Below, in pieces: positions 1-64,000 of a DNA stretch of 64,000 nt. The stretch comes from Motilibacter peucedani. GTDB lineage: Bacteria; Actinomycetota; Actinomycetes; Motilibacterales; Motilibacteraceae. The stretch spans positions 62,001-126,000 of the forward strand of contig NZ_RBWV01000010.1 of the NCBI RefSeq assembly GCF_003634695.1, in the 5' to 3' direction. Numbering within the stretch: position 1 is the stretch's first letter; every line of letters starts with the position of its first letter. The notes under the pieces are model-generated. The model had not been told where the DNA came from. It searched no databases and worked only from the letters and a program-made list of their open reading frames with translations. A program made the position numbers and the translations under genes.

Positions 1-1793
<1,793 letters not shown>

Positions 1794-1794
1794 G

Positions 1795-2733
1795 TCAGGC
1801 CTCCTTCTCCTGGGTGCGGACGATGGCGAACCAGACGGCCGAGACCGCGAGGACCACCACGAAGAACAGCATCGAGACCGCCGAGGCGTAGCCGACGCGG
1901 AAGTTGGTGAAGCCCTCGTCGTAGACGTACTCGAGGACCGAGCGGGTGCTGAAGTTCGGCCCGCCCGCGGTCATGATGTACATCTGGTCGAAGACCTTGA
2001 GCGAGGCGATGACCTGCAGCACCGCGACCAGCGTCGTCGTGCGCGCGAGCAGCGGGATGGTGATGCTGCGGATCTGCTGCCACGGGCCGGCGCCGTCGAT
2101 GGCCGAGGCCTCGTAGAGCTCCGGGTTGATGTCCTGCAGGCCGGCCAGGTAGAGGATGAAGTTGAAGCCGAGGGTCCACCACACGGTGGTGATGGCCAGT
2201 GAGGGCATGGCCCAGTGGATGTCGCCCAGCCAGTTGGGCGAGCCGATGCCGATCTTGCCCAGCGCGGTCTCGAGGATGCCGAGCCCCGGGGTGTAGATCC
2301 AGATCCAGATCAGCGAGATGACCGCCGAGGGCAGGATGAACGGCGCGAAGAACGCCAGGCGGAAGAACCAGCGCCCGCGGGCCACGCGGTCGGCGAGCAG
2401 GGCGAAGACGAAGCCGAGCACGATCAGCGGCGGGGTGGTGAGGATGGTGAACCACACCGTGTGCCACAGCGAGGACCAGAAGTCCTTGCTCTGCAGCGCT
2501 TCGGAGTAGTTGCCGAGGCCGGCCCAGCTCGAGAGGCCGGGCTTCACGAGGCTCGTGTTGAAGAAGCTCATGACCAGGCCGTAGATCGCCGGGCCGATGA
2601 TGAACAGGACGTAGAGGATGACGAACGGCGCCAGGAACGCGGCGGCCGGGCGACCGTGGTCGTTGAGCGCGTGGGTGCGCCGGCTCGGCGCTGCTCTGCC
2701 CGTCGTGGCGGGAGCGTGGGTCTGCGTTGACAC
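1795..2733 (-). CDS. carbohydrate ABC transporter permease (MalF type, CUT1)
   Basis: This is the first membrane subunit of the importer, 312 residues. The start is the GTG at 2731-2733, because a GGAGG lies 8 bases before it and the protein then opens with a short polar tail ending in 'NDHGRPAAAFLAPF' before the first membrane span. The EAA loop is 'EASAIDGAGPWQQIRSITIP'. The protein is collinear with MalF/UgpA-type permeases. It lies between the solute-binding lipoprotein upstream and the MalG-type permease downstream. A longer open frame continues upstream of this start, but there it overlaps the binding protein gene out of frame and is not coding. Confidence 0.9.
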   Translation of the reverse strand: MSTQTHAPATTGRAAPSRRTHALNDHGRPAAAFLAPFVILYVLFIIGPAIYGLVMSFFNTSLVKPGLSSWAGLGNYSEALQSKDFWSSLWHTVWFTILTTPPLIVLGFVFALLADRVARGRWFFRLAFFAPFILPSAVISLIWIWIYTPGLGILETALGKIGIGSPNWLGDIHWAMPSLAITTVWWTLGFNFILYLAGLQDINPELYEASAIDGAGPWQQIRSITIPLLARTTTLVAVLQVIASLKVFDQMYIMTAGGPNFSTRSVLEYVYDEGFTNFRVGYASAVSMLFFVVVLAVSAVWFAIVRTQEKEA

Positions 2734-2771
2734 GGACGACCTCCGGGGTCGGAGTGGACGGCGGGGCAGGG

Positions 2772-4142
2772 CTAGATGGGGCTGGCGGTGTTCGCGAGGT
2801 TGCCGAGCTTGGCGTGGATCTGGGACACCGCGCTCTTGGCGCTCTGCTGGCCCGACTGCACGCCGCCGATGGCCGACCCGATGATGATCTCGAAGTCCGA
2901 GCCTGAGCCGGAGTACCACCCGTCGGGGTCGTAGACCGCGGCGTCCGCCGCGGCGGCGTAGTTCGACTGAGGCTGCAGCTTCTTGAAGTCGGGGCTGTCT
3001 GCGTAGGGCAGCCAGGCGGGCACGTGGCCGCCGGCCGCCCAGATGTCGCTCTGGTCGAGCATCGAGCGGATGAACCCCAGCGAGCGCGCGAAGGCCTTGC
3101 TGTCGCTGCCCGGTTGCTTCGGGATGACCAGGGTGTGCGAGTCGGCCTGGCAGGCGTACTTCTCGCCGCCGTAGACGTTCGGGAACAGCGTCATGGAGAA
3201 CGGCATCTTGGCGGTCTGGAAGGTGGAGATCTCCCACTCGCCCTGGAAGAGGAACGCTGCCTGGCCATTGGCGAACATCGCGATCGAGCCCTGGTAGTCG
3301 GCGCTGCCCGGGAACACCTTCTGCTCGCGCCAGCTGTTCATGAAGTTGAGGACCTTCATGGCCTTCTCGTCGTCGAGCACGACCTTGGTGCCCTCGTCCG
3401 AGAGGACCTGGCCGCCGAGCTGCGAGTAGAACGACTGGAAGATGCGCCAGGGCGTCGAGGTCTCGTTGTTGATCGCGCTGACCCCGCCGTAGGCCTTGGT
3501 GACCGCCTTGGCCTTCTTCATGGCGTCCATGAACTCCTCCTCGCTCGTCCACGGCTTGAGCTTGCCGTCGGAGTCGAGGAGACCGGCCTTCTTGCAGATG
3601 TCGGTGTTGTAGAAGGTCACGATCGGGTGCGTGTCGAGCGGCACCGCGTACGCCTTGCCGTCGACGAGCCCGGCCTCCCACGCCCGCTTGTTCAGCTTGT
3701 CCGGCGTGATGCCGACGCTGGCGAGCGCGTCGGGTGTGAGCTCCTCGAGCAGGTCGCTCGCGATCATCGTCTTCGCGCGCGTCAGGTGGGCGACCGCGAC
3801 GTTCGGCGGCTTGTCGCCGAGGGTCGCCAGGGAGAGCTTGGTGTAGTAGGGGTTGCCCCACGCGAGCGTGACCGCGCTCAGCTTGGTGCCGCGGGCCGCC
3901 TTGCGGTAGCCGTCCTCCATCTGCTGCATGCGCACGCCGTCGCCGCCGCCGAAGAGGTTCCAGAAGTCGATCGAGTTGCCCTCCTTGCGCGAGACGGTCA
4001 GCCCGCTCGCGACGTTGTCGGAGGAGCAGCCGCTGAGCGCTCCGGCGAGCCCCAGGCCGGCGGCCGCGAGACCTCCGCCGAGGAAGCGCCGCCTGCTCAG
4101 GCCGTGGTGGCCGAGTGGGGGTTGTGGTGGACGGGTGGTCAT
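2772..4142 (-). CDS. extracellular sugar-binding lipoprotein (ABC transporter)
   Basis: This protein captures the sugar outside the membrane and delivers it to the two permeases encoded downstream. The 456-residue product starts with a twin-arginine-type signal ('LSRRRFLGGGLAAAGLGLAG') followed by the lipobox LSGC, so it should be exported and lipid-anchored. The mature part has the features of family 1 solute-binding proteins, for example 'NSIDFWNLFGGGDG', 'FYNTDICKKAGL' and 'FLFQGEWE'. Its ATG overlaps the stop of the LacI regulator gene (ATGA, 4139-4142), so regulator and transporter are cotranscribed. The ligand cannot be read from sequence. An arabinoside is inferred from the GH51 enzyme in the operon. 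Confidence 0.92.
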   Translation of the reverse strand: MTTRPPQPPLGHHGLSRRRFLGGGLAAAGLGLAGALSGCSSDNVASGLTVSRKEGNSIDFWNLFGGGDGVRMQQMEDGYRKAARGTKLSAVTLAWGNPYYTKLSLATLGDKPPNVAVAHLTRAKTMIASDLLEELTPDALASVGITPDKLNKRAWEAGLVDGKAYAVPLDTHPIVTFYNTDICKKAGLLDSDGKLKPWTSEEEFMDAMKKAKAVTKAYGGVSAINNETSTPWRIFQSFYSQLGGQVLSDEGTKVVLDDEKAMKVLNFMNSWREQKVFPGSADYQGSIAMFANGQAAFLFQGEWEISTFQTAKMPFSMTLFPNVYGGEKYACQADSHTLVIPKQPGSDSKAFARSLGFIRSMLDQSDIWAAGGHVPAWLPYADSPDFKKLQPQSNYAAAADAAVYDPDGWYSGSGSDFEIIIGSAIGGVQSGQQSAKSAVSQIHAKLGNLANTASPI

Positions 4143-5203
4143 GCTGGTTCTCCTAGCGACGTCGTCGGAGCTGGGGGAGCTGGCCTGTCGTGGTCTGCCG
4201 GTGGGGGAGGGCGTGCGGTGCTGGCGCGCTCCACCAGCCGCACCGGCAGCAGCTCGCGCAGCGGGATGCGCTCGCCGCGCATGCTGTCGAGCAGGAGGGT
4301 CGCGGCGCGTGCCCCCGTCTCCTCGAAGGGGACCCGCACAGTGGTCAGCGGTGGTGTGAGGTACTCCGCGACGTCGAAGTCGTCGCAGCCGACGACGGAG
4401 CAGTCGTCGGGCACCCGGAGGCCGTGCTCCGAGAGCGCTCGGAGCACCCCGATCGCCATGAGGTCGGTCTGCGCGAAGACCGCGGTCGGGGGCAGCTGCT
4501 CGTCGAGCAGCCGGCAGGTCGCGACGTAGGCGCCCGCGCTCGTCCAGTCGGCCTCCGCCACGGCGTCGTCGGGCAGCTCCACGCCGCCGGCCGCGAGCGT
4601 GTCGCGCAGGCCGCGGAGCCGGCTCGCGGTCACCCGCCGGCGACGCGGACCGGTGACCGTCCAGATGCGCCGGTGGCCCAGGGCCAGCAGGTGCTCGGCG
4701 GCCAGGGCCCCGGTGCGGCCGTGGTCGGAGCCGACGAGGGGCACCCGGGCGCCGGGGATCGAGCTCAGGCTGACCACCGGCAGGGAGGAGGGGAGCGCCG
4801 CGGCGAGGCGCCGGTTGCCCTCGAGGCTCGGGGCCACCACGAGCACGCCCTGCACCCGGTGCTCCTGCAGCCGGCGTAGCAGCGAGACCGGGTCGCTGCC
4901 CGGCGCGATGCTGACGACGAGCGCCGAGTGCCCGGCGCCGTCGACCTCGCGCTGGGCGCCGGTGACGAAGCGGGCGATGGCCGCGTCGGAGAAGTCGTCG
5001 GACAGGATGCCGACGGTGGGGCTCACCTGGTGGACCAGGCCGCGGGCCAGCGCGTTGGGCACGTAGCCCAGCGAGCGCGCGGCGGCGAGGATCCGCTCGT
5101 GCGTGGCGGGGGAGGCGACGCCCGGCTGCCCGTTGAGCACCTTGCTCGCGGTCTGGAAGCTGACCCCGGCGAGGGCCGCCACGTCCTTGATCGACGCGTA
5201 CAC
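4139..5203 (-). CDS. LacI-family transcriptional regulator
   Basis: This is a sugar-responsive repressor of 354 residues. The N-terminus 'SIKDVAALAGVSFQTASKVLNG' is the canonical LacI helix-turn-helix, followed by the hinge region ('SLGYVPNALARGL') and a periplasmic-binding-like effector domain. The DNA-recognition stretch reads SFQTAS where many family members have SxxTVS. The start is a GTG at 5201-5203 preceded by GGAGGGG 7 bases away. It is the first gene of the operon and overlaps the binding-protein gene by 4 bases. A perfect 12-base dyad lies 20 bases upstream of its start and a second dyad lies inside the promoter spacer, so it probably represses itself and the whole operon until the sugar appears. 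Confidence 0.93.
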   Translation of the reverse strand: MYASIKDVAALAGVSFQTASKVLNGQPGVASPATHERILAAARSLGYVPNALARGLVHQVSPTVGILSDDFSDAAIARFVTGAQREVDGAGHSALVVSIAPGSDPVSLLRRLQEHRVQGVLVVAPSLEGNRRLAAALPSSLPVVSLSSIPGARVPLVGSDHGRTGALAAEHLLALGHRRIWTVTGPRRRRVTASRLRGLRDTLAAGGVELPDDAVAEADWTSAGAYVATCRLLDEQLPPTAVFAQTDLMAIGVLRALSEHGLRVPDDCSVVGCDDFDVAEYLTPPLTTVRVPFEETGARAATLLLDSMRGERIPLRELLPVRLVERASTARPPPPADHDRPAPPAPTTSLGEPA

Positions 5204-5222
5204 CTCGTACCCCTCCGTTGGG

Positions 5223-5234
5223 GCGAACGTTCGC
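5223..5234. promoter_or_regulatory. putative LacI-family operator
   Basis: GCGAACGTTCGC is a perfect 12-base palindrome with a central CG, the usual symmetry of LacI-family sites. It falls between the predicted transcription start and the lacI ribosome site, where binding would block transcription. Assignment to this regulator is inferred from proximity. Confidence 0.55.
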
Positions 5235-5251
5235 GGTGCCTGACCTGGCAG

Positions 5252-5280
5252 ATCATGCGCTTGCAGCGCTGAAAGGTCAA
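5252..5280 (-). promoter_or_regulatory. predicted promoter of the lacI/arabinoside operon
   Basis: Read on the minus strand there is TTGACC (5275-5280), a 17-base spacer and CATGAT (5252-5257), a reasonable sigma-70-type pair. The spacer contains an imperfect dyad (GCGCT-TGC-AGCGC, 5257-5269), so a bound repressor would sit directly on the promoter. Confidence 0.5.
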
Positions 5281-5329
5281 GGATCTGGAGGTCGCGCCAG
5301 GCGTGTCGCTCAGGGCCGGGCGGCCCGCC

Positions 5330-5731
5330 TCAGCGGCCGGGCAGGCCGGGCAGCGCGGGGGTGGACCCGGTCCAGCGCGCGCCGCGCTCGGCGGCCGCCG
5401 CCAGGGCCGCGCCGGCCAGGGCGACGACGGCCGGCTCGGCCGGCTGGGCCAGCACCACGGCGTACGCGGCGGCGCAGGTCTGCTCGACGCGCCCCACCAC
5501 TCCCGCGGGGGCACCGGCGGGCACCGCGTAGCCGGGCTCGGAGGCGACCGGCTGGGCGCCGCGTCCCGCCAGCAGGTCGGTCAGGGCGTCGCGGGCGGCC
5601 CGGTGGGCGGCCAGGGCGTCGAGGGCGTCGGGAGCCCGGGCGGCCGGCACCTCCGCGGCGAGGACGGACCAGGCCCAGACGGCGGCGTGCTCCGTCGCGA
5701 GCGCGGCCTGGAGCGCGTCGTCGAGGGTCAC
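5330..5731 (-). CDS. DUF4439 ferritin-like domain protein
   Basis: This 133-residue protein of unknown function matches the DUF4439 pattern. It is all helical in character, opening with '[28 protein letters not shown]', where the Glu-His pair resembles ferritin-like metal-binding helices. The two histidine/glutamate positions visible ([11 protein letters not shown]) could bind iron, but this is not established. It starts at a GTG that overlaps the stop of the lipoprotein gene upstream (GTGA, 5728-5731), so the two proteins are made together. DUF4439 genes beside rimP occur in other actinobacteria. The role is unknown. Confidence 0.75.
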
Positions 5732-6237
5732 GCGGGCACCTCCAGCAGCGCGGCGTGAGCGGCCTCGCAGGCGCCGACCGAGGCGAGCAGCGGGCGCAGT
5801 CGCGGCGAGGCGGCGGGCAGCGTACGCAGTGCAGCCGTACCTGCGGCGGCCTCCGCCGCGCGCAGCCTGGCCAGCGCTGTCGCCGCGCTGGGCCGGGTGC
5901 CGGGTGCGGTGCTCGCACCTGCGCCCGCGGGTGCGCTGCCGGTCGGTGCCGGTGACGAGGTGCCGCCGAGGGCGGCCAGGTGCTCGCGGTGGTGGGCGAG
6001 CAGCGGCGCGAGGCGGGCCGCGAGCTCGGGACGGGCGGCCACCGCGGCCTCGTGGGCGGCGACCAGGCCGGCCTCCCGGGTGCGCGCAGCCTCGCGGAGC
6101 GCCTCGTCCGGGTCGACCGGGGCGGGCGTCGGCCGGGGCGGGGCCGACCTCCCGGTGCACCCGGCGAGCGCGGCCGCGCCGGCCGCCAGGAGCAGCGCGC
6201 GGCGGGACGGACGCAGCTCGCGGGGCACGTCTCCCAC
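5728..6237 (-). CDS. small lipoprotein, partner of DUF4439 protein
   Basis: The product is a predicted lipoprotein of about 169 residues. After a basic N-terminus (RELRPSRR) comes a hydrophobic run and the lipobox LAGC, then a proline-rich linker and a helical domain rich in Ala, Arg and Glu ('[21 protein letters not shown]', '[15 protein letters not shown]'). The His-rich helices again recall a ferritin-like fold, so this may be a paralogous partner of the DUF4439 protein. The start is uncertain: GTG at 6237 and GTG at 6228 are both in frame and neither has a good ribosome site. The gene overlaps the DUF4439 start by 4 bases and is transcribed away from rimP. No function is known. Confidence 0.65.
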
Positions 6238-6273
6238 CCTGCCAGACGGTCCGGGCCGCACCCGCCGGCCCGG

Positions 6274-6279
6274 TAGGGT
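6274..6279 (+). promoter_or_regulatory. putative -10 box of the rimP operon
   Basis: TAGGGT lies 68 bases before the rimP ATG and would give a leader of about 60 bases. No convincing -35 is visible. Confidence 0.3.
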
Positions 6280-6347
6280 GGGAGGCCGTCCCGGGCGTGT
6301 CCCGACAACAGCAGTGCCCCACAACAGCAGAGAGGAGGGACGCAAGC

Positions 6348-6914
6348 ATGGCGAGAGCCGCTTCCCGTGAAGCCCTCCTCGACCTCCTCGGCCCCGTGGT
6401 CCAGGGAGCGGGCTGCGACCTCGAGGACCTCGAGATCACCCCGGCCGGCAAGCGCCGCCTGGTGCGCGTGGTCGTCGACCGCGACGGCGGCGTGCCGCTC
6501 GACGTCGTCGCCCAGGTCTCGACCGCGGTGTCCGAGGCGCTCGACGCCGACGAGCCGTTCGGCGACGCGCCCTACGTCCTCGAGGTGTCCAGCCCCGGCG
6601 TCAGCCGCCCCCTCACGCAGCCCCGGCACTGGCGGCGCAACGTCGGCCGGCTGGTCGAGGTCGTGGTGGCCGACGGTGCGAGCGTCGTGGGCCGCATCAC
6701 CTCGGCCGACGACGCGGCCGTGGTCCTGGACATCGCGGGCGCCTCGCGCACCGTCCCGATCGCCCAGCTCGGCGCCGGACGAGTGCAGGTGGAGTTCTCG
6801 CGCCCCGGCTCCGACGACCACATCGACGACGACGACCTCGACATCCACGACGACGAGCCGGACGATGACGACGAGGACGACGGCGAGACGCACGACGAGG
6901 ACGGGGAGGCCTGA
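6348..6914 (+). CDS. rimP: ribosome maturation factor RimP
   Basis: RimP assists assembly of the 30S subunit. The 188-residue protein shows the N-terminal alpha/beta domain ('[11 protein letters not shown]', '[26 protein letters not shown]', '[16 protein letters not shown]') and the C-terminal SH3-like domain ('[19 protein letters not shown]'). The ATG at 6348 has a strong GAGGAGGG ribosome site. The last 33 residues are an extreme acidic tail, mostly Asp and Glu, which RimP does not need for its fold. The stop codon is directly followed by the nusA GTG, so the pair is translationally coupled, the common rimP-nusA-ylxR-infB order. Confidence 0.95.
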
Positions 6915-7931
6915 GTGGACATCGACATGGGAGCCCTCAAGGGGCTCGTCCGCGAGAAGGAGATCTCCTTCGACCTGCTCGTGCAGGCGATCGAGCAGGC
7001 GTTGCTGATCGCCTACCAGCGCACCGAGGGCCACGCGCCCCGCGCCCGCGTCGAGCTCGACAGGCAGACCGGGCACGTGACCGTCTGGGCGCAGGACACC
7101 GACGTCGCCGAGGGCGCCGCGCCGCGCGAGTACGACGACACGCCCTCCGGCTTCGGGCGCATCGCAGCGACGACCGCCAAGCAGGTCATCCTGCAGCGGC
7201 TGCGCGAGGCGACCGACGAGCAGACCTTCGGCGAGTTCAGCGGCAAGGAGGGCGACATCGTCTCCGGGGTGGTCCAGCAGGGCCGCAACCCCGACGAGGT
7301 GATGGTCGACCTCGGACGCATCGAGGCGCTGCTCCCGCCGCACGAGCAGGTGCCGGGGGAGAAGTACGAGCACGGCTCGCGGCTGCGCTGCTACGTCGTG
7401 GCGGTGCGCAAGGGGCCGAAGGGCCCGCAGATCGCGCTCAGCCGCACCCACCCGGGGCTCGTCCGCAAGCTGTTCGCCCTCGAGGTGCCTGAGGTGGCCG
7501 ACGGCAGCGTCGACATCGCGGCCATCGCGCGCGAGTCGGGCCACCGGAGCAAGATCGCCGTGCGGGCCACCCGCCCGGGCCTCAACGCCAAGGGCGCGTG
7601 CATCGGGCCGATGGGCTCGCGGGTGCGGGCGGTCATGACCGAGCTCCACGGCGAGAAGATCGACATCGTCGACTGGTCGGACGACCCGGCGACCTTCGTC
7701 GCGAGCGCCCTGTCGCCCGCCCGGGTCAGCTCGGTCGAGGTCCTCGACCTCGAGGCCAGGTCCGCCCGCGTGGTCGTGCCGGACTACCAGCTCAGCCTGG
7801 CCATCGGCAAGGAGGGCCAGAACGCCCGCCTCGCCGCCCGGCTCACCGGCTGGCGCATCGACATCCGCAGCGACGCGGCGCCCGACGAGCAGCTCGGCGG
7901 GGCCGGCGCCGCACGCGCTGCGCGCAGCTGA
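6915..7931 (+). CDS. nusA: transcription termination/antitermination factor NusA
   Basis: NusA binds RNA polymerase and RNA and modulates pausing, termination and antitermination. The 338-residue protein has the N-terminal polymerase-binding domain ('[27 protein letters not shown]'), an S1 domain ('[22 protein letters not shown]') and two KH domains ([23 protein letters not shown]). It lacks the C-terminal acidic repeats of the enterobacterial protein, as is normal in actinobacteria. The GTG start follows the rimP stop with no gap. Confidence 0.97.
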
Positions 7932-7967
7932 GCGGCCTGGGTCGAGCCGCCGGCGGCGGGCTCGGGG

Positions 7968-7973
7968 TAGACT
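7968..7973 (+). promoter_or_regulatory. putative -10 box for a leaderless ylxR transcript
   Basis: TAGACT ends 5 bases before the ylxR GTG at 7979. No ribosome site precedes that GTG, which fits a transcript that begins at or next to the start codon. Confidence 0.5.
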
Positions 7974-7978
7974 CGTCC

Positions 7979-8389
7979 GTGGCTTCGCGCTCGATCCCGT
8001 CCCGCACCTGTGTGGGATGCCGGGCCCGGGCGCCCAAGCCGGAGCTGGTCCGTGTCGTGGTGGCAGGTGCGCAGTGCGTGCCCGACCTCCGCGGCCGGCT
8101 GCAGGGACGTGGTGCCTACGTGCACGGCGACCCCGCGTGCATCGAGCTCGCCGAGCGCCGGCGGGCGTTCCCGAGGGCCTTGCGGGTCCCGGGTCCGCTC
8201 GACGCCACGCCCGTGCGGGCGCTGGTGGCGCAGCAGCAGAGCGGTCAGCAGCAACGAGGTCAGCAGCAACCAGGTCAGCAGGAGACTGCGCAGCAGGAGC
8301 ACGACCGCCACCAGGCGGCCGGCTCGCAGAACGTTCCGGCGGCACCCGCCGCCGGTAGCCCCGTCAGAGAGCAGGTCGAGAAGCGATGA
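7979..8389 (+). CDS. ylxR: YlxR family RNA-binding protein (DUF448)
   Basis: YlxR is a small protein of the nusA-infB operon. It has been linked to RNase P and to gene regulation in Bacillus, but its role here is open. The conserved core is at the N-terminus: 'PSRTCVGCRARAPKPELVRVV', 'GRGAYVHGDPACIELAERRRAF'. At 136 residues it is longer than the usual roughly 90 because of a C-terminal tail rich in Gln, encoded by three tandem 15-base repeats (8243-8287). The GTG at 7979 was chosen because the homologous region starts there and a -10-like TAGACT lies 5 bases upstream. Confidence 0.85.
   Translation: MASRSIPSRTCVGCRARAPKPELVRVVVAGAQCVPDLRGRLQGRGAYVHGDPACIELAERRRAFPRALRVPGPLDATPVRALVAQQQSGQQQRGQQQPGQQETAQQEHDRHQAAGSQNVPAAPAAGSPVREQVEKR
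8243..8287 (+). repeat. three tandem 15-base repeats in the ylxR tail
   Basis: Three copies of a unit beginning GGTCAGCAG follow one another without gaps at 8243-8257, 8258-8272 and 8273-8287. The first two differ by one base. They encode the Gly-Gln-Gln tail of YlxR. Confidence 0.8.
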
Positions 8390-8432
8390 GCGCTCGATGA
8401 GCATGCAGCGATGACGTCGCACCAGCACTAGC

Positions 8433-8460
8433 GGTCCGACCCCGCACGGGGATCCGGACC
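8433..8460 (+). promoter_or_regulatory. hairpin just upstream of the infB ribosome site
   Basis: GGTCCG (8433-8438) pairs with CGGACC (8455-8460), and CCCCG (8440-8444) pairs with CGGGG (8447-8451). The stem ends 5 bases before the infB AAGGAGAG sequence. It may insulate infB translation or act as a weak attenuator. Confidence 0.5.
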
Positions 8461-8474
8461 TGACAAGGAGAGCA

Positions 8475-11453
8475 GTGGCAAAGGTCCGGGTCTACGAACT
8501 CGCCAAGGAGTTCGGGGTCGAGAGCAAGGTCGTCCTGGCCAAGCTCCAGGAGATGGGCGAGTTCGTCCGGTCGGCGTCGTCGACCGTCGAGGCTCCTGTC
8601 ATCCGCAAGCTGAAGTCCGAGTTCCCCGGCGGCGCCGGTGGCGCCGCCCCCGCGGCAGGGAGCGCCTCCGACGGCGCGCCGCGCCCCGCCGCCCCCCGTC
8701 CGTCCGGCCCCACGCCGGGCCCGACCCCGGCTCCCGGCCAGGCTCCCGCGCCGACCCCGGGTCCGCGCCCGGCTGCCGCGGCCGCCGCGCCGGCGCCGGC
8801 CGGTCCGCGTCCTGGTCCCGCCCAGCCGAGCGCCCCTGCGGCTCCGGCGGCTCCGCTGGCTCCCGCTGCCGGCCCGCAGGGTCCGCGTCCCGGTTCGGCC
8901 GCCGCGCCGGCCGCTCCCGCGGCCCCGGCCCGTCCGGGCGCTCCGCGCCCGGGTGCGCCGTCGGCACCGGTGGCCCCCGCGGCCTCGGCGGACGCCCCGG
9001 CCGCGTCCCGCCCGGCGCCCGCCGCCGGTGCGCCTCGGCCCGGTGCCCCGCGTCCCGGCGCTGCCGGTCCGCGTCCGGGCAACAACCCGTTCAGCGCCGG
9101 TGGCAGCACCGGCATGCAGCGCCCCGGCGGTCCCCGCCCGGGCAACAACCCGTTCACCGCGGGCGGCAACAGCGGCATGGGGCGCCCCGGCGCCCCCGCC
9201 GCCGGTCCTGCCGGCCCGCGCCCGGGTGCTCCCGGCCCGCGGCCGGGCGGCACCGCCGGTCCGGGCGGTCCCCGCCCGAACCCCGGCATGATGCCTCCGC
9301 GCCCGCAGCAGCGCCCGGCCGGTCCGGGCGGCGTGGGCCGTCCCGGTCCCGGCGGCCGTCCCGGCGGTCCCGGTGCCGGTCGTCCCGGCGCGCCCGGCGG
9401 TGCTGGTCGTCCCGGTGGCGGCGGCTACGCCGGCCGTCCCGGCGGCGGCGGTCCCGGTGCCGGTGGTCCCGGCGGCGGTGGCGGCGGCTTCGCCGGCCGT
9501 CCCGGCGGCGGCGGCGGCCCGCGCGGCCGCGGCGGCACAGCGGGTGCCTTCGGCCGTCCCGGCGGCAAGCCGGCGCGCGGTCGCAAGAGCAAGAAGCAGC
9601 GGCGTCAAGAGTTCGACAACATGCAGGCGCCCTCGATCGGCGGCGTGTCCGTCCCCCAGGGCGACGGCACGACACCGGTGCGCCTGCGCCGCGGCTCCTC
9701 GCTGACCGACTTCGCCGAGAAGATCGGCGCCAACCCGGCGTCGCTGGTGACGGTGCTGTTCCGCCTCGGCGAGATGGCCACCGCGACCCAGTCGCTCGAC
9801 GAGGACACGTTCCGCCTGCTCGGCTCCGAGCTCGGCTTCGACGTGCAGGTCGTCTCCCCGGAGGACGAGGACCGCGAGCTGCTCGAGTCCTTCGACATCG
9901 GCGGCGAGTTCGAGGACGACGAGGCCGACCTGGCCCCGCGTCCCCCGGTCGTCACGGTCATGGGCCACGTCGACCACGGCAAGACCCGCCTGCTCGACGC
10001 GATCCGCAAGACCAACGTGCAGGCCCGCGAGGCCGGCGGCATCACCCAGCACGTCGGCGCCTACCAGGTGTCGCACGAGCACGAGGGCGTCGTCCGCGAC
10101 ATCACCTTCATCGACACCCCGGGCCACGAGACCTTCACGGCCATGCGCGCCCGCGGTGCCAAGACGACCGACATCGTCATCCTGGTGGTGGCGGCCGACG
10201 ACGGCGTGATGCCTCAGACCATCGAGGCGCTCAACCACGCCCAGGCGGCCGACGTCCCGATCGTGGTCGCGGTCAACAAGATCGACAAGCCGGGTGCGGA
10301 CCCGACCAAGGCCCGCGGCCAGCTCACCGAGTACGGCCTGGTGGCCGAGGAGTACGGCGGCGACACCATGTTCGTCGACGTGTCGGCGCTCTCGGGCATC
10401 GGCATCGACGACCTGCTCGAAGCCGTCCTGCTCACCGCCGACGCCTCGCTCGAGCTGGTGGCCAACCCGACGGCCGACGCCCGCGGCACCGCGATCGAGG
10501 CCCGCCTCGACCGCGGTCGCGGCCCGGTGGCGACGGTCCTCGTCCAGCGCGGCACCCTGCGCGTCGGCGACTCGATCGTCTGCGGCGACGCGTTCGGCCG
10601 CGTCCGCGCCCTGCTCGACGAGAACGGCGACCCGATCGAGTTCGCCGGCCCGTCGCGCCCGGCGCAGGTGCTCGGTCTGACCTCGGTGCCGGGGGCCGGT
10701 GACACCTTCCTCGTGGCGCCGGAGGACCGGATCGCCCGGCAGATCGCCGAGCGCCGGCAGGCCGCCGAGCGCAACGCCCAGCTGGCCAAGTCGCGCAAGC
10801 GGGTCAGCCTCGAGGACTTCCTCGAGCGCAGCAAGGTCGAGACGCTCAACCTCATCCTCAAGGGCGACGTGTCCGGCTCGGTCGAGGCCCTGGAGGACGC
10901 GCTCCTCCAGCTCGACGTGGGCGAGGAGGTCGACCTGCGCATCATCGACCGCGGCGTGGGTGCGATCACCGAGAACAACGTCATGCTGGCCGTGGCGTCC
11001 GACGCGGTGATCATCGGCTTCAACGTCCGGCCCGAGGGCAAGGCGCGCGAGCTGGCCGAGCGCGAGGGCGTCGACGTGCGCTACTACTCGGTCATCTACC
11101 AGGCGATCGACGAGGTCGAGGCAGCGCTCAAGGGCCTGCTCAAGCCGGAGTACGAAGAGGTGCAGCTGGGCACGGCGGAGATCCGCGAGGTCTACCGCTC
11201 GAGCAAGTTCGGCAACATCGCCGGCTGCCTGGTGCGCAGCGGGGAGATCCGCCGCAACTCCAAGGCGCGCCTCATCCGCGACGGCGTGGTCGTGGGCGAC
11301 AACCTCTCGATCGGCTCGCTGCGCCGCTTCAAGGACGACGCGACCGAGGTTCGCGAGGGCTTCGAGTGCGGTATCGGTCTGGGGTCGTTCAACGACATCA
11401 AGGTCGACGACGTGATCGAGACCTTCGAGATGCGCGAGAAGCCTCGCGTCTGA
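8475..11453 (+). CDS. infB: translation initiation factor IF-2
   Basis: IF-2 is the GTPase that brings initiator tRNA to the 30S subunit and promotes subunit joining. The 992-residue protein begins with the IF2 N-domain ('[31 protein letters not shown]'). A long low-complexity segment rich in Pro, Ala, Gly and Arg follows (about residues 50-370), then a basic [13 protein letters not shown] stretch. The GTP-binding domain has G1 GHVDHGKT (497-504), G3 DTPGHE and G4 NKID. Domains II-IV follow, ending in '[19 protein letters not shown]'. The GTG start has an AAGGAGAG ribosome site. The length is typical for actinobacteria. Confidence 0.98.
8860..9540 (+). repeat. repetitive Pro/Gly/Arg-rich coding segment of infB
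   Basis: The IF-2 linker repeats short units such as RPGNNPF (twice, followed by similar GGxxGM segments) and many GRPGGGG-type blocks. The DNA is very GC-rich and internally repetitive, so copy number may vary between strains and the region may be prone to sequencing or assembly error. Confidence 0.7.
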
Positions 11454-11490
11454 CCGAGGGTCCTGTTCCACCCGCGTCCCGACGCTCGGT

Positions 11491-11521
11491 CCCGACCTCC
11501 CGCTCCGGCGGGCGGGTCGGG
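11491..11521 (+). terminator. strong GC hairpin after infB (terminator or attenuator)
   Basis: CCCGACC (11491-11497) pairs with GGTCGGG (11515-11521), and CCCGC (11499-11503) pairs with GCGGG (11508-11512) around a 4-base loop. It starts 38 bases after the infB stop and has no T-tract, as is usual in high-GC actinobacteria. It may lower read-through into ylxP-rbfA. Confidence 0.5.
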
Positions 11522-11575
11522 GCCGGGCGTCCGGCGTCGCGGCCCGCACGCGGCAGCTGACGAGGAGGGCTCGGC

Positions 11576-11911
11576 ATGTACGTCGGCGCCCTCGAGCTCG
11601 ACCTGCTGCTCGGCGACGTGCACTCGCTCAAGCAGAAGCGCTCGCTGGTCCGCCCGGTGCTCGCCGAGCTCGTACGCCGCTTCGCCGTCTCCGCGGCTGA
11701 GGTGGGCGACCACGACCTCCACCGCCGCGCGCTGATCGGTGTCGCGGTCGCCGGTGCCGACGCCCGGCACGTCAGCGAGGTGCTCGACTCGTGCGAGCGG
11801 CTCGTGGCCGCTCGCCCCGAGCTCGACCTGCTCTCCGCCCGTCGGCGGCTGATGGGCCCCGACGACGACTACCCCGCCACCTCCAGCGAAGGGAGCACCA
11901 GCCATGGCTGA
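11576..11911 (+). CDS. YlxP-like DUF503 protein
   Basis: This small conserved protein of the infB-rbfA region has no firmly known role. The 111 residues contain the DUF503 features 'MYVGALELDLLLGDVHSLKQKRSLVRPVLAELVRRFAVSAAEVG', 'ALIGVAVAGADARHVSEVLDSCERLV' and 'ELDLLSARRRLMG'. The ATG has a GAGGAGGGCT ribosome site. Its last codons overlap the rbfA start by 8 bases (11904-11911), so rbfA is translationally coupled to it. A link to ribosome assembly is inferred only from position. Confidence 0.88.
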   Translation: MYVGALELDLLLGDVHSLKQKRSLVRPVLAELVRRFAVSAAEVGDHDLHRRALIGVAVAGADARHVSEVLDSCERLVAARPELDLLSARRRLMGPDDDYPATSSEGSTSHG

Positions 11912-12344
11912 TGCTGCACGGGCTCGCAAGCTCGCCGACCGGATCCGCGTCATCGTCGCGGAGATGCTGGAGACCAAGGTGAAGGACCCCCGCCTCGGGT
12001 TCGTCACGGTCACCGACGTACGCGTCACCAACGACCTCCAGCAGGCCACCGTCTACTACACCGTCCTCGGCGACGACTCCGAGCGCACCTCCACCGCGCT
12101 GGCGCTGGAGAGCGCGAAGGGCGTGCTGCGCAGCGAGGTCGGGAGGCAGACCGGCGTACGCTTCACGCCCTCCCTCGCCTTCAGCGCCGACGTCGTGCCC
12201 GAGACCGCCAAGCACATCGAGGACCTGCTCGCGGCCGCCGCGGCGGCCGACGCCGAGGTGTCCCGGGTCGCCGCCGGCGCGACCTACGCGGCCGGGCCGG
12301 ACGCCTACCGCACCAAGGACGACGACACCGACCCGGCGGAGTGA
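11904..12344 (+). CDS. rbfA: ribosome-binding factor A
   Basis: RbfA binds the 30S subunit and helps 16S rRNA 5'-end maturation. The 146-residue protein is a KH-like fold with the family motifs 'ARKLADRIRVIVAEMLETKVKDPRLGFVTVTDVRVTNDLQQATVYY' and 'GVRFTPSLAFSADVVPETAKHIEDLL'. The C-terminal 30 residues are a variable Ala/Asp-rich tail. The gene overlaps ylxP by 8 bases at its start and the nrnA-like gene by 4 bases (GTGA) at its end. Confidence 0.96.
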   Translation: MADAARARKLADRIRVIVAEMLETKVKDPRLGFVTVTDVRVTNDLQQATVYYTVLGDDSERTSTALALESAKGVLRSEVGRQTGVRFTPSLAFSADVVPETAKHIEDLLAAAAAADAEVSRVAAGATYAAGPDAYRTKDDDTDPAE

Positions 12345-13375
12345 GCGCCGCCGGGACCGCCGCGACGCTCGACGCGGCGCTCGACGACGTCGCGGCACTG
12401 CTCCTGCACCCAGCGGGTCCGGTCGTGCTGGCCGCCCACGTCGCGCCCGACGGCGACGCCCTGGGCTCCAGCCTGGCGGTGGCGCACGCGCTGCGCAGCC
12501 TCGACATCGAGGCGGTGGTGTCGTGGGGCGAGGAGCCCTTCGCCGTGCCGCGCTCGCTGCGGGTGCTGCCCGGGTGGGACGCCGAGTTCGTCGTGCCGCC
12601 CAGCCGGGTGCCGCGGGCCCCGGGCGTGCTCGCCGCGTTCGACCTGGCCTCCCGCGGGCGGCTCGGCCTTCTCGAGCCGCTGCTCGACACCGCCCAGGCG
12701 GTCACCGCGCTCGACCACCATGCCTCGCACGTGCCCTTCGCGCAGGTCACGGCCCTCGACCCGAGCGCACCGGCGACCGCCGTGCTCGCCGCGGCCCTCG
12801 TCGACCGGCTCGCGGTGCCCCTCGACCCGACCATCGCCGGGTGCCTGTGGGTCGGGCTGGTGACCGACACCGGCTCCTTCCGCCACCCGAGCACCACTCC
12901 GGCCTCGCTGCGGCTGGCCGCCCGGCTCGTCGAGGCGGGCGCCGAGGCTGCCGCGCTGAGCCGGGCCGTGCTGGACGACGTGCCCGTCGCGTTCCTGCCC
13001 GTGCTGGGTGCGGCGCTGTGCCGCGCGCGAATCGCGCCGGGCGCTCTGGACGGGCACGGGCTGGTCACCACGTGGGTGCCGGCCGTCGAGCGCCGCGCGG
13101 CGGGGCTCGCGGTCGAGGACCTGGCACCCGTGGTCGACGCGGTGCGCCGGGCTGCCGAGATCGACACCGCCGGCGTGCTGCTCGAGGACGACGCGGGGGC
13201 CTGGCGGCTCTCGCTGCGCTCCAAGGGCGCGGTCGACGTCTCGGCGGTCGCTGTCGCGCTCGGGGGCGGCGGCCACCGGATGGCGGCCGGCGCGACGCTG
13301 CCCGGGTCGCTCGAGCAGGCGCTCGAGGCCGTGCTCGACGCGCTCGCCGGCGTGCCGACCGACGAGGTCGCGTGA
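12341..13375 (+). CDS. nrnA: DHH/DHHA1 phosphoesterase, NrnA-like (nanoRNase / pAp phosphatase)
   Basis: NrnA-type enzymes degrade very short oligoribonucleotides and dephosphorylate pAp, and some actinobacterial homologues also hydrolyse linear or cyclic dinucleotides. The 344 residues show DHH motif I 'HVAPDGDALGSSLAVAHAL', the signature 'LDHHASHVPF', 'VGLVTDTGSFRHPSTTP' and the DHHA1 motif GGGGHRMAAGA near the C-terminus. All metal-binding Asp/His positions appear intact. It starts at a GTG overlapping the rbfA stop and ends overlapping the truB GTG. Which substrate dominates cannot be told from sequence. Confidence 0.92.
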   Translation: MSAAGTAATLDAALDDVAALLLHPAGPVVLAAHVAPDGDALGSSLAVAHALRSLDIEAVVSWGEEPFAVPRSLRVLPGWDAEFVVPPSRVPRAPGVLAAFDLASRGRLGLLEPLLDTAQAVTALDHHASHVPFAQVTALDPSAPATAVLAAALVDRLAVPLDPTIAGCLWVGLVTDTGSFRHPSTTPASLRLAARLVEAGAEAAALSRAVLDDVPVAFLPVLGAALCRARIAPGALDGHGLVTTWVPAVERRAAGLAVEDLAPVVDAVRRAAEIDTAGVLLEDDAGAWRLSLRSKGAVDVSAVAVALGGGGHRMAAGATLPGSLEQALEAVLDALAGVPTDEVA

Positions 13376-14256
13376 GCGAGGCTCCCGAGGGCCTGGTGGT
13401 GGTCGACAAGCCGGCCGGCTTGACCTCCCACGACGTCGTGTCGCGGCTGCGGAGGATCGCCCGCACCCGCCGCGTCGGGCACGCCGGCACGCTCGACCCG
13501 ATGGCGACCGGCGTGCTCGTCGTGGGCGTCGGCCGGGCGACCCGCCTGCTCGGCCACATCGCGGCGGGCGACAAGGCCTACAGCGCGACGATCCGCCTCG
13601 GGGAGTCGACCACCACCGACGACGCCGAGGGTGAGCTGGTGTCCTCGGCCGACGCGTCGGGGGTGTCGCTGGACGACGCGCGGGCCGCCGCCGCGCCCCT
13701 GACGGGCGAGATCTCGCAGGTGCCGTCGTCGGTCAGCGCGATCAAGGTCAACGGCGAGCGGGCCTACAAGCGCGTCCGCGACGGCGAGGCGGTCGAGCTC
13801 GCAGCACGCCCGGTGGTCGTCTCCCGCTTCGCTCTCGACGACCCGGTCGCCGACGGTACCCGGCTCGACCTGCGCGCAGAGGTGGTCTGCTCGAGCGGCA
13901 CCTACGTGCGCGCGCTCGCCCGTGACCTCGGCGCGTCGCTGGGGGTGGGTGGGCACCTGACGGCGCTGCGGCGTACGCGCGTCGGCCCGTGGACGCTCGC
14001 CGACGCGCGCACGCTCGAGCAGCTCGAGGACGAGCTGGTGGTGCTGCCGCTGCCGGCGGCGGCCGGGCGTGCCTTCCCGCGCCGCGACGTCGACGCCGAG
14101 CAGGCCCGGCTCGTCGGCTACGGCGTCGCGCTGCCGGCCGTCGGGCTGGGGCCCGGCCCGGTCGGGGTCTACGGTCCGGGCGGCGAGCTGCTCGCGCTGG
14201 TCGAGGAGGTCGACGGGCGCGCCAAGCCCTTCGCCACCTTCGTCGCTGCGGGCTGA
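13372..14256 (+). CDS. truB: tRNA pseudouridine-55 synthase TruB
   Basis: TruB converts U55 of the T loop of tRNAs to pseudouridine. The 294-residue protein has 'GLVVVDKPAGLTSHDVVSRLRR', the catalytic block GHAGTLDPMATGVL (Asp42), 'VPSSVSAIKVNGERAYKR' and 'CSSGTYVRALARDLG', with a C-terminal PUA-like region. The start is the GTG at 13372, overlapping the nrnA stop. In related genomes ribF usually follows. Here the last 88 bases overlap the 3' end of a convergent HxlR-family gene and ribF lies 11 kb away. Confidence 0.97.
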   Translation: MSEAPEGLVVVDKPAGLTSHDVVSRLRRIARTRRVGHAGTLDPMATGVLVVGVGRATRLLGHIAAGDKAYSATIRLGESTTTDDAEGELVSSADASGVSLDDARAAAAPLTGEISQVPSSVSAIKVNGERAYKRVRDGEAVELAARPVVVSRFALDDPVADGTRLDLRAEVVCSSGTYVRALARDLGASLGVGGHLTALRRTRVGPWTLADARTLEQLEDELVVLPLPAAAGRAFPRRDVDAEQARLVGYGVALPAVGLGPGPVGVYGPGGELLALVEEVDGRAKPFATFVAAG

Positions 14257-14723
14257 GCGCGGCGTCCCGGCCAGTCGGCGGGAGGCGAACGGCGGACGAA
14301 CTCCACCTCGGGCGCCGGGTGCGCAGCACACGCGTCGTCGGCGAAGGCGACGTGCACCGGTACGCCGTCGCGGGTCACCGCCCGCGCGACCGGCCCGCCC
14401 TCGATCGGCAGGTGCCGGTCGCCCCACTCCTGCAGCGCGCCGAGCACCAGCCGCAGCTCCTCGCCCGCGGGCGTGAGGTGGTAGCTCTCGCGCAGCCGCG
14501 CGCCGGCCTCCTGGTAGGGGCGCTTCTCCAGCACACCGGCGCGGACGAGTGTCGCCAGCCGGTCGGAGAGCACGTCGGCGGCGACGCCGAGCGCGTCGCG
14601 GAACTCGGAGAAGCGCGTCGCGCCCGACACCGCCTCGCGGAGCACCAGCAGCGTCCATCGCTCGCCGACCACCTGGAGGCTGCGCTCGATGGGGCAGAAC
14701 GGGACTCCTGGGCTCGACCGCAT
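14169..14723 (-). CDS. HxlR-family winged-helix regulator
   Basis: This is a transcription regulator of the HxlR type. The winged-helix core is clear: 'PFCPIERSLQVVGERWTLLVLREAVSGATRFSEFRDALGVAADVLSDRLATLVRAGVLEKRPY' then 'YHLTPAGEELRLVLGALQEWGDRHL'. A Cys near the N-terminus, the sensing residue in redox-responsive members, is present. At 184 residues it is longer than most. The extra C-terminal part is encoded antisense to the end of truB (14169-14256). It faces the SDR gene across 111 bases containing a 19-base dyad, so it probably controls that gene and itself. The inducer is unknown. Confidence 0.88.
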   Translation of the reverse strand: MRSSPGVPFCPIERSLQVVGERWTLLVLREAVSGATRFSEFRDALGVAADVLSDRLATLVRAGVLEKRPYQEAGARLRESYHLTPAGEELRLVLGALQEWGDRHLPIEGGPVARAVTRDGVPVHVAFADDACAAHPAPEVEFVRRSPPADWPGRRAQPAATKVAKGLARPSTSSTSASSSPPGP

Positions 14724-14795
14724 GCCGCCCAGTCTGCCTCGCCCGCCGGATCCGACCCCAGCCTTGCTGAGTAGGAACAACCAACCCAGATGGGC

Positions 14796-14814
14796 GGTTG
14801 CCGGTGGGGCAACC
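14796..14814. promoter_or_regulatory. dyad in the HxlR/SDR divergent intergenic region
   Basis: GGTTGCC-N5-GGCAACC is a perfect 7+5+7 inverted repeat located 20 bases upstream of the SDR start and between the two divergent genes. A nearby CAACC box (14779-14783) could pair with the left arm instead. Size and place fit an HxlR-family operator. Binding is inferred. Confidence 0.55.
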
Positions 14815-14834
14815 ACAACTCCTCGGAGGACCTC

Positions 14835-15539
14835 ATGCAGATCGCCGGCTCGACCGCCCTCGTCACGGGCGCCAACCGCGGCATCGGTCGCCACTTCGCG
14901 CTCCAGCTCCTCGAGCGCGGGGCCACCGTCTACGCCACCGCCCGCAACCCCGAGACTGTGGACGTCCCGGGTGCCACGGTGCTGGCCCTGGACATCACCG
15001 ATCCGGACTCGGTGCTCGCCGCGGCGACCGCGGCGCAGGACGTCGACCTGCTGGTCAACAACGCGGGCATCTCGACCGGCGCGCAGCTCGTGGGCGGCGA
15101 TCTCGCGGAGGTGCGCCGTGAGATGGAGACGCACTACTTCGGGACGCTGTCGGTCGTGCGCGCCTTCGCGCCGGTGCTCGCCCGCAACGGGGGAGGTGCC
15201 GTCCTCAACGTCCTCTCGGCGCTGTCGTGGGTCTCGTTCCCGACCACCGGCGCCTACTCCGCGGCGAAGGCGGCCGAGTGGGCGCTCACCAACGGCGTAC
15301 GCCTGGAGCTCGCCGAGCAGGGCACCCTCGTCAGCGCGCTGCACCTCGGCTACACCGACACCGACATGACCGCCGGCGTGGACGCGCCCAAGAACGACCC
15401 GGCCGACGTCGTGCGCGTCGCGCTCGACGCCGTCGAGGCCGGCGAGGTGGAGATCCTGGCCGACGAGACGAGCCGGTCGGTCAAGGGCGCGCTCGGAGCC
15501 CACGTCTCCGCGCTCTACCCGCAGCTCGCCGCGAGCTGA
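14835..15539 (+). CDS. short-chain dehydrogenase/reductase (SDR)
   Basis: This is an NAD(P)-dependent oxidoreductase of unknown substrate. The 234 residues have the nucleotide-binding TGANRGIG motif, the structural NNAG, and the catalytic YSAAK (Tyr/Lys) preceded by a Ser-rich strand. 'MEIL' and 'ADETSRSVKGALG' near the end resemble classical SDRs often induced with HxlR or TetR regulators. The ATG at 14835 has a GGAGGA ribosome site 5 bases upstream. An earlier in-frame ATG lies within the dyad region and is less likely. The gene is divergent from the HxlR gene and ends 6 bases before the convergent GyrI-like gene. Confidence 0.92.
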   Translation: MQIAGSTALVTGANRGIGRHFALQLLERGATVYATARNPETVDVPGATVLALDITDPDSVLAAATAAQDVDLLVNNAGISTGAQLVGGDLAEVRREMETHYFGTLSVVRAFAPVLARNGGGAVLNVLSALSWVSFPTTGAYSAAKAAEWALTNGVRLELAEQGTLVSALHLGYTDTDMTAGVDAPKNDPADVVRVALDAVEAGEVEILADETSRSVKGALGAHVSALYPQLAAS

Positions 15540-15545
15540 ACCCCC

Positions 15546-16046
15546 TCAGCGCACGCCCCAGCCGACGTCGAAGACCTCGTCGTCTGGTCGGGCAGCGTTG
15601 AAGTCGGTCCAGTAGGTCTCGCAGGGCGGGCCGTCGAGCTCCAGGCCGGACCCGGCGGCCCACCGCTGCAGCGTCGCGTAGACCTCGCCGAGGCGGCCGT
15701 CGTCGACGGTCCGCCGGGTCACCCGCACGAACGCCTCGGAGCGGGCCGGCACGACGGCGAGCCCGTCGCCCGGCGAGTCCGGCGCCACCGGGGAGCAGAC
15801 CTCTACCTCGGCCGGTCCCTCGTGCGGGTCTCCGCGGTAGACGACCACGAAGACGGGCTCCGGCGCGAGGGAGCCGCGCTCGAGGTAGGGCCAGGCACGG
15901 GTGTCCAGGGGCCTGTGCTGCTGCGCCTGTGCCCACACCCGGGCCATGGCCCCGGGCAGCCACTCCTCCAGCTGCGCCTGGTCGACCGCGCGGCGCTCGA
16001 CCACCGCGACCTGCTCCGGCACCGCCCTGCGTCGCACCTCGAACAT
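15546..16046 (-). CDS. GyrI-like small-molecule-binding domain protein
   Basis: The 166-residue single-domain protein has the GyrI/AraC-effector-binding pattern: 'FEVRRRAVPEQVAVVERRAVDQAQLEEWLPGAMARVWA', 'PVFVVVYRGDP', 'EVEVCSPVAP', 'VVPARSEAFVRVTRR' and the terminal 'CETYWTDFNAARPDDEVFDVGWGV'. Such domains bind hydrophobic or cationic ligands either alone or fused to DNA-binding domains. No DNA-binding part is present here. It lies downstream of the galactoside operon and its terminator hairpin and converges with the SDR gene. Ligand and role are unknown. Confidence 0.8.
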   Translation of the reverse strand: MFEVRRRAVPEQVAVVERRAVDQAQLEEWLPGAMARVWAQAQQHRPLDTRAWPYLERGSLAPEPVFVVVYRGDPHEGPAEVEVCSPVAPDSPGDGLAVVPARSEAFVRVTRRTVDDGRLGEVYATLQRWAAGSGLELDGPPCETYWTDFNAARPDDEVFDVGWGVR

Positions 16047-16122
16047 CGGGCCCCCTGAGGTCTCGTCGTCCTCCGAGGTGACGAGCCAGGGCGCGGGAAC
16101 TCATCGCCCTGCCGCCCGGTCA

Positions 16123-16158
16123 CCCCGCCCGGCCGCGGATGATCGCGAGGGGGCGGGG
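16123..16158 (-). terminator. hairpin after the galactoside operon
   Basis: CCCCGCCC (16123-16130) can pair with GGGCGGGG (16151-16158) around a 20-base loop. On the minus strand it begins 7 bases after the beta-galactosidase stop, so it is the likely operon terminator, without a T-tract. Confidence 0.5.
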
Positions 16159-16164
16159 CGGGCG

Positions 16165-21176
<5,012 letters not shown>

Positions 21177-21191
21177 GCAGGTGTGTCTCTC

Positions 21192-22127
21192 TCAGCCCTT
21201 GGTGGCGCCGACCGTGAGGCCGCCGATGAATTGGCGCTGCAGCGCGAAGTACACGATCAGCGTGGGGATGGCCGTCAGCAGCGAGGCTGCGGCGATGAGG
21301 TTGTTGTTGGTGAAGTACTGGCCGTGGAGGTTGGCCAGCGCCGACGTGATGGGCTTCTTGTCACCGCTCTGCACGAGGACGGTGGCCCAGAAGAAGTCGT
21401 TGTAGATCCAGGTGAACTCCAACGTGGCGAGGGCCGCGAACGGCGCACGGCACAGCGGGAGCACGATCTGGTAGTACTGCCGCCACACCGACGCCCCGTC
21501 GACCAGGGCGGCCTCGGTCAGCTCGTGCGGCAGCGTCTTCATGTAGTTGCTGAGGACGAAGGTGCAGAAGCCGATCTGGAAGGCCACGTGGATGAGGATG
21601 AGGCCCCAGTAGGAGTCGTAGAGCGTCCCCGAGTCGCTCATCCACCCCGGCAGCGGCACCTTGATGTAGAGCCGGTAGAGCGGGGTGATGAGCACCTGCT
21701 GCGGCAGCAGGTTGCCGGCCGTGAAGATCATGAGCAGCAGCAGGTTGCCCTTGAAGTTGAAGCGTGACAGGCCGAACGCGACCATCGAGGACAGGATCAG
21801 GATCAGCACGAGCGAGGGTGCCGTGACGATCAGCGTGTTGACGAAGTAGTGCGGGAAGTCCGCCTGCGTCCACGCGTCGGTGAAGTTCTTGAAGTTGTAG
21901 TGGCCGCCGAGCGAGAAGTAGCCGCGCGCGTTGCCCGCCGTGTCCTGGTAGGGGCGCAGGGCGGTGTAGACCGCGTAGAGCAGCGGGAACAGCCACACGA
22001 GCGAGGTGACGGCGAGGAAGACCTGCAGCACGACCCGGGCAGGGCGCAGGGGCGCCTTGCCCTCCCTGCGCTCAGCGGACGACCCGCGCGTGCGCGCCGG
22101 GGTCTCGACGCCGATGGAGGTGCTCAC
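21192..22127 (-). CDS. carbohydrate ABC transporter permease (MalG/GanQ type)
   Basis: This is the second membrane subunit of the galactoside importer, 311 residues. The start is the GTG at 22125-22127, which overlaps the stop of the first permease (GTGA). The sequence has six likely membrane spans, 'GNLLPQQVLITPLYRLYIKVPLP' in the middle, the EAA loop 'EAALVDGASVWRQYYQIVLP', and the C-terminal 'QRQFIGGLTVGATKG' common in this subfamily. It is followed after 15 bases by the alpha-galactosidase gene. The longer open frame upstream of the chosen start lies inside the first permease gene. Confidence 0.92.
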   Translation of the reverse strand: MSTSIGVETPARTRGSSAERREGKAPLRPARVVLQVFLAVTSLVWLFPLLYAVYTALRPYQDTAGNARGYFSLGGHYNFKNFTDAWTQADFPHYFVNTLIVTAPSLVLILILSSMVAFGLSRFNFKGNLLLLMIFTAGNLLPQQVLITPLYRLYIKVPLPGWMSDSGTLYDSYWGLILIHVAFQIGFCTFVLSNYMKTLPHELTEAALVDGASVWRQYYQIVLPLCRAPFAALATLEFTWIYNDFFWATVLVQSGDKKPITSALANLHGQYFTNNNLIAAASLLTAIPTLIVYFALQRQFIGGLTVGATKG

Positions 22128-23068
22128 GACTCGGCCTCTCTGCGGAACGTGTTGACCAGGTAGGTGATGATGAACGTGAGCGAGATGACCAGCAGGATCA
22201 CCGCTATGGCTGACCCGAAGCCGAGCCGGCTCGCCTCGCCGAGGATGTTCTGGGTGATCAGCACCGAGAGCAGCTCGAGCCCGTTGGTGCCGCCGTTGAG
22301 GATGTAGACGATGTCGAAGGCACGCAGCGACTCGATCACCGTCACGACCAGGACGACGACGTTGACGGGCCGCAGCGCCGGGAAGACGACGTAGCGGAAC
22401 GTCTGCACCTCGGTCGCACCGTCGATCGACGAGGCCTCCTTGATGGAGGTGTCGACGCTCTTCAGGCCCGCCAGGTAGAGCACCATGATGTAGCCGACGT
22501 GCTTCCACGTCGCGGCGACCAGGACGGCCCAGATGTTGACCTTCGGGTTGCCGAGCCAGTCGACGTGCGAGCCGAAGGCGTTGTTGATGAGGCCCTGGTC
22601 GTTGGAGTAGATCAGCGTCCAGATGAAGCCGACGAGGGCGAGCGACAGGACCACCGGCGTGTAGAGCGCGCTCTGGTAGAACCTGCTGCCCTTGAGCTCC
22701 TTGTCGAGCAGGATCGCGAAGAACAGCCCGAGCGGCGTCCCGATCAGCAGCAGGACGCCGAGCCAGTAGAGGTTGTGGTGGACCGCCGGCCAGAACGGCG
22801 GGTAGTTGGTCGCGATCTGGTGGTAGTTGTCAGCGCCCACCCACTTGATCGAGCTGACCCCGCCGATGCCGTCCCACTTGCCGAACGACAGGACGACCGA
22901 GAGGACCGCAGGCAGCCAGACCAGCGCGACGTGCAGGACCGTGGGCACGCCGAGCATGAGGCCGAGGACGAGCTTGTCCCTGCCGGAGAAGCGGCGGCTG
23001 CCGCGCCGTCGGCGGGGGGCCGGGGCCCCCGCCGTCGGCGCGGCAGGCTGCTGCGTGCTGGTTGCCAT
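22124..23068 (-). CDS. carbohydrate ABC transporter permease (MalF/GanP type)
   Basis: This is the first membrane subunit of the galactoside importer, 314 residues. A short basic cytoplasmic tail precedes the first span ('KLVLGLMLGVPTVLHVALVWLP'). The EAA loop is 'EASSIDGATEVQTFRYVVFP', and the following 'VTVIESLRAFDIVYILNGGTNG' is typical of MalF-type permeases. It starts 4 bases after the stop of the binding-protein gene and overlaps the next permease. No ATPase gene accompanies it. Confidence 0.93.
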   Translation of the reverse strand: MATSTQQPAAPTAGAPAPRRRRGSRRFSGRDKLVLGLMLGVPTVLHVALVWLPAVLSVVLSFGKWDGIGGVSSIKWVGADNYHQIATNYPPFWPAVHHNLYWLGVLLLIGTPLGLFFAILLDKELKGSRFYQSALYTPVVLSLALVGFIWTLIYSNDQGLINNAFGSHVDWLGNPKVNIWAVLVAATWKHVGYIMVLYLAGLKSVDTSIKEASSIDGATEVQTFRYVVFPALRPVNVVVLVVTVIESLRAFDIVYILNGGTNGLELLSVLITQNILGEASRLGFGSAIAVILLVISLTFIITYLVNTFRREAES

Positions 23069-23072
23069 GTGC

Positions 23073-24473
23073 TCAGCTCGCGAAGATGGACTTGGCCTGG
23101 GACTGGATGTTCTTGGTCAGCCCGTCGATGTCCTTCGGGTTCTTGATGAAGGACTGGAACGACGGGATGATGACGGTCGAGGCGAAGTCGGGGCGCGTGT
23201 CGCGGTCGAGGAACTGCGCGATGTTCTTGGAGGCGCCGATGAGCTCGGCGGCCTTCTTCTGCAGCGCGTTGTAGCCCGAGGTGTCGGCCTGCTTGTTGGC
23301 CGCGACGTCGTTCGAGTCGGTCTTGAGGTAGGTGTTCTCCGCCTCGGCCGAGCCGACGTAGGTGAGGAACGCCTTGGCGCCCTCCTCGTTCTTCGGCTTC
23401 TTGGCCATCATGAGCCCGTCGATCGGGGCGTCGATGGAGTCGGTGCCGTGCTCGGGGTTGATCTCGGGGAACGCGAAGAAGTCGAGGTCCTCGAGGTCGG
23501 CGCCCGTGAACTGCTGGCCGACGAACGAGCCGAGGACGTACATCCCGGACTTCTTGTTCTTCAGGTTGCCGGCGGCCTCCTGCCAGGTGCGCCCGAGCGC
23601 ACCCTGCTCGGAGAACTGGAGCAGCTCGGCCCAGTGCGAGAACACGTCCTTGACCTTGGCGTCCTCCCACGACTCCTTGCCGGCCATCAGGTCGACGTGG
23701 AACTGGTAGCCGTTGACGCGCATGTTGATGATGTCGAACGTGCCCATGGCGGGCCAGCCGTCCTTGTCGGCGAAGCCGACCGGCGCGAGGCCGTCGCCCT
23801 TCATCTTGGTGGCGAGCGCCTTGAGCTCGTCCCACGTCTTGGGGACGGTGTAGCCGCCCTTCTCGAAGACGCTCTTTCGGTAGAACACGGCCCACGGGTA
23901 GTTGTAGATCGGGACGAAGTACTGCTTGCCGTCGTCGCCGGTCGAGGCCTGCTTGAAGGCGTCGGAGAAGTCGGCCCCGATGTTCTGCCACACGTCGCTG
24001 ATGTCGCCCGCGAGGTTCTTGGCCGCGAAGAAGCGCATGCGGTAGCCGGCGAACCAGGTGAAGACGTCGTCCGGCTTGCCCTGCAGGTAGGAGTTGATCT
24101 GCTCCTGGAACGTGTTGTGGTCGACGGTGTTGATCTTGACGTCGGCACCGGAGTTCTTGGCCTTGAACGCGTCGGCGACGGCCTGGTAGGCCGCCTTCGG
24201 GACGGCGTCGGAGCCGTTGGAGCCGAAGGTGATGGTGCCCTTCGCCGCGCCGGCGCCACCCGCGGAACCGGTGCCGGCCGAGGCGGCGGCCCCGCCCGAG
24301 CTGCTCGCGGGCGCGCTGCTGCCGGACGGGCTGCTGCTGCCGCCGCACGCGGCGAGCGTGGGCACGGCGGCGAGCGCGCCGGCTCCGGCGATGCCCTTGA
24401 GCATGGTGCGGCGGTCGACGCGGAAGCCGACCTCGCGCGGACTGGGCGAGGTCGGGCCGAAGCGACGGGTCAT
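23073..24473 (-). CDS. extracellular sugar-binding lipoprotein of the galactoside operon
   Basis: This is the solute-binding component of the importer, 466 residues. The N-terminus has a twin-arginine-like signal ('VDRRTMLKGIAGAGALAAVPTL') and lipobox LAAC followed by a Ser/Gly/Ala-rich linker of about 35 residues, so it is exported and lipid-anchored. The mature part matches family 1 binding proteins ('VPKAAYQAVADAFKAKN', 'PDDVFTWFAGYRMRFFA', 'AVFYRKSVFEKGGYTVPKTWDELKALA'). The ATG at 24473 has an AAGGAGAG site and is the first gene after the predicted promoter. Galactoside specificity is inferred from the two galactosidases downstream. Confidence 0.93.
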   Translation of the reverse strand: MTRRFGPTSPSPREVGFRVDRRTMLKGIAGAGALAAVPTLAACGGSSSPSGSSAPASSSGGAAASAGTGSAGGAGAAKGTITFGSNGSDAVPKAAYQAVADAFKAKNSGADVKINTVDHNTFQEQINSYLQGKPDDVFTWFAGYRMRFFAAKNLAGDISDVWQNIGADFSDAFKQASTGDDGKQYFVPIYNYPWAVFYRKSVFEKGGYTVPKTWDELKALATKMKGDGLAPVGFADKDGWPAMGTFDIINMRVNGYQFHVDLMAGKESWEDAKVKDVFSHWAELLQFSEQGALGRTWQEAAGNLKNKKSGMYVLGSFVGQQFTGADLEDLDFFAFPEINPEHGTDSIDAPIDGLMMAKKPKNEEGAKAFLTYVGSAEAENTYLKTDSNDVAANKQADTSGYNALQKKAAELIGASKNIAQFLDRDTRPDFASTVIIPSFQSFIKNPKDIDGLTKNIQSQAKSIFAS

Positions 24474-24524
24474 GGAGCTCTCCTTGACGAGGTCGAACTG
24501 ACAGAGTCGTGTCACCGTGGAGCA

Positions 24525-24549
24525 GGAACCGAACGGAACCGAACAGAAC
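24525..24549. repeat. 10-base direct repeats in the operon leader
   Basis: GGAACCGAAC occurs twice in tandem (24525-24534, 24535-24544), followed by a partial third unit AGAAC. The repeat length equals one helical turn, so bound protein copies would stack on one face of the DNA. It lies just downstream of the operon promoter. Confidence 0.6.
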
Positions 24550-24557
24550 TGCTCGCC

Positions 24558-24586
24558 ATTCCACGACTCCGCACACGCCGTGTCAA
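24558..24586 (-). promoter_or_regulatory. predicted promoter of the galactoside operon
   Basis: On the minus strand TTGACA (24581-24586), a 17-base spacer and TGGAAT (24558-24563) form a good sigma-70-type promoter. The leader would be about 78 bases and contains tandem 10-base repeats. Confidence 0.6.
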
Positions 24587-24613
24587 TCCCCGGGTCGATA
24601 ACGCTACGGACAC

Positions 24614-24637
24614 GATCTGCTGTGAGGCAGGCAGATC
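24614..24637. promoter_or_regulatory. inverted repeat between the galactoside operon and deoR-type gene
   Basis: GATCTGC (24614-24620) and GCAGATC (24631-24637) form a perfect 7-base inverted repeat with a 10-base spacer, 28 bases upstream of the operon's -35 box. It is a candidate regulator or activator site. Confidence 0.45.
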
Positions 24638-24683
24638 TGCGCCGCCTCAGCGGTTCCGGCGACTGGCGGGGGTGGAGGTCCGG

Positions 24684-24700
24684 CTTGTTGGAACTTGTTG
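24684..24700. repeat. two CTTGTTG direct repeats, 10 bases apart, before the DeoR gene
   Basis: CTTGTTG occurs at 24684-24690 and 24694-24700, and the second copy overlaps the predicted -35 box of the DeoR gene. DeoR-family regulators often bind short direct repeats, so this may be an autoregulatory operator. Confidence 0.45.
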
Positions 24701-24726
24701 ACTTGGTCCGCTTCCTGGGGCAGGGT
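24698..24726 (+). promoter_or_regulatory. predicted promoter of the DeoR-family gene, leaderless type
   Basis: TTGACT (24698-24703), 17 bases, then CAGGGT (24721-24726), followed 7 bases later by the GTG start at 24734. Transcription should begin at or next to the start codon. Confidence 0.55.
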
Positions 24727-24733
24727 GGGCGCC

Positions 24734-25519
24734 GTGACCTCCGTCCAGGGCCTGCTCGCACCGCAGCGGCAGGCGCTGATCCTCGAGGAGCTCAACAACG
24801 CCGGAGCGGTGCGCGTGAGCGAGCTGGTGCGCCGGCTCGGCGTCTCGGACATGACGATCCGGCGCGACCTCGACAGCCTCGCGAGCCGAGGCCTGGCCGA
24901 GAAGGTCCACGGCGGCGCGACGCGCCCGGTGGTCCGTCCCTCCGACGAGCCGACGTTCGTGGCGAAGTCGTCACGGCAGACGGCGGAGAAGCACGCGATC
25001 GCCCGCCGTGCCGCGACGCTCGTGCAGCCCGGGGCCGCCGTCGCGATCTCGGCCGGCACCACCACCTCCGCGCTGGCGCAGCAGCTCACCGCCGTGCCGG
25101 GCCTCACGGTGGTCACCAACTCGCTGCCGGTCGCCGAAGCGCTGATGGAGAACGACTCCGACGACCGCACGGTGGTGCTGACCGGCGGCGAGTGCACGCC
25201 GTCGCGGGCGCTCGTCGGCACCGTCACCGTCGCCGCCCTGCACTCCCTGCACGTCGACCTGGTGTTCATGGGCGTGCACGGGCTCGACGCCCAGGCAGGG
25301 CTGACGACGCCCAACATGCTCGAGGCCGAGACCAACCGCGCGATGATCGCCGCCGGCGGCCGGCTGGTCGTCGTGGCCGACCACACCAAGTGGGGCACGA
25401 TCGGGCTCAGCCGCTTCGCTCGCATCGACGACGTCGACGTCGTCGTCAGCGACGCGGCGCTCCCCGACGACGCGCGCGAGCACCTCTCGCAGCGCACCGA
25501 GCTCGTGCTCGCCGGCTGA
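24734..25519 (+). CDS. DeoR/GlpR-family transcriptional regulator
   Basis: This repressor of carbohydrate genes has 261 residues. The N-terminal DeoR winged helix is clear ('RQALILEELNNAGAVRVSELVRRLGVSDMTIRRDLDSLASRGLAEKVHGGA'). It is followed by the sugar-phosphate-sensing DeoRC domain with 'AISAGTTTSALAQQL', 'VVTNSLPVAEAL', 'LTGGE' and 'VVVADHTKWG'. It is divergent from the galactoside operon, which it most likely controls in response to a sugar phosphate, probably an intermediate of galactose use. The effector is inferred. The GTG at 24734 was chosen because a complete promoter ends 7 bases before it. Confidence 0.93.
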   Translation: MTSVQGLLAPQRQALILEELNNAGAVRVSELVRRLGVSDMTIRRDLDSLASRGLAEKVHGGATRPVVRPSDEPTFVAKSSRQTAEKHAIARRAATLVQPGAAVAISAGTTTSALAQQLTAVPGLTVVTNSLPVAEALMENDSDDRTVVLTGGECTPSRALVGTVTVAALHSLHVDLVFMGVHGLDAQAGLTTPNMLEAETNRAMIAAGGRLVVVADHTKWGTIGLSRFARIDDVDVVVSDAALPDDAREHLSQRTELVLAG

Positions 25520-25562
25520 GGCCGGTCGGTCGGCCCGGGGCGGTCTGGCAGGCTGTGGCACC

Positions 25563-26510
25563 GTGCAGGTCTGGCGAGGAGTAGACGCGGTCCCGGCGAG
25601 CCACGGGCCGTCGGTGGTGACCATCGGCGTCTTCGACGGCGTCCACCGCGGCCACCGGGCGGTGGTCTCCGAGGTCGTCGCGCACGCGCGCAGCCGCGGC
25701 GCCGCCGCGGTCGTGGTCACCTTCGACCCGCACCCGCTGGAGGTGCTGCGCCCCGAGCTCGCTCCCAAGGCCCTGACCACTGTCGACCACCGGGCCCAGC
25801 TGCTCGGCGAGGTCGGCGTGGACGCCGTCCTCGTGCTGCCCTTCGACCGCGAGCTGGCGGGCTGGTCGCCCGAGCGGTTCGTCGACGACGTGCTGGTGGG
25901 CGCCCTCGGCGCCGCCGAGGTCGTCGTCGGCGAGGACTTCCGCTTCGGCGCCCGGGCCGCCGGCGACATCACGACGCTGCGCGCGCTCGGCGCCGAGCGC
26001 GGGTTCGAGGTCACCGCGCTGGCGCCGGTCGGCGACACCGGGCACCGCTGGTCGAGCACGTACGTCCGCGACCGGGTCGCGCTCGGGGAGATGGAGGTGG
26101 CCGCGCGCGCCCTGTCCCGCCCCCACCGGCTCGAGGGCCCGGTCACCCACGGCGACAAGCGCGGCCGCGAGCTCGGCTTCCCGACGGCCAACCTCGGCGT
26201 CGGCCCGCACGCGGCGATCCCGGCCGACGGCATCTACGCCGGCTGGCTGCTGCGCCCCGCCACCGGCCAGCGGCTCCCCGCCGCCGTCTCGATCGGCACC
26301 AACCCGACCTTCGACGGCGTCGCGCGCCGGGTGGAGGCCTACGTGCTGGGCTTCGACGACCGGCCCGAGGAGCTCGACCTCTACGACGAGCACGTCGCGG
26401 TCGACTTCGTCACCCGCATCCGCGACACCGTCCGCTTCACCAGCATCGAGGCCCTGGTCGAGCAGATGCACCGCGACGTGGTCGAGGTCGCCCGCGTGCT
26501 CGGCGTCTGA
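25563..26510 (+). CDS. ribF: bifunctional riboflavin kinase / FAD synthetase
   Basis: RibF phosphorylates riboflavin to FMN and adenylates FMN to FAD. The 315-residue protein has the N-terminal nucleotidyltransferase domain ('[17 protein letters not shown]', '[15 protein letters not shown]', '[16 protein letters not shown]', '[13 protein letters not shown]') and the C-terminal kinase domain ('[20 protein letters not shown]', 'GIYAGWL', '[11 protein letters not shown]', 'VEAYVLGFD'). The GTG start is preceded by a CAGGCT -10-like box 8 bases upstream and has no ribosome site, so it may be leaderless. In relatives ribF follows truB directly. Here the galactoside block separates them. Confidence 0.97.
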
Positions 26511-26552
26511 GCAGCACGAGCTCGGCCGACGGGCCGGTCGCCGCGTGGCTGG

Positions 26553-26558
26553 TAGCCT
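26553..26558 (+). promoter_or_regulatory. putative -10 box of rpsO
   Basis: TAGCCT lies 94 bases before the rpsO GTG, inside the ribF-rpsO intergenic region. No clear -35 is visible. Confidence 0.35.
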
Positions 26559-26646
26559 GGGAGCTGCCGTCATCGACCGGCCACGGACAGAGAGCGCCTC
26601 GCGGAACAGCCCGGGGCACCGTGCAACGAGCCCGGAAGGACCCCGC

Positions 26647-26916
26647 GTGCCCCTCGACTCAGACACGAAGAAGCGCATCCTCGACGAGTACAGCCTCACC
26701 CCTGGCGACACGGGTTCCCCGGAGGCCCAGGTGGCGCTGCTCAGCCAGCGCATCCGCGACCTCACCGAGCACCTGAAGACCCACAAGCACGACCACCACA
26801 GCCGTCGTGGTCTGCTGCTGCTGGTCGGCCGTCGGCGCCGCCTCCTGCAGTACCTCGCCAAGACCGACATCGCGCGCTACCGCTCGCTCATCGAGCGGCT
26901 CGGCCTGCGCCGCTAG
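26647..26916 (+). CDS. rpsO: 30S ribosomal protein S15
   Basis: S15 is a primary 16S-rRNA-binding protein of the 30S platform. The 89-residue sequence '[20 protein letters not shown]' and '[49 protein letters not shown]' is unmistakable and full length. The GTG at 26647 has a GGAAGGA ribosome site. A very stable hairpin begins 7 bases after the stop, between rpsO and pnp. Confidence 0.98.
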
Positions 26917-26923
26917 CACTGCA

Positions 26924-26955
26924 CGGAGGGAGCAGCCCCAGGGCTGCTCCCTCCG
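26924..26955 (+). terminator. rpsO-pnp intergenic hairpin
   Basis: CGGAGGGAGCAGCCC (26924-26938) is exactly complementary to 26941-26955, giving a stem of up to 15 pairs with a minimal loop. It lacks a T-tract. In E. coli and Streptomyces the equivalent rpsO-pnp hairpin partly terminates transcription and is an RNase III processing site used in PNPase control. The same role is likely here. The remaining 228 bases up to pnp hold no gene. Confidence 0.75.
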
Positions 26956-27183
26956 CCCGCTTCCGGGCCAGTCCGCATCCGGTTCCACGAACCACACGCC
27001 CTGCACCAGGCAGGACGACACCACCAGGATGAGGTCGGCCCGCCCGACGAGGACGTCACCCGGTCCTCGGCAGTGGCTCCCGGGACCCGGCTCCGCGCCG
27101 GCCGCCCGAGGGCTTCTCTCGAAGACCGGCGCCCAGACGCAGCTCGCCCGGCGGACCGTCCCCCGAGCACCACAGGAGGACCC

Positions 27184-29418
27184 GTGTCGGGTCAGGAGAT
27201 CACCACGGCCGAGGCCGTCATCGACAACGGGCGCTTCGGCACCCGCACCGTCCGCTTCGAGACCGGGCGCCTCGCCCGGCAGGCCGCCGGCTCCGCCGTC
27301 GCCTACCTCGACGACGAGACCATGCTGCTCTCGGCGACCACCGCGTCGAAGAACCCCAAGGACCAGTTCGACTTCTTCCCGCTGACGGTCGACGTCGAGG
27401 AGCGGATGTACGCCGCGGGCAAGATCCCCGGCTCGTTCTTCCGCCGCGAGGGCCGCCCCAGCGAGGACGCGATCCTCACCTGCCGCCTGATCGACCGCCC
27501 GCTGCGCCCCTCGTTCGTCAAGGGCCTGCGCAACGAGATCCAGGTCGTCGTCACGGTCATGTCGCTCAACCCGCAGGACCCCTACGACGTCGTCGCCATC
27601 AACGCCGCGTCGCTCTCGACCCAGCTGGCCGGCCTGCCCTTCAGCGGCCCGATCGGCGCGACCCGCGTCGCGCTCATCGAGGGCCAGTGGGTGGCGTTCC
27701 CGACCCACGAGCAGAGCGAGCGCTCGGTCTTCGACATGGTCGTGGCCGGCCGCGTGGTCGCCGACGGCGACGTCGCGATCATGATGGTCGAGGCGGAGGC
27801 CACGCCGTCCGCGTGGAGCCTCATCAAGGACGAGGGCCAGGGCGCCCCGACCGAGGAGGTCGTCGCCGAGGGCCTCGAGGCGGCCAAGCCGTTCATCAAG
27901 GTCCTGTGCGAGGCGCAGTCGCGCGTCGCGGCCGAGGCCGCCAAGGAGACCCGCGAGTTCCCGCTCTTCCCGGACTACCAGCCCGACGCCTTCGAGGCCG
28001 TCGAGGCCGCGGTGAGCACCGAGCTCTCCGCCGCCCTGACCATCGCGGGCAAGCTGGAGCGCGAGGCCGAGACCGACCGCGTCAAGGGCCTGGTCTCCGA
28101 GCGCCTCGGCGAGCAGTTCGCCGGGCGCGAGAAGGAGCTCTCCGGCGCCTTCCGCTCGCTGACCAAGAAGCTGGTGCGCGAGCGCATCCTGCGCGACAAC
28201 GTACGCATCGACGGCCGCGGCCTCGCCGACATCCGCTCGCTCGCGGCCGAGGTCGAGGTCGTCCCGCGCGTCCACGGCTCGGCGCTGTTCGAGCGCGGCG
28301 AGACCCAGATCCTCGGGGTCACGACGCTCAACATGCTGCGCATGGAGCAGCAGCTCGACACGCTGTCGCCGGTGACGCGCAAGCGCTACATGCACAACTA
28401 CAACTTCCCGCCCTACAGCACCGGCGAGACCGGCCGCGTGGGCTCGCCCAAGCGCCGCGAGATCGGCCACGGCGCGCTCGCCGAGCGGGCGCTCGTGCCC
28501 GTGCTGCCTGCGCGCGAGGAGTTCCCCTACGCGATCCGCCAGGTCTCCGAGGCGCTGGGCTCCAACGGCTCGACGTCGATGGGCTCGGTCTGCGCCTCGA
28601 CCATGTCGCTGCTCAACGCCGGCGTGCCGCTGCGCGCGCCGGTCGCCGGCATCGCCATGGGCCTGGTCTCCGACACCGTCGACGGCGAGACCCGCTACGC
28701 GGCGCTCACCGACATCCTCGGTGCCGAGGACGCGTTCGGCGACATGGACTTCAAGGTCGCCGGCACCACCGAGTTCGTGACCGCGATCCAGCTCGACACC
28801 AAGCTCGACGGCATCCCCGCCTCGGTCCTGGCCGGCGCGCTCACCCAGGCCCGCAACGCCCGCCTCGAGATCCTCGAGGTCATGGCCGAGGCCATCGACG
28901 CGCCCGACGAGATGTCGCCGTTCGCGCCGCGCATCATCACGGTCAAGATCCCGACCGACAAGATCGGCGAGGTCATCGGCCCCAAGGGCAAGATGATCAA
29001 CCAGATCCAGGAGGACACCGGCGCCGAGATCTCGATCGAGGACGACGGCACCATCTACATCGGTGCCGCCGACGGCCCGAGCGCCGAGGCCGCGCGCACC
29101 GTCATCAACGGCATCGCCAACCCGACGATGCCCGAGATCGGCGAGCGCTACCTCGGCACGGTCGTCAAGACCACCACCTTCGGCGCCTTCGTCGCCCTCA
29201 CCCCCGGCCGCGACGGCCTGCTGCACATCTCGCAGCTGCGCAAGATCGCCGGTGGCAAGCGCGTCGAGAACGTCGAGGACGTGGTCAAGGTCGGGCAGAA
29301 GATCCAGGTCGAGATCGCCGAGATCGACCCCCGCGGCAAGCTCTCGCTCGTGCCGGTGGTCGAGGAGTCCGCCGACTCCGCGGCCGAGGGCGCTGACGCC
29401 GCGACCGTCGACGCCTGA
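27184..29418 (+). CDS. pnp: polyribonucleotide nucleotidyltransferase (PNPase)
   Basis: PNPase is a phosphorolytic 3'-5' exoribonuclease and, in actinobacteria, also the main RNA 3'-tailing enzyme. The 744-residue protein has two RNase PH cores (N-terminal '[35 protein letters not shown]', second core '[23 protein letters not shown]'), an all-helical linker, a KH domain ('[20 protein letters not shown]') and an S1 domain ('[21 protein letters not shown]'). The GTG at 27184 has an AGGAGGA ribosome site. The next gene starts one base after the stop codon. Length and motifs are complete. Confidence 0.98.
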
Positions 29419-29419
29419 C

Positions 29420-30850
29420 GTGACGACCCGTAGCACCTCTGCGAGCGGCCGCCCCTCCGGGCGGCCGCTCGTCGCGGGTCCCGCCGCCGCTGCCCCTGCT
29501 GCGCGCGGCCAGCGGCTCGCCGTGCAGAAGCCCGGCACCACCCGCACCGTCGTCGAGCAGGGCGCGGGCGGCGGCACCATCCGGCGCACCGTGCTCCCCG
29601 GCGGCCTCCGGGTCGTCACCGAGGCCGTGCCCGGCGTGCGCTCGGTCGCCGTCGGCATCTGGGTCGGCGTGGGCTCGCGCGACGAGACGCCCAGCCTCGC
29701 CGGCGCCAGCCACTACCTCGAGCACCTGCTGTTCAAGGGCACCCGCAGGCGCTCCGCGCTCGACATCTCGGTCGCGATCGACGCCGTCGGCGGCGAGATC
29801 AACGCGTTCACGAGCAAGGAGTACACCTGCTACTACGCGCGGGTCCTCGACGAGGACCTGCCGCTGGCCATCGACGTCGTGAGCGACCTGGTCACCTCCT
29901 CGGTGATCACCGCCGCCGACGTCGAGGCCGAGCGCGGGGTGATCCTCGAGGAGATCGCCATGCACGACGACGACCCGAGCGACGCCGCCCACGAGGTCTT
30001 CACCGAGGCGCTGTTCGGCAGCTCGCCGCTCGGTCGCCCCGTGCTCGGCACGGTCGAGTCGATCGAGTCGCTCTCGCGCACCGCCATCAACGGCTACTAC
30101 AAGCGCCGCTACCGCCCCGAGTCGATGGTCGTGTCCGTCGCCGGCAACGTCGAGCACGCTGCGGTGGTCCGCCTGGTGCGCAAGGCGTTCCGCGCCTCCG
30201 GCGTGCTGGTCGACTCGGTGCTGCCGAGCGCGCCCCGGCTCGGCGTGACCCGCCCGCTGCGGCCGGTCGTCCCCGTGCGGGTGCTCGAACGGCGTACCGA
30301 GCAGGCGAACGTCGTGCTCGGCGTCCCGGGCGTCGCGCGCACCGACCCCCGCCGCTTCGCGCTCGGCGTGCTCAACGCCGCCCTCGGCGGCGGCATGAGC
30401 AGCCGGCTGTTCCAGGAGGTGCGCGAGAAGCGCGGCCTGGCCTACTCCGTCTACAGCTACACCGCGCAGTACGCCGACGCCGGCATGTTCGGCGTCTACG
30501 CCGGGTGCCAGCCCAAGAAGGTCGACGACGTGCTGGCGATCTGCCGCGAGCAGCTCGCGCTCGTCGCGGCCGAGGGCCTCACCGAGGAGGAGCTGCGCCG
30601 CGGCAAGGGCCAGCTGCGCGGCGGGCTCGTGCTCGGGCTCGAGGACAGCGGGTCGCGGATGAGCCGGCTCGGCAAGGCCGAGCTCGTGCACGGCGAGCTG
30701 CTCGGCGTCGACGACCTGCTCGCCCAGATCGAGTCGGTCACCCTCGACGAGGTGTCCGTGGTCGCCGCCCAGCTGCTCGGCGCCACCCCGACCCTCGCGG
30801 TCGTGGGTCCGTTCGACGAGGGCCGCGACTTCAGCGCCGCGGTCGCCTGA
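29420..30850 (+). CDS. M16 family zinc metallopeptidase (pitrilysin/processing-peptidase type)
   Basis: The 476-residue peptidase has the inverted zinc motif HXXEH as HYLEH (His98, Glu101, His102) in 'ASHYLEHLLFKGT', and the distal zinc ligand Glu in 'EAERGVILEEIAMHDDDP'. The second half has the typical 'GGGMSSRLFQEVREKRGLAYSVYS' block. Both M16 halves are on one chain. The first 50 residues are a low-complexity extension. M16 genes directly after pnp are common in actinobacteria. The natural substrate is unknown. Its GTG lies one base after the pnp stop. Confidence 0.92.
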   Translation: MTTRSTSASGRPSGRPLVAGPAAAAPAARGQRLAVQKPGTTRTVVEQGAGGGTIRRTVLPGGLRVVTEAVPGVRSVAVGIWVGVGSRDETPSLAGASHYLEHLLFKGTRRRSALDISVAIDAVGGEINAFTSKEYTCYYARVLDEDLPLAIDVVSDLVTSSVITAADVEAERGVILEEIAMHDDDPSDAAHEVFTEALFGSSPLGRPVLGTVESIESLSRTAINGYYKRRYRPESMVVSVAGNVEHAAVVRLVRKAFRASGVLVDSVLPSAPRLGVTRPLRPVVPVRVLERRTEQANVVLGVPGVARTDPRRFALGVLNAALGGGMSSRLFQEVREKRGLAYSVYSYTAQYADAGMFGVYAGCQPKKVDDVLAICREQLALVAAEGLTEEELRRGKGQLRGGLVLGLEDSGSRMSRLGKAELVHGELLGVDDLLAQIESVTLDEVSVVAAQLLGATPTLAVVGPFDEGRDFSAAVA

Positions 30851-30875
30851 CCCCCGCACCAGAGAGGGGAGCCGC

Positions 30876-31619
30876 GTGATCCGCGTCGCCGTCGTGGGCG
30901 CCTCCGGGCGCATGGGCACCGAGGCGTGCGCCGCCGTCGGGGCGGCCGACGACCTCGAGCTGGTCGCCGCGCTGGGCTCGTCCGACGACCCGGCGCGGCT
31001 CGCCGGAGCCGACGTCGCCGTCGACCTGACCCGCCCGGACGCGGTGCTCGGGACCCTCGAGCGGGCCCTCGGGCTGGGGGTCCCCGCAGTGGTCGTCGGC
31101 ACGTCGGGCATGACCGGCGAGCGGCTCGACGCGGTGCGCGCGCTGCTCGACCGGCACCCCGCCGCGAGCGTGCTGGTCGTCCCCAACTTCAGCGTGGGTG
31201 CCGTGCTCCTCACCCGCTTCGCCGCGCAGGCCGCCCGCTTCTACGAGTCGGTCGAGATCGTCGAGCTCCACCACCCCGGCAAGCTCGACGCCCCGAGCGG
31301 CACCGCCAGGCGCACCGCCCAGCTGGTGGCGCAGGCGCGTCGCGAGGCAGGGCTCGGCGAGCTGCCCGACGCCACGGTCGACGACCCCGACGGCGCCCGC
31401 GGCGCCCGCGTCGACGGCATCCCCGTGCACGCCGTGCGCCTGCGCGGCATGGTCGCCTCCGAGGAGGTGCTGCTCGGCGCGCCGGGGGAGGCGCTGACCC
31501 TGCGCCACGACTCCTTCGACCGCGCGAGCTTCATGCCGGGGCTGCTGCTGGCGGTGCGCCGGGTGCGCGAGCGCCCCGGCCTGACCGTGGGGCTCGAGGC
31601 CTACCTCGACCTCGGCTGA
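30876..31619 (+). CDS. dapB: 4-hydroxy-tetrahydrodipicolinate reductase
   Basis: DapB catalyses the second step of the diaminopimelate/lysine pathway, reducing HTPA to tetrahydrodipicolinate with NAD(P)H. The 247 residues carry the Rossmann motif GASGRMG at the N-terminus, 'VVVGTSGMT', 'VLVVPNFSVGAVLL' and the catalytic-site signature 'ELHHPGKLDAPSGTA' (His pair and Lys). The GTG at 30876 has a GAGAGGGGAG site. It lies 25 bases after the M16 gene, while dapA follows 1 kb downstream. Confidence 0.97.
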   Translation: MIRVAVVGASGRMGTEACAAVGAADDLELVAALGSSDDPARLAGADVAVDLTRPDAVLGTLERALGLGVPAVVVGTSGMTGERLDAVRALLDRHPAASVLVVPNFSVGAVLLTRFAAQAARFYESVEIVELHHPGKLDAPSGTARRTAQLVAQARREAGLGELPDATVDDPDGARGARVDGIPVHAVRLRGMVASEEVLLGAPGEALTLRHDSFDRASFMPGLLLAVRRVRERPGLTVGLEAYLDLG

Positions 31620-31634
31620 CCGGCCGCGTCGCAG

Positions 31635-32090
31635 ATGCGCATGAAGGCCCAGCACGTCGTCGCCCTGCTCGTCGTCCTGCTGCTCGTCTACGCCGCCTCG
31701 CTCGGCGAGCACGGCGTGCTGCTCGTGCGCGACGGGCGGCCCGTGCCGGTGGTGCTGGGCGTCGCGGTGCTGCTGCTGCCGGTCGTCGGCATCGTGCTGG
31801 TCGCCGCCGAGCTGCGCTTCGGCCGCCGGGTGGAGGCCCTGGGCCGCCGGCTCGACGCCGAGGGCGGGCTCCCTGCCGACGAGCTGCCGCGCCGCCCCAG
31901 CGGGCGTGCCGACCGCGCCGCCGCCGACCAGCTCTACCAGCGGCGCCGGGCCGAGGTCGAGGCGAGCCCCGAGGACTGGCGCCCGTGGTTCCGGCTCGCA
32001 ATGGCCTACGACGACGCGGGGGACCGCACGCGCGCGCGCAAGGCGATGCGCACCGCGGTGGCGTTGCACGCCGCCCACGAGCCCCGCTGA
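31635..32090 (+). CDS. small membrane protein with C-terminal TPR-like helices
   Basis: This conserved hypothetical protein has 151 residues. Two N-terminal membrane spans ('HVVALLVVLLLVYAAS' and 'VPVVLGVAVLLLPVVGIVLVAA') are followed by a cytoplasmic helical part ending in 'PEDWRPWFRLAMAYDDAGDRTRARKAMRTAVAL', which looks like one tetratricopeptide repeat. Similar proteins lie between dapB and dapA in other actinobacteria. No enzymatic motif is visible and the role is unknown. It may begin at the ATG at 31635 or at the Met two codons later. Confidence 0.8.
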   Translation: MRMKAQHVVALLVVLLLVYAASLGEHGVLLVRDGRPVPVVLGVAVLLLPVVGIVLVAAELRFGRRVEALGRRLDAEGGLPADELPRRPSGRADRAAADQLYQRRRAEVEASPEDWRPWFRLAMAYDDAGDRTRARKAMRTAVALHAAHEPR

Positions 32091-32109
32091 GCTCTCAGCC
32101 GGTCCGCGC

Positions 32110-32445
32110 TCAGCCCGACGTGCGGATCGGCTCCAGCGTGAAGAGGTCGGCCACGCCAGCGAGCTCGAGGAAGCGGGCGAAGCGGCTGCCGTCCTCGACC
32201 TGGAGCACCAGCTCGATGCCGAGCAGCTTGGCGCGGCGCAGGGTGGCGACGAAGGCCTGCAGGCCGCTGGAGTCGCAGAACGTGACGCCGCCGGTGTCGA
32301 GCAGCAGCAGGCCGGCGTGCAGCTGGGTGAGCTCCGAGGCGAGGAACTCGCGCAGCCGCGGGCCGCTCTCGAGGTCGATCTCGCCCGTCACGGCCACGGT
32401 CGTGCGACCGGGCTCGTGCTCCGCCCACCAGTTGCTCAGGTCCAC
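32110..32445 (-). CDS. STAS-domain anti-sigma factor antagonist (RsbV/SpoIIAA-like)
   Basis: STAS antagonists release a sigma factor by binding its kinase-type anti-sigma factor. They are switched off by phosphorylation of a conserved Ser. The 111-residue protein has 'TTVAVTGEIDLESGPRLREFL', 'LLLLDTGGVTFCDSSGLQAFVATLRRA' (the DSSG motif carries the phospho-Ser) and 'LVLQVEDGSRFARFLELAGVADLFTL'. The start is the GTG at 32443-32445 with a purine-rich site upstream. No anti-sigma kinase or sigma gene is nearby, so its partner is encoded elsewhere. Its leader holds two perfect hairpins. Confidence 0.9.
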   Translation of the reverse strand: MDLSNWWAEHEPGRTTVAVTGEIDLESGPRLREFLASELTQLHAGLLLLDTGGVTFCDSSGLQAFVATLRRAKLLGIELVLQVEDGSRFARFLELAGVADLFTLEPIRTSG

Positions 32446-32477
32446 CCGGTCCCCGTCCTCAGACCCGCGACTGCGGC

Positions 32478-32496
32478 CTCCCCGGTGCCCGGGGAG
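32478..32496 (-). repeat. perfect hairpin 1 upstream of the STAS gene
   Basis: CTCCCCGG-TGC-CCGGGGAG (8-base stem, 3-base loop) lies 33 bases upstream of the STAS start, either in its RNA leader or as an operator. Confidence 0.5.
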
Positions 32497-32509
32497 CCCT
32501 GCTGCTCCA

Positions 32510-32532
32510 ACGGGACGGCGCTGCCGTCCCGT
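32510..32532 (-). repeat. perfect hairpin 2 at the predicted STAS transcript 5' end
   Basis: ACGGGACGGC-N3-GCCGTCCCGT is a perfect 10-base stem with a 3-base loop. A -10-like TACCTT lies just upstream on the minus strand (32538-32543), so the hairpin would form the first bases of the transcript or overlap its start as an operator. Confidence 0.5.
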
Positions 32533-32629
32533 CCCACAAGGTAGCCGCTCGTTCACAGGAACGGGGCTGGAGGTGCGGCGCGTACCGCCGTCCGGGTGGC
32601 AGGCGGCCGGTCGCGCTGGTCCGGACGGG

Positions 32630-32635
32630 TACGGT
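32630..32635 (+). promoter_or_regulatory. putative -10 box for leaderless dapA
   Basis: TACGGT ends 7 bases before the ATG at 32643. This favours that ATG over the in-frame GTG at 32634, which overlaps the box. Confidence 0.45.
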
Positions 32636-32642
32636 GACGAGC

Positions 32643-33545
32643 ATGTCCTCCTCCTCGGACGCCCCCTTCGGGCGGGTGGTCACCGCCATGGTCACGCCGT
32701 TCACCGCCGACGGCTCGCTCGACGCCGACGGCGCCGCCCGGCTGGCCGAGGCGCTGGTCGAGCAGGGCAACGACGGGCTGGTCGTGAACGGCACGACGGG
32801 GGAGTCGCTGACCACCTCCGACGCCGAGAAGGACACCGTCCTGCGCGCGGTCCTCGAGGCGGTCGGCGAGCGTGCGAGCGTCGTCGCCGGCATCGGCACG
32901 AGCGACACCGTGCACACCGTCGAGCTGGCGCGCGCGGCCGAGAAGGCCGGAGCCCACGGCCTGCTGGCCGTCACGCCCTACTACTCCAAGCCGCCGCAGG
33001 CCGGGCTGGTCGCGCACTTCACCAGCGTCGCCGACGCCACCGGCCTGCCGGTCATGCTCTACGACATCCCCGGCCGCACCGGCACGCCGATCACGACGCC
33101 CACGATGCTGCGGCTGGCGGAGCACGAGCGCATCGTCGCGGTGAAGGACGCCAAGGACGACCTCGTCGCCGCGTCGCAGGTGCTCGCCGCGACCGACCTC
33201 GTCTACTACTCCGGCACCGACGCCCTCACGCTGCCGCTGCTGGCGGTGGGCGCGGTCGGCGTCGTCACGGTCGCGGGCCACGTCTGCGGCCCCGGCATCG
33301 CCGCCATGGTGGCCGCGCACGCCGAGGGGCGCGTGGCCGAGGCGCGGCGCATCCACCACGAGCTGCTCCCGGTGCTCACCGGGCTGTTCCGCACCCAAGG
33401 CGTCATCCTCGCGAAGGCGGCCCTGGCGCTGCGCGGGCTGCCGGCGGGGCCCGTGCGCCCGCCGCTCGTCGACGCCACCGCCGAGGAGGTCGAGCAGCTG
33501 CGGCGCGACCTCGCCGCGGCCGGTCTGCCGGTCGACGGCTCGTGA
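32643..33545 (+). CDS. dapA: 4-hydroxy-tetrahydrodipicolinate synthase
   Basis: DapA condenses pyruvate with aspartate semialdehyde, the first committed step to lysine and diaminopimelate. The 300-residue protein is a TIM barrel with 'VNGTTGESLTTSDAEK', 'LLAVTPYYSKPPQAGLVAHF', catalytic Tyr140 in MLYDIPGRTG and the Schiff-base Lys168 in VAVKDAK. The ATG at 32643 is preferred to the GTG three codons earlier because of the -10-like box. It overlaps the RNase J start by 4 bases (GTGA). Confidence 0.97.
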   Translation: MSSSSDAPFGRVVTAMVTPFTADGSLDADGAARLAEALVEQGNDGLVVNGTTGESLTTSDAEKDTVLRAVLEAVGERASVVAGIGTSDTVHTVELARAAEKAGAHGLLAVTPYYSKPPQAGLVAHFTSVADATGLPVMLYDIPGRTGTPITTPTMLRLAEHERIVAVKDAKDDLVAASQVLAATDLVYYSGTDALTLPLLAVGAVGVVTVAGHVCGPGIAAMVAAHAEGRVAEARRIHHELLPVLTGLFRTQGVILAKAALALRGLPAGPVRPPLVDATAEEVEQLRRDLAAAGLPVDGS

Positions 33546-35227
33546 GCCACCCGCACCCCGACCTCGCGGTCCCGCCGCCGCTGCCCGAGGGCGCCCTGCG
33601 CGTCGTGCCCCTGGGCGGGCTCGGCGAGGTCGGGCGCAACATGACGGTCTTCGAGCACGCCGGTCGGCTGCTGGTCGTCGACTGCGGGGTGCTGTTCCCC
33701 GAGGACGTGCAGCCGGGCGTCGACCTGATCCTCCCGGACTTCGACTACGTCCGTGACCGGCTCGACGCGATCGACGGCATCGTCCTGACCCACGGCCACG
33801 AGGACCACATCGGGGCGCTGCCCTACCTGCTGCGCGAGAAGCCCGACATCCCGCTGATCGGGTCGCGGCTCACGCTCGCACTGGTCGAGGCCAAGCTGCA
33901 GGAGCACCGGCTGCACCCCTACTCCCTGACCGTGCGCGAGGGGCAGCGCGAGCGCATCGGGCCGTTCGACTGCGAGTTCGTCGCGGTCAACCACTCGATC
34001 CCGGACGCGCTCGCCGTCGCGATCCGCACCCCGGCCGGGCTGGTGCTGCACACCGGCGACTTCAAGGTCGACCCGCTGCCGCTCGACGGCCGGGTCACCG
34101 ACCTGCGTGCGCTGGGCCGGCTGGGCGACGAGGGCGTCGACCTCTTCCTCGTCGACTCCACCAACGCCGAGGTGCCCGGCTTCGTCACCCCCGAGCGCGA
34201 CATCGCGCCGGTGATCGACCGCGTGTTCGCGAGCGCCCGCCGCCGGGTGATCGTGGCCTGCTTCGCCTCCCACGTCCACCGCGTGCAACAGGTGCTCGAC
34301 ATCGCCGAGAAGCACGGGCGCAAGGTCGGCTTCGTCGGCCGGTCGATGGTGCGCAACATGGGCGTCGCGCGCGACCTCGGCTACCTGCGGGTGCCCGACG
34401 GCGTGGTCGTCGACGCCAAGGCGCTCGAGGGCATGCCCGACGACCGGGTCGTGCTGGTCTGCACCGGCTCCCAGGGAGAGCCCATGGCGGCGCTCTCGCG
34501 CATGGCCAACCGCGACCACACGATCCGCATCACCGACGGCGACACCGTGCTGCTCGCCTCGTCGCTGATCCCCGGCAACGAGAACGCGGTCTACCGCGTC
34601 ATCAACGGGCTCACGCGGTGGGGCGCGCGCGTGGTGCACAAGGGCAACGCGCTGGTGCACACCTCGGGCCACGCGAGCGCCGGCGAGCTCCTGCACGTCT
34701 ACAACCTGGTCGGCCCCCGCAACGTCCTGCCGGTGCACGGCGAGATCCGGCACCTGCACGCCAACGCCGAGCTGGCGGTGGCCACCGGCGTGCCGCGCGA
34801 GCGGGCGCTCGTGATCGACGACGGCGTGGTGGTCGACCTCGTCGACGGGGTCGCACGGGTGGTCGGCGCGGTGCCGTGCAACTACGTCTACGTCGACGGC
34901 TCGACCGTCGGCGACGTGACCGAGACCTCGCTCAAGGACCGGCGGATCCTGCGCGACGAGGGGTTCGTCTCGGTGTTCGTCGCGGTGGACTCCTCGTCGG
35001 GCAAGATCCTCGCGGGCCCGCAGATCTCGGCGCGCGGAGTCGTCGCCGACGACTCGGTGTTCGACGCCGTCGTGCCGCTCATCGAGGAGGCACTGGCCCG
35101 CGCTGCGCAGGACGGCATCAGCGACACCCACCAGATGCAGCAGCTCGTACGCCGCGCCGTCGGCTCCTGGGTCAGCAGCTCCCTGCGCCGCAAGCCGATG
35201 ATCGTCCCGGTCGTCGTCGAGGTCTGA
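33542..35227 (+). CDS. rnj: ribonuclease J
   Basis: RNase J is a beta-CASP metallo-beta-lactamase ribonuclease with 5'-3' exo- and endonuclease activity, used in mRNA decay and rRNA maturation. The 561 residues have 'VPLGGLGEVGRNMTVFE', the metal-binding HGHEDH (84-89), 'FVAVNHSIPDALAVAI', 'GLVLHTGDFKVDPLP' and the beta-CASP motifs 'VACFASHVHRVQQVL', 'GFVGRSMVRNM', 'VLVCTGSQGEPMAALSRMA' and 'LVHTSGHASAGELL'. The GTG start overlaps dapA, an order conserved in Streptomyces and mycobacteria. The 3' end lies 8 bases from the convergent GGDEF-EAL gene. Confidence 0.97.
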   Translation: MSHPHPDLAVPPPLPEGALRVVPLGGLGEVGRNMTVFEHAGRLLVVDCGVLFPEDVQPGVDLILPDFDYVRDRLDAIDGIVLTHGHEDHIGALPYLLREKPDIPLIGSRLTLALVEAKLQEHRLHPYSLTVREGQRERIGPFDCEFVAVNHSIPDALAVAIRTPAGLVLHTGDFKVDPLPLDGRVTDLRALGRLGDEGVDLFLVDSTNAEVPGFVTPERDIAPVIDRVFASARRRVIVACFASHVHRVQQVLDIAEKHGRKVGFVGRSMVRNMGVARDLGYLRVPDGVVVDAKALEGMPDDRVVLVCTGSQGEPMAALSRMANRDHTIRITDGDTVLLASSLIPGNENAVYRVINGLTRWGARVVHKGNALVHTSGHASAGELLHVYNLVGPRNVLPVHGEIRHLHANAELAVATGVPRERALVIDDGVVVDLVDGVARVVGAVPCNYVYVDGSTVGDVTETSLKDRRILRDEGFVSVFVAVDSSSGKILAGPQISARGVVADDSVFDAVVPLIEEALARAAQDGISDTHQMQQLVRRAVGSWVSSSLRRKPMIVPVVVEV

Positions 35228-35235
35228 CGGCTGCG

Positions 35236-37779
35236 CTAGAGGTGCGCCGCGGCGGCGCGCTCGTGCGCGCGCTCGCCGGTGTCGGCGGCCAGCCACTCGA
35301 GGGTCTTCGAGCCGGGCATCGGCCGCGCGAGGTGGTAGCCCTGGATCTGCTCGCAGCCCAGCGTCGCGACCCGCTCCCACCCGACGCGGGTCTCGATGCC
35401 CTCGGCCACCACGTGCAGCCCCAGGTCGTGGGCGAGCGCGACCGTCGCGCGGATGACCGTGGCGTCGTGCTCCGAGAGCTCGAGCCGCTGCACGAACGAG
35501 CGGTCGATCTTCACCTCGTTCACGGGCAGGCGCTCGAGGTAGGCCAGCGAGGAGTAGCCCGTGCCGAAGTCGTCGACCGACAGGCGCACCCCCAGCGCAG
35601 CCAGGGCGTCGAGCACCGCGAGGCAGCGCTCGGGGTCGGTCATGACGCCGCTCTCGGTGATCTCGAGCGTCAGGGCGGCCGGTGGCGTGCCCGTCTCCGC
35701 CAGCATCCGCGCCACGGCCGCCGGCAGGTCGGCGTCGCGCAGGTCGGCGGGCGTGATGTTGACCGCGATGTCGAGCAGGTGCCCGGCCGCCGCCCACGTG
35801 GCCCGCTGGTGCAGCGCGTCGGAGATCACGGCGTCGGTGAGAGCGCGGATCGTGCCGGTGCGCTCGGCGATCGAGATGATCTCCGGCGGGGGGACGAAGC
35901 CGAACTCCGGGTGGTCCCAGCGCAGCAGCGCCTCGGCGCTGGTCACGCGTCCGGTGTCGGACTCCGCCTGCGGCTGGAACCACACCTCGAAGCGGTGGTG
36001 CTCGATCGCGCGGGGCAGGTCGCCGGCGAGCACGAGCCGTCGGTGGGTCGCGCCGCTGTCCTCCGGTCGGTAGACCGAGACCCGCGTCGCGCCGGCCTTC
36101 GCCGCGTACATCGCCGCGTCGGCGTGGGCGAGCAGCTCGTCGGCCTGCTCGCCGTGCAGCCCCAGCACGGCGATGCCGATGCTCAGCCCGGTGCTCAGCG
36201 TGAGCCCCTCGAGGGGCACCGGCTGGGAGATCACGTGCACCAGCCGCTCGGCGACGCCGAGGGCCTCCTCTGCACCGGCGCCCGGCAGCAGCGCGGCGAA
36301 CTCGTCGCCGCCGAGGCGCGCCACCGTGCCGTTCGTGCTGGCCGCCAGGCGCTGCGCGACGACCTCGAGCAGCGCGTCGCCTGCGCTGTGCCCGAGGGTG
36401 TCGTTGACGTCCTTGAAGTCGTTGAGGTCGATGACCAGGAGCGCGCCGCCGCGCCCGTCGGTGAGCTGGGCCGTGACGCCCTCGAGCAGCGAGCGCCGGT
36501 TGGCGAGCCCGGTCAGCGGGTCGTGCAGGGCCTCGTGCTCGCGCTGCGCGGCGAAGGTGCGCAGGTCGTCCATCAGTCGCGACTTGCTCAGGGAGACGAC
36601 GGCGTGCGCGGCCAGGGTCTCGAACAGCCGGAGGTCCTCGCGTCCGAACGTCTGCTCCTCGAAGCTGCGGTCGGTGACGATGAGGGCGCCGACGAGCGCG
36701 CCGTCCGAGCGCAGCGGCACCGCCAGCCCGTCACGGGGACCCTCGGGCAGCGTCGCCGAGGGACGGCGCCGGCCGGGGGCCGAGCGCAGGACCGTACGCC
36801 CGGCGAGCGCCGCGCGCCACCAGTCGTCGCCGCCGTCGGGCCGCAGGAGCTCCTGCGTGCGCGTCATGGTGCCGCCGTCGAGGTCGAGCCGCACGCCGTC
36901 GGCGTCGACGCCGGGCGTCTGCGGCAGCAGCACGAGCGTGGCGCGGTCGGCGCGCATCAGGGTCGCGGCCTCGCGCAGCAGGGTGTGCGCCGCCTCGGGA
37001 CCGCGCTCGCGGGTCGTGGAGGCGATCTCGACGAAGGAGTAGAGCAGCTGCAGCCGGCTGTAGCCGGTGCCCAGCGTGACGAACGCCCGGTATCCCACGA
37101 CCAGCATCGCCAGTGCGGCGCCCAGCAGCGGCAGCGCCTCGGGACGCACGTCGACGAGCACCACGACCAGCAGCGCGAGGCAGGTGTTGACCAGGGCGGC
37201 GGGCACGCCGGAGCGCAGTGCCTCGCGCATCACCTCGCCGTCGTAGCTGCCGTCCGACAGGCTGATCACCGCGGTGACGGCCATGGCGGTGACCAGGTCG
37301 GTGACGAGGACCGCGGTGGTGGCGGCGAGCCAGCCGCGCGGCTGCGCCGGCGCGCTCGCACCGAGAACGGCGTGGAAGACGACGAGCCCCAGCGTGGCCT
37401 CCACCGCGTACAGCGCGATGTTGAACGCGAGCTTGCGGCCGCGCTGGTGGCTCCACAGCAGCAGTGCGGCGCCGGCGCCCAGCGTGCAGACGGCGAAGTA
37501 CTCGCCGGGCGCGAGCAGCGAGAGGCCGGCGATCGCGGGGACCTCGCGCAGCGTGTGGCTGTGCGAGCTGCGCTCGGCCGGCAGGTGGATGACGAGGATC
37601 TCGGCCAGCGCGAACACCGGCAGCAGGACGAAGGCGGCGGTCGACGGCACCGAGAACCGGGTGTCGAGCCCCGCCGGCTCCGCGAGGAGCGCCGCGAGCG
37701 CGGCCATCGCGCCGATGAGCAGCCAGACCAGCAGCGTCGAGCGGGCGGCCCAGGCGGGAGGCGTCGCGTCGTCGGTCAT
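35236..37779 (-). CDS. membrane GGDEF-EAL protein with GAF-like sensor (c-di-GMP turnover)
   Basis: The 847-residue protein could make and degrade cyclic di-GMP. The first 240 residues hold about seven membrane spans. A GAF-like region follows (about 245-405). The GGDEF domain has intact GGDEF at 490-494 but no RxxD inhibitory site in the usual place before it. The EAL domain has EAL at 616-618 and the further active-site blocks NITPADL, 'LEITES', 'VDDFGTGYSS', 'VKIDRSF', 'VAEGIET' and QGYHLARP, so both domains look catalytically competent. The ATG has a GAGGAGG ribosome site. It follows the S8 peptidase gene after a terminator-like hairpin and converges with rnj. Confidence 0.94.
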   Translation of the reverse strand: MTDDATPPAWAARSTLLVWLLIGAMAALAALLAEPAGLDTRFSVPSTAAFVLLPVFALAEILVIHLPAERSSHSHTLREVPAIAGLSLLAPGEYFAVCTLGAGAALLLWSHQRGRKLAFNIALYAVEATLGLVVFHAVLGASAPAQPRGWLAATTAVLVTDLVTAMAVTAVISLSDGSYDGEVMREALRSGVPAALVNTCLALLVVVLVDVRPEALPLLGAALAMLVVGYRAFVTLGTGYSRLQLLYSFVEIASTTRERGPEAAHTLLREAATLMRADRATLVLLPQTPGVDADGVRLDLDGGTMTRTQELLRPDGGDDWWRAALAGRTVLRSAPGRRRPSATLPEGPRDGLAVPLRSDGALVGALIVTDRSFEEQTFGREDLRLFETLAAHAVVSLSKSRLMDDLRTFAAQREHEALHDPLTGLANRRSLLEGVTAQLTDGRGGALLVIDLNDFKDVNDTLGHSAGDALLEVVAQRLAASTNGTVARLGGDEFAALLPGAGAEEALGVAERLVHVISQPVPLEGLTLSTGLSIGIAVLGLHGEQADELLAHADAAMYAAKAGATRVSVYRPEDSGATHRRLVLAGDLPRAIEHHRFEVWFQPQAESDTGRVTSAEALLRWDHPEFGFVPPPEIISIAERTGTIRALTDAVISDALHQRATWAAAGHLLDIAVNITPADLRDADLPAAVARMLAETGTPPAALTLEITESGVMTDPERCLAVLDALAALGVRLSVDDFGTGYSSLAYLERLPVNEVKIDRSFVQRLELSEHDATVIRATVALAHDLGLHVVAEGIETRVGWERVATLGCEQIQGYHLARPMPGSKTLEWLAADTGERAHERAAAAHL

Positions 37780-37910
37780 GCGGTCGCCTCCTCGGGATCT
37801 GCTCGGTGCCCCCGGGTGCGTGGCGCCCGAGGTGCTGACGCACTCCCATCGGCCCCGCCTGCCGCCACCTGAGGCGAGCGGCCGGGGCATCCGGGTCCGG
37901 AGACGCCGAT

Positions 37911-37941
37911 GGCGCGGGGGACGACTCGCGTCCCCCGCGCC
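37911..37941 (-). terminator. terminator hairpin between the S8 peptidase and GGDEF-EAL genes
   Basis: GGCGCGGGGGACG (37911-37923) is exactly complementary to 37929-37941 with a 5-base loop, 32 bases after the peptidase stop on the minus strand. There is no T-tract. It should end peptidase transcription. The remaining 130 bases to the GGDEF start are GC-rich and can fold further. Confidence 0.65.
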
Positions 37942-37973
37942 ACCTGTCCCACCTCGAGCCGTGAGCGTCGGGC

Positions 37974-39584
37974 CTAGTAGAGCCCGCGCCAGCTGCGCGC
38001 GTCCCAGCTGTCGGCGCGCCAGCTGCGCGCGTCCCAGCTGTCGGCGCGCCAGCTGCGCGCCTGCCAGTCGGTGCCGGTCCACGACGCCCCGGTCCAGGCG
38101 ACCGACCCGTAGCCCTGCGGCGTCCAGCTCGTGCCGGTCCAGGTGCGCCCGTTCCACGTGCCGCCCGACCACGCCTTGCCGGCGTCGGAGGCCGCGGCCC
38201 AGTTCGCCGCGTTCCACGGCTGGCCCATGGCGTCGGTCTCGCCGGCCAGCGTGGCACCGCTGGCGGGGTCGGCGACGGACTCGCCACCACGGGTGGCGGC
38301 CAGGCTCCCGGTGCCGGTCGAGCGGGTCCAGTCCTGCGAGGGCACGAACAGCGCGAGCTGCTTCTGCATGTCCTTCATGTCGATGACGCCGGCGCCCATC
38401 GCCGGCTGCGGGTAGGTGTGCAGCGGGTCGGCCGTGGCCTTCAGCACGCCCTTGACCTGGTCAGGCGTGAGCCAGGGGCGCGCCTGGAGCATGAGGGCGA
38501 CCGCGCCCGAGACGACCGCGGTGGCCTGCGAGGTGCCGCTGCCGCGGAAGAAGCGGCCGGTGGTGTCGCCGGGGACGAGGCCCTCGGGGTGGGCGAGGTC
38601 GACGTAGGAGCCCGGGTCGCGCAGCGACACGACCGACTTGCCCGGTGCGAGCAGGTCGGGGCGGCGCGTGGCGTCGCCGCCGTTGCTGAACGAGGCGACC
38701 TGGTCGTCCTTCTCGTCCGCGGTGCCCTCGTGGTCGACGGCGCCGACGGAGATGACGTACGGGTCGGCGGCCGGCATGAGCACCGGGTTCGCGATGCCGT
38801 CGTTGCCGGTCGAGGCGACCACGACGATGCCGTTCTTCCACGCGCTCTCGACGGCCTTGGCGAGCGGGTCCACCGCGGCCGGCTGCGTGGAGTGCACGCC
38901 GTAGGACAGGTTGATGACGCGGACGTTCATGCCGTTGTCGTTGCGGTGCTGCACGACCCAGTCGATCGCCGCGATCACCTGGGTGACGTCGGCGCCGCCG
39001 TCGGCTGCGGCGACCTTCATGTTGAGCAGGCTGGCGCCGGGCGCCACCCCGGCGAACTTCGCGCCGGTCTTCACCGCGGCCGCGGTGGTGTCGCTGCCGG
39101 CGATGATGCCCGCCATGTGCGTGCCGTGGCCGAACCCGTCGGTGTAGCGGGTCGAGTCGAGCTGGCTGTCGAACGAGAGGTCCGGGCCGTTGACGACCTT
39201 GCCGGGCGCGTCGAGGCCGAGCACCGGGGTGATGCCGGTGTCGATCAGGGCGACCGTGACGCCGGTGCCGGTGAGCGGGCGGCCGAGGAGGTCCTTGGTG
39301 GCCAGGAAGTCGGTGATGCTGGCCTGCTTCTTCAGCAGGGGCAGGGCGCCGTTGTCCTTGTTCGGGTCCCACTTGCCGGTGCCCGCGGCCGCCTTGGTGC
39401 TCTCGCCGGAGGTGTCGTCGCCCCACTTGACGGCGAGGTCGGCCTCGTGGCCCTTGGCGGGCTTGGGCGTCGGCGGGGTGGCCGCCGACGCGGAGGAGGC
39501 GGGCCCCGCCACGCCCCACGCCGCGCAGGCGGCGGCGACGACGGCGGCGGCGCGCCAACTGTGGCTGTTGATGCGAAGTTCCAT
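37974..39584 (-). CDS. secreted subtilisin-like S8 peptidase with Trp-periodic tail
   Basis: This exported serine protease has 536 residues. The N-terminus is a clear signal peptide ('SWRAAAVVAAACAAWGVAGP' then ASSASA). The triad is Asp115 (VALIDTGI), His153 (FGHGTHMAG) and Ser352 (GSGTSQATAV), with oxyanion Asn261 in ASTGND. The tail from about residue 457 has Trp, once Tyr, at nearly every fifth residue (457, 462, 472, 477, 482, 487, Tyr492, 497 and so on to 532), linked by small polar residues. The last 26 codons derive from a 30-base tandem repeat. The tail may bind the cell wall or a glycan. ATG 39584 gives the best signal peptide, but a Met four codons earlier is possible. Confidence 0.92.
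   Translation of the reverse strand: MELRINSHSWRAAAVVAAACAAWGVAGPASSASAATPPTPKPAKGHEADLAVKWGDDTSGESTKAAAGTGKWDPNKDNGALPLLKKQASITDFLATKDLLGRPLTGTGVTVALIDTGITPVLGLDAPGKVVNGPDLSFDSQLDSTRYTDGFGHGTHMAGIIAGSDTTAAAVKTGAKFAGVAPGASLLNMKVAAADGGADVTQVIAAIDWVVQHRNDNGMNVRVINLSYGVHSTQPAAVDPLAKAVESAWKNGIVVVASTGNDGIANPVLMPAADPYVISVGAVDHEGTADEKDDQVASFSNGGDATRRPDLLAPGKSVVSLRDPGSYVDLAHPEGLVPGDTTGRFFRGSGTSQATAVVSGAVALMLQARPWLTPDQVKGVLKATADPLHTYPQPAMGAGVIDMKDMQKQLALFVPSQDWTRSTGTGSLAATRGGESVADPASGATLAGETDAMGQPWNAANWAAASDAGKAWSGGTWNGRTWTGTSWTPQGYGSVAWTGASWTGTDWQARSWRADSWDARSWRADSWDARSWRGLY
37985..38060. repeat. 30-base tandem repeat in the S8 peptidase 3' end
   Basis: Two complete identical 30-base units (37985-38014, 38015-38044) and a partial third (16 bases) encode SWRADSWDAR repeats on the minus strand. 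Exact identity suggests recent duplication, so copy number may vary between strains. Confidence 0.85.
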
Positions 39585-39765
39585 GACAGCGAGCATGCGG
39601 GTGCTCACGCAGCGCGTCCATGCTCGGACGGCAACAGCACCCGGGGGGAGCAGGACCCGCTCGGGCGCTCCTGGGACCAACGTCCCGGCCGGCAGGGGCG
39701 GGCAGTCCCGGCGGCACGGCGCGCTGGTGCTGGTGTGACGCCTGTGGTTGGCGGGACGCTGCGGC

Positions 39766-39771
39766 TACGCT
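39766..39771 (+). promoter_or_regulatory. putative -10 box for leaderless ftsK
   Basis: TACGCT ends 6 bases before the ATG at 39778, with no ribosome site between them. Confidence 0.45.
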
Positions 39772-39777
39772 GCCGCC

Positions 39778-42474
39778 ATGGCCATGCGCAGCCCGAGCGG
39801 CACCCGACCCGGCACAGCGACGCGGCCGGCGGCACGACCCGCAGGCGGTGGGCGCCCGACCGGTACGCGTGCGGCCGGCACGCGCTCCACCGCCGCCCCC
39901 AAGGGCGGCGGCAGCCGGTCGAGCGCCGCGCCGCGCCCGCGCGCGGCGGCACCGACGCGTACCGGCCCGGGCCTCGGCGTACGCCTGCTGCGCGCCGTCC
40001 TGCGCCTGCTCGCCGCCGTCTGGGTGGGCGTCGGGCACGCGTTCGGCTCCGCCGTGCGCCACGTCGGCTCCGGCGCCCGCGACCTCGACCCGGCCCACCG
40101 CCGCGACGGGCTCGGGCTGGCGGTCCTCGCGCTCGCCGTCCTCACCGGCGCGACCGCCTGGGGACAGGTGGAGGGCCCGGTCGGCGGTGCCACGGACGCG
40201 CTGGTCAGGGGAACCGTCGGGCGCGCCGACGTCCTCGTGCCGCTCGCGCTGCTGCTGCTGGCGGTCCGCGTGCTGCGCCACCCCGACCGCGAGCTGGGCT
40301 CCGGCCGCATGGTCATCGGCTGGGCCGCGCTGGTGCTCAGCTGCCTCGGCGTGCTCCACGTCGCCTCTGGCTCGCCGCAGCCGTCGGGCGAGCACGGGGG
40401 GCTGGTCTCGCTGCGCCACGGCGCCGGTGCGCTCGGCTGGATCGCCGCGGCGCCCCTCGAGGACGCGGCCGGCGCGTGGGTCGCGGTGCCCGTGCTCGTG
40501 CTGGTCGCGGTGTTCGGCCTGCTGGTCGTGACCTCCACGCCGCTCGCGGCCGTGCCCGACCGCATCGACGCGCTGGTGCACGGCCACCTGCGCGAGGCGG
40601 CGGGCGGCGAGCCCGGCGAGCGCGCGGAGCGGGGGAGCCGTCGCCGCGGCTCGCACGCCCTCGAGCCCGACGACTTCGACGACGTCCCCTACGACACCCC
40701 GCTCGTCACCGAGCCCGAACCCCGCCGCAGGGGCCGCCGCGCCGCGGCGGCGGAGCCCGTCGAGGAGGTCTTCGACGTGGCCGGCGAGGGGCTGGGCGGC
40801 GCCGCGCCCACCGAGGAGACCGCACCGCTGCCGCGGCGCCGGGCACCGCGTACCCCTGCCGAGGTCGACCCGCCCACGCAGGCGATCCCCGTGCTCGCGC
40901 CCCGCGGAGCTCCGGTCGTCGAGCCCGACGCCGAGCCGGCGACGGCGCTGCTCGAGGCGCCCGGGGCCGGTGCCGTCGCGCCGCGCGTGGAGCAGCTGCT
41001 GCTCTCGGGCGACGTGACCTACGAGCTGCCCGACCCCTCGGCCCTCAACGCCGGCACCGTCCACAAGGCCCGCACGCCGGCCAGCGACGCGGTCGTCGAG
41101 TCGCTCACCGAGGTGCTGGAGCAGTTCGAGATCGACGCCCACGTCACGGGCTACACCCGCGGCCCGACCGTCACCCGCTACGAGGTGGAGCTCGGCCCGG
41201 CGGTGAAGGTCGAGCGCGTCACGGCGCTGTCGAAGAACATCGCCTACGCCGTGGCGAGCGCCGACGTCCGCATCCTCTCGCCGATCCCCGGCAAGAGCGC
41301 GATCGGCATCGAGATCCCCAACACCGACAAGGAGATCGTGGCGCTGGGCGACGTGCTGCGCTCGCGCAACGCGACCTCCAACACCCACCCGCTCGTCGTC
41401 GGGCTCGGCAAGGACGTCGAGGGCGGCTTCGTCGTCGCGAACCTGGCGAAGATGCCCCACCTGCTGGTCGCCGGCGCCACTGGCTCGGGCAAGTCGAGCT
41501 TCGTCAACTCGATGATCACCTCGATCATGCTCCGCGCGACGCCCGACGAGGTCCGCTTGGTGCTCATCGACCCCAAGCGCGTCGAGCTCACGGCCTACGA
41601 GGGCATCCCGCACCTGGTCACGCCGGTCATCACCAACCCGAAGAAGGCCGCCGAGGCCCTCGAGTGGGTCGTGCGCGAGATGGACCTGCGCTACGACGAC
41701 CTCGAGGCGTTCGGCTTCCGCCACGTCGACGACTTCAACAAGGCGGTGCGCGAGGGCTCGGCCAAGCCGCTGCCGGGCAGCGAGCGCGTGCTGCGCCCCT
41801 ACCCTTACCTGCTGGTGATCGTCGACGAGCTCGCCGACCTCATGATGGTCGCCCCGCGCGACGTCGAGGCCTCGATCCAGCGCATCACCCAGCTCGCCCG
41901 CGCGGCCGGCATCCACCTGGTGCTCGCGACGCAGCGGCCGAGCGTCGACGTCGTCACCGGCATCATCAAGGCCAACGTGCCCTCGCGGCTGGCCTTCGCC
42001 ACCTCGAGCCTCGCCGACAGCCGCGTCATCCTGGACCAGCCGGGGGCGGAGAAGCTGGTCGGCCAGGGCGACGGGCTCTTCCTGCCGATGGGCGCGTCCA
42101 AGCCGGTGCGCATCCAGGGCGCCTGGGTCACCGAGGCCGAGGTGCACTCCGTCGTCGAGCACTGCAAGAGCCAGCTGCAGCCGACCTACCGCGAGGACAT
42201 CACCGCGGCGGCGCCGAAGAAGGAGATCGACGAGGAGGTCGGCGATGACCTCGACCTGCTGGTGCAGGCCGTCGAGCTGGTCGTCACCACGCAGTTCGGC
42301 TCGACCTCGATGCTCCAGCGCAAGCTGCGCGTCGGGTTCGCCAAGGCCGGCCGGCTGATGGACCTCATGGAGAGCCGGGGGATCGTCGGGCCGAGCGAGG
42401 GCTCGAAGGCGCGCGACGTGCTCGTCACCGCCGACGAGCTCGACGGCGTGCTGCTCACCCTGCGTGGCGAGTAG
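39778..42474 (+). CDS. ftsK: DNA translocase FtsK/SpoIIIE
   Basis: FtsK pumps chromosomal DNA through the closing septum. The 898-residue protein has a basic low-complexity N-terminus, about four membrane spans (roughly residues 100-270), an acidic Pro-rich linker, then the motor. The motor shows '[23 protein letters not shown]'-like core elements, the Walker A GATGSGKS, '[13 protein letters not shown]' (Walker B) and '[24 protein letters not shown]'. The gamma winged helix that reads KOPS-like sites is at the end ('[37 protein letters not shown]'). ATG 39778 is favoured by the -10 box. An in-frame ATG 10 codons earlier is possible. Confidence 0.95.
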
Positions 42475-42483
42475 CACGCAGCC

Positions 42484-42540
42484 GGGCACTTCTGGGGGTC
42501 GGTCGGCGTTGCACAGACGCCACTAGACTTCGAAGTGCCC
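42484..42540. repeat. nested inverted repeat between ftsK and the RodZ-like gene
   Basis: GGGCACTTC (42484-42492) is exactly complementary to GAAGTGCCC (42532-42540), and inside them GGCGT (42505-42509) pairs with ACGCC (42517-42521). A -10-like TAGACT (42524-42529) lies inside the outer arms. It starts 9 bases after the ftsK stop. It could be an RNA structure, a terminator or paired operator half-sites. Confidence 0.55.
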
Positions 42541-42546
42541 GGAATG

Positions 42547-42567
42547 CCCGGTGGCGGCGCCGCCGGG
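42547..42567 (+). promoter_or_regulatory. leader hairpin before the RodZ-like gene
   Basis: CCCGGTGGC (42547-42555) pairs with GCCGCCGGG (42559-42567), with one G-T pair, around a 3-base loop, 30 bases before the GTG start. Confidence 0.4.
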
Positions 42568-42597
42568 GTTGCACGGTTGGTCCAGCGAGGAGGCGAC

Positions 42598-43374
42598 GTG
42601 TCCGTCGGTGAAGCGATCGCCGCCGCCCGCACCCGTGCCGGCCTGTCGCTCGAGACCGTGGCCGACCGCACGCGCATCCGGCGCACGGTCGTCGCGGCCA
42701 TCGAGAAGGACGACTTCTCCCTGTGCATGGGCGACGTCTACGCCCGCGGCCACATCCGCAGCATCGCGCGCGTCGTCGGGGCCGACCCCGAGCCGCTGGT
42801 CGCTCAGTTCGACGCCGAGGTCGCCCACCCCGCCGCCTCTCTGCTGCCCGGCGACGGCGTCGACCTCGTCGGCGGGCTCGAGCGGCGCTCCCGGCCGCTG
42901 AACTGGTCGGCGCTGCTGGTCGCCTCGCTTGTGCTCGTCCTCGCCTACGGCGGCTGGACCCTGCTGCGCCCCGGCTCCTCCGACGGCGGGCGCCCGGTCT
43001 CCCAGTCGCAGCTGCCCGCGACCGCCACCGTGGTCGCCACGCCGCAGGCGAGCGCGAGCGCCCCGGCGCCCAGCGCTCCGCACGCGAGCTCGTCGGCGCG
43101 GGCCACCCCGGCGCACCGCGCCGGCGTCAGCGTCAGCATCGCGGCGTCCCGCGGGCCCAGCTGGGTGCGCGCCACCAGCTCGGGCGGCACCACGCTGTTC
43201 GAGGGCATGGTCGCCAAGGGCCGCACCCAGCAGTTCACCGACCGCAAGCAGGTCACCATCGTCGTCGGCAACGCCGGGGCGGTCGTGCTCACGGTCAACG
43301 GCAAGGACGTCGGCCCGCTGGGCGGTCGCGGCCAGGTCGCGAGCGTGGCGTTCGGCCCGACGGACCCGACCTGA
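42598..43374 (+). CDS. RodZ-like protein: HTH_25, membrane span, DUF4115
   Basis: This is a cell-shape or division-linked membrane protein of 258 residues. The N-terminal helix-turn-helix ('SVGEAIAAARTRAGLSLETVADRTRIRRTVVAAIEKDDF') and 'YARGHIRSIARVVG' are the HTH_25 signature. One membrane span follows ('NWSALLVASLVLVLAYGGWTLL'), then a Ser/Ala/Pro linker and a C-terminal DUF4115 domain ('WVRATSSGGTTLFEGMVAKGRTQQFTDRKQVTIVVGNAGAV'). Its place between ftsK and rimO is the usual actinobacterial one. GTG 42598 was chosen for its GAGGAGG site. Calling it true RodZ would be an inference, since MreB interaction is not shown. Confidence 0.88.
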   Translation: MSVGEAIAAARTRAGLSLETVADRTRIRRTVVAAIEKDDFSLCMGDVYARGHIRSIARVVGADPEPLVAQFDAEVAHPAASLLPGDGVDLVGGLERRSRPLNWSALLVASLVLVLAYGGWTLLRPGSSDGGRPVSQSQLPATATVVATPQASASAPAPSAPHASSSARATPAHRAGVSVSIAASRGPSWVRATSSGGTTLFEGMVAKGRTQQFTDRKQVTIVVGNAGAVVLTVNGKDVGPLGGRGQVASVAFGPTDPT

Positions 43375-43418
43375 GCACGGTGCCGGCGCGAGCGTCCGCG
43401 GTCCCCGTCCCGAGCGCC

Positions 43419-43424
43419 TACCCT
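43419..43424 (+). promoter_or_regulatory. putative -10 box for leaderless rimO
   Basis: TACCCT ends 8 bases before the rimO GTG at 43433, and no ribosome site separates them. Confidence 0.4.
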
Positions 43425-43432
43425 GGTGACCC

Positions 43433-44878
43433 GTGCCCCTCGCCCCGTCCCGTCCTAGCGCCCCGCCCGTGAGCCGGCGCACCGTCGCGCTCGTCACCCT
43501 CGGTTGCGCCCGCAACGAGGTCGACTCCGAGGAGCTCGCGGGGCGGCTGGCCGCTGACGGCTGGGACCTCGTCGACGACGCGGCCGACGCCGACGTCGCG
43601 GTGGTCAACACCTGCGGCTTCGTCGAGTCGGCCAAGAAGGACTCCGTCGACGCGCTGCTCGAGGCCGCGGAGCTCAAGCAGAGCGGCCGCACGCAGGCCG
43701 TCGTCGCCGTCGGCTGCATGGCCGAGCGCTACGGCTCCGAGCTCGCCGGCGCGCTGCCCGAGGCCGACGCGGTGCTCGGCTTCGACGACTACGCCTCGGT
43801 GTCCGAGCGCCTGCGCTCGATCCTCGCCGGCGACGGCCACACGTCCCACGTGCCGCGCGACAGACGTACGCTGCTGCCGATCTCGCCGGTCTCGCGCGCC
43901 GCCTCGGCGCGCCCCGTGCCCGGCCACGGCGACCTGCTCCCCGAGGGCGTCGCGCCCGCCTCCGGCCCCCGCGTGCTGCGCCGGCGGCTCGGCGAGGGCC
44001 CGATCGCCCCGCTGAAGCTGGCGTCGGGCTGCGACCGGCGCTGCGCGTTCTGCGCGATCCCGGCCTTCCGAGGGGCGTACGTGTCGCGTCGTCCCGAGGA
44101 GGTCCTCGCCGAGGCGCGGTGGCTGGCCGAGCAGGGCGTGCGCGAGGTCGTCCTGGTCAGCGAGAACTCCTCGAGCTACGGCAAGGACCTCGGCGACATC
44201 CGCGCGCTCGAGACGCTGCTGCCGCAGCTGACCTCGGTGCCGGGCCTCGACCGCGTGCGCGTGTCCTACCTCCAGCCGGCCGAGGTCCGCCCAGGGCTGC
44301 TCGACGTCATGGCGGGGGAGGGCGTCGCGCCCTACTTCGACCTCTCGTTCCAGCACGCGTCCGGCCCGGTGCTGCGCCGCATGCGCCGCTTCGGCGACAC
44401 CGAGCGGTTCCTCGACCTGCTGGGCGAGGCCCGCGCCCGCGTGCCGCTGGCCGGCGCACGCTCGAGCTTCATCGTCGGGTTCCCCGGCGAGACCGAGGCC
44501 GACGTCGCCGAGCTCGAGCGCTTCCTGGTGGAGGCGCGGCTCGACGCCATGGGCGTGTTCGGCTACAGCGACGAGGAGGGCACGGAGGGCGCGACCCTGC
44601 CCGACAAGCTGCCCGCAGACGTCGTCGAGGCGCGGCACGAGCGCGTCGGCCGCCTCGTCGAGGAGCTGGCCGCGCAGCGCGCCGAGGAGCGGGTCGGCGA
44701 GCTCGTCGACGTGCTGGTCGAGCGCACCGAGGACGGCCGCCCGGTCGGCCCGGCCGGCCACCAGGCGCCCGACGTCGACGGTGTCACGGCGCTGACCGCG
44801 CCCGCCGCGCCCGGGTCGTTCGTCCGTGCCCGTGTCGTGGCATCAGTTGGCGTCGACCTGGTCGCCGAGCCTGTATGA
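43433..44878 (+). CDS. rimO: ribosomal protein S12 methylthiotransferase RimO
   Basis: RimO is a radical-SAM enzyme with two iron-sulfur clusters that methylthiolates an Asp of ribosomal protein S12. The 481-residue protein has the N-terminal cluster Cys residues ([30 protein letters not shown]), the radical-SAM CxxxCxxC in [11 protein letters not shown] and a C-terminal TRAM domain. '[20 protein letters not shown]' and '[14 protein letters not shown]' favour RimO over MiaB. It contains a 30-residue insert-like stretch before the radical-SAM part. The stop overlaps the pgsA ATG (ATGA). Confidence 0.95.
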
Positions 44879-45465
44879 CAGGTGTCGTGTCCGGAACGGC
44901 CGCCGCGGAGCCACCCGGCAAGCTCAACATCCCCAACAGCCTGACCGTCGCCCGGCTGCTGCTCGTGCCGGTGATGGTGGTCGTGCTCTTCCACGGCGAC
45001 GGCCACGAGGCGGCCTGGCGCTGGGGCGCGTGGGCCGTCTTCGCGGTCGCCGGGGTGACCGACCTGGTCGACGGCAACCTCGCGCGCCGGCGCGGCTCGG
45101 TCACCGAGCTCGGCAAGCTGATCGACCCCATCGCCGACAAGGCGCTCATCGGGGCCTCACTGGTCTCGCTCTCGATCCTCGGCGACCTGCCGTGGGTGCT
45201 GACCGTGGTCATCCTCGTCCGCGAGCTCGGCGTCACGCTGCTGCGCCTGTGGGTGATCCAGCACGGCGTGATCGCCGCCAGCCGCGGCGGCAAGGTCAAG
45301 ACGCTGCTGCAGTCGGTGTCCATCGGGCTGTTCCTGCTGCCCCACCCCGGCTTCTTCGCCGTGCTCGCCTGGACCGTCATGGTGTTCGCGGTCGGCACGA
45401 CGCTGGTCACCGGCGGCGACTACGTGATGCGGGCCGTGCGCCTGCGCCGCACCGCCCGCCCGTGA
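44875..45465 (+). CDS. pgsA: CDP-diacylglycerol-glycerol-3-phosphate 3-phosphatidyltransferase
   Basis: PgsA makes phosphatidylglycerol phosphate, the first step to phosphatidylglycerol and cardiolipin. The 196-residue membrane protein has the complete CDP-alcohol phosphatidyltransferase motif D-x2-DG-x2-AR-x8-G-x3-D-x3-D in '[20 protein letters not shown]' continued by LIDPIADK, with four further membrane helices. '[18 protein letters not shown]' is the typical PgsA N-terminus. It overlaps rimO upstream and cinA downstream by 4 bases each. Assignment to PgsA rather than another CDP-alcohol transferase rests on this order and length. Confidence 0.93.
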
Positions 45466-46694
45466 GCGCCGGGCCGGGCGGCCGCGCCGAGGTCGTCTGC
45501 GTCGGCGACGAGCTGCTCTCCGGCCGCGTCGCCGACCTCAACGCCGCGTGGCTCGGGGCCCGGCTTGCCGAGCGCGGGTGGCCGGTGCGCCGGGTCGTCA
45601 TGGTCGCCGACGACGTCGAGGTCATCGCCGCCGCGGTCACGGACGCGGTCGGCCGGGCGGAGCTGGTCGTCGTCACCGGCGGGCTGGGCGGCACCTCCGA
45701 CGACGTCACCCGCGCCGCCCTCGCCCAGGTCGCCGGGGCGGCGGTGGTGCGCGACGCCGCCCTCGAGGCCGCTCTGCGCGCCCGCTACCGCGACGCCGAG
45801 CCGCCGGTGGGCGCGCTCACCATGTGCGACGTCGTGCAGGGCGCCGAGGTGCTCGCCAACCCGGCGGGCACCGCACCGGGGCAGCGGATGGGCGTCGGCG
45901 GTGCCACCGTCGTGCTGCTGCCGGGCGTGCCCCGCGAGGTGGTCGCCATCGCCGAGTCGGCGCTGCTGCCCGCGCTCGGCGGCGGAGCCGTCGTCACCCG
46001 CTCGCTGCACCTCCCGCTGGCCGACGAGGCGCGGGTCGGTGACGCGCTCGCGGCGCTGGAGCGCTCCCTGCCCGCAGGCGTACGCGTCGGCTACCTCGCC
46101 GCCGCGAGCGAGGTCGAGGTCCGGCTGACCGGGCGCGGCGCCGACCGCGCCGCGGTCGAGGCGCTGCTCGAGCCGGTCGTGTCGGCCGCGCGGGGCGCCC
46201 TCGAGCGGGTCGAGGGCCTGCTGGTCCTCGACGCACCGCTGCCCGCCTCGCTGGTGCAGGCGTTGACCGGGCTCGGGCAGACGATGGCGTGCGCCGAGTC
46301 GCTGACCGGCGGCCTGGTCGCAGCCACCGTCGTCGACGTGCCCGGGGCGTCGGCCGTGCTGCGCGGGGGAGTCGTCTCCTACGCCACCGACGTCAAGGCC
46401 AGCGCCCTCGGCGTGCCTGCTGACCTGCTGGCCGAGCGGGGAGCCGTCGACCCCGACGTCGCACGCGCCATGGCGGCGGGGGTCCGCAGCCGGCTCGGGG
46501 CCGACTGGGGCGTCTCGACGACCGGGGTCGCCGGACCCGACCCGCAGGACGGCCACCCGGTCGGCGAGGTCCACGTCGCCGTCGACGGGCCGCGGTCCGC
46601 CTCGCGGGTGATCGCCTTGCGCGGAGGCCGCGAGCGCATCCGCCACCAGGCGGCCGTCGCCGCGCTGCGCCTGCTGCTGGAATGCGTACACTGA
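45462..46694 (+). CDS. cinA: CinA: competence/damage-inducible protein with NMN deamidase domain
   Basis: The 410-residue protein has an N-terminal MoaB/CinA domain ('[36 protein letters not shown]', '[16 protein letters not shown]') and a C-terminal PncC-type nicotinamide-nucleotide amidase domain ('[34 protein letters not shown]', '[19 protein letters not shown]'). CinA is linked to pyridine nucleotide salvage and, in some bacteria, to recombination. The GTG overlaps the pgsA stop. clgR follows 125 bases later, as in mycobacteria and streptomycetes. Confidence 0.94.
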
Positions 46695-46708
46695 TTACAC
46701 GCTTACAC
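46687..46708. repeat. three TACAC repeats at the cinA stop
   Basis: TACAC occurs at 46687-46691, 46696-46700 and 46704-46708 (spacing 9 and 8). The AT-rich run stands out in GC-rich DNA, and position upstream of clgR suggests a regulator-binding site. Confidence 0.35.
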
Positions 46709-46781
46709 CAGCACCGTCAGTCCAGAGCCTCCGTCCTCCCCAGCGGGGACGGCTGCCTCTGCACCGCCGGGCGGACACGGG

Positions 46782-46800
46782 TACGGTGGGCTTCCACCGT
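46782..46800. promoter_or_regulatory. clgR promoter -10 box overlapped by an inverted repeat
   Basis: TACGGT (46782-46787) is a -10 candidate. ACGGTGG (46783-46789) and CCACCGT (46794-46800) form a perfect 7-base inverted repeat over it, a good position for autorepression. Confidence 0.45.
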
Positions 46801-46819
46801 CCCAGAAGGGAGCACCGCG

Positions 46820-47170
46820 ATGGTCCTCTTGCGTCGCCTGCTCGGGGACGTGCTGCGCACCCAGCGACAGCGGCAGGGCCGCACGTTGCGCGAGGTCTCC
46901 GCCGCCGCCCGGGTGTCGCTCGGCTACCTCTCCGAGGTCGAGAGGGGGCAGAAGGAGGCGTCCTCCGAGCTCATCGCCTCGATCTGCGCCGCCCTCGACG
47001 TCCCCATGTCCGAGGTGCTCCGCGAGGTCAGCGACGGCCTGGTGGTCGCCGAGGCAGAGGCGGCCGTCCGTGAGGCGGCCCGCCAGTCCGGCGTCGCCCC
47101 GCTGCTGCCCAGCACCCCGCCCGGGCCCGCCTCGGCGCAGGCCCGCCTCGCGGTCGAGGTCGCGGCCTAG
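46820..47170 (+). CDS. clgR: ClgR-type XRE-family transcriptional regulator
   Basis: ClgR activates the clp protease genes and other stress genes in actinobacteria and is itself a Clp substrate in several of them. The 116-residue protein has the helix-turn-helix '[50 protein letters not shown]', a diagnostic match to ClgR, preceded by '[24 protein letters not shown]'. The C-terminal tail is Ala-rich and ends in hydrophobic residues (VAA), which would suit recognition by Clp. The ATG has an AGAAGGGAG site. It is downstream of cinA in the usual order. Confidence 0.93.
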
Positions 47171-47189
47171 TCCCCGTCACGTCGCCGTC

Positions 47190-47219
47190 GGGCCGGTCTC
47201 CCTGCGGGGAGGCCGGCCC
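47190..47219. terminator. bidirectional terminator between clgR and the beta-helix gene
   Basis: GGGCCGGTCTCCC (47190-47202) pairs with 47207-47219 (13 pairs, one G-T) around a 4-base loop, centred between the two convergent genes. It has no T-tract on either strand. Confidence 0.7.
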
Positions 47220-47244
47220 GCGGTGTCCCTGGTCCCGCCCCGGG

Positions 47245-48774
47245 TCAGCCGGAGCAGGGCACGTTGCTGCGGCCCTTGGCGGCGCCGCTCGCCACGTTGT
47301 CGCACGAGACGACGTTGCCGCTCGTGCCCTTGACCACCATCACGACGTAGCCCGGCACGCCGCCCTGCACGACGTTCTTGCGGAACACGTTGCCGTTGCC
47401 CCAGCCCGAGAACTCGTTGTGCACCTGGAAAGCGTCGGTCAGCGTGCCGCGCCCCTTGTTGCCCTGCACCAGCCAGTCGTTGCCCTTGACGTCGACCCAC
47501 GAGTCGCCCTTGTTCTCGCCGCTCGTGCCGGCCTCGTCGAAGGTGTTGTCGAGGATCTTGCCGCCCGTGGTGCCCTCCTTGACGTCGATGCCCTCGGCGG
47601 CGGTGTCGTAGATGTGGTTGCCCTGGACGAGCACGTGGTCGGACCGGTCGGGGCCGGCACCGCCGTCCTCGCCGTAGGGGCGGGTGAAGCCGGCGTCGGA
47701 GGACCAGTTGGAGTGCGCCGAGCCGACGTAGACGCCCTCGCCGAACTGCGGCGACTTCAACCCGGTGTCGTGCACGGAGCTGTCGATGATCGCGCCGCCC
47801 GCAGAGCCGGAGCGGAAGTGGACCGCTTCCTGCCCGATCGTGCCGACGTCGAGGTCCTTCAGCAGCGAGCCGACCGACCCGTCGAGCACGATGCCCTTCT
47901 TTGCGTTGCGCACCGTGAAGCCGTCGAGCTGCCAGTAGCTGCCGGTGACGTGCAGGCCGTAGGCGCCGCCGTCGGTCTGCCCCGTCGTGATCACGGCGCG
48001 CCGGCTGCCGGCCAGCACGATCGGGTGCTCGCGGGTGCCGTCCGGCGCGGCCTCGAGGCCCGGGTCGCCGGTGTAGGTGCCGTCGGCCATCGTGATGCGG
48101 TCGCCGGGCTTCGCCGCCGCCAGCGCGGCGCGCAGCTGCTCGGTCGTGCTGACGGCCACCTGGCGCAGGGCCGCCGACTGGGGCGGGACGCTCGCCCCGC
48201 CCTTCGGCGCGGGCGGCGGCGAGCTGGAGCCCGCGCTCGTGCCGCTGACGGTGAAGGTGGCGTCGACGTCGGTGCGTCCGGAGGAGGTCTCCATGCGTGC
48301 CTCGAGCTGGTGCTTGCCGGGGGTGGTCGTGAGGGGCACCTCGAACGGCGCCTTCTTGTCCTTCTCGAGGAAGTCGCCGTCGAGGACCCAGCGCACCTCG
48401 TCGACGCCGGACGGGGCGACCACGGTGACCGGCGAGCCGACAGTCGCGCCGTCGAGCTGGCCGAGCGGCACGCGCGAGCCCGCGGGCACGCCGCCGGCGC
48501 CCGACGAGGGCTCGGTGGCCGGCTCGGAGCCGGTCGGCTCGGAGGACCCGGGCTCCGAGGCGGAGGGCTCGCTCGACGACGGGTCGAGCGACGGGTTGCC
48601 GGCTCCCGTCCCTGCGGTGGGCGCTCCGGTGGAGCTGGGCGCGGCGGTCGGGCCGGACGAGGCCCCGGAGTCGTCGCTGCCGCCGCCCAGCAGCCGGCCG
48701 ATCAGCAGGCCGGCGAGCAGCGCGACGACCGCTGCCGCGGCGACGAGTCCGGCCGTGCGTCGATCCAGGTTCAC
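47245..48774 (-). CDS. secreted right-handed parallel beta-helix protein
   Basis: This 509-residue surface or secreted protein has an N-terminal hydrophobic anchor ('LVAAAAVVALLAGLLIGRLL'), then about 75 Ser/Gly/Pro/Glu-rich linker residues and an Ig-like domain ('VTVVAPSGVDEVRWVLDGDFLE'). The rest is a beta-helix with 'TEQLRAALAAAKPGDRITMADGTY' and repeated G-N-x-I/V coils such as VLVQGNHIYDTAAEGIDV. The architecture recalls pectate lyase-like and polysaccharide-binding proteins, but catalytic residues cannot be assigned. The GTG has TAGGTT 7 bases upstream, a leaderless-type start. It is downstream of nei with a short AT-rich palindrome between them. Confidence 0.85.
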   Translation of the reverse strand: MNLDRRTAGLVAAAAVVALLAGLLIGRLLGGGSDDSGASSGPTAAPSSTGAPTAGTGAGNPSLDPSSSEPSASEPGSSEPTGSEPATEPSSGAGGVPAGSRVPLGQLDGATVGSPVTVVAPSGVDEVRWVLDGDFLEKDKKAPFEVPLTTTPGKHQLEARMETSSGRTDVDATFTVSGTSAGSSSPPPAPKGGASVPPQSAALRQVAVSTTEQLRAALAAAKPGDRITMADGTYTGDPGLEAAPDGTREHPIVLAGSRRAVITTGQTDGGAYGLHVTGSYWQLDGFTVRNAKKGIVLDGSVGSLLKDLDVGTIGQEAVHFRSGSAGGAIIDSSVHDTGLKSPQFGEGVYVGSAHSNWSSDAGFTRPYGEDGGAGPDRSDHVLVQGNHIYDTAAEGIDVKEGTTGGKILDNTFDEAGTSGENKGDSWVDVKGNDWLVQGNKGRGTLTDAFQVHNEFSGWGNGNVFRKNVVQGGVPGYVVMVVKGTSGNVVSCDNVASGAAKGRSNVPCSG

Positions 48775-48781
48775 GCGGTCG

Positions 48782-48787
48782 AACCTA
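48782..48787 (-). promoter_or_regulatory. putative -10 box of the beta-helix gene
   Basis: TAGGTT on the minus strand ends 7 bases before the GTG start (48772-48774), so the gene may be transcribed separately from nei as a leaderless mRNA. Confidence 0.45.
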
Positions 48788-48835
48788 CGCGACGGACTCG
48801 CGCGCCGACCCGCCTGTCGGACGGGTCGCGCACGG

Positions 48836-48847
48836 CTATGTCCATAG
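48836..48847. promoter_or_regulatory. AT-rich palindrome CTATG-TC-CATAG
   Basis: This 5+2+5 inverted repeat lies immediately beside the nei stop, about 50 bases upstream of the beta-helix -10 box. AT-rich dyads are rare here, which makes a protein-binding site plausible. Confidence 0.4.
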
Positions 48848-49699
48848 TCACGGCTTGTAGCGGGTGCGGCCGATGGTGCGCGGCACGTCCGAGCGCCGCA
48901 TCGTCCGGGGTACGCGGCCCGGCTGGCACCGCGGGCACCAGTAGGTGAGCCGCGCGTAGGGCGCCTCGCCCTGCTCGGCGAGCAGGATCGGCGTGCCGCA
49001 CCGCAGGCACGGCTTCTCAGCCCGCTCGAACACCCAGTGCTGGCGACCGCGGCGCAGGTCGCCGGTCGTCGACTGCTGCGGCGTCCCCTTGTTGCGGTCG
49101 AGCAGCACCTGCGCCCGGCGGACCAGTCCTTCGAGGTTCCGCACCTCCACGACCGGCGTGAAGGGCGAGGTGGCGGCGAGGAACAGCGTCTCGGCCTTGT
49201 AGAGGTTGCCGATGCCGGCGAGGTTGCGCTGGTCGAGCAGGGCGTCGCCGACCTCGCGCTCGGGCTGGCGCTGCAGCCGGCGCACCGCCTCGTCGAGGTC
49301 CCAGTCGGGGCCGAGCAGGTCGGGACCGAGGTGGCCGACGGCCTCGGCCTCCGCGGAGGTGTCGATGAGCTCGACCACCGGCAGGCGGTAGCCGACCGCC
49401 ACCCAGTCGGCGTTCTCGAGCACCACCCGGACCTGGTGGCCGGCGCCCCCGTGCCAGCGCTCGCCGTGGCGGTAGAGGTGCCAGGTGCCGTCCATGCGGA
49501 AGTGGGTGTGCAGGGTCAGCCCGCCCTCGATGCGGGTCAGCAGGTGCTTGCCGCGGCTGACGACCTCGCGCACGCAGCGGCCGGAGAGGTCGACGGTGGC
49601 GTGCTGAGGCACCCGGAAGTCGCTGCGCGTCAGGACCCGTCCCGCGAGCGCCTCGTGCATGCGCCGGCCGGCGAGCCAGACGGTGTCGCCCTCAGGCAC
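48848..49699 (-). CDS. nei: Fpg/Nei-family DNA glycosylase/AP lyase (Nei2 type)
   Basis: This base-excision repair enzyme for oxidised bases has 283 residues. It begins MPEGDTVW, so after Met removal Pro is the catalytic N-terminus and Glu follows, with VW instead of the LP of Fpg. 'RGKHLLTRIEGGLTLHTHFRMDGTWHLY' holds the catalytic Lys. The helix-two-turn-helix region ('DALLDQRNLAGIGNLYKAETLF') and a C-terminal zinc finger (CLRC ... CPRC) complete the fold. It lies 42 bases after lhr and is probably cotranscribed. A lhr-nei pair is also found in mycobacteria, suggesting a shared repair role. Confidence 0.93.
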   Translation of the reverse strand: MPEGDTVWLAGRRMHEALAGRVLTRSDFRVPQHATVDLSGRCVREVVSRGKHLLTRIEGGLTLHTHFRMDGTWHLYRHGERWHGGAGHQVRVVLENADWVAVGYRLPVVELIDTSAEAEAVGHLGPDLLGPDWDLDEAVRRLQRQPEREVGDALLDQRNLAGIGNLYKAETLFLAATSPFTPVVEVRNLEGLVRRAQVLLDRNKGTPQQSTTGDLRRGRQHWVFERAEKPCLRCGTPILLAEQGEAPYARLTYWCPRCQPGRVPRTMRRSDVPRTIGRTRYKP

Positions 49700-49741
49700 G
49701 GGGCACCGCCGTCGCTCCGCTGGAGGTCAGCCGCGCGCAGG

Positions 49742-52700
49742 TCACGCGCGCATCCGCAGGCCGCGAGGGGTGGCGATGAACCCGGCCGACGCGAGCGCCT
49801 CCGCCACGGGGGCGAGCGGGCCGCCGAGCAGCGGCGCGCCGTCCGCCTTCTCGACCGTGAGGCGCCCGAGCGCGCCGTCGCGCACCGCCAGGGCCAGCGC
49901 GTCGGTCGCCGGCTGGAGCAGCGCGAGGTCCTCGGTCCAGCTGAGCAGCGACTTGCCGCCCCGCTCGACGTAGAGGACGAGCTCGCCGTCGACGAGCACC
50001 ACCACTGCACCGGCCTTGCGACCCGGCTTGTGGCCGGCGGCAGTGTCCCCCGGCCGTACGGGCCAGGGCAGGGCGGCGCCGTAGGCGTTGGCGGGGTCGG
50101 CGGCGGCCATGACGACCGCGCCGGGCCCCTGCCGGACGGGCCGGCGCACGCCGCCGGCGGCCCAGTCGGGCACCCGGGTGATCTCGTCCCCGGGCGCCCA
50201 CTCGGGCGCCTGCTCGCTGCGCTCGGCCGCCGTCTGCAGCGCCCGCAGGCGGTCGACCGCGCCCGGCGAGGCGAACTGGGCGGCGCCGAGCCCCTCGACG
50301 AAGTAGCCGCGTCGCACGCGGCCGGTCTCCTCGAACACCGAGAGCACGCGGTAGGCGGCCGCGAACCCGCCCTCGCTGCGCTCGGCGACGACCGCTCCGC
50401 GGGTCAGCACGCCGTGCCGCTCGAGCAGCGCCTCGGCCGCGGCGCTCGCCCGCCGGGTGGGGTCGGGCTCGACCGCGGGCAGGGCGGCCCACCGCCCCGC
50501 TGCGCTCGGCGGGCCCAGCCGGCTCGGCAGCGCGGGACGCCGCGCACCCGCCCCCGACAGCGACCCGGCGGAGGGACCGCCGGAGCCGAGCAGTGCCGCG
50601 CCGGAGCCGAGCACCGGTCGTCCGGGTCGCCCCGGCCGCGGCCGGGTGCTGCGCGGCGCGGCGGCCCGCCGGCTGCGGCCCGACCCGCCGAGCACGGCGC
50701 GCACCGGTGCGAGCGTGTCGTTGGTGATGTGGCCGCCCCACGCGAGGTCCCACAGCGCGGCGACCAGCACCGGGTCGTCCACGGGCCCCACCGCTGCACC
50801 CACGGTGTCGGACAGCTGGCGGAAGAACCACCCTCCGCCGCGGGCAAGTGCGTCGAGCAGCGCCTCGTGCACCGGGCTCGACACCGCCGCTGCGACCGGC
50901 GGCGCGAGCGTCAGGGGCGCCGAGTCGGCCAGGTGGAGGCTGAGCCAGCCGTCGCCTCCCGCCAGCGCGCCCTGTCCCGACCAGACCACCTCGCCGCTCG
51001 CGCACAGCTCGTCGAGCAGGGCCGGGTAGTAGCCGGGCACCCGCAGGGGCAGCACCAGCGTCTCGAGGGCTGAGGCCGGCACCGCGGCGCCCTGCAGCTG
51101 CTCGAGGGCCCGCAGGAGCCCGTCGACGCCCCGGGCGTTCGACCCCACGCCCTGCCACACCGGCAGGAAGCGGGCCAGGGCCCTCGCCGGGACCGGCTCC
51201 ACCTCCTTGCGCAGCGCGGCGAGCGAACGGCGCCGCAGCGTACGCAGCACCTCCGCGTCGCACCACTCGACGCCCGCTGCCCCTGGTCGGAACTCGCCCT
51301 CGACCACGCGGCCGGCGGCGGCCAGCCGGCGCAGGGCGTCGTGCACGACGGCGGGCCCCAGCCCGAAGCGGGTCGCCGTGTCGGCGGCGGCGAACGGGCC
51401 GTGCGTGCGCGCGTAGCGGGCGACGAGGTCGCCCAGCGGGTCGCGCACCGGCTCGAGGAAGGCCTCCGGCACGCCGACCGGCAGCGCTGCGCCGAGGGCG
51501 TCGCGCAGGCGGCCGGCGTCCTCGATGCCGGCCCAGCGCTCCTCCCCGGCGATGCGGACGCGGATCACGCGTCGTTGGCCCTCGAGCTCGACGAGCCAGG
51601 CCGGCTGCGCCCCGCGCTCGACCGCCTCGGCGGTGGTGAGCGGGCCGAGCAGCCGCAGCAGGTCGGCGGTGCCCTCCAGGTCGCGGACCTTGCGGTCCTC
51701 GGCCAGGCGCTGGAGCTCGAGGTCGAGGCGCTCCACCACCGCGGGCTCGAGCAGCTCGCGCAGCTCGGCCTGGCCGAGGAGCTCGGCCAGCAGGGCCGGG
51801 TCGAGCGAGAGCGCCTGGGCGCGGCGCTCGGCGAGGGGGGAGTCGCCCTCGTAGATGTACTGCGCGACGTAGCCGAACAGCAGCGAGCGGGCGAACGGCG
51901 AGGGGGCCGGCGTCTCGACCTCGACGACGCGCACCTCGCGCGACTCGATCGAGCGCATCAGCGCGACGAGGCCGGGGACGTCGAAGACGTCCTGCAGGCA
52001 CTCGCGCACCGTCTCGAGCACGATGGGGAACGAGCCGTAGCCGGCGGCGACCGAGAGCAGCTGGGCGCTGCGCTGGCGCTGGGCCCACAGCGGCGTGCGC
52101 CGGCCGGGGTCTCGGCGGGGCAGCAGCAGGGCGCGCGCCGCGCACTCGCGGAAGCGGGAGGCGAACAGCGCGGAGGCGCCGACCTCGCCGGTGACCAGCG
52201 GCTCGACCTCGTCGGGGTCGAGCACAGCCGCCTCGGCGCCGGCGGCGGCGCCCGCGGCCGGGTCGCGCTGGGCCTGCCCGCCGTCGTCGGCGAACAGGTC
52301 GCCGACGGGCACCAGGTCGAGGTCGGGCAGGCGCAGGACGATGCCGTCGTCGGCGTGCATGATCTGCACATCGAGCCCCGTGCGCTCGCGCAGCCGGGCT
52401 GACAGGGCCAGCGCCCACGGCGCATGGACCTGGGCGCCGAAGGGCGAGTGCACGCACACCCGCCAGTCGCCCAGCTCGTCGCGGAAGCGCTCGACCACGA
52501 TCGTGCGGTCGTCGGGCACCACACCGGTCGCTGCGCGCTGCTCGTCGAGGTAGGCGAGCAGGTTGCTGGCGGCGCGCTCGTCGAGCCCGGCGGCGCGTAC
52601 GCGCTCCAGCGCCTCCGGCGCGGGCAGACGGCCCACCTCGCGGACGAACTCGCCGAGGGCGCGGCCGAGCTCGACCGGGCGCCCGAGCGAGTCGCCGTGC

Positions 52701-54646
52701 CAGAACGGCAGCTTGCCGGGCTGGCCGGGGGCGGGGGAGACGAGCACGCGGTCGTGGGTGATGTCCTCGATGCGCCAGCTGCTCGACCCGAGCGTGAAGA
52801 CGTCGCCGACGCGCGACTCGTAGACCATCTCCTCGTCGAGCTCGCCGACGCGGCGCGCGGGGCCCTCGCCGGCGGCGAGGAAGACGCCGAAGAGCCCGCG
52901 GTCGGGGATCGTGCCGCCGCTGGTGACGGCCAGGCGCTGGGCGCCGGGCCGTCCGCTCAGGGTGCCGGCGGTGCGGTCCCACACCAGGCGCGGGCGCAGC
53001 TCGGCAAACTCGTCGCTGGGGTAGCGGCCCGAGAGCATGTCGAGCACGGACTCGTAGGCCGAGCGGGGCAGCTCGGCGAACGGCGCCGCCCGGCGCACCA
53101 GCTCGAGCAGCTCGTCGACGTCCCACGAGTCCAGGGCGCACATGGCGACGACCTGCTGCGCCAGCACGTCGAGCGGGTTGCGCGGGATGCGCAGGGCCTC
53201 GATGGCCCCGCTGCGCATGCGCTCGGCGACGACGGCGGTCTGGAGCAGGTCGCCGCGGTACTTCGGGAAGATCACGCCCCGGCTGACCGCACCGACCTGG
53301 TGGCCGGCACGCCCCACCCGCTGGAGCCCGCTGGCGACCGACGGCGGCGACTCGACCTGGACGACCAGGTCGACGGCGCCCATGTCGATGCCGAGCTCGA
53401 GGCTGCTGGTGGCGACGACGGCCGGCAGCCGGCCCGCCTTGAGCGCCTCCTCCGTCAGGGTGCGCTGCTCACGGCTGACCGAGCCGTGGTGGGCGCGCGC
53501 GAGCTCGGTCGGCGCGCCGTGCGCCGCGCCGGCCTGCGCCATGAGCTGGGCCGGGGTCAGCGTGCCCGGCTCGGCGAGGTCCTCGCCCGTGGCGCGTTCG
53601 TTGGCGATCTCGTTGAGCCTCGCGGTCAGGCGCTCGGCGAGGCGGCGGGAGTTGGCGAACACGATCGTCGAACGGTTGGCCTCGACCAGGTCGACGATGC
53701 GCTCCTCGACGTGCGGCCAGATGGAGGCCCGCCGCTCCCCGCCCGCAGCCGATCCGTTGAGCTCACCGGTGGGCGCGCCGAGCTCGGCCATGTCGTCGAC
53801 CGGGACGACGACCTCCACCTCGATCTGCTTGGTGCTCGGCGGGCGCACGACGACGGGCGTGCGGGTGCCGGACAGGAACCTCGCGACCTCCTCGACCGGC
53901 CGCACCGTCGCGCTGAGCCCGATGCGCTGCGCCGGACGCTCGAGCAGCGCGTCGAGGCGCTCGAGGGAGAGGGCGAGGTGCGCGCCGCGCTTGGTCCCGG
54001 CGACGGCGTGGACCTCGTCGAGGATGACCGTCTCGACGCCTGCCAAGGCCTCGCGGGCGCGCGAGGTGAGGATGAGGAACAGCGACTCGGGGGTCGTGAT
54101 CAGGATGTCGGGCGGGCGTCGGCCGAAGGTCCGGCGCTCGTCGGCCGGGGTGTCGCCCGAGCGGACGCCGACGGTGACCTCGGGCTCGGGCAGCCCGAGC
54201 CGCGCCGACGCCTGGCGGATGCCGGTCAGCGGCGCGCGCAGGTTGCGCTCGACGTCGACGGCGAGCGCCTTGAGCGGCGAGATGTAGAGCACCCGGCAGC
54301 GCTGCAGCGGCTCCTCCGGCGTCGGAGCCGAGGCGATGCGGTCGAGCGACCAGAGGAACGCGGCCAGCGTCTTGCCCGACCCGGTGGGTGCGACGACGAG
54401 GGCGTCGCGTCCGGTCGAGACGGCGTCCCAGGCGCCCTCCTGCGCGGCGGTGGGGGCGGCGAAGGCACCGCGGAACCAGGCCTGCGTCGCGGGGGAGAAG
54501 CGCTCGAGGGGCGGGGTGCCCGGCGCCTCGTGCTCCGCCGCTGCCTGCTGCACCGGCTGCTGGTCCGCCGCCTCCTGCCCGGCCGGCTCCCGGGTCGCCG
54601 CGGCCGCGCGTGCGGAGCGGGTGCGCGGACGGGAGGTGCTGGCCAT
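49742..54646 (-). CDS. lhr: Lhr-type large superfamily 2 DNA helicase
   Basis: Lhr is an ATP-dependent 3'-5' helicase associated with DNA repair. The 1634-residue protein has a variable N-terminus, then the SF2 motifs: Walker A in 'ALVVAPTGSGKTLAAFLWSLD', 'LYISPLKALAVDVERNL', 'TTPESLFLIL', DEVH box 'VILDEVHAVAGTKRG', 'IGLSATVRP', and motif VI 'GLQRVGRAGHQVG'. A winged helix and the very long Lhr-specific C-terminal domain follow. The length is in the normal 1500-1650 range for bacterial Lhr. ATG 54646 was chosen because CATGCT, a -10-like box, lies 6 bases upstream. A longer in-frame start would run into that box. Confidence 0.95.
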   Translation of the reverse strand: MASTSRPRTRSARAAAATREPAGQEAADQQPVQQAAAEHEAPGTPPLERFSPATQAWFRGAFAAPTAAQEGAWDAVSTGRDALVVAPTGSGKTLAAFLWSLDRIASAPTPEEPLQRCRVLYISPLKALAVDVERNLRAPLTGIRQASARLGLPEPEVTVGVRSGDTPADERRTFGRRPPDILITTPESLFLILTSRAREALAGVETVILDEVHAVAGTKRGAHLALSLERLDALLERPAQRIGLSATVRPVEEVARFLSGTRTPVVVRPPSTKQIEVEVVVPVDDMAELGAPTGELNGSAAGGERRASIWPHVEERIVDLVEANRSTIVFANSRRLAERLTARLNEIANERATGEDLAEPGTLTPAQLMAQAGAAHGAPTELARAHHGSVSREQRTLTEEALKAGRLPAVVATSSLELGIDMGAVDLVVQVESPPSVASGLQRVGRAGHQVGAVSRGVIFPKYRGDLLQTAVVAERMRSGAIEALRIPRNPLDVLAQQVVAMCALDSWDVDELLELVRRAAPFAELPRSAYESVLDMLSGRYPSDEFAELRPRLVWDRTAGTLSGRPGAQRLAVTSGGTIPDRGLFGVFLAAGEGPARRVGELDEEMVYESRVGDVFTLGSSSWRIEDITHDRVLVSPAPGQPGKLPFWHGDSLGRPVELGRALGEFVREVGRLPAPEALERVRAAGLDERAASNLLAYLDEQRAATGVVPDDRTIVVERFRDELGDWRVCVHSPFGAQVHAPWALALSARLRERTGLDVQIMHADDGIVLRLPDLDLVPVGDLFADDGGQAQRDPAAGAAAGAEAAVLDPDEVEPLVTGEVGASALFASRFRECAARALLLPRRDPGRRTPLWAQRQRSAQLLSVAAGYGSFPIVLETVRECLQDVFDVPGLVALMRSIESREVRVVEVETPAPSPFARSLLFGYVAQYIYEGDSPLAERRAQALSLDPALLAELLGQAELRELLEPAVVERLDLELQRLAEDRKVRDLEGTADLLRLLGPLTTAEAVERGAQPAWLVELEGQRRVIRVRIAGEERWAGIEDAGRLRDALGAALPVGVPEAFLEPVRDPLGDLVARYARTHGPFAAADTATRFGLGPAVVHDALRRLAAAGRVVEGEFRPGAAGVEWCDAEVLRTLRRRSLAALRKEVEPVPARALARFLPVWQGVGSNARGVDGLLRALEQLQGAAVPASALETLVLPLRVPGYYPALLDELCASGEVVWSGQGALAGGDGWLSLHLADSAPLTLAPPVAAAVSSPVHEALLDALARGGGWFFRQLSDTVGAAVGPVDDPVLVAALWDLAWGGHITNDTLAPVRAVLGGSGRSRRAAAPRSTRPRPGRPGRPVLGSGAALLGSGGPSAGSLSGAGARRPALPSRLGPPSAAGRWAALPAVEPDPTRRASAAAEALLERHGVLTRGAVVAERSEGGFAAAYRVLSVFEETGRVRRGYFVEGLGAAQFASPGAVDRLRALQTAAERSEQAPEWAPGDEITRVPDWAAGGVRRPVRQGPGAVVMAAADPANAYGAALPWPVRPGDTAAGHKPGRKAGAVVVLVDGELVLYVERGGKSLLSWTEDLALLQPATDALALAVRDGALGRLTVEKADGAPLLGGPLAPVAEALASAGFIATPRGLRMRA

Positions 54647-54652
54647 GGGTCC

Positions 54653-54658
54653 AGCATG
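54653..54658 (-). promoter_or_regulatory. putative -10 box for leaderless lhr
   Basis: CATGCT on the minus strand ends 6 bases before the lhr ATG. The same CATGCT at the same distance precedes the DUF3046 gene. Confidence 0.4.
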
Positions 54659-54692
54659 CCCGCCGCCACCGACACTCACCGCTCGAGCGACT

Positions 54693-56261
54693 TCAGCGGG
54701 CGGTCTCGACCGCCCGCGACTCGCGCACGACCACGACCTTGATCTGGCCGGGGTAGGTCATCTCGTCCTCGACCTGCTTGGCGATCTCGCGGGCGATCAC
54801 CTGCGCCTGGATGTCGTCGATGCGGTCGGGCAGCACCATGACGCGCAGCTCGCGGCCGGCCTGCATGGCGAAGACCTTGTCGACGCCCTCGTGGGCGTGG
54901 GCGATCTCCTCGAGCCGTTCGAGCCGCTTGACGTAGGCCTCGACCGGCTCGCGCCGCGCGCCCGGGCGCGACCCGCTGATCGCGTCGGCCGCCTGGACGA
55001 GCACGGCCTCGACCGTGCGGGGCTCGACCTCGTTGTGGTGCGCCTCGATCGCGTGGACGACGTCGGGCTCCTCGCCGTAGCGCTTGGCGATCTCGGCCCC
55101 CACGAGGGCGTGGCTGCCCTGCGCCTCGTGCGTCAGCGCCTTGCCGATGTCGTGGAGGAACGCGCCGCGCTTGAGCAGCGGCACGTCGAGGCCGAGCTCC
55201 GCGGCCATCAGGCCGGCCAGGTGGGCGCTCTCGACGAGGTGGCGCAGCACGTTCTGCCCGTAGCTCGTGCGGAAGCGCAGCTTGCCGAGCAGCACGACGA
55301 CGTCGGGGTGGACCTCGGTGATCCCCACCTCGGCCAGCGCGTCCTCGGCGGCTCGGAGGCAGCGCTGGTCGACGTCGCGCTGGGCTCGCTCGACCGCCTC
55401 CTCGATCCGGGAGGGGTGGATGCGCCCGTCGAGCACCAGCGCCTCGAGCGCCGTGCGGGCGACCTCGCGGCGCACCGGGTCGAAGCTCGAGAGCAGGACG
55501 GCCTCGGGGGTGTCGTCGACGAGCAGGTTGACCCCGGTCGCCGCCTCGAACGCGCGGATGTTGCGGCCCTCGCGCCCGATGATGCGGCCCTTGAGGTCGT
55601 CGCTCGGCAGGTGCAGGGCCGTGACCACCGACTCGGTCGTCTGCTCCGAGGCGACGCGCTGGATGGCGGAGGTGACGACCTCGCGGGCGCGCGCCTCGCC
55701 CTCCTCCTGCGCGAGCCGCTCGATCTCGCGGACCCGGAGGACGGCGTCGCGCTTGGCCGCCCGCTCGGCGACGGCGAGCAGGTCGGCGCGGGCCTCGGCC
55801 AGCGAGAGCCCTGCCGTGCGCTCGAGGACGGCGACCCGCTCCTGCTCGAGGTCGTGCAGCTCTTCGGCCCGGGTCGCGAGCTGAGCCTCGCGCTCGGCGA
55901 GCAGCCGCTGGCGCTCGGCGTCCTTGGCGGCCGCCGCCTCGAGCCGGTCCTCCCGCTCGCCGATGCGGCGCTCCCGGCGCTCGACCTCCTCGCGCAGCCG
56001 TCGCAGGTCGTCGCGGGCCGCGACGAGCTCGCGCTCGACGCGCTCGCGGGTCTCGGCGGCCTCCGCCCGGGCCGCGGCGACGAGCTGCTGGGCGGCCTCG
56101 CTGGCCGCCCGCTCGGCGGCGGCGTTGGCGGCGGTGCGGGTCGCCTCGGAGTGGGCCTCGGCCTTGTGGCGCAGCACGACGGTGCCCAGCGCGAGCAGGG
56201 CGAGGACCGCCACGACGCCCAGCACGAGCAGCGCGAGGACCTCCGCCGCCCCGCCGTCCAC
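54693..56261 (-). CDS. rny: ribonuclease Y
   Basis: RNase Y is a membrane-anchored endoribonuclease that starts decay of many mRNAs. The 522-residue protein has an N-terminal membrane span ('VLALLVLGVVAVLALLALGTVVL'), a long coiled coil rich in Glu/Arg/Ala (about residues 35-200), a KH domain ('LKGRIIGREGRNIRAFEAATG') and the HD domain with FLHDIGKA and 'VHAIEAHHNEVEP'. The C-terminus 'MTYPGQIKVVVVRESRAVE' is typical. The start is the GTG at 56259-56261. It lies downstream of recX on the same strand. The overlap in function with RNase J and PNPase in this window is notable. Confidence 0.95.
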   Translation of the reverse strand: MDGGAAEVLALLVLGVVAVLALLALGTVVLRHKAEAHSEATRTAANAAAERAASEAAQQLVAAARAEAAETRERVERELVAARDDLRRLREEVERRERRIGEREDRLEAAAAKDAERQRLLAEREAQLATRAEELHDLEQERVAVLERTAGLSLAEARADLLAVAERAAKRDAVLRVREIERLAQEEGEARAREVVTSAIQRVASEQTTESVVTALHLPSDDLKGRIIGREGRNIRAFEAATGVNLLVDDTPEAVLLSSFDPVRREVARTALEALVLDGRIHPSRIEEAVERAQRDVDQRCLRAAEDALAEVGITEVHPDVVVLLGKLRFRTSYGQNVLRHLVESAHLAGLMAAELGLDVPLLKRGAFLHDIGKALTHEAQGSHALVGAEIAKRYGEEPDVVHAIEAHHNEVEPRTVEAVLVQAADAISGSRPGARREPVEAYVKRLERLEEIAHAHEGVDKVFAMQAGRELRVMVLPDRIDDIQAQVIAREIAKQVEDEMTYPGQIKVVVVRESRAVETAR

Positions 56262-56463
56262 GACCGACCCCTCTCGACCAGCGATGTCCGCCTGTGCGGC
56301 GGGGAGGCCGCCTACGGTACGCCGGGCGCCCCGTCCCGCCGTGCAGCGGACCAGCGCGCGGCGTCACCTCCGGGCACCGCAGAGCAAGGATCTCCGGACG
56401 GGTCGCCGCTCAACCTCGGAGGGCGGCGAGCGGGGCCCGTCGACCGTCCCGGTGGGCTCGGGC

Positions 56464-56540
56464 GGTCAGCGCGCTCGGGGCAGTCAGCGCACCCGGGGCA
56501 GGCAGCGCGCTCGGGCGGTCAGCGCGCTCGGTCAGCCGGT
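56464..56540. repeat. about 18-base tandem repeats at the recX 3' end
   Basis: CAGCGC cores recur at 56467, 56485, 56503 and 56520 (18, 18 and 17 bases apart) within a CAGCGCGCTCGGG-type unit. The last copy overlaps the recX stop codon. No coding function is apparent. The rest of the recX-rny gap holds no gene. Confidence 0.6.
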
Positions 56541-57197
56541 GCGCTCGGCGCTCGCCGACTCCAGGACCTCGCGGGCGACGCGCAGGGCGAGGCCCGGTGC
56601 GTGCCCCTTGCGCGCGAGCAGCCCGGCGAGCCGCCGCAGCGCGACCTCGCGCTCGAGCCCGCCCATCCGGCGCGCGCGCCGCTGCGCCAGCTCGCGGGCG
56701 GCCTCGACCTCGGCGCCGTCGGGCAGCGCCTCGAGCGCGTCCTCGATCAACCGGTCGTCGACGCCCTTGGTGCGGAGCTCGCGGGTCAGCATGCGGCGGG
56801 ACAGGCCCTTGCTGCGGGCCCTCGAGCGCACCCACGCGTCGGCGTAGGCGCCGTCGTCGACGTAGCCCAGCTCGGTGAAGCGGTCGAGCGCGGCGCCGGC
56901 CGCGCCGTCGGGGACGCCGCGCCCCCGCAGCACGCTGGCCAGCTGGGCCCGCGTGCGCGGGCCGTGGCCCAGCTGCTGCAGGACGACCTCGCGCGCCGCC
57001 TCGTCGGGGTCCGCCGGTCGCCGGGGCTCGCCGCCCTGGCCCTCGCCGCCCCGGCGTCCCCTACCGCCGCGCCGCCCCCGACGGGCCGGCGCACCGGGGT
57101 CAGCGGCACCGGGGTCAGCGGCACCGGGGTCGGCGGCACCGCTCCCCGGTGCGCCGCCGTCGAGACCCGGTGCGCCGCTGTCGTGCGTGGAGCCCAT
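56532..57197 (-). CDS. recX: regulatory protein RecX
   Basis: RecX binds RecA filaments and limits their activity. The 221-residue protein has the RecX helical repeats: 'LQQLGHGPRTRAQLASVLRGRGVPDGAAGAALDRFTELGYVDDGAYADAWVRSR', 'SKGLSRRMLTRELRTKGVDDRLIEDALE' and 'RKGHAPGLALRVAREVL'. Its first 60 residues are a low-complexity extension with three GAADP repeats from a 15-base tandem repeat, followed by an Arg/Gly-rich basic stretch. It starts 6 bases after the recA stop, the standard recA-recX operon. Confidence 0.94.
   Translation of the reverse strand: MGSTHDSGAPGLDGGAPGSGAADPGAADPGAADPGAPARRGRRGGRGRRGGEGQGGEPRRPADPDEAAREVVLQQLGHGPRTRAQLASVLRGRGVPDGAAGAALDRFTELGYVDDGAYADAWVRSRARSKGLSRRMLTRELRTKGVDDRLIEDALEALPDGAEVEAARELAQRRARRMGGLEREVALRRLAGLLARKGHAPGLALRVAREVLESASAERTG
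57100..57144. repeat. 15-base tandem repeats in the recX 5' end
   Basis: A CAGCGGCACCGGGGT-type unit is repeated three times and encodes GAADP on the minus strand. The third unit has one change. Confidence 0.7.
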
Positions 57198-57203
57198 CCG
57201 GCG

Positions 57204-58292
57204 CTAGAAGTCGATGTCGACGGGGACGACCTCTTCAGCGGGCGCGTCGACGCGCGGCCCGACGCCCATCTTCTCCTTGATCTTCTTCTCGATCTCGTCG
57301 GCGAGGTCGGGGTTGTCGCGCAAGAAGGCGCGGGCGTTCTCCTTGCCCTGTCCGAGCTGGTCGCCCTCGTAGGTGTACCAGGCGCCGGACTTGCGCACGA
57401 AGCCCTGCTCGACGCCCATGTCGATCAGGCCGCCCTCGCGGCTGATGCCGATGCCGTAGAGGATGTCGAACTCGGCCTGCTTGAACGGCGGGGCCATCTT
57501 GTTCTTGACGACCTTGACGCGGGTGCGGTTGCCGACGGGCTCGGCGCCGTCCTTGAGGGTCTCGATGCGGCGCACGTCGAGCCGGATGGAGGCGTAGAAC
57601 TTCAGCGCCTTGCCACCCGTGGTGGTCTCGGGGGAGCCGAAGAAGACGCCGATCTTCTCGCGCAGCTGGTTGATGAAGATCGCGGTGGTGCCGGACTGGC
57701 TCAACGCACCGGTGATCTTGCGCAGCGCCTGGCTCATCAGCCGGGCCTGGAGACCCACGTGGGAGTCGCCCATCTCGCCCTCGATCTCGGCGCGGGGCAC
57801 GAGGGCCGCCACCGAGTCGACCACGATGATGTCGAGCGCGCCGGACCGGATGAGCATGTCGGCGATCTCGAGCGCCTGCTCACCGGTGTCGGGCTGCGAC
57901 ACGAGCAGGGCGTCGGTGTCGACGCCGAGCTTGCGCGCGTACTCAGGGTCGAGCGCGTGCTCGGCGTCGATGAAGGCCGCGATGCCGCCGGCGCGCTGGG
58001 CGCTGGCCACCGCGTGCAGGGCGACGGTCGTCTTGCCGGAGGACTCCGGCCCGTAGACCTCGATGATGCGGCCGCGGGGGAGGCCGCCGATGCCGAGGGC
58101 GACGTCGAGGGCGATCGACCCGGTCGGGATCACCTCGACCGGCGCACGGCCCTCGTCGCCCAGCCGCATCACCGAGCCCTTGCCGAACTGGCGCTCGATC
58201 TGCGAGAGCGCGGTGTCGAGTGCCTTGCTGCGGTCCGCTGCAGGTGCCACGGAGATCCTCCCGGTCTTGGTGCTGCTCATCGGTTTGGCCAC
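57204..58292 (-). CDS. recA: recombinase RecA
   Basis: RecA forms filaments on single-stranded DNA for homologous recombination and triggers the SOS response by stimulating LexA self-cleavage. The 362-residue protein has Walker A GPESSGKT (81-88), '[22 protein letters not shown]' (Walker B and L1), '[36 protein letters not shown]' (L2) and a C-terminal domain ending in acidic residues. No intein is present. The GTG at 58290-58292 is used as start. An ATG four codons later is possible. An SOS box lies about 150 bases upstream and recX follows in the same transcript. Confidence 0.98.
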
Positions 58293-58403
58293 GTCTCCAG
58301 ACGGTAGGGCTGGGCACTGACAAGGTCACCGCACGAGCGCCGGGCCTGTGGACCGACGACGCCCCGGAGTGCCCGACCTGTGGAGGAACCCTGCGCGTCA
58401 CAC

Positions 58404-58424
58404 GTGCCGGCGCGCCGCCGGCAC
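58404..58424 (-). terminator. hairpin between DUF3046 and recA
   Basis: GTGCCGGCG (58404-58412) is exactly complementary to CGCCGGCAC (58416-58424) with a 3-base loop. It lies between the SOS box and recA, so it is either in the recA leader or ends DUF3046 transcription. Confidence 0.4.
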
Positions 58425-58437
58425 CTGTCAAGTAGAG

Positions 58438-58453
58438 CCGAACACGTGTTCGA
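58438..58453. promoter_or_regulatory. LexA-binding SOS box of recA
   Basis: CCGAACACGTGTTCGA matches the actinobacterial/Gram-positive SOS box TCGAAC-N4-GTTCGA at all but the first base and is a perfect 14-base palindrome (58439-58452). It is upstream of recA on the minus strand and downstream of DUF3046, so it should place recA-recX under LexA control. Confidence 0.85.
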
Positions 58454-58508
58454 CCGGCAAGCGACACGCCGTGGACCTGGACGGCCGAGCGGAGAGCGCA
58501 GCGGAGGA

Positions 58509-58700
58509 TCAGCGCAGCGTCGCCGGCAGCCGCATCTCGCTGTGCACGACCAGCCACACCTCACGGGCGTCCTCGCCGGCGTCGAGCGCCTGCTGGACGG
58601 TGCGCTGGCCGAGGCCCGCGAAGACGTGGTCGCGCGCGAGCCACGACGCCTGGGCGCCGAACGCCTCCTGCATGCGCTCGTTGAAGGTCGAGAGCCTCAC
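58509..58700 (-). CDS. DUF3046 protein
   Basis: This 63-residue conserved protein of unknown function has the sequence '[41 protein letters not shown]' followed by '[16 protein letters not shown]', which matches DUF3046, a small family found almost only in actinobacteria beside recA. It starts at a GTG with CATGCT 6 bases upstream (58707-58712), so it is probably leaderless. It is divergent from miaB and upstream of recA on the same strand. The SOS box lies between it and recA, so it need not be damage-inducible itself. Confidence 0.9.
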
Positions 58701-58801
58701 CCTCCCAGCATGCCACCCGGGTGCTCGTCCCCAGGCCGGTCGCGGAGCTCGAGGCGGGGAGCAGCCCTGTGGACGAGCGGCCGCTCGTCAGCCCGGGCCC
58801 G

Positions 58802-58807
58802 TACGCT
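58802..58807 (+). promoter_or_regulatory. putative -10 box for leaderless miaB
   Basis: TACGCT ends 7 bases before the miaB GTG at 58815, with no ribosome site between. Confidence 0.45.
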
Positions 58808-58814
58808 TCTCGTC

Positions 58815-60287
58815 GTGTCTCGCACCTATGCCGTCCGCACCTACGGCTGCCAGATGAACGTCCACGACTCCGAGCGGCTCTCCGGCCTGCTGGAGGCTGC
58901 GGGCTACGAGCGCGCCGAGCGCGACGACGCCGCCGACGTGGTCGTCTTCAACACGTGCGCAGTGCGCGAGAACGCCGACAACAAGCTCTACGGCAACCTG
59001 AGCCACCTGGCACCGGCCAAGGCCGCCAACCCCGGCATGCAGATCGCGGTGGGCGGGTGCCTCGCGCAGAAGGACCGCGGCGAGATCGTGCGGCGGGCGC
59101 CCTACGTCGACGTCGTCTTCGGCACCCACAACATCGGCTCGCTGCCGGTGCTGCTCGAGCGGGCCCGCCACAACGCCGAGGCCCAGGTCGAGATCCTCGA
59201 CGCGCTCGAGACCTTCCCCAGCACGCTGCCGACCCGCCGCGACTCGCCCTACGCCGGCTGGGTGTCGGTGAGCGTGGGCTGCAACAACACCTGCACCTTC
59301 TGCATCGTGCCGGCCCTGCGCGGCAAGGAGAAGGACCGCCGGCCCGGCGACGTGCTCGCCGAGGTGCAGGCGCTGGTCGCCGAGGGCGTCGTCGAGGTCA
59401 CGCTGCTGGGCCAGAACGTCAACGCCTACGGCTCCGACTTCGGCGACCGGGCGGCGTTCGCCAAGCTGCTGCGCGCCTGCGGCGCGGTCGAGGGGCTGGA
59501 GCGCGTGCGCTTCACCAGCCCCCACCCGCGCGACTTCACCGACGACGTCGTCGAGGCCATGGCCGAGACGCCCAACGTGATGCCGAGCCTGCACATGCCC
59601 CTGCAGTCCGGCGCCGACGACGTGCTGCGCCGCATGCGCCGCTCCTACCGCCAGGAGCGGTTCCTGCAGATCGTCGACCGGGTGCGCGAGTCCCTGCCGG
59701 ACGCCGCGATCACGACCGACATCATCGTCGGCTTCCCCGGCGAGACCGAGGCCGACTTCGAGCAGACCCTCCACGTGGTGCGCGAGGCGCGGTTCGCCAG
59801 CGCCTTCACGTTCCAGTACAGCAAGCGCCCGGGCACCCCCGCCGCCGAGATGGACGGCCAGGTCCCCAAGCAGGTCGTGCAGGAGCGCTACGAGCGGCTG
59901 GTCGCCCTGCAGGAGCAGGTCAGCTGGGACGAGGCGAAGAAGCAGGTCGGGCGCACCGTCGAGGTGCTGGTCGCCGAGGGCGAGGGACGCAAGGACTCCG
60001 CCACCCGACGGCTGACCGGCCGCGCCCGGGACAACCGGCTCGTCCACGTCGTCCCGCCGGTGGGGGAGGCCCCGAGGCCCGGTGACGTCGTCCAGGCGAC
60101 CATCACCTACGCCGCCCCCCACCACCTGGTCTCCGACGAGCCCGCGCACGGCCTGCGCCGCACCCGCGGTGGCGACGCCTGGGCAGCTGCCCAGGCTGCC
60201 CCTCCCGCGCAGCGGCGCGCCGTGCCGCTCGGGCTGCCCTCCGTGGGCGTCCCGGCCGCGGTCGCCCCGGCCGCCGTCTGCGGCTGA
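58815..60287 (+). CDS. miaB: tRNA-2-methylthio-N6-dimethylallyladenosine synthase MiaB
   Basis: MiaB is a radical-SAM enzyme that adds the 2-methylthio group to i6A37 in tRNAs reading codons that start with U. The 490 residues include the N-terminal cluster Cys ([20 protein letters not shown]), the radical-SAM CNNTCTFC, '[17 protein letters not shown]' (diagnostic for MiaB) and a TRAM domain. The C-terminal 45 residues are an Ala/Pro-rich extension. The start at GTG 58815 gives the proper [14 protein letters not shown] beginning. miaA, which makes its substrate, lies one gene downstream. Confidence 0.97.
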
Positions 60288-60293
60288 GCGCGC

Positions 60294-61013
60294 GTGCTGG
60301 TCTCAGCCGCAGTCGTACCCTCCCCGCCCGCGCTGGTGCCGGAGGTCGCTGCCGGCGCCGCGCAGGAGCTCGACGAGCTGCGCCGCGCGTGCGACCGCGC
60401 CGTCGCCGAGGTCCTCGACGCCGGCGTCAGCCGGGTCGCCGTCGTCGCCACCGGGCTCTCGACGGGGGAGCGGTCGGCCGACGACCGCGCCGACCTCGCC
60501 CCCTACGGCCTCCCGCTGCTGCTCGGACGCGGCGCGGGCCCGGCGCGGCTGCCGCTCGGCCTCGCGCTCGGGGGCTGGCTGCTCGACCGGGCCGGCTGGG
60601 CCGGTCCGCGCACCCTGTGGTCGGTGACGAGCGGCGCGACGGTCGACGACTGCGTACGCTGCGCCGCCGACCTCGCTCCCGACGCCGACGAGCGGCTGGG
60701 GGTCGTGTGCGTCGGTGACGGCAGCGCCCGGCGCGAGGACCGCTCGCCGCGCTGGCCGGACCCGCGGGCCGTCCCGTTGGACGACGCCGTCGAGCAGGCG
60801 CTCGCTGCCGGCGACACGGCGGCGCTGCTCGCGCTCGACCCCGAGGTCTGCGCGGAGCTCTCCGTCGACGGCCGGGCGCCCTGGCAGGTGCTCGGGGCGA
60901 TGGCGGCACGTGACGGCGCCGGCCCGCCGCGCGGCGAGGTGCTGCTCGCGACGGCGCCCTACGGCGTCGGCTACGTCGTCGCGCTCTGGCACGGTGGGGA
61001 GCCCCGCGCGTGA
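60294..61013 (+). CDS. class III extradiol dioxygenase-like protein
   Basis: The 239-residue conserved protein of the miaB-miaA region of actinobacteria is usually annotated as a class III extradiol dioxygenase subunit B-like domain. It opens with 'MLVSAAVVPSPPALVPEV' and contains 'RVAVVATGLSTGERS', 'RLPLGLALGGWLLD', 'VVCVGDGSARR' and 'APYGVGYVVALWH'. The metal-binding His residues of true LigB enzymes are not obvious: the 'VPSPPALVPE' opening lacks His where active enzymes have HxPxL. Catalysis is therefore doubtful and its role, perhaps tied to tRNA modification, is unknown. Its stop overlaps the miaA start by 4 bases. Confidence 0.8.
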   Translation: MLVSAAVVPSPPALVPEVAAGAAQELDELRRACDRAVAEVLDAGVSRVAVVATGLSTGERSADDRADLAPYGLPLLLGRGAGPARLPLGLALGGWLLDRAGWAGPRTLWSVTSGATVDDCVRCAADLAPDADERLGVVCVGDGSARREDRSPRWPDPRAVPLDDAVEQALAAGDTAALLALDPEVCAELSVDGRAPWQVLGAMAARDGAGPPRGEVLLATAPYGVGYVVALWHGGEPRA

Positions 61014-61915
61014 CCGTCGTCGCCGTCGTCGGGCCGACCGCCTCGGGCAAGACCGCCCTGGGCGTCGAGCTCGCGCTGCGCCTCGGCGGAGAGGTCGTGA
61101 ACGCCGACTCCATGCAGCTCTACCGCGGCATGGACATCGGCACGGCGAAGGCGACGCCCGAGGAGCGGCGCGGCGTCCCCCACCACGTGCTCGACGTGTG
61201 GGACGTGACCGAGCCGGCCGACGTCAAGCGCTACCAGGAGCTCGCCCGGGCGGCGATCGCCGACGTGGCGGCCCGCGGCCGCGTCCCCGTCCTGGTCGGC
61301 GGGTCGGGGCTCTACGTGCGCGCCGTCCTCGACCGGTTCGAGTTCCCGGCGACCGACGCCGACCTGCGCGCGCACTTCGAGATGCGCCTCGCCGCGGAGG
61401 GGTCCGGGGCGCTGCACGCCGAGCTCGCGTCGCGCGACCCGGTGGCCGCCGCCGCGATCGAGCCGTCCAACGCCCGCCGCGTCGTCCGCGCGCTGGAGGT
61501 GGTCGAGCTCGAGGGCTCGTTCGCCGCGGTGCTGCCGGCCACCATCGACTACGTCCGTCCCACCGTGACGCTCGGCCTGCGCCCCTCGAGGGTCGAGCTC
61601 GACGAGCGCGTCGAGCGACGGGTCGAGCGCATGTGGGCCGCCGGCTTCGTCGACGAGGTGCGCTCGCTGGCCGAGCGCTCCGGGCTGCGCGACGGCGTGA
61701 CGGCGCGCCGGGCCCTCGGCTACGCCCAGCTGCTCCGCGCCCTCGACGGCGAGATCGGGCTCGAGCAGGCGCGGGCCGAGACCGTGCAGGCCACGCGGCG
61801 CTTCGTGCGGCGGCAGGAGTCGTGGTTCCGGCGCGACCAGCGCATCACGTGGCTCGACCCCGGCCGGGCAGACGTCCTGGAGCAGTCGCTGGCGGTGGTC
61901 TCGGCCGCGGGGTGA
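61010..61915 (+). CDS. miaA: tRNA dimethylallyltransferase
   Basis: MiaA transfers the dimethylallyl group to A37 of tRNAs, giving i6A, the substrate of MiaB. The 301-residue protein has the P-loop GPTASGKT, 'VVNADSMQLYRGMDIGTAKAT', 'GVPHHVLDVWDV', 'VLVGGSGLYVRAVLD', and the C-terminal 'GVTARRALGYAQLLRALDGE' and 'QATRRFVRRQESWFRRD' blocks. All family motifs are intact. GTG 61010 overlaps the upstream stop, so it is coupled to the dioxygenase-like gene. Confidence 0.97.
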   Translation: MTVVAVVGPTASGKTALGVELALRLGGEVVNADSMQLYRGMDIGTAKATPEERRGVPHHVLDVWDVTEPADVKRYQELARAAIADVAARGRVPVLVGGSGLYVRAVLDRFEFPATDADLRAHFEMRLAAEGSGALHAELASRDPVAAAAIEPSNARRVVRALEVVELEGSFAAVLPATIDYVRPTVTLGLRPSRVELDERVERRVERMWAAGFVDEVRSLAERSGLRDGVTARRALGYAQLLRALDGEIGLEQARAETVQATRRFVRRQESWFRRDQRITWLDPGRADVLEQSLAVVSAAG

Positions 61916-61964
61916 CGCGCCGAGCCGACGTGAGGAGTCCCCGGGGAGCGGGTACGAGCCCAGG

Positions 61965-63002
61965 GTGCAACGACGCCGGGTCTCTCCGCTCATGGGGCTG
62001 CTCGGCGCTGCGTTCCTCGCCCTGCTGGTCGTCCCGCCGCCGCTGGGCGCGTCGGTGTCGGGCCCGGGCCGCGAGCCCTCGGCGGTCGGTTACGGCGGAG
62101 GCGTCGTGTCGACCGACGACGAGGCCACGCGCACGGCCCAGGCCGTGCTCGCCGACGGCGGAGGCTCGGTCGACGCCGCCCTCGCGGCCGCGGCCGTCCT
62201 CGCGGTGCGCTCGCCCGCGGCCGGCGGACTGGGGGGCGGGTCTGCCGTGCTGCACGTCGACGGGGCGGACGGCAGCATCCGCATGGTCGACGGGTGCTCG
62301 CCCGCCGGCGCCTACGCGGCCTGGGCGCTCGCGGCGCGCACGTGGGGGTCCCTGCCGCTCGAGACGCTGCTCGCCGACGCGCGCACCCTGGCTCACGGCG
62401 CGCTCGGCCGCACCGTGCGCGACCTCCAGGCCGGTCGACCCACGGCCCTCGCGGCGGCGGAGCCGGCGCGGCCGGTCGTGCGCACGCTGACCGCGCGAGC
62501 GGAGGGAGCGTTCCGCGTCGCCGGCGGCGTGGTCGGGACCCGCGGGCACGTGGCGGCCGACGCGTACGTCTCGGTGCTCGTCGCCGACCGTCGCGGCGAC
62601 GTCACCGCCGTCGTCAGCTCGATGGGTCGGCGGGGGGGCAGCGGCGAGGCGCTCGGCGGCAGCGGGCTCGTGCTCGGCTCGGCGCTGCCCGGCGCGTGCG
62701 GCGACGCGCTCCCGAGCGTCGTCCTGCGCTCGGCGGCTGCACCGCAGCCGGCGAGCGTCGAGCTCGCCGTCGCGGCCACCACGGGTCGCAAGCCGGTGCC
62801 GGGAGGCGTCGACGCGCTCGCCGGGCAGCGTGAGGTGCTGCGCGACCGCGTCCTGCGCGGTGCTCCCCTGGACGCGGTACTGCGCGCCCAGCCGGCTGCC
62901 GTGCTCGCGGTGGAGCTCGACCCCGACGGCCAGGTGCACGCGGCTGCCGACGGCCGGCGCGGCGGCAGCGCCGCGGTGGTGCACGGCTCGGGGACGCCCT
63001 GA
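61965..63002 (+). CDS. exported degenerate gamma-glutamyltransferase-like protein
   Basis: The 345-residue protein has an N-terminal signal or anchor ('PLMGLLGAAFLALLVVPPPLGA'). The early region reads like the large subunit start of gamma-glutamyltransferases: GGGVVSTDD, TAQAVLADGGGSVDAALAAA and 'VLAVRSPAAGGLGGGSAVLHVDG'. The later region resembles the small subunit ('SVLVADRRGDVTAVVSS', 'GEALGGSGLVLGSALPG'). The nucleophilic Thr of the TTHxSVVD motif is missing: here the aligned bases encode AADAYVSVLV. It is also about 200 residues shorter than active GGTs. It is probably a non-catalytic relative, and the role is unknown. The GTG has TACGAG 6 bases upstream. Confidence 0.7.
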   Translation: MQRRRVSPLMGLLGAAFLALLVVPPPLGASVSGPGREPSAVGYGGGVVSTDDEATRTAQAVLADGGGSVDAALAAAAVLAVRSPAAGGLGGGSAVLHVDGADGSIRMVDGCSPAGAYAAWALAARTWGSLPLETLLADARTLAHGALGRTVRDLQAGRPTALAAAEPARPVVRTLTARAEGAFRVAGGVVGTRGHVAADAYVSVLVADRRGDVTAVVSSMGRRGGSGEALGGSGLVLGSALPGACGDALPSVVLRSAAAPQPASVELAVAATTGRKPVPGGVDALAGQREVLRDRVLRGAPLDAVLRAQPAAVLAVELDPDGQVHAAADGRRGGSAAVVHGSGTP

Positions 63003-63011
63003 CCCGTCGGG

Positions 63012-63017
63012 CAGACT
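63012..63017 (+). promoter_or_regulatory. putative -10 box for leaderless dapF
   Basis: CAGACT ends 7 bases before the dapF ATG at 63025. There is no ribosome site in this short gap. Confidence 0.4.
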
Positions 63018-63024
63018 GGGTCCC

Positions 63025-63861
63025 ATGCGCGTCGTCAAGGGCCATGGCACCAGGAACGACTTCGTGCTGGTCCCTGACCGGGACGGGTCCCTCGAGATCG
63101 CCCCGGAGCTGGTCGTCGCGCTGTGCGACCGTCGTGCCGGCGTCGGCGCCGACGGCCTGGTCCGCGTCGTCCCCACCGACCTGGCGCCCGAGGTGGCAGA
63201 CCAGGCGGGCGAGGCCGAGTGGTTCATGGACTACCGCAACGCCGACGGCAGTGTCGCCGAGATGTGCGGCAACGGCGTACGCGTCTTCGCCCGCTTCCTC
63301 GCCCAGCACGGGTGGGTCGACCCCAGCCGCCCGCTGTCGGTGGCGACGCGGGGCGGGGTGCGCAGCGTACGGTTCGAGCCCGACGGCCGGGTCACCGTCA
63401 GCATGGGCAGCGCCGAGCTCCTGCCCGACCCGGTGCAGGTGTCGACGCCGACCGGCTCGTGGTCGGGGACGGGCCTGCACCTGCCCAACCCGCACGCCGT
63501 CGTCCTCGTCGACGACCCGCAGGACGCCGGTGAGCTGGCGCAGCCGCCGGTCGTGACGCCCGCCGAGAGCTTCCCGCACGGGGTCAACGTCGAGTTCGTC
63601 GCCGTTCGCGGGCCGGCGCACGTCGCCATGCGGGTGCACGAGCGCGGGGTCGGTGAGACGGCGTCGTGCGGTACGGGTGTGGCCGCCGCCGCGGTCGTCG
63701 CCGCCCGCGCCGCGGGGCCGGGAGCGCCCGACCGCTGGACGGTCGACGTGCCCGGCGGCCGGCTCTCGGTCCTGCTGCGGGCCGACGGCGAGGTGGAGCT
63801 GACCGGTCCGGCGGTGCTGGTCGCCGAGCTGGACGTGGACGTGGTGGCGCTCGGGCGCTGA
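63025..63861 (+). CDS. dapF: diaminopimelate epimerase
   Basis: DapF interconverts LL- and meso-diaminopimelate, supplying the peptidoglycan cross-link residue and lysine. The 278-residue protein has 'VKGHGTRNDFVLVPD', 'GVGADGLVRV', the first catalytic Cys in 'DGSVAEMCGNGVRVFARFL', 'HLPNPHAVVLVDD', 'GVNVEFVAV', and the second catalytic Cys in 'VGETASCGTGVAAAAVVA'. Both halves of the pseudo-symmetric fold are complete. With dapA and dapB it gives three genes of the lysine pathway in this window. Confidence 0.97.
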   Translation: MRVVKGHGTRNDFVLVPDRDGSLEIAPELVVALCDRRAGVGADGLVRVVPTDLAPEVADQAGEAEWFMDYRNADGSVAEMCGNGVRVFARFLAQHGWVDPSRPLSVATRGGVRSVRFEPDGRVTVSMGSAELLPDPVQVSTPTGSWSGTGLHLPNPHAVVLVDDPQDAGELAQPPVVTPAESFPHGVNVEFVAVRGPAHVAMRVHERGVGETASCGTGVAAAAVVAARAAGPGAPDRWTVDVPGGRLSVLLRADGEVELTGPAVLVAELDVDVVALGR

Positions 63862-63892
63862 CCCCGACGAGCCTGGGGCGGGCGGTATTCGC

Positions 63893-63967
63893 ATGACGAT
63901 GTCGGTGCCGCGTGCGACCCTGGCGGGGAAGCATCCCCTGCACTGGAGCGTTGACACCGTCGTATGA
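63893..63967 (+). CDS. possible 24-codon leader ORF before the last gene
   Basis: An ATG at 63893 opens 24 codons that end in a TGA overlapping the next ATG (ATGA, 63964-63967), the arrangement of translational coupling. No ribosome site is evident and the peptide has no recognisable motif. It may be chance. Confidence 0.2.
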   Translation: MTMSVPRATLAGKHPLHWSVDTVV

Positions 63968-64000
63968 CGAACCCAGCAGTGGCCTCCGAGGCCGACATCG
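63964..64000 (+). CDS. start of a gene cut by the window end, probably GTPase HflX
   Basis: Only 12 codons are visible (MTNPAVASEADI). In Streptomyces and relatives hflX follows miaA-dapF, so HflX, a ribosome-associated GTPase, is the likely identity. Nothing in the visible codons proves it. Confidence 0.4.
   Translation, partial: MTNPAVASEADI

Follow-up and report, generated by a model that had tools for sequence, protein, structure and literature searches.

The analysed stretch of DNA, referred to here as the window, has a length of 64,000 nucleotides; all coordinates are given for this full stretch, and residue numbers are those of the 536-amino-acid S8 protein unless another protein is named. 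This protein is encoded on the minus strand (37974-39584) by an open reading frame with an ATG start, and is an S8 (subtilase) peptidase with a C-terminal Trp ladder. From reading of its sequence, the N-terminus appears to be a Sec-type signal peptide. The catalytic domain (residues 106-388; 38421-39269, minus strand) is matched by the Pfam Peptidase_S8 model with an E-value of 2.1e-49 and is predicted with confidence by AF2. The PF00082 score of 168.8 bits, as compared to a gathering cut-off of 21.8, places the protein among the subtilases, and Peptidase_S8 is the only Pfam domain found in it. All 32 aligned sequences share residues D115, H153, N261 and S352; we take D115, H153 and S352, together with N261 as the oxyanion Asn, to be the catalytic residues of the subtilase fold. 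The best structural match of the model in the PDB is Tk-subtilisin (TKSP, 9ues_B; VIA Z 40.1, rmsd 2.3, 298 residues), which shares the catalytic fold and the active-site residues with the window protein, whereas the domain preceding the ladder and the Trp ladder itself lie outside the aligned range (79-412). The rows obtained with Foldseek and VIA are taken up by subtilisins that cover residues 80-412, and they are uninformative on the tail. Among NCBIfam models the best match is mycosin (TIGR03921), yet the score of 152.3 bits stays below the cut-off of 278.75.

The catalytic domain is followed by a pre-ladder domain (residues ca. 421-480; 38145-38324, minus strand), which was delineated from alignments and has AF2 block means of 77-95. 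Its consensus is centred around GTGSLE-ARGS-HV...L-GE-DIFG, and the first four ladder Trp residues (457-477) fall inside it. The ladder spans residues 457-532 (37989-38216, minus strand) and consists of 14 Trp and one Tyr with a period of five: Trp is found at positions 457, 462, 472, 477, 482, 487, 497, 502, 507, 512, 517, 522, 527 and 532, Tyr at position 492, and the sole gap in the register is at 467. An earlier note on this DNA had described just such a five-residue aromatic register with only position 467 missing, which is confirmed here: a single register takes 15 of the 16 Trp and Tyr residues of segment 450-536, and none of 200,000 shuffles of this segment reached 15 (shuffle maximum 10), so that a chance origin is rejected. 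The runner-up among periods 3 to 12 is period 10, with 8 residues in register. The span given earlier needs a small correction, as the codon of residue 457 occupies 38214-38216 and the ladder thus ends at 38216 and not at 38215. The last units are encoded by a 30-bp tandem array (37985-38067, minus strand; units W-R-A-D-S-W-D-A-R-S, 2.8 copies, 96% matches).

The next gene after the S8 gene (35236-37779, minus strand) encodes a partner protein of 847 amino acids, which by sequence has a hydrophobic N-terminal membrane domain and for which Pfam gives the further domains. The membrane sensor domain (residues ca. 1-250 of the partner; 37030-37779) was delineated by alignment and is not matched by Pfam in the window member. 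It is followed by GAF (residues 262-396; 36592-36996), GGDEF (417-562; 36094-36531) and EAL (587-820; 35320-36021) domains, all found with Pfam on the minus strand. The GGDEF, EALLRW and DDFGTGY signatures are present, and by these sequence marks the partner belongs to the GGDEF-EAL proteins, as a predicted c-di-GMP enzyme. Between the two genes there is a perfect 13-bp inverted repeat (37911-37941, minus strand; read by eye), which is not a standard terminator because a T-run is absent; the terminator scan lists nothing at this position.

Of known sensor families, MASE9 (PF20972) shows a weak likeness to the membrane domain: 7 of 34 partner membrane domains match it, with a best E-value of 9.2e-5, and the one from locus L128 has an E-value of 1.4e-4 (22.3 bits). 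The window member has no match to MASE9 or other Pfam models, and in its own genome no protein exceeds the MASE9 cut-off of 24.3 bits, the best score being 19 bits at another locus. A search of the 34 membrane domains against NCBIfam gave scattered weak matches only, and the membrane-domain profile found nothing among the PDB sequences at E-values up to 1.

The genome that contains the window encodes four ladder subtilases. A five-TGG pattern retrieved these four S8 ladders and one further TGG-rich tandem array (G000:C12:117175-117282), which fits the ladder pattern and is absent from the S8 matches. A pattern of six TGG at 15-base spacing matched 176 of 296 genomes; these counts were dropped and are not used here, since the backward control also matched widely and GC-rich tandem repeats are thus counted to the same extent as Trp ladders. 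S8 matches were found in 32 of 40 genomes, the window's own genome included, and the ladder and pre-ladder motif are common in the loci that were read.

A contig scan gave 80 loci, the best among the matches listed; the earlier note had called for a survey of the tail in other actinobacterial S8 peptidases. Of the 75 S8 open reading frames read in these best 80 loci among the matches listed, 51 have a period-5 run of six or more Trp, and in these 51 proteins Trp occupies 640 of 668 register positions; in eight of the 75 a period-6 run replaces period 5. The five-residue period is thus strongly conserved, and the combination of predicted disorder with loss of the period in homologues, which the earlier note had set against its own proposal, was not found. 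With a looser reading of the frames, in which a period-5 ladder has at least four Trp and a period-6 ladder at least three, the 82 S8 frames of the same best 80 loci among the matches listed comprise 61 with period 5, 14 with period 6, 4 with neither, and 3 that are cut by a contig end. Period-5 ladders are found in Actinomycetota, Chloroflexota and Dormibacterota, and period-6 ladders in Acidobacteriota, Armatimonadota, Chloroflexota (Anaerolineales) and Pseudomonadota (Alteromonas). The period-6 tails, for example (NIVWGD)n and (SVVWGS)n, occur at loci L109-L112, L115-L117, L123 and L126-L128. The majority unit is x-[ST]-W-[ST]-G, and the centre is Trp in 93% of the distinct units; among the residues at position -2 are R (10%), N (6%), D (4%) and K (3%). 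Ladder length varies widely, the longest run having 39 Trp. The last Trp lies at most six residues from the C-terminus in 53 of 58 complete period-5 proteins and takes the penultimate position in 39 of the 58. Five or six paralogous ladder peptidases were read in each of three genomes that belong to one genus (G014, G037 and G054); the paralogues differ in unit type, and most adjoin a sensor gene.

In several phyla, the genes of ladder peptidases and of the membrane domain are linked, a recurrent context that the earlier note had left out of account. In the window's own genome, which has five matches to the sensor domain, three of the four ladder subtilases are followed by it. A motif scan detected a GGDEF or EAL frame in 40 of the best 80 contig loci among the matches listed. 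With residues 1-399 of the partner as tblastn query, relatives were found in 34 of the best 80 loci among the matches listed and in 11 of 20 regions fetched from the own and related genomes. Additionally, 148 Actinomycetes genomes were searched separately with a membrane-domain model and with a model of the pre-ladder domain plus ladder. The membrane domain was found in 63 genomes and a ladder match in 33, and 31 of these 33 have both. A sensor match lies within 4 kb of 46 of the 68 ladder loci in this set (among the 150 sensor matches listed), and 45 of these 46 sensors among the matches listed are located downstream on the same strand. Of the other 22 ladder loci, three (L243, L247 and L248) have a sensor on closer reading, L243 being a case in which the matched ladder strand was opposite to the real array; in ten the contig stops about 0.3 kb or less from the ladder, and in nine there is some further sequence and no sensor gene. 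Hence 49 of 58 usable ladder loci in the 148 genomes lie beside a sensor domain, counted among the matches listed and including the closer reading.

Four of the ladder matches that were read more closely have no S8 match, namely L240, L244 and the contig-edge pieces L250 and L251. At L240 (1514-3703) there is a frame of 730 amino acids with a run of NGAHW units and no Pfam match; Trp ladders may therefore also exist outside subtilases.

A control based on S8 similarity comprised 118 rows from 40 genomes, about 12 second segments, tail-only pieces and weak rows being left out. A sensor was nearby for 34 of 51 S8 matches with an aligned tail versus 6 of 67 that aligned over the catalytic part only. 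The latter is an alignment class, in which ladder status was read individually for the six sensor-near rows, and all six (L180, L181, L182, L187, L209 and G014:C82, which is L221) have ladders. In the best 80 contig loci among the matches listed, the sensor adjoins 45 of 67 ladder frames with flanking sequence, and the flank is cut in 8 more. Split by type, again for the best 80 loci among the matches listed, period-5 ladders number 41 with a sensor, 13 without and 7 cut; for period-6 ladders the numbers are 4, 9 and 1, and for ladder-less frames 0, 3 and 1. The frames cut by a contig end include one with a sensor (L083, in which the ladder itself is cut), none without, and two with a cut flank. 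The tblastn search with residues 1-399 and the counts in the 148 genomes are the cleaner tests, because the sensor model applied to the 80 loci was trained partly on these neighbours. All S8 frames that were read beside a membrane domain have a ladder, with L224 (four Trp) and L083 (contig-cut ladder) as the weakest cases.

The arrangement and the output of the sensor vary. Among the best 80 loci of the matches listed, the sensor is downstream on the same strand in 38 cases, upstream on the same strand in 4 and on the opposite strand in 4. Among the period-6 ladders of Acidobacteriota, a MASE-like gene is located downstream in L111, L117 and L128, and upstream on the opposite strand in L110. 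The sensors beside ladder peptidases mostly end in GGDEF-EAL domains, as judged by motif. A HisKA-HATPase output is found by Pfam at L217 (1587-3821) and by sequence at L061 (frame from about 6500) and L076. The L110 sensor has an HD domain with GAF, GGDEF and PilZ, whereas those of L111 and L128 have nothing beyond the membrane domain. Another form, of 470-550 amino acids, has a C-terminal part that is not matched by Pfam (L180, L182, L183, L185 and L186). L184 encodes a sixth partner of this size; all six adjoin a ladder S8 gene, and five of the six were scanned with Pfam. Output domains were exchanged while the ladder and the membrane domain were kept.

The linkage has limits. Of 104 listed sensor matches without a listed ladder neighbour, 40 regions were fetched; ten contain a ladder S8 gene and one a ladder at the contig edge, and 29 are without ladder S8, which indicates that the membrane domain is not confined to loci with a ladder peptidase. 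For at least six of the 29, the sensor gene lies less than 1 kb from a contig end. Conversely, 22 ladder frames with flanking sequence have no sensor (best 80 loci among the matches listed), including 9 of the 13 flanked period-6 ladders and several from Micromonosporaceae. When 149 catalytic domains were placed in a tree (quick method, midpoint root), 117 rows, nearly all with period-5 ladders, were separated from the others by a branch of support 99. Sensor-linked members occur throughout this group of 117 and also on separate branches of Chloroflexota (L103 and L114) and Acidobacteriota. The tree indicates that the linkage is partly due to shared descent and was kept across changes in gene order and output.

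We propose that the S8 peptidase works with the product of the next gene as a conserved module of two parts, a secreted protease and a membrane sensor, in which the tail serves as contact device; for this reading as a whole we estimate a probability of roughly 0.45. That the two genes work together is very probable. Gene linkage is not contact, and the chance that the tail itself touches the sensor is put at slightly below even. According to the proposed mechanism, the Trp-ladder tail of the secreted subtilase would hold or present the peptidase on the outer side of the membrane, and the membrane sensor would convert contact with the tail, or its loss or proteolysis, to a cytoplasmic output. 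In the window pair this output would be c-di-GMP turnover by the predicted GGDEF and EAL domains. That the protease leaves the cell by the Sec route, that its tail touches the sensor directly, which way the signal runs and what the substrate is are points that we infer. A wider version would extend the scheme to a hitherto undescribed envelope signalling across phyla, with the ladder tail, of period 5 or 6 and often with a penultimate Trp, as direct ligand of a MASE-like receptor, the ladder unit providing the identity of each pair, and several pairs per cell feeding c-di-GMP, histidine-kinase or HD-GYP outputs; this we consider doubtful.

In the AF2 model of the window protein (32 sequences), confidence is high from about residue 90 to 480, a range that includes the first four ladder Trp, and short strands of one and two residues are found near 472, 476 and 480. 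Residues 481-536 have block-mean pLDDT values of 29-47, and the rest of the ladder is thus without predicted fold. The structure prediction called for in the earlier note therefore gives a divided answer, confident for the first four ladder Trp only. The pre-ladder domain and near-perfect ladder of a Chloroflexota homolog (L080; 149 amino acids, 20 sequences) gave a mean pLDDT of 38, with 25-50 over the ladder and 25-30 in its middle; this model is a weak test, because in the short construct the pre-ladder part is not confident either.

An alternative to the contact module is that the ladder forms a Trp-cored five-residue beta-helix, a divergent pentapeptide fold that binds glycans or the cell wall through its aromatic face, the sensor being merely co-regulated. 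Pentapeptide-repeat proteins form a right-handed quadrilateral beta-helix and have a consensus in which Leu or Phe is central and position -2 is taken by a small residue. The ladder has the five-residue period in common with proteins such as QnrB1 and Qnr, and its unit x-[ST]-W-[ST]-G is compatible with the pentapeptide pattern, Trp taking the central position. PDB searches with tail profiles gave only QnrB1, Qnr, the thylakoid lumenal 15-kDa protein and designed 'beta1' proteins (6 of 6 and 11 of 11 rows), which we take to be pentapeptide-repeat or designed five-residue helix proteins, and QnrB1 has a Trp beneath two ladder positions of the printed alignment. With the reversed tail profile, none of 10 rows was a five-residue-helix protein; the E-values of tail-profile searches are unreliable, since one reversed-profile row reached 1.2e-5. 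The confident first units, with their strands, likewise fit this alternative, as does one paralogous subtilase of the own genome (L003/L161, on C13), which has a CBM5/12 module after its mid-protein ladder and no adjacent sensor gene. L176, a related ladder S8 protein without a membrane-domain neighbour, has a segment after the ladder that resembles the end of L161.

This fold is opposed by the predictions, which give no structure beyond the first units of the window protein nor in the near-perfect L080 ladder, and by the existence of related tails with period 6. The Pfam pentapeptide models matched neither the window protein (E up to 10) nor 30 tail segments (E up to 1); a Lamprin match on 2 of these 30 tails was judged to be a composition artefact. 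Unlike the pentapeptide consensus, the ladder has Trp at the centre, and its position -2 is not restricted to small residues, R, N, D and K being frequent there. The ladder is therefore not filed as a pentapeptide-repeat protein, given these differences and the low-confidence predictions. The relation to beta-solenoids that had been suggested earlier is weakly supported, by the forward profile searches and the short strands of the model. A Trp-cored pentapeptide helix is possible, and the confidently modelled first units leave room for the ladder to function like a pentapeptide-repeat protein; beyond these units, an extended tail, or one that folds only when bound, is most likely. Overall, a glycan-binding helix with a merely co-regulated sensor appears unlikely.

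Comparison of repeat units bears on the other explanations. Unit-to-unit comparison of pN and pS in 100 arrays with at least eight Trp gave pN/pS ratios of 0.92, 0.90, 0.86 and 0.51 at positions -2, -1, +1 and +2, respectively. In 65 arrays pN was below pS and in 35 it was not. The window array has mixed units and a pN of 0.59, exceeding the pS of 0.43, and judging from these values its units look free apart from the Trp residues; together with the 35 arrays this indicates that often only the Trp positions look constrained. Other arrays encode a near-invariant protein despite synonymous change (L085, pS 0.36 and pN 0; L209, 0.49 and 0.01; L122, 0.43 and 0.02). Some family members have units of one and the same protein sequence despite diverged synonymous sites, which suggests that these arrays are old and apparently kept by selection. 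The earlier statement that the array is still growing or shrinking is consistent with the 30-bp copies at the end of the window ladder, whereas the arrays of some relatives look old.

Instead of contacting the sensor, the tail could be a disordered sticker-and-spacer segment, comparable to FG-repeat sequences, that keeps the protease on surfaces or self-associated, the linkage with the sensor reflecting a shared regulon only. The low pLDDT over most of the ladder, the single aromatic residue per unit with Ser, Thr, Gly and Ala as spacers, and the variable ladder length are in agreement with such a tail. It leaves unexplained why the period is strict across hundreds of units, why the protein sequence of units is conserved against synonymous divergence in some arrays, and why a sensor with exchanged outputs recurs as neighbour; we regard this explanation as improbable as well. 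With still less probability, the tail resembles a tandem pheromone precursor in that it stores repeated Trp peptides, which proteolysis would free and the neighbouring membrane receptor would sense. The different unit types among paralogues of one genome (G014, G037 and G054), the near-identical, protein-conserved units of some arrays, and the frequent penultimate position of the last Trp would fit this explanation; the mixed units of the window array, the lack of a common cleavage site on inspection of the unit table by eye, and the fact that the ladder is joined to the protease itself do not. Finally, functionless neutral slippage of a 15-bp unit, to which the 30-bp copies and the excess of pN over pS at the non-Trp positions of the window array could be attributed, is contradicted by the Trp count at the register positions of the 51 long period-5 ladders (best 80 loci among the matches listed) and by the protein-level conservation of some arrays, and is very improbable.

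The preferred reading, a secreted protease and a membrane sensor in contact through the tail, can be compared with LapD/LapG, in which a membrane-bound c-di-GMP protein controls a periplasmic protease. Both systems pair a membrane GGDEF-EAL protein with an extracytoplasmic protease, the window pair by prediction. Unlike LapG, which is a cysteine protease of another fold, the protease is a subtilase with a ladder, and the sensor occurs with several alternative outputs. No description of the ladder or of the gene pair was found in a literature search with narrow terms and open-licence papers, and the findings suggest an undescribed two-part surface-signalling system. What MASE-type sensors perceive is poorly known, and a neighbouring secreted protein is a testable candidate input. 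In several phyla a repetitive, easily mutated tail is encoded beside such sensors, and if the tail does bind the sensor, it would represent a new kind of repeat-based recognition element. A passage of a review on c-di-GMP sensing counts MASE1 among putative sensory domains without discernible purpose (PMC8846402).

Further observations concern other Trp-rich and repetitive sequences. A Trp-rich C-terminal domain, W_rich_C, is named on a Synechococcus subtilisin in a passage of PMC2605481; identity of the ladder with this domain (PF07483) was rejected, as it is absent among the Pfam matches of the window protein up to an E-value of 10. Elsewhere in the window, positions 56456-56548 contain a tandem array of 4-5 copies of a 17-18 bp unit, a length that is not a multiple of three, and at positions 9065-9536 GC-rich tandem repeats overlap in a cluster, their periods ranging from 3 to 84 bp.
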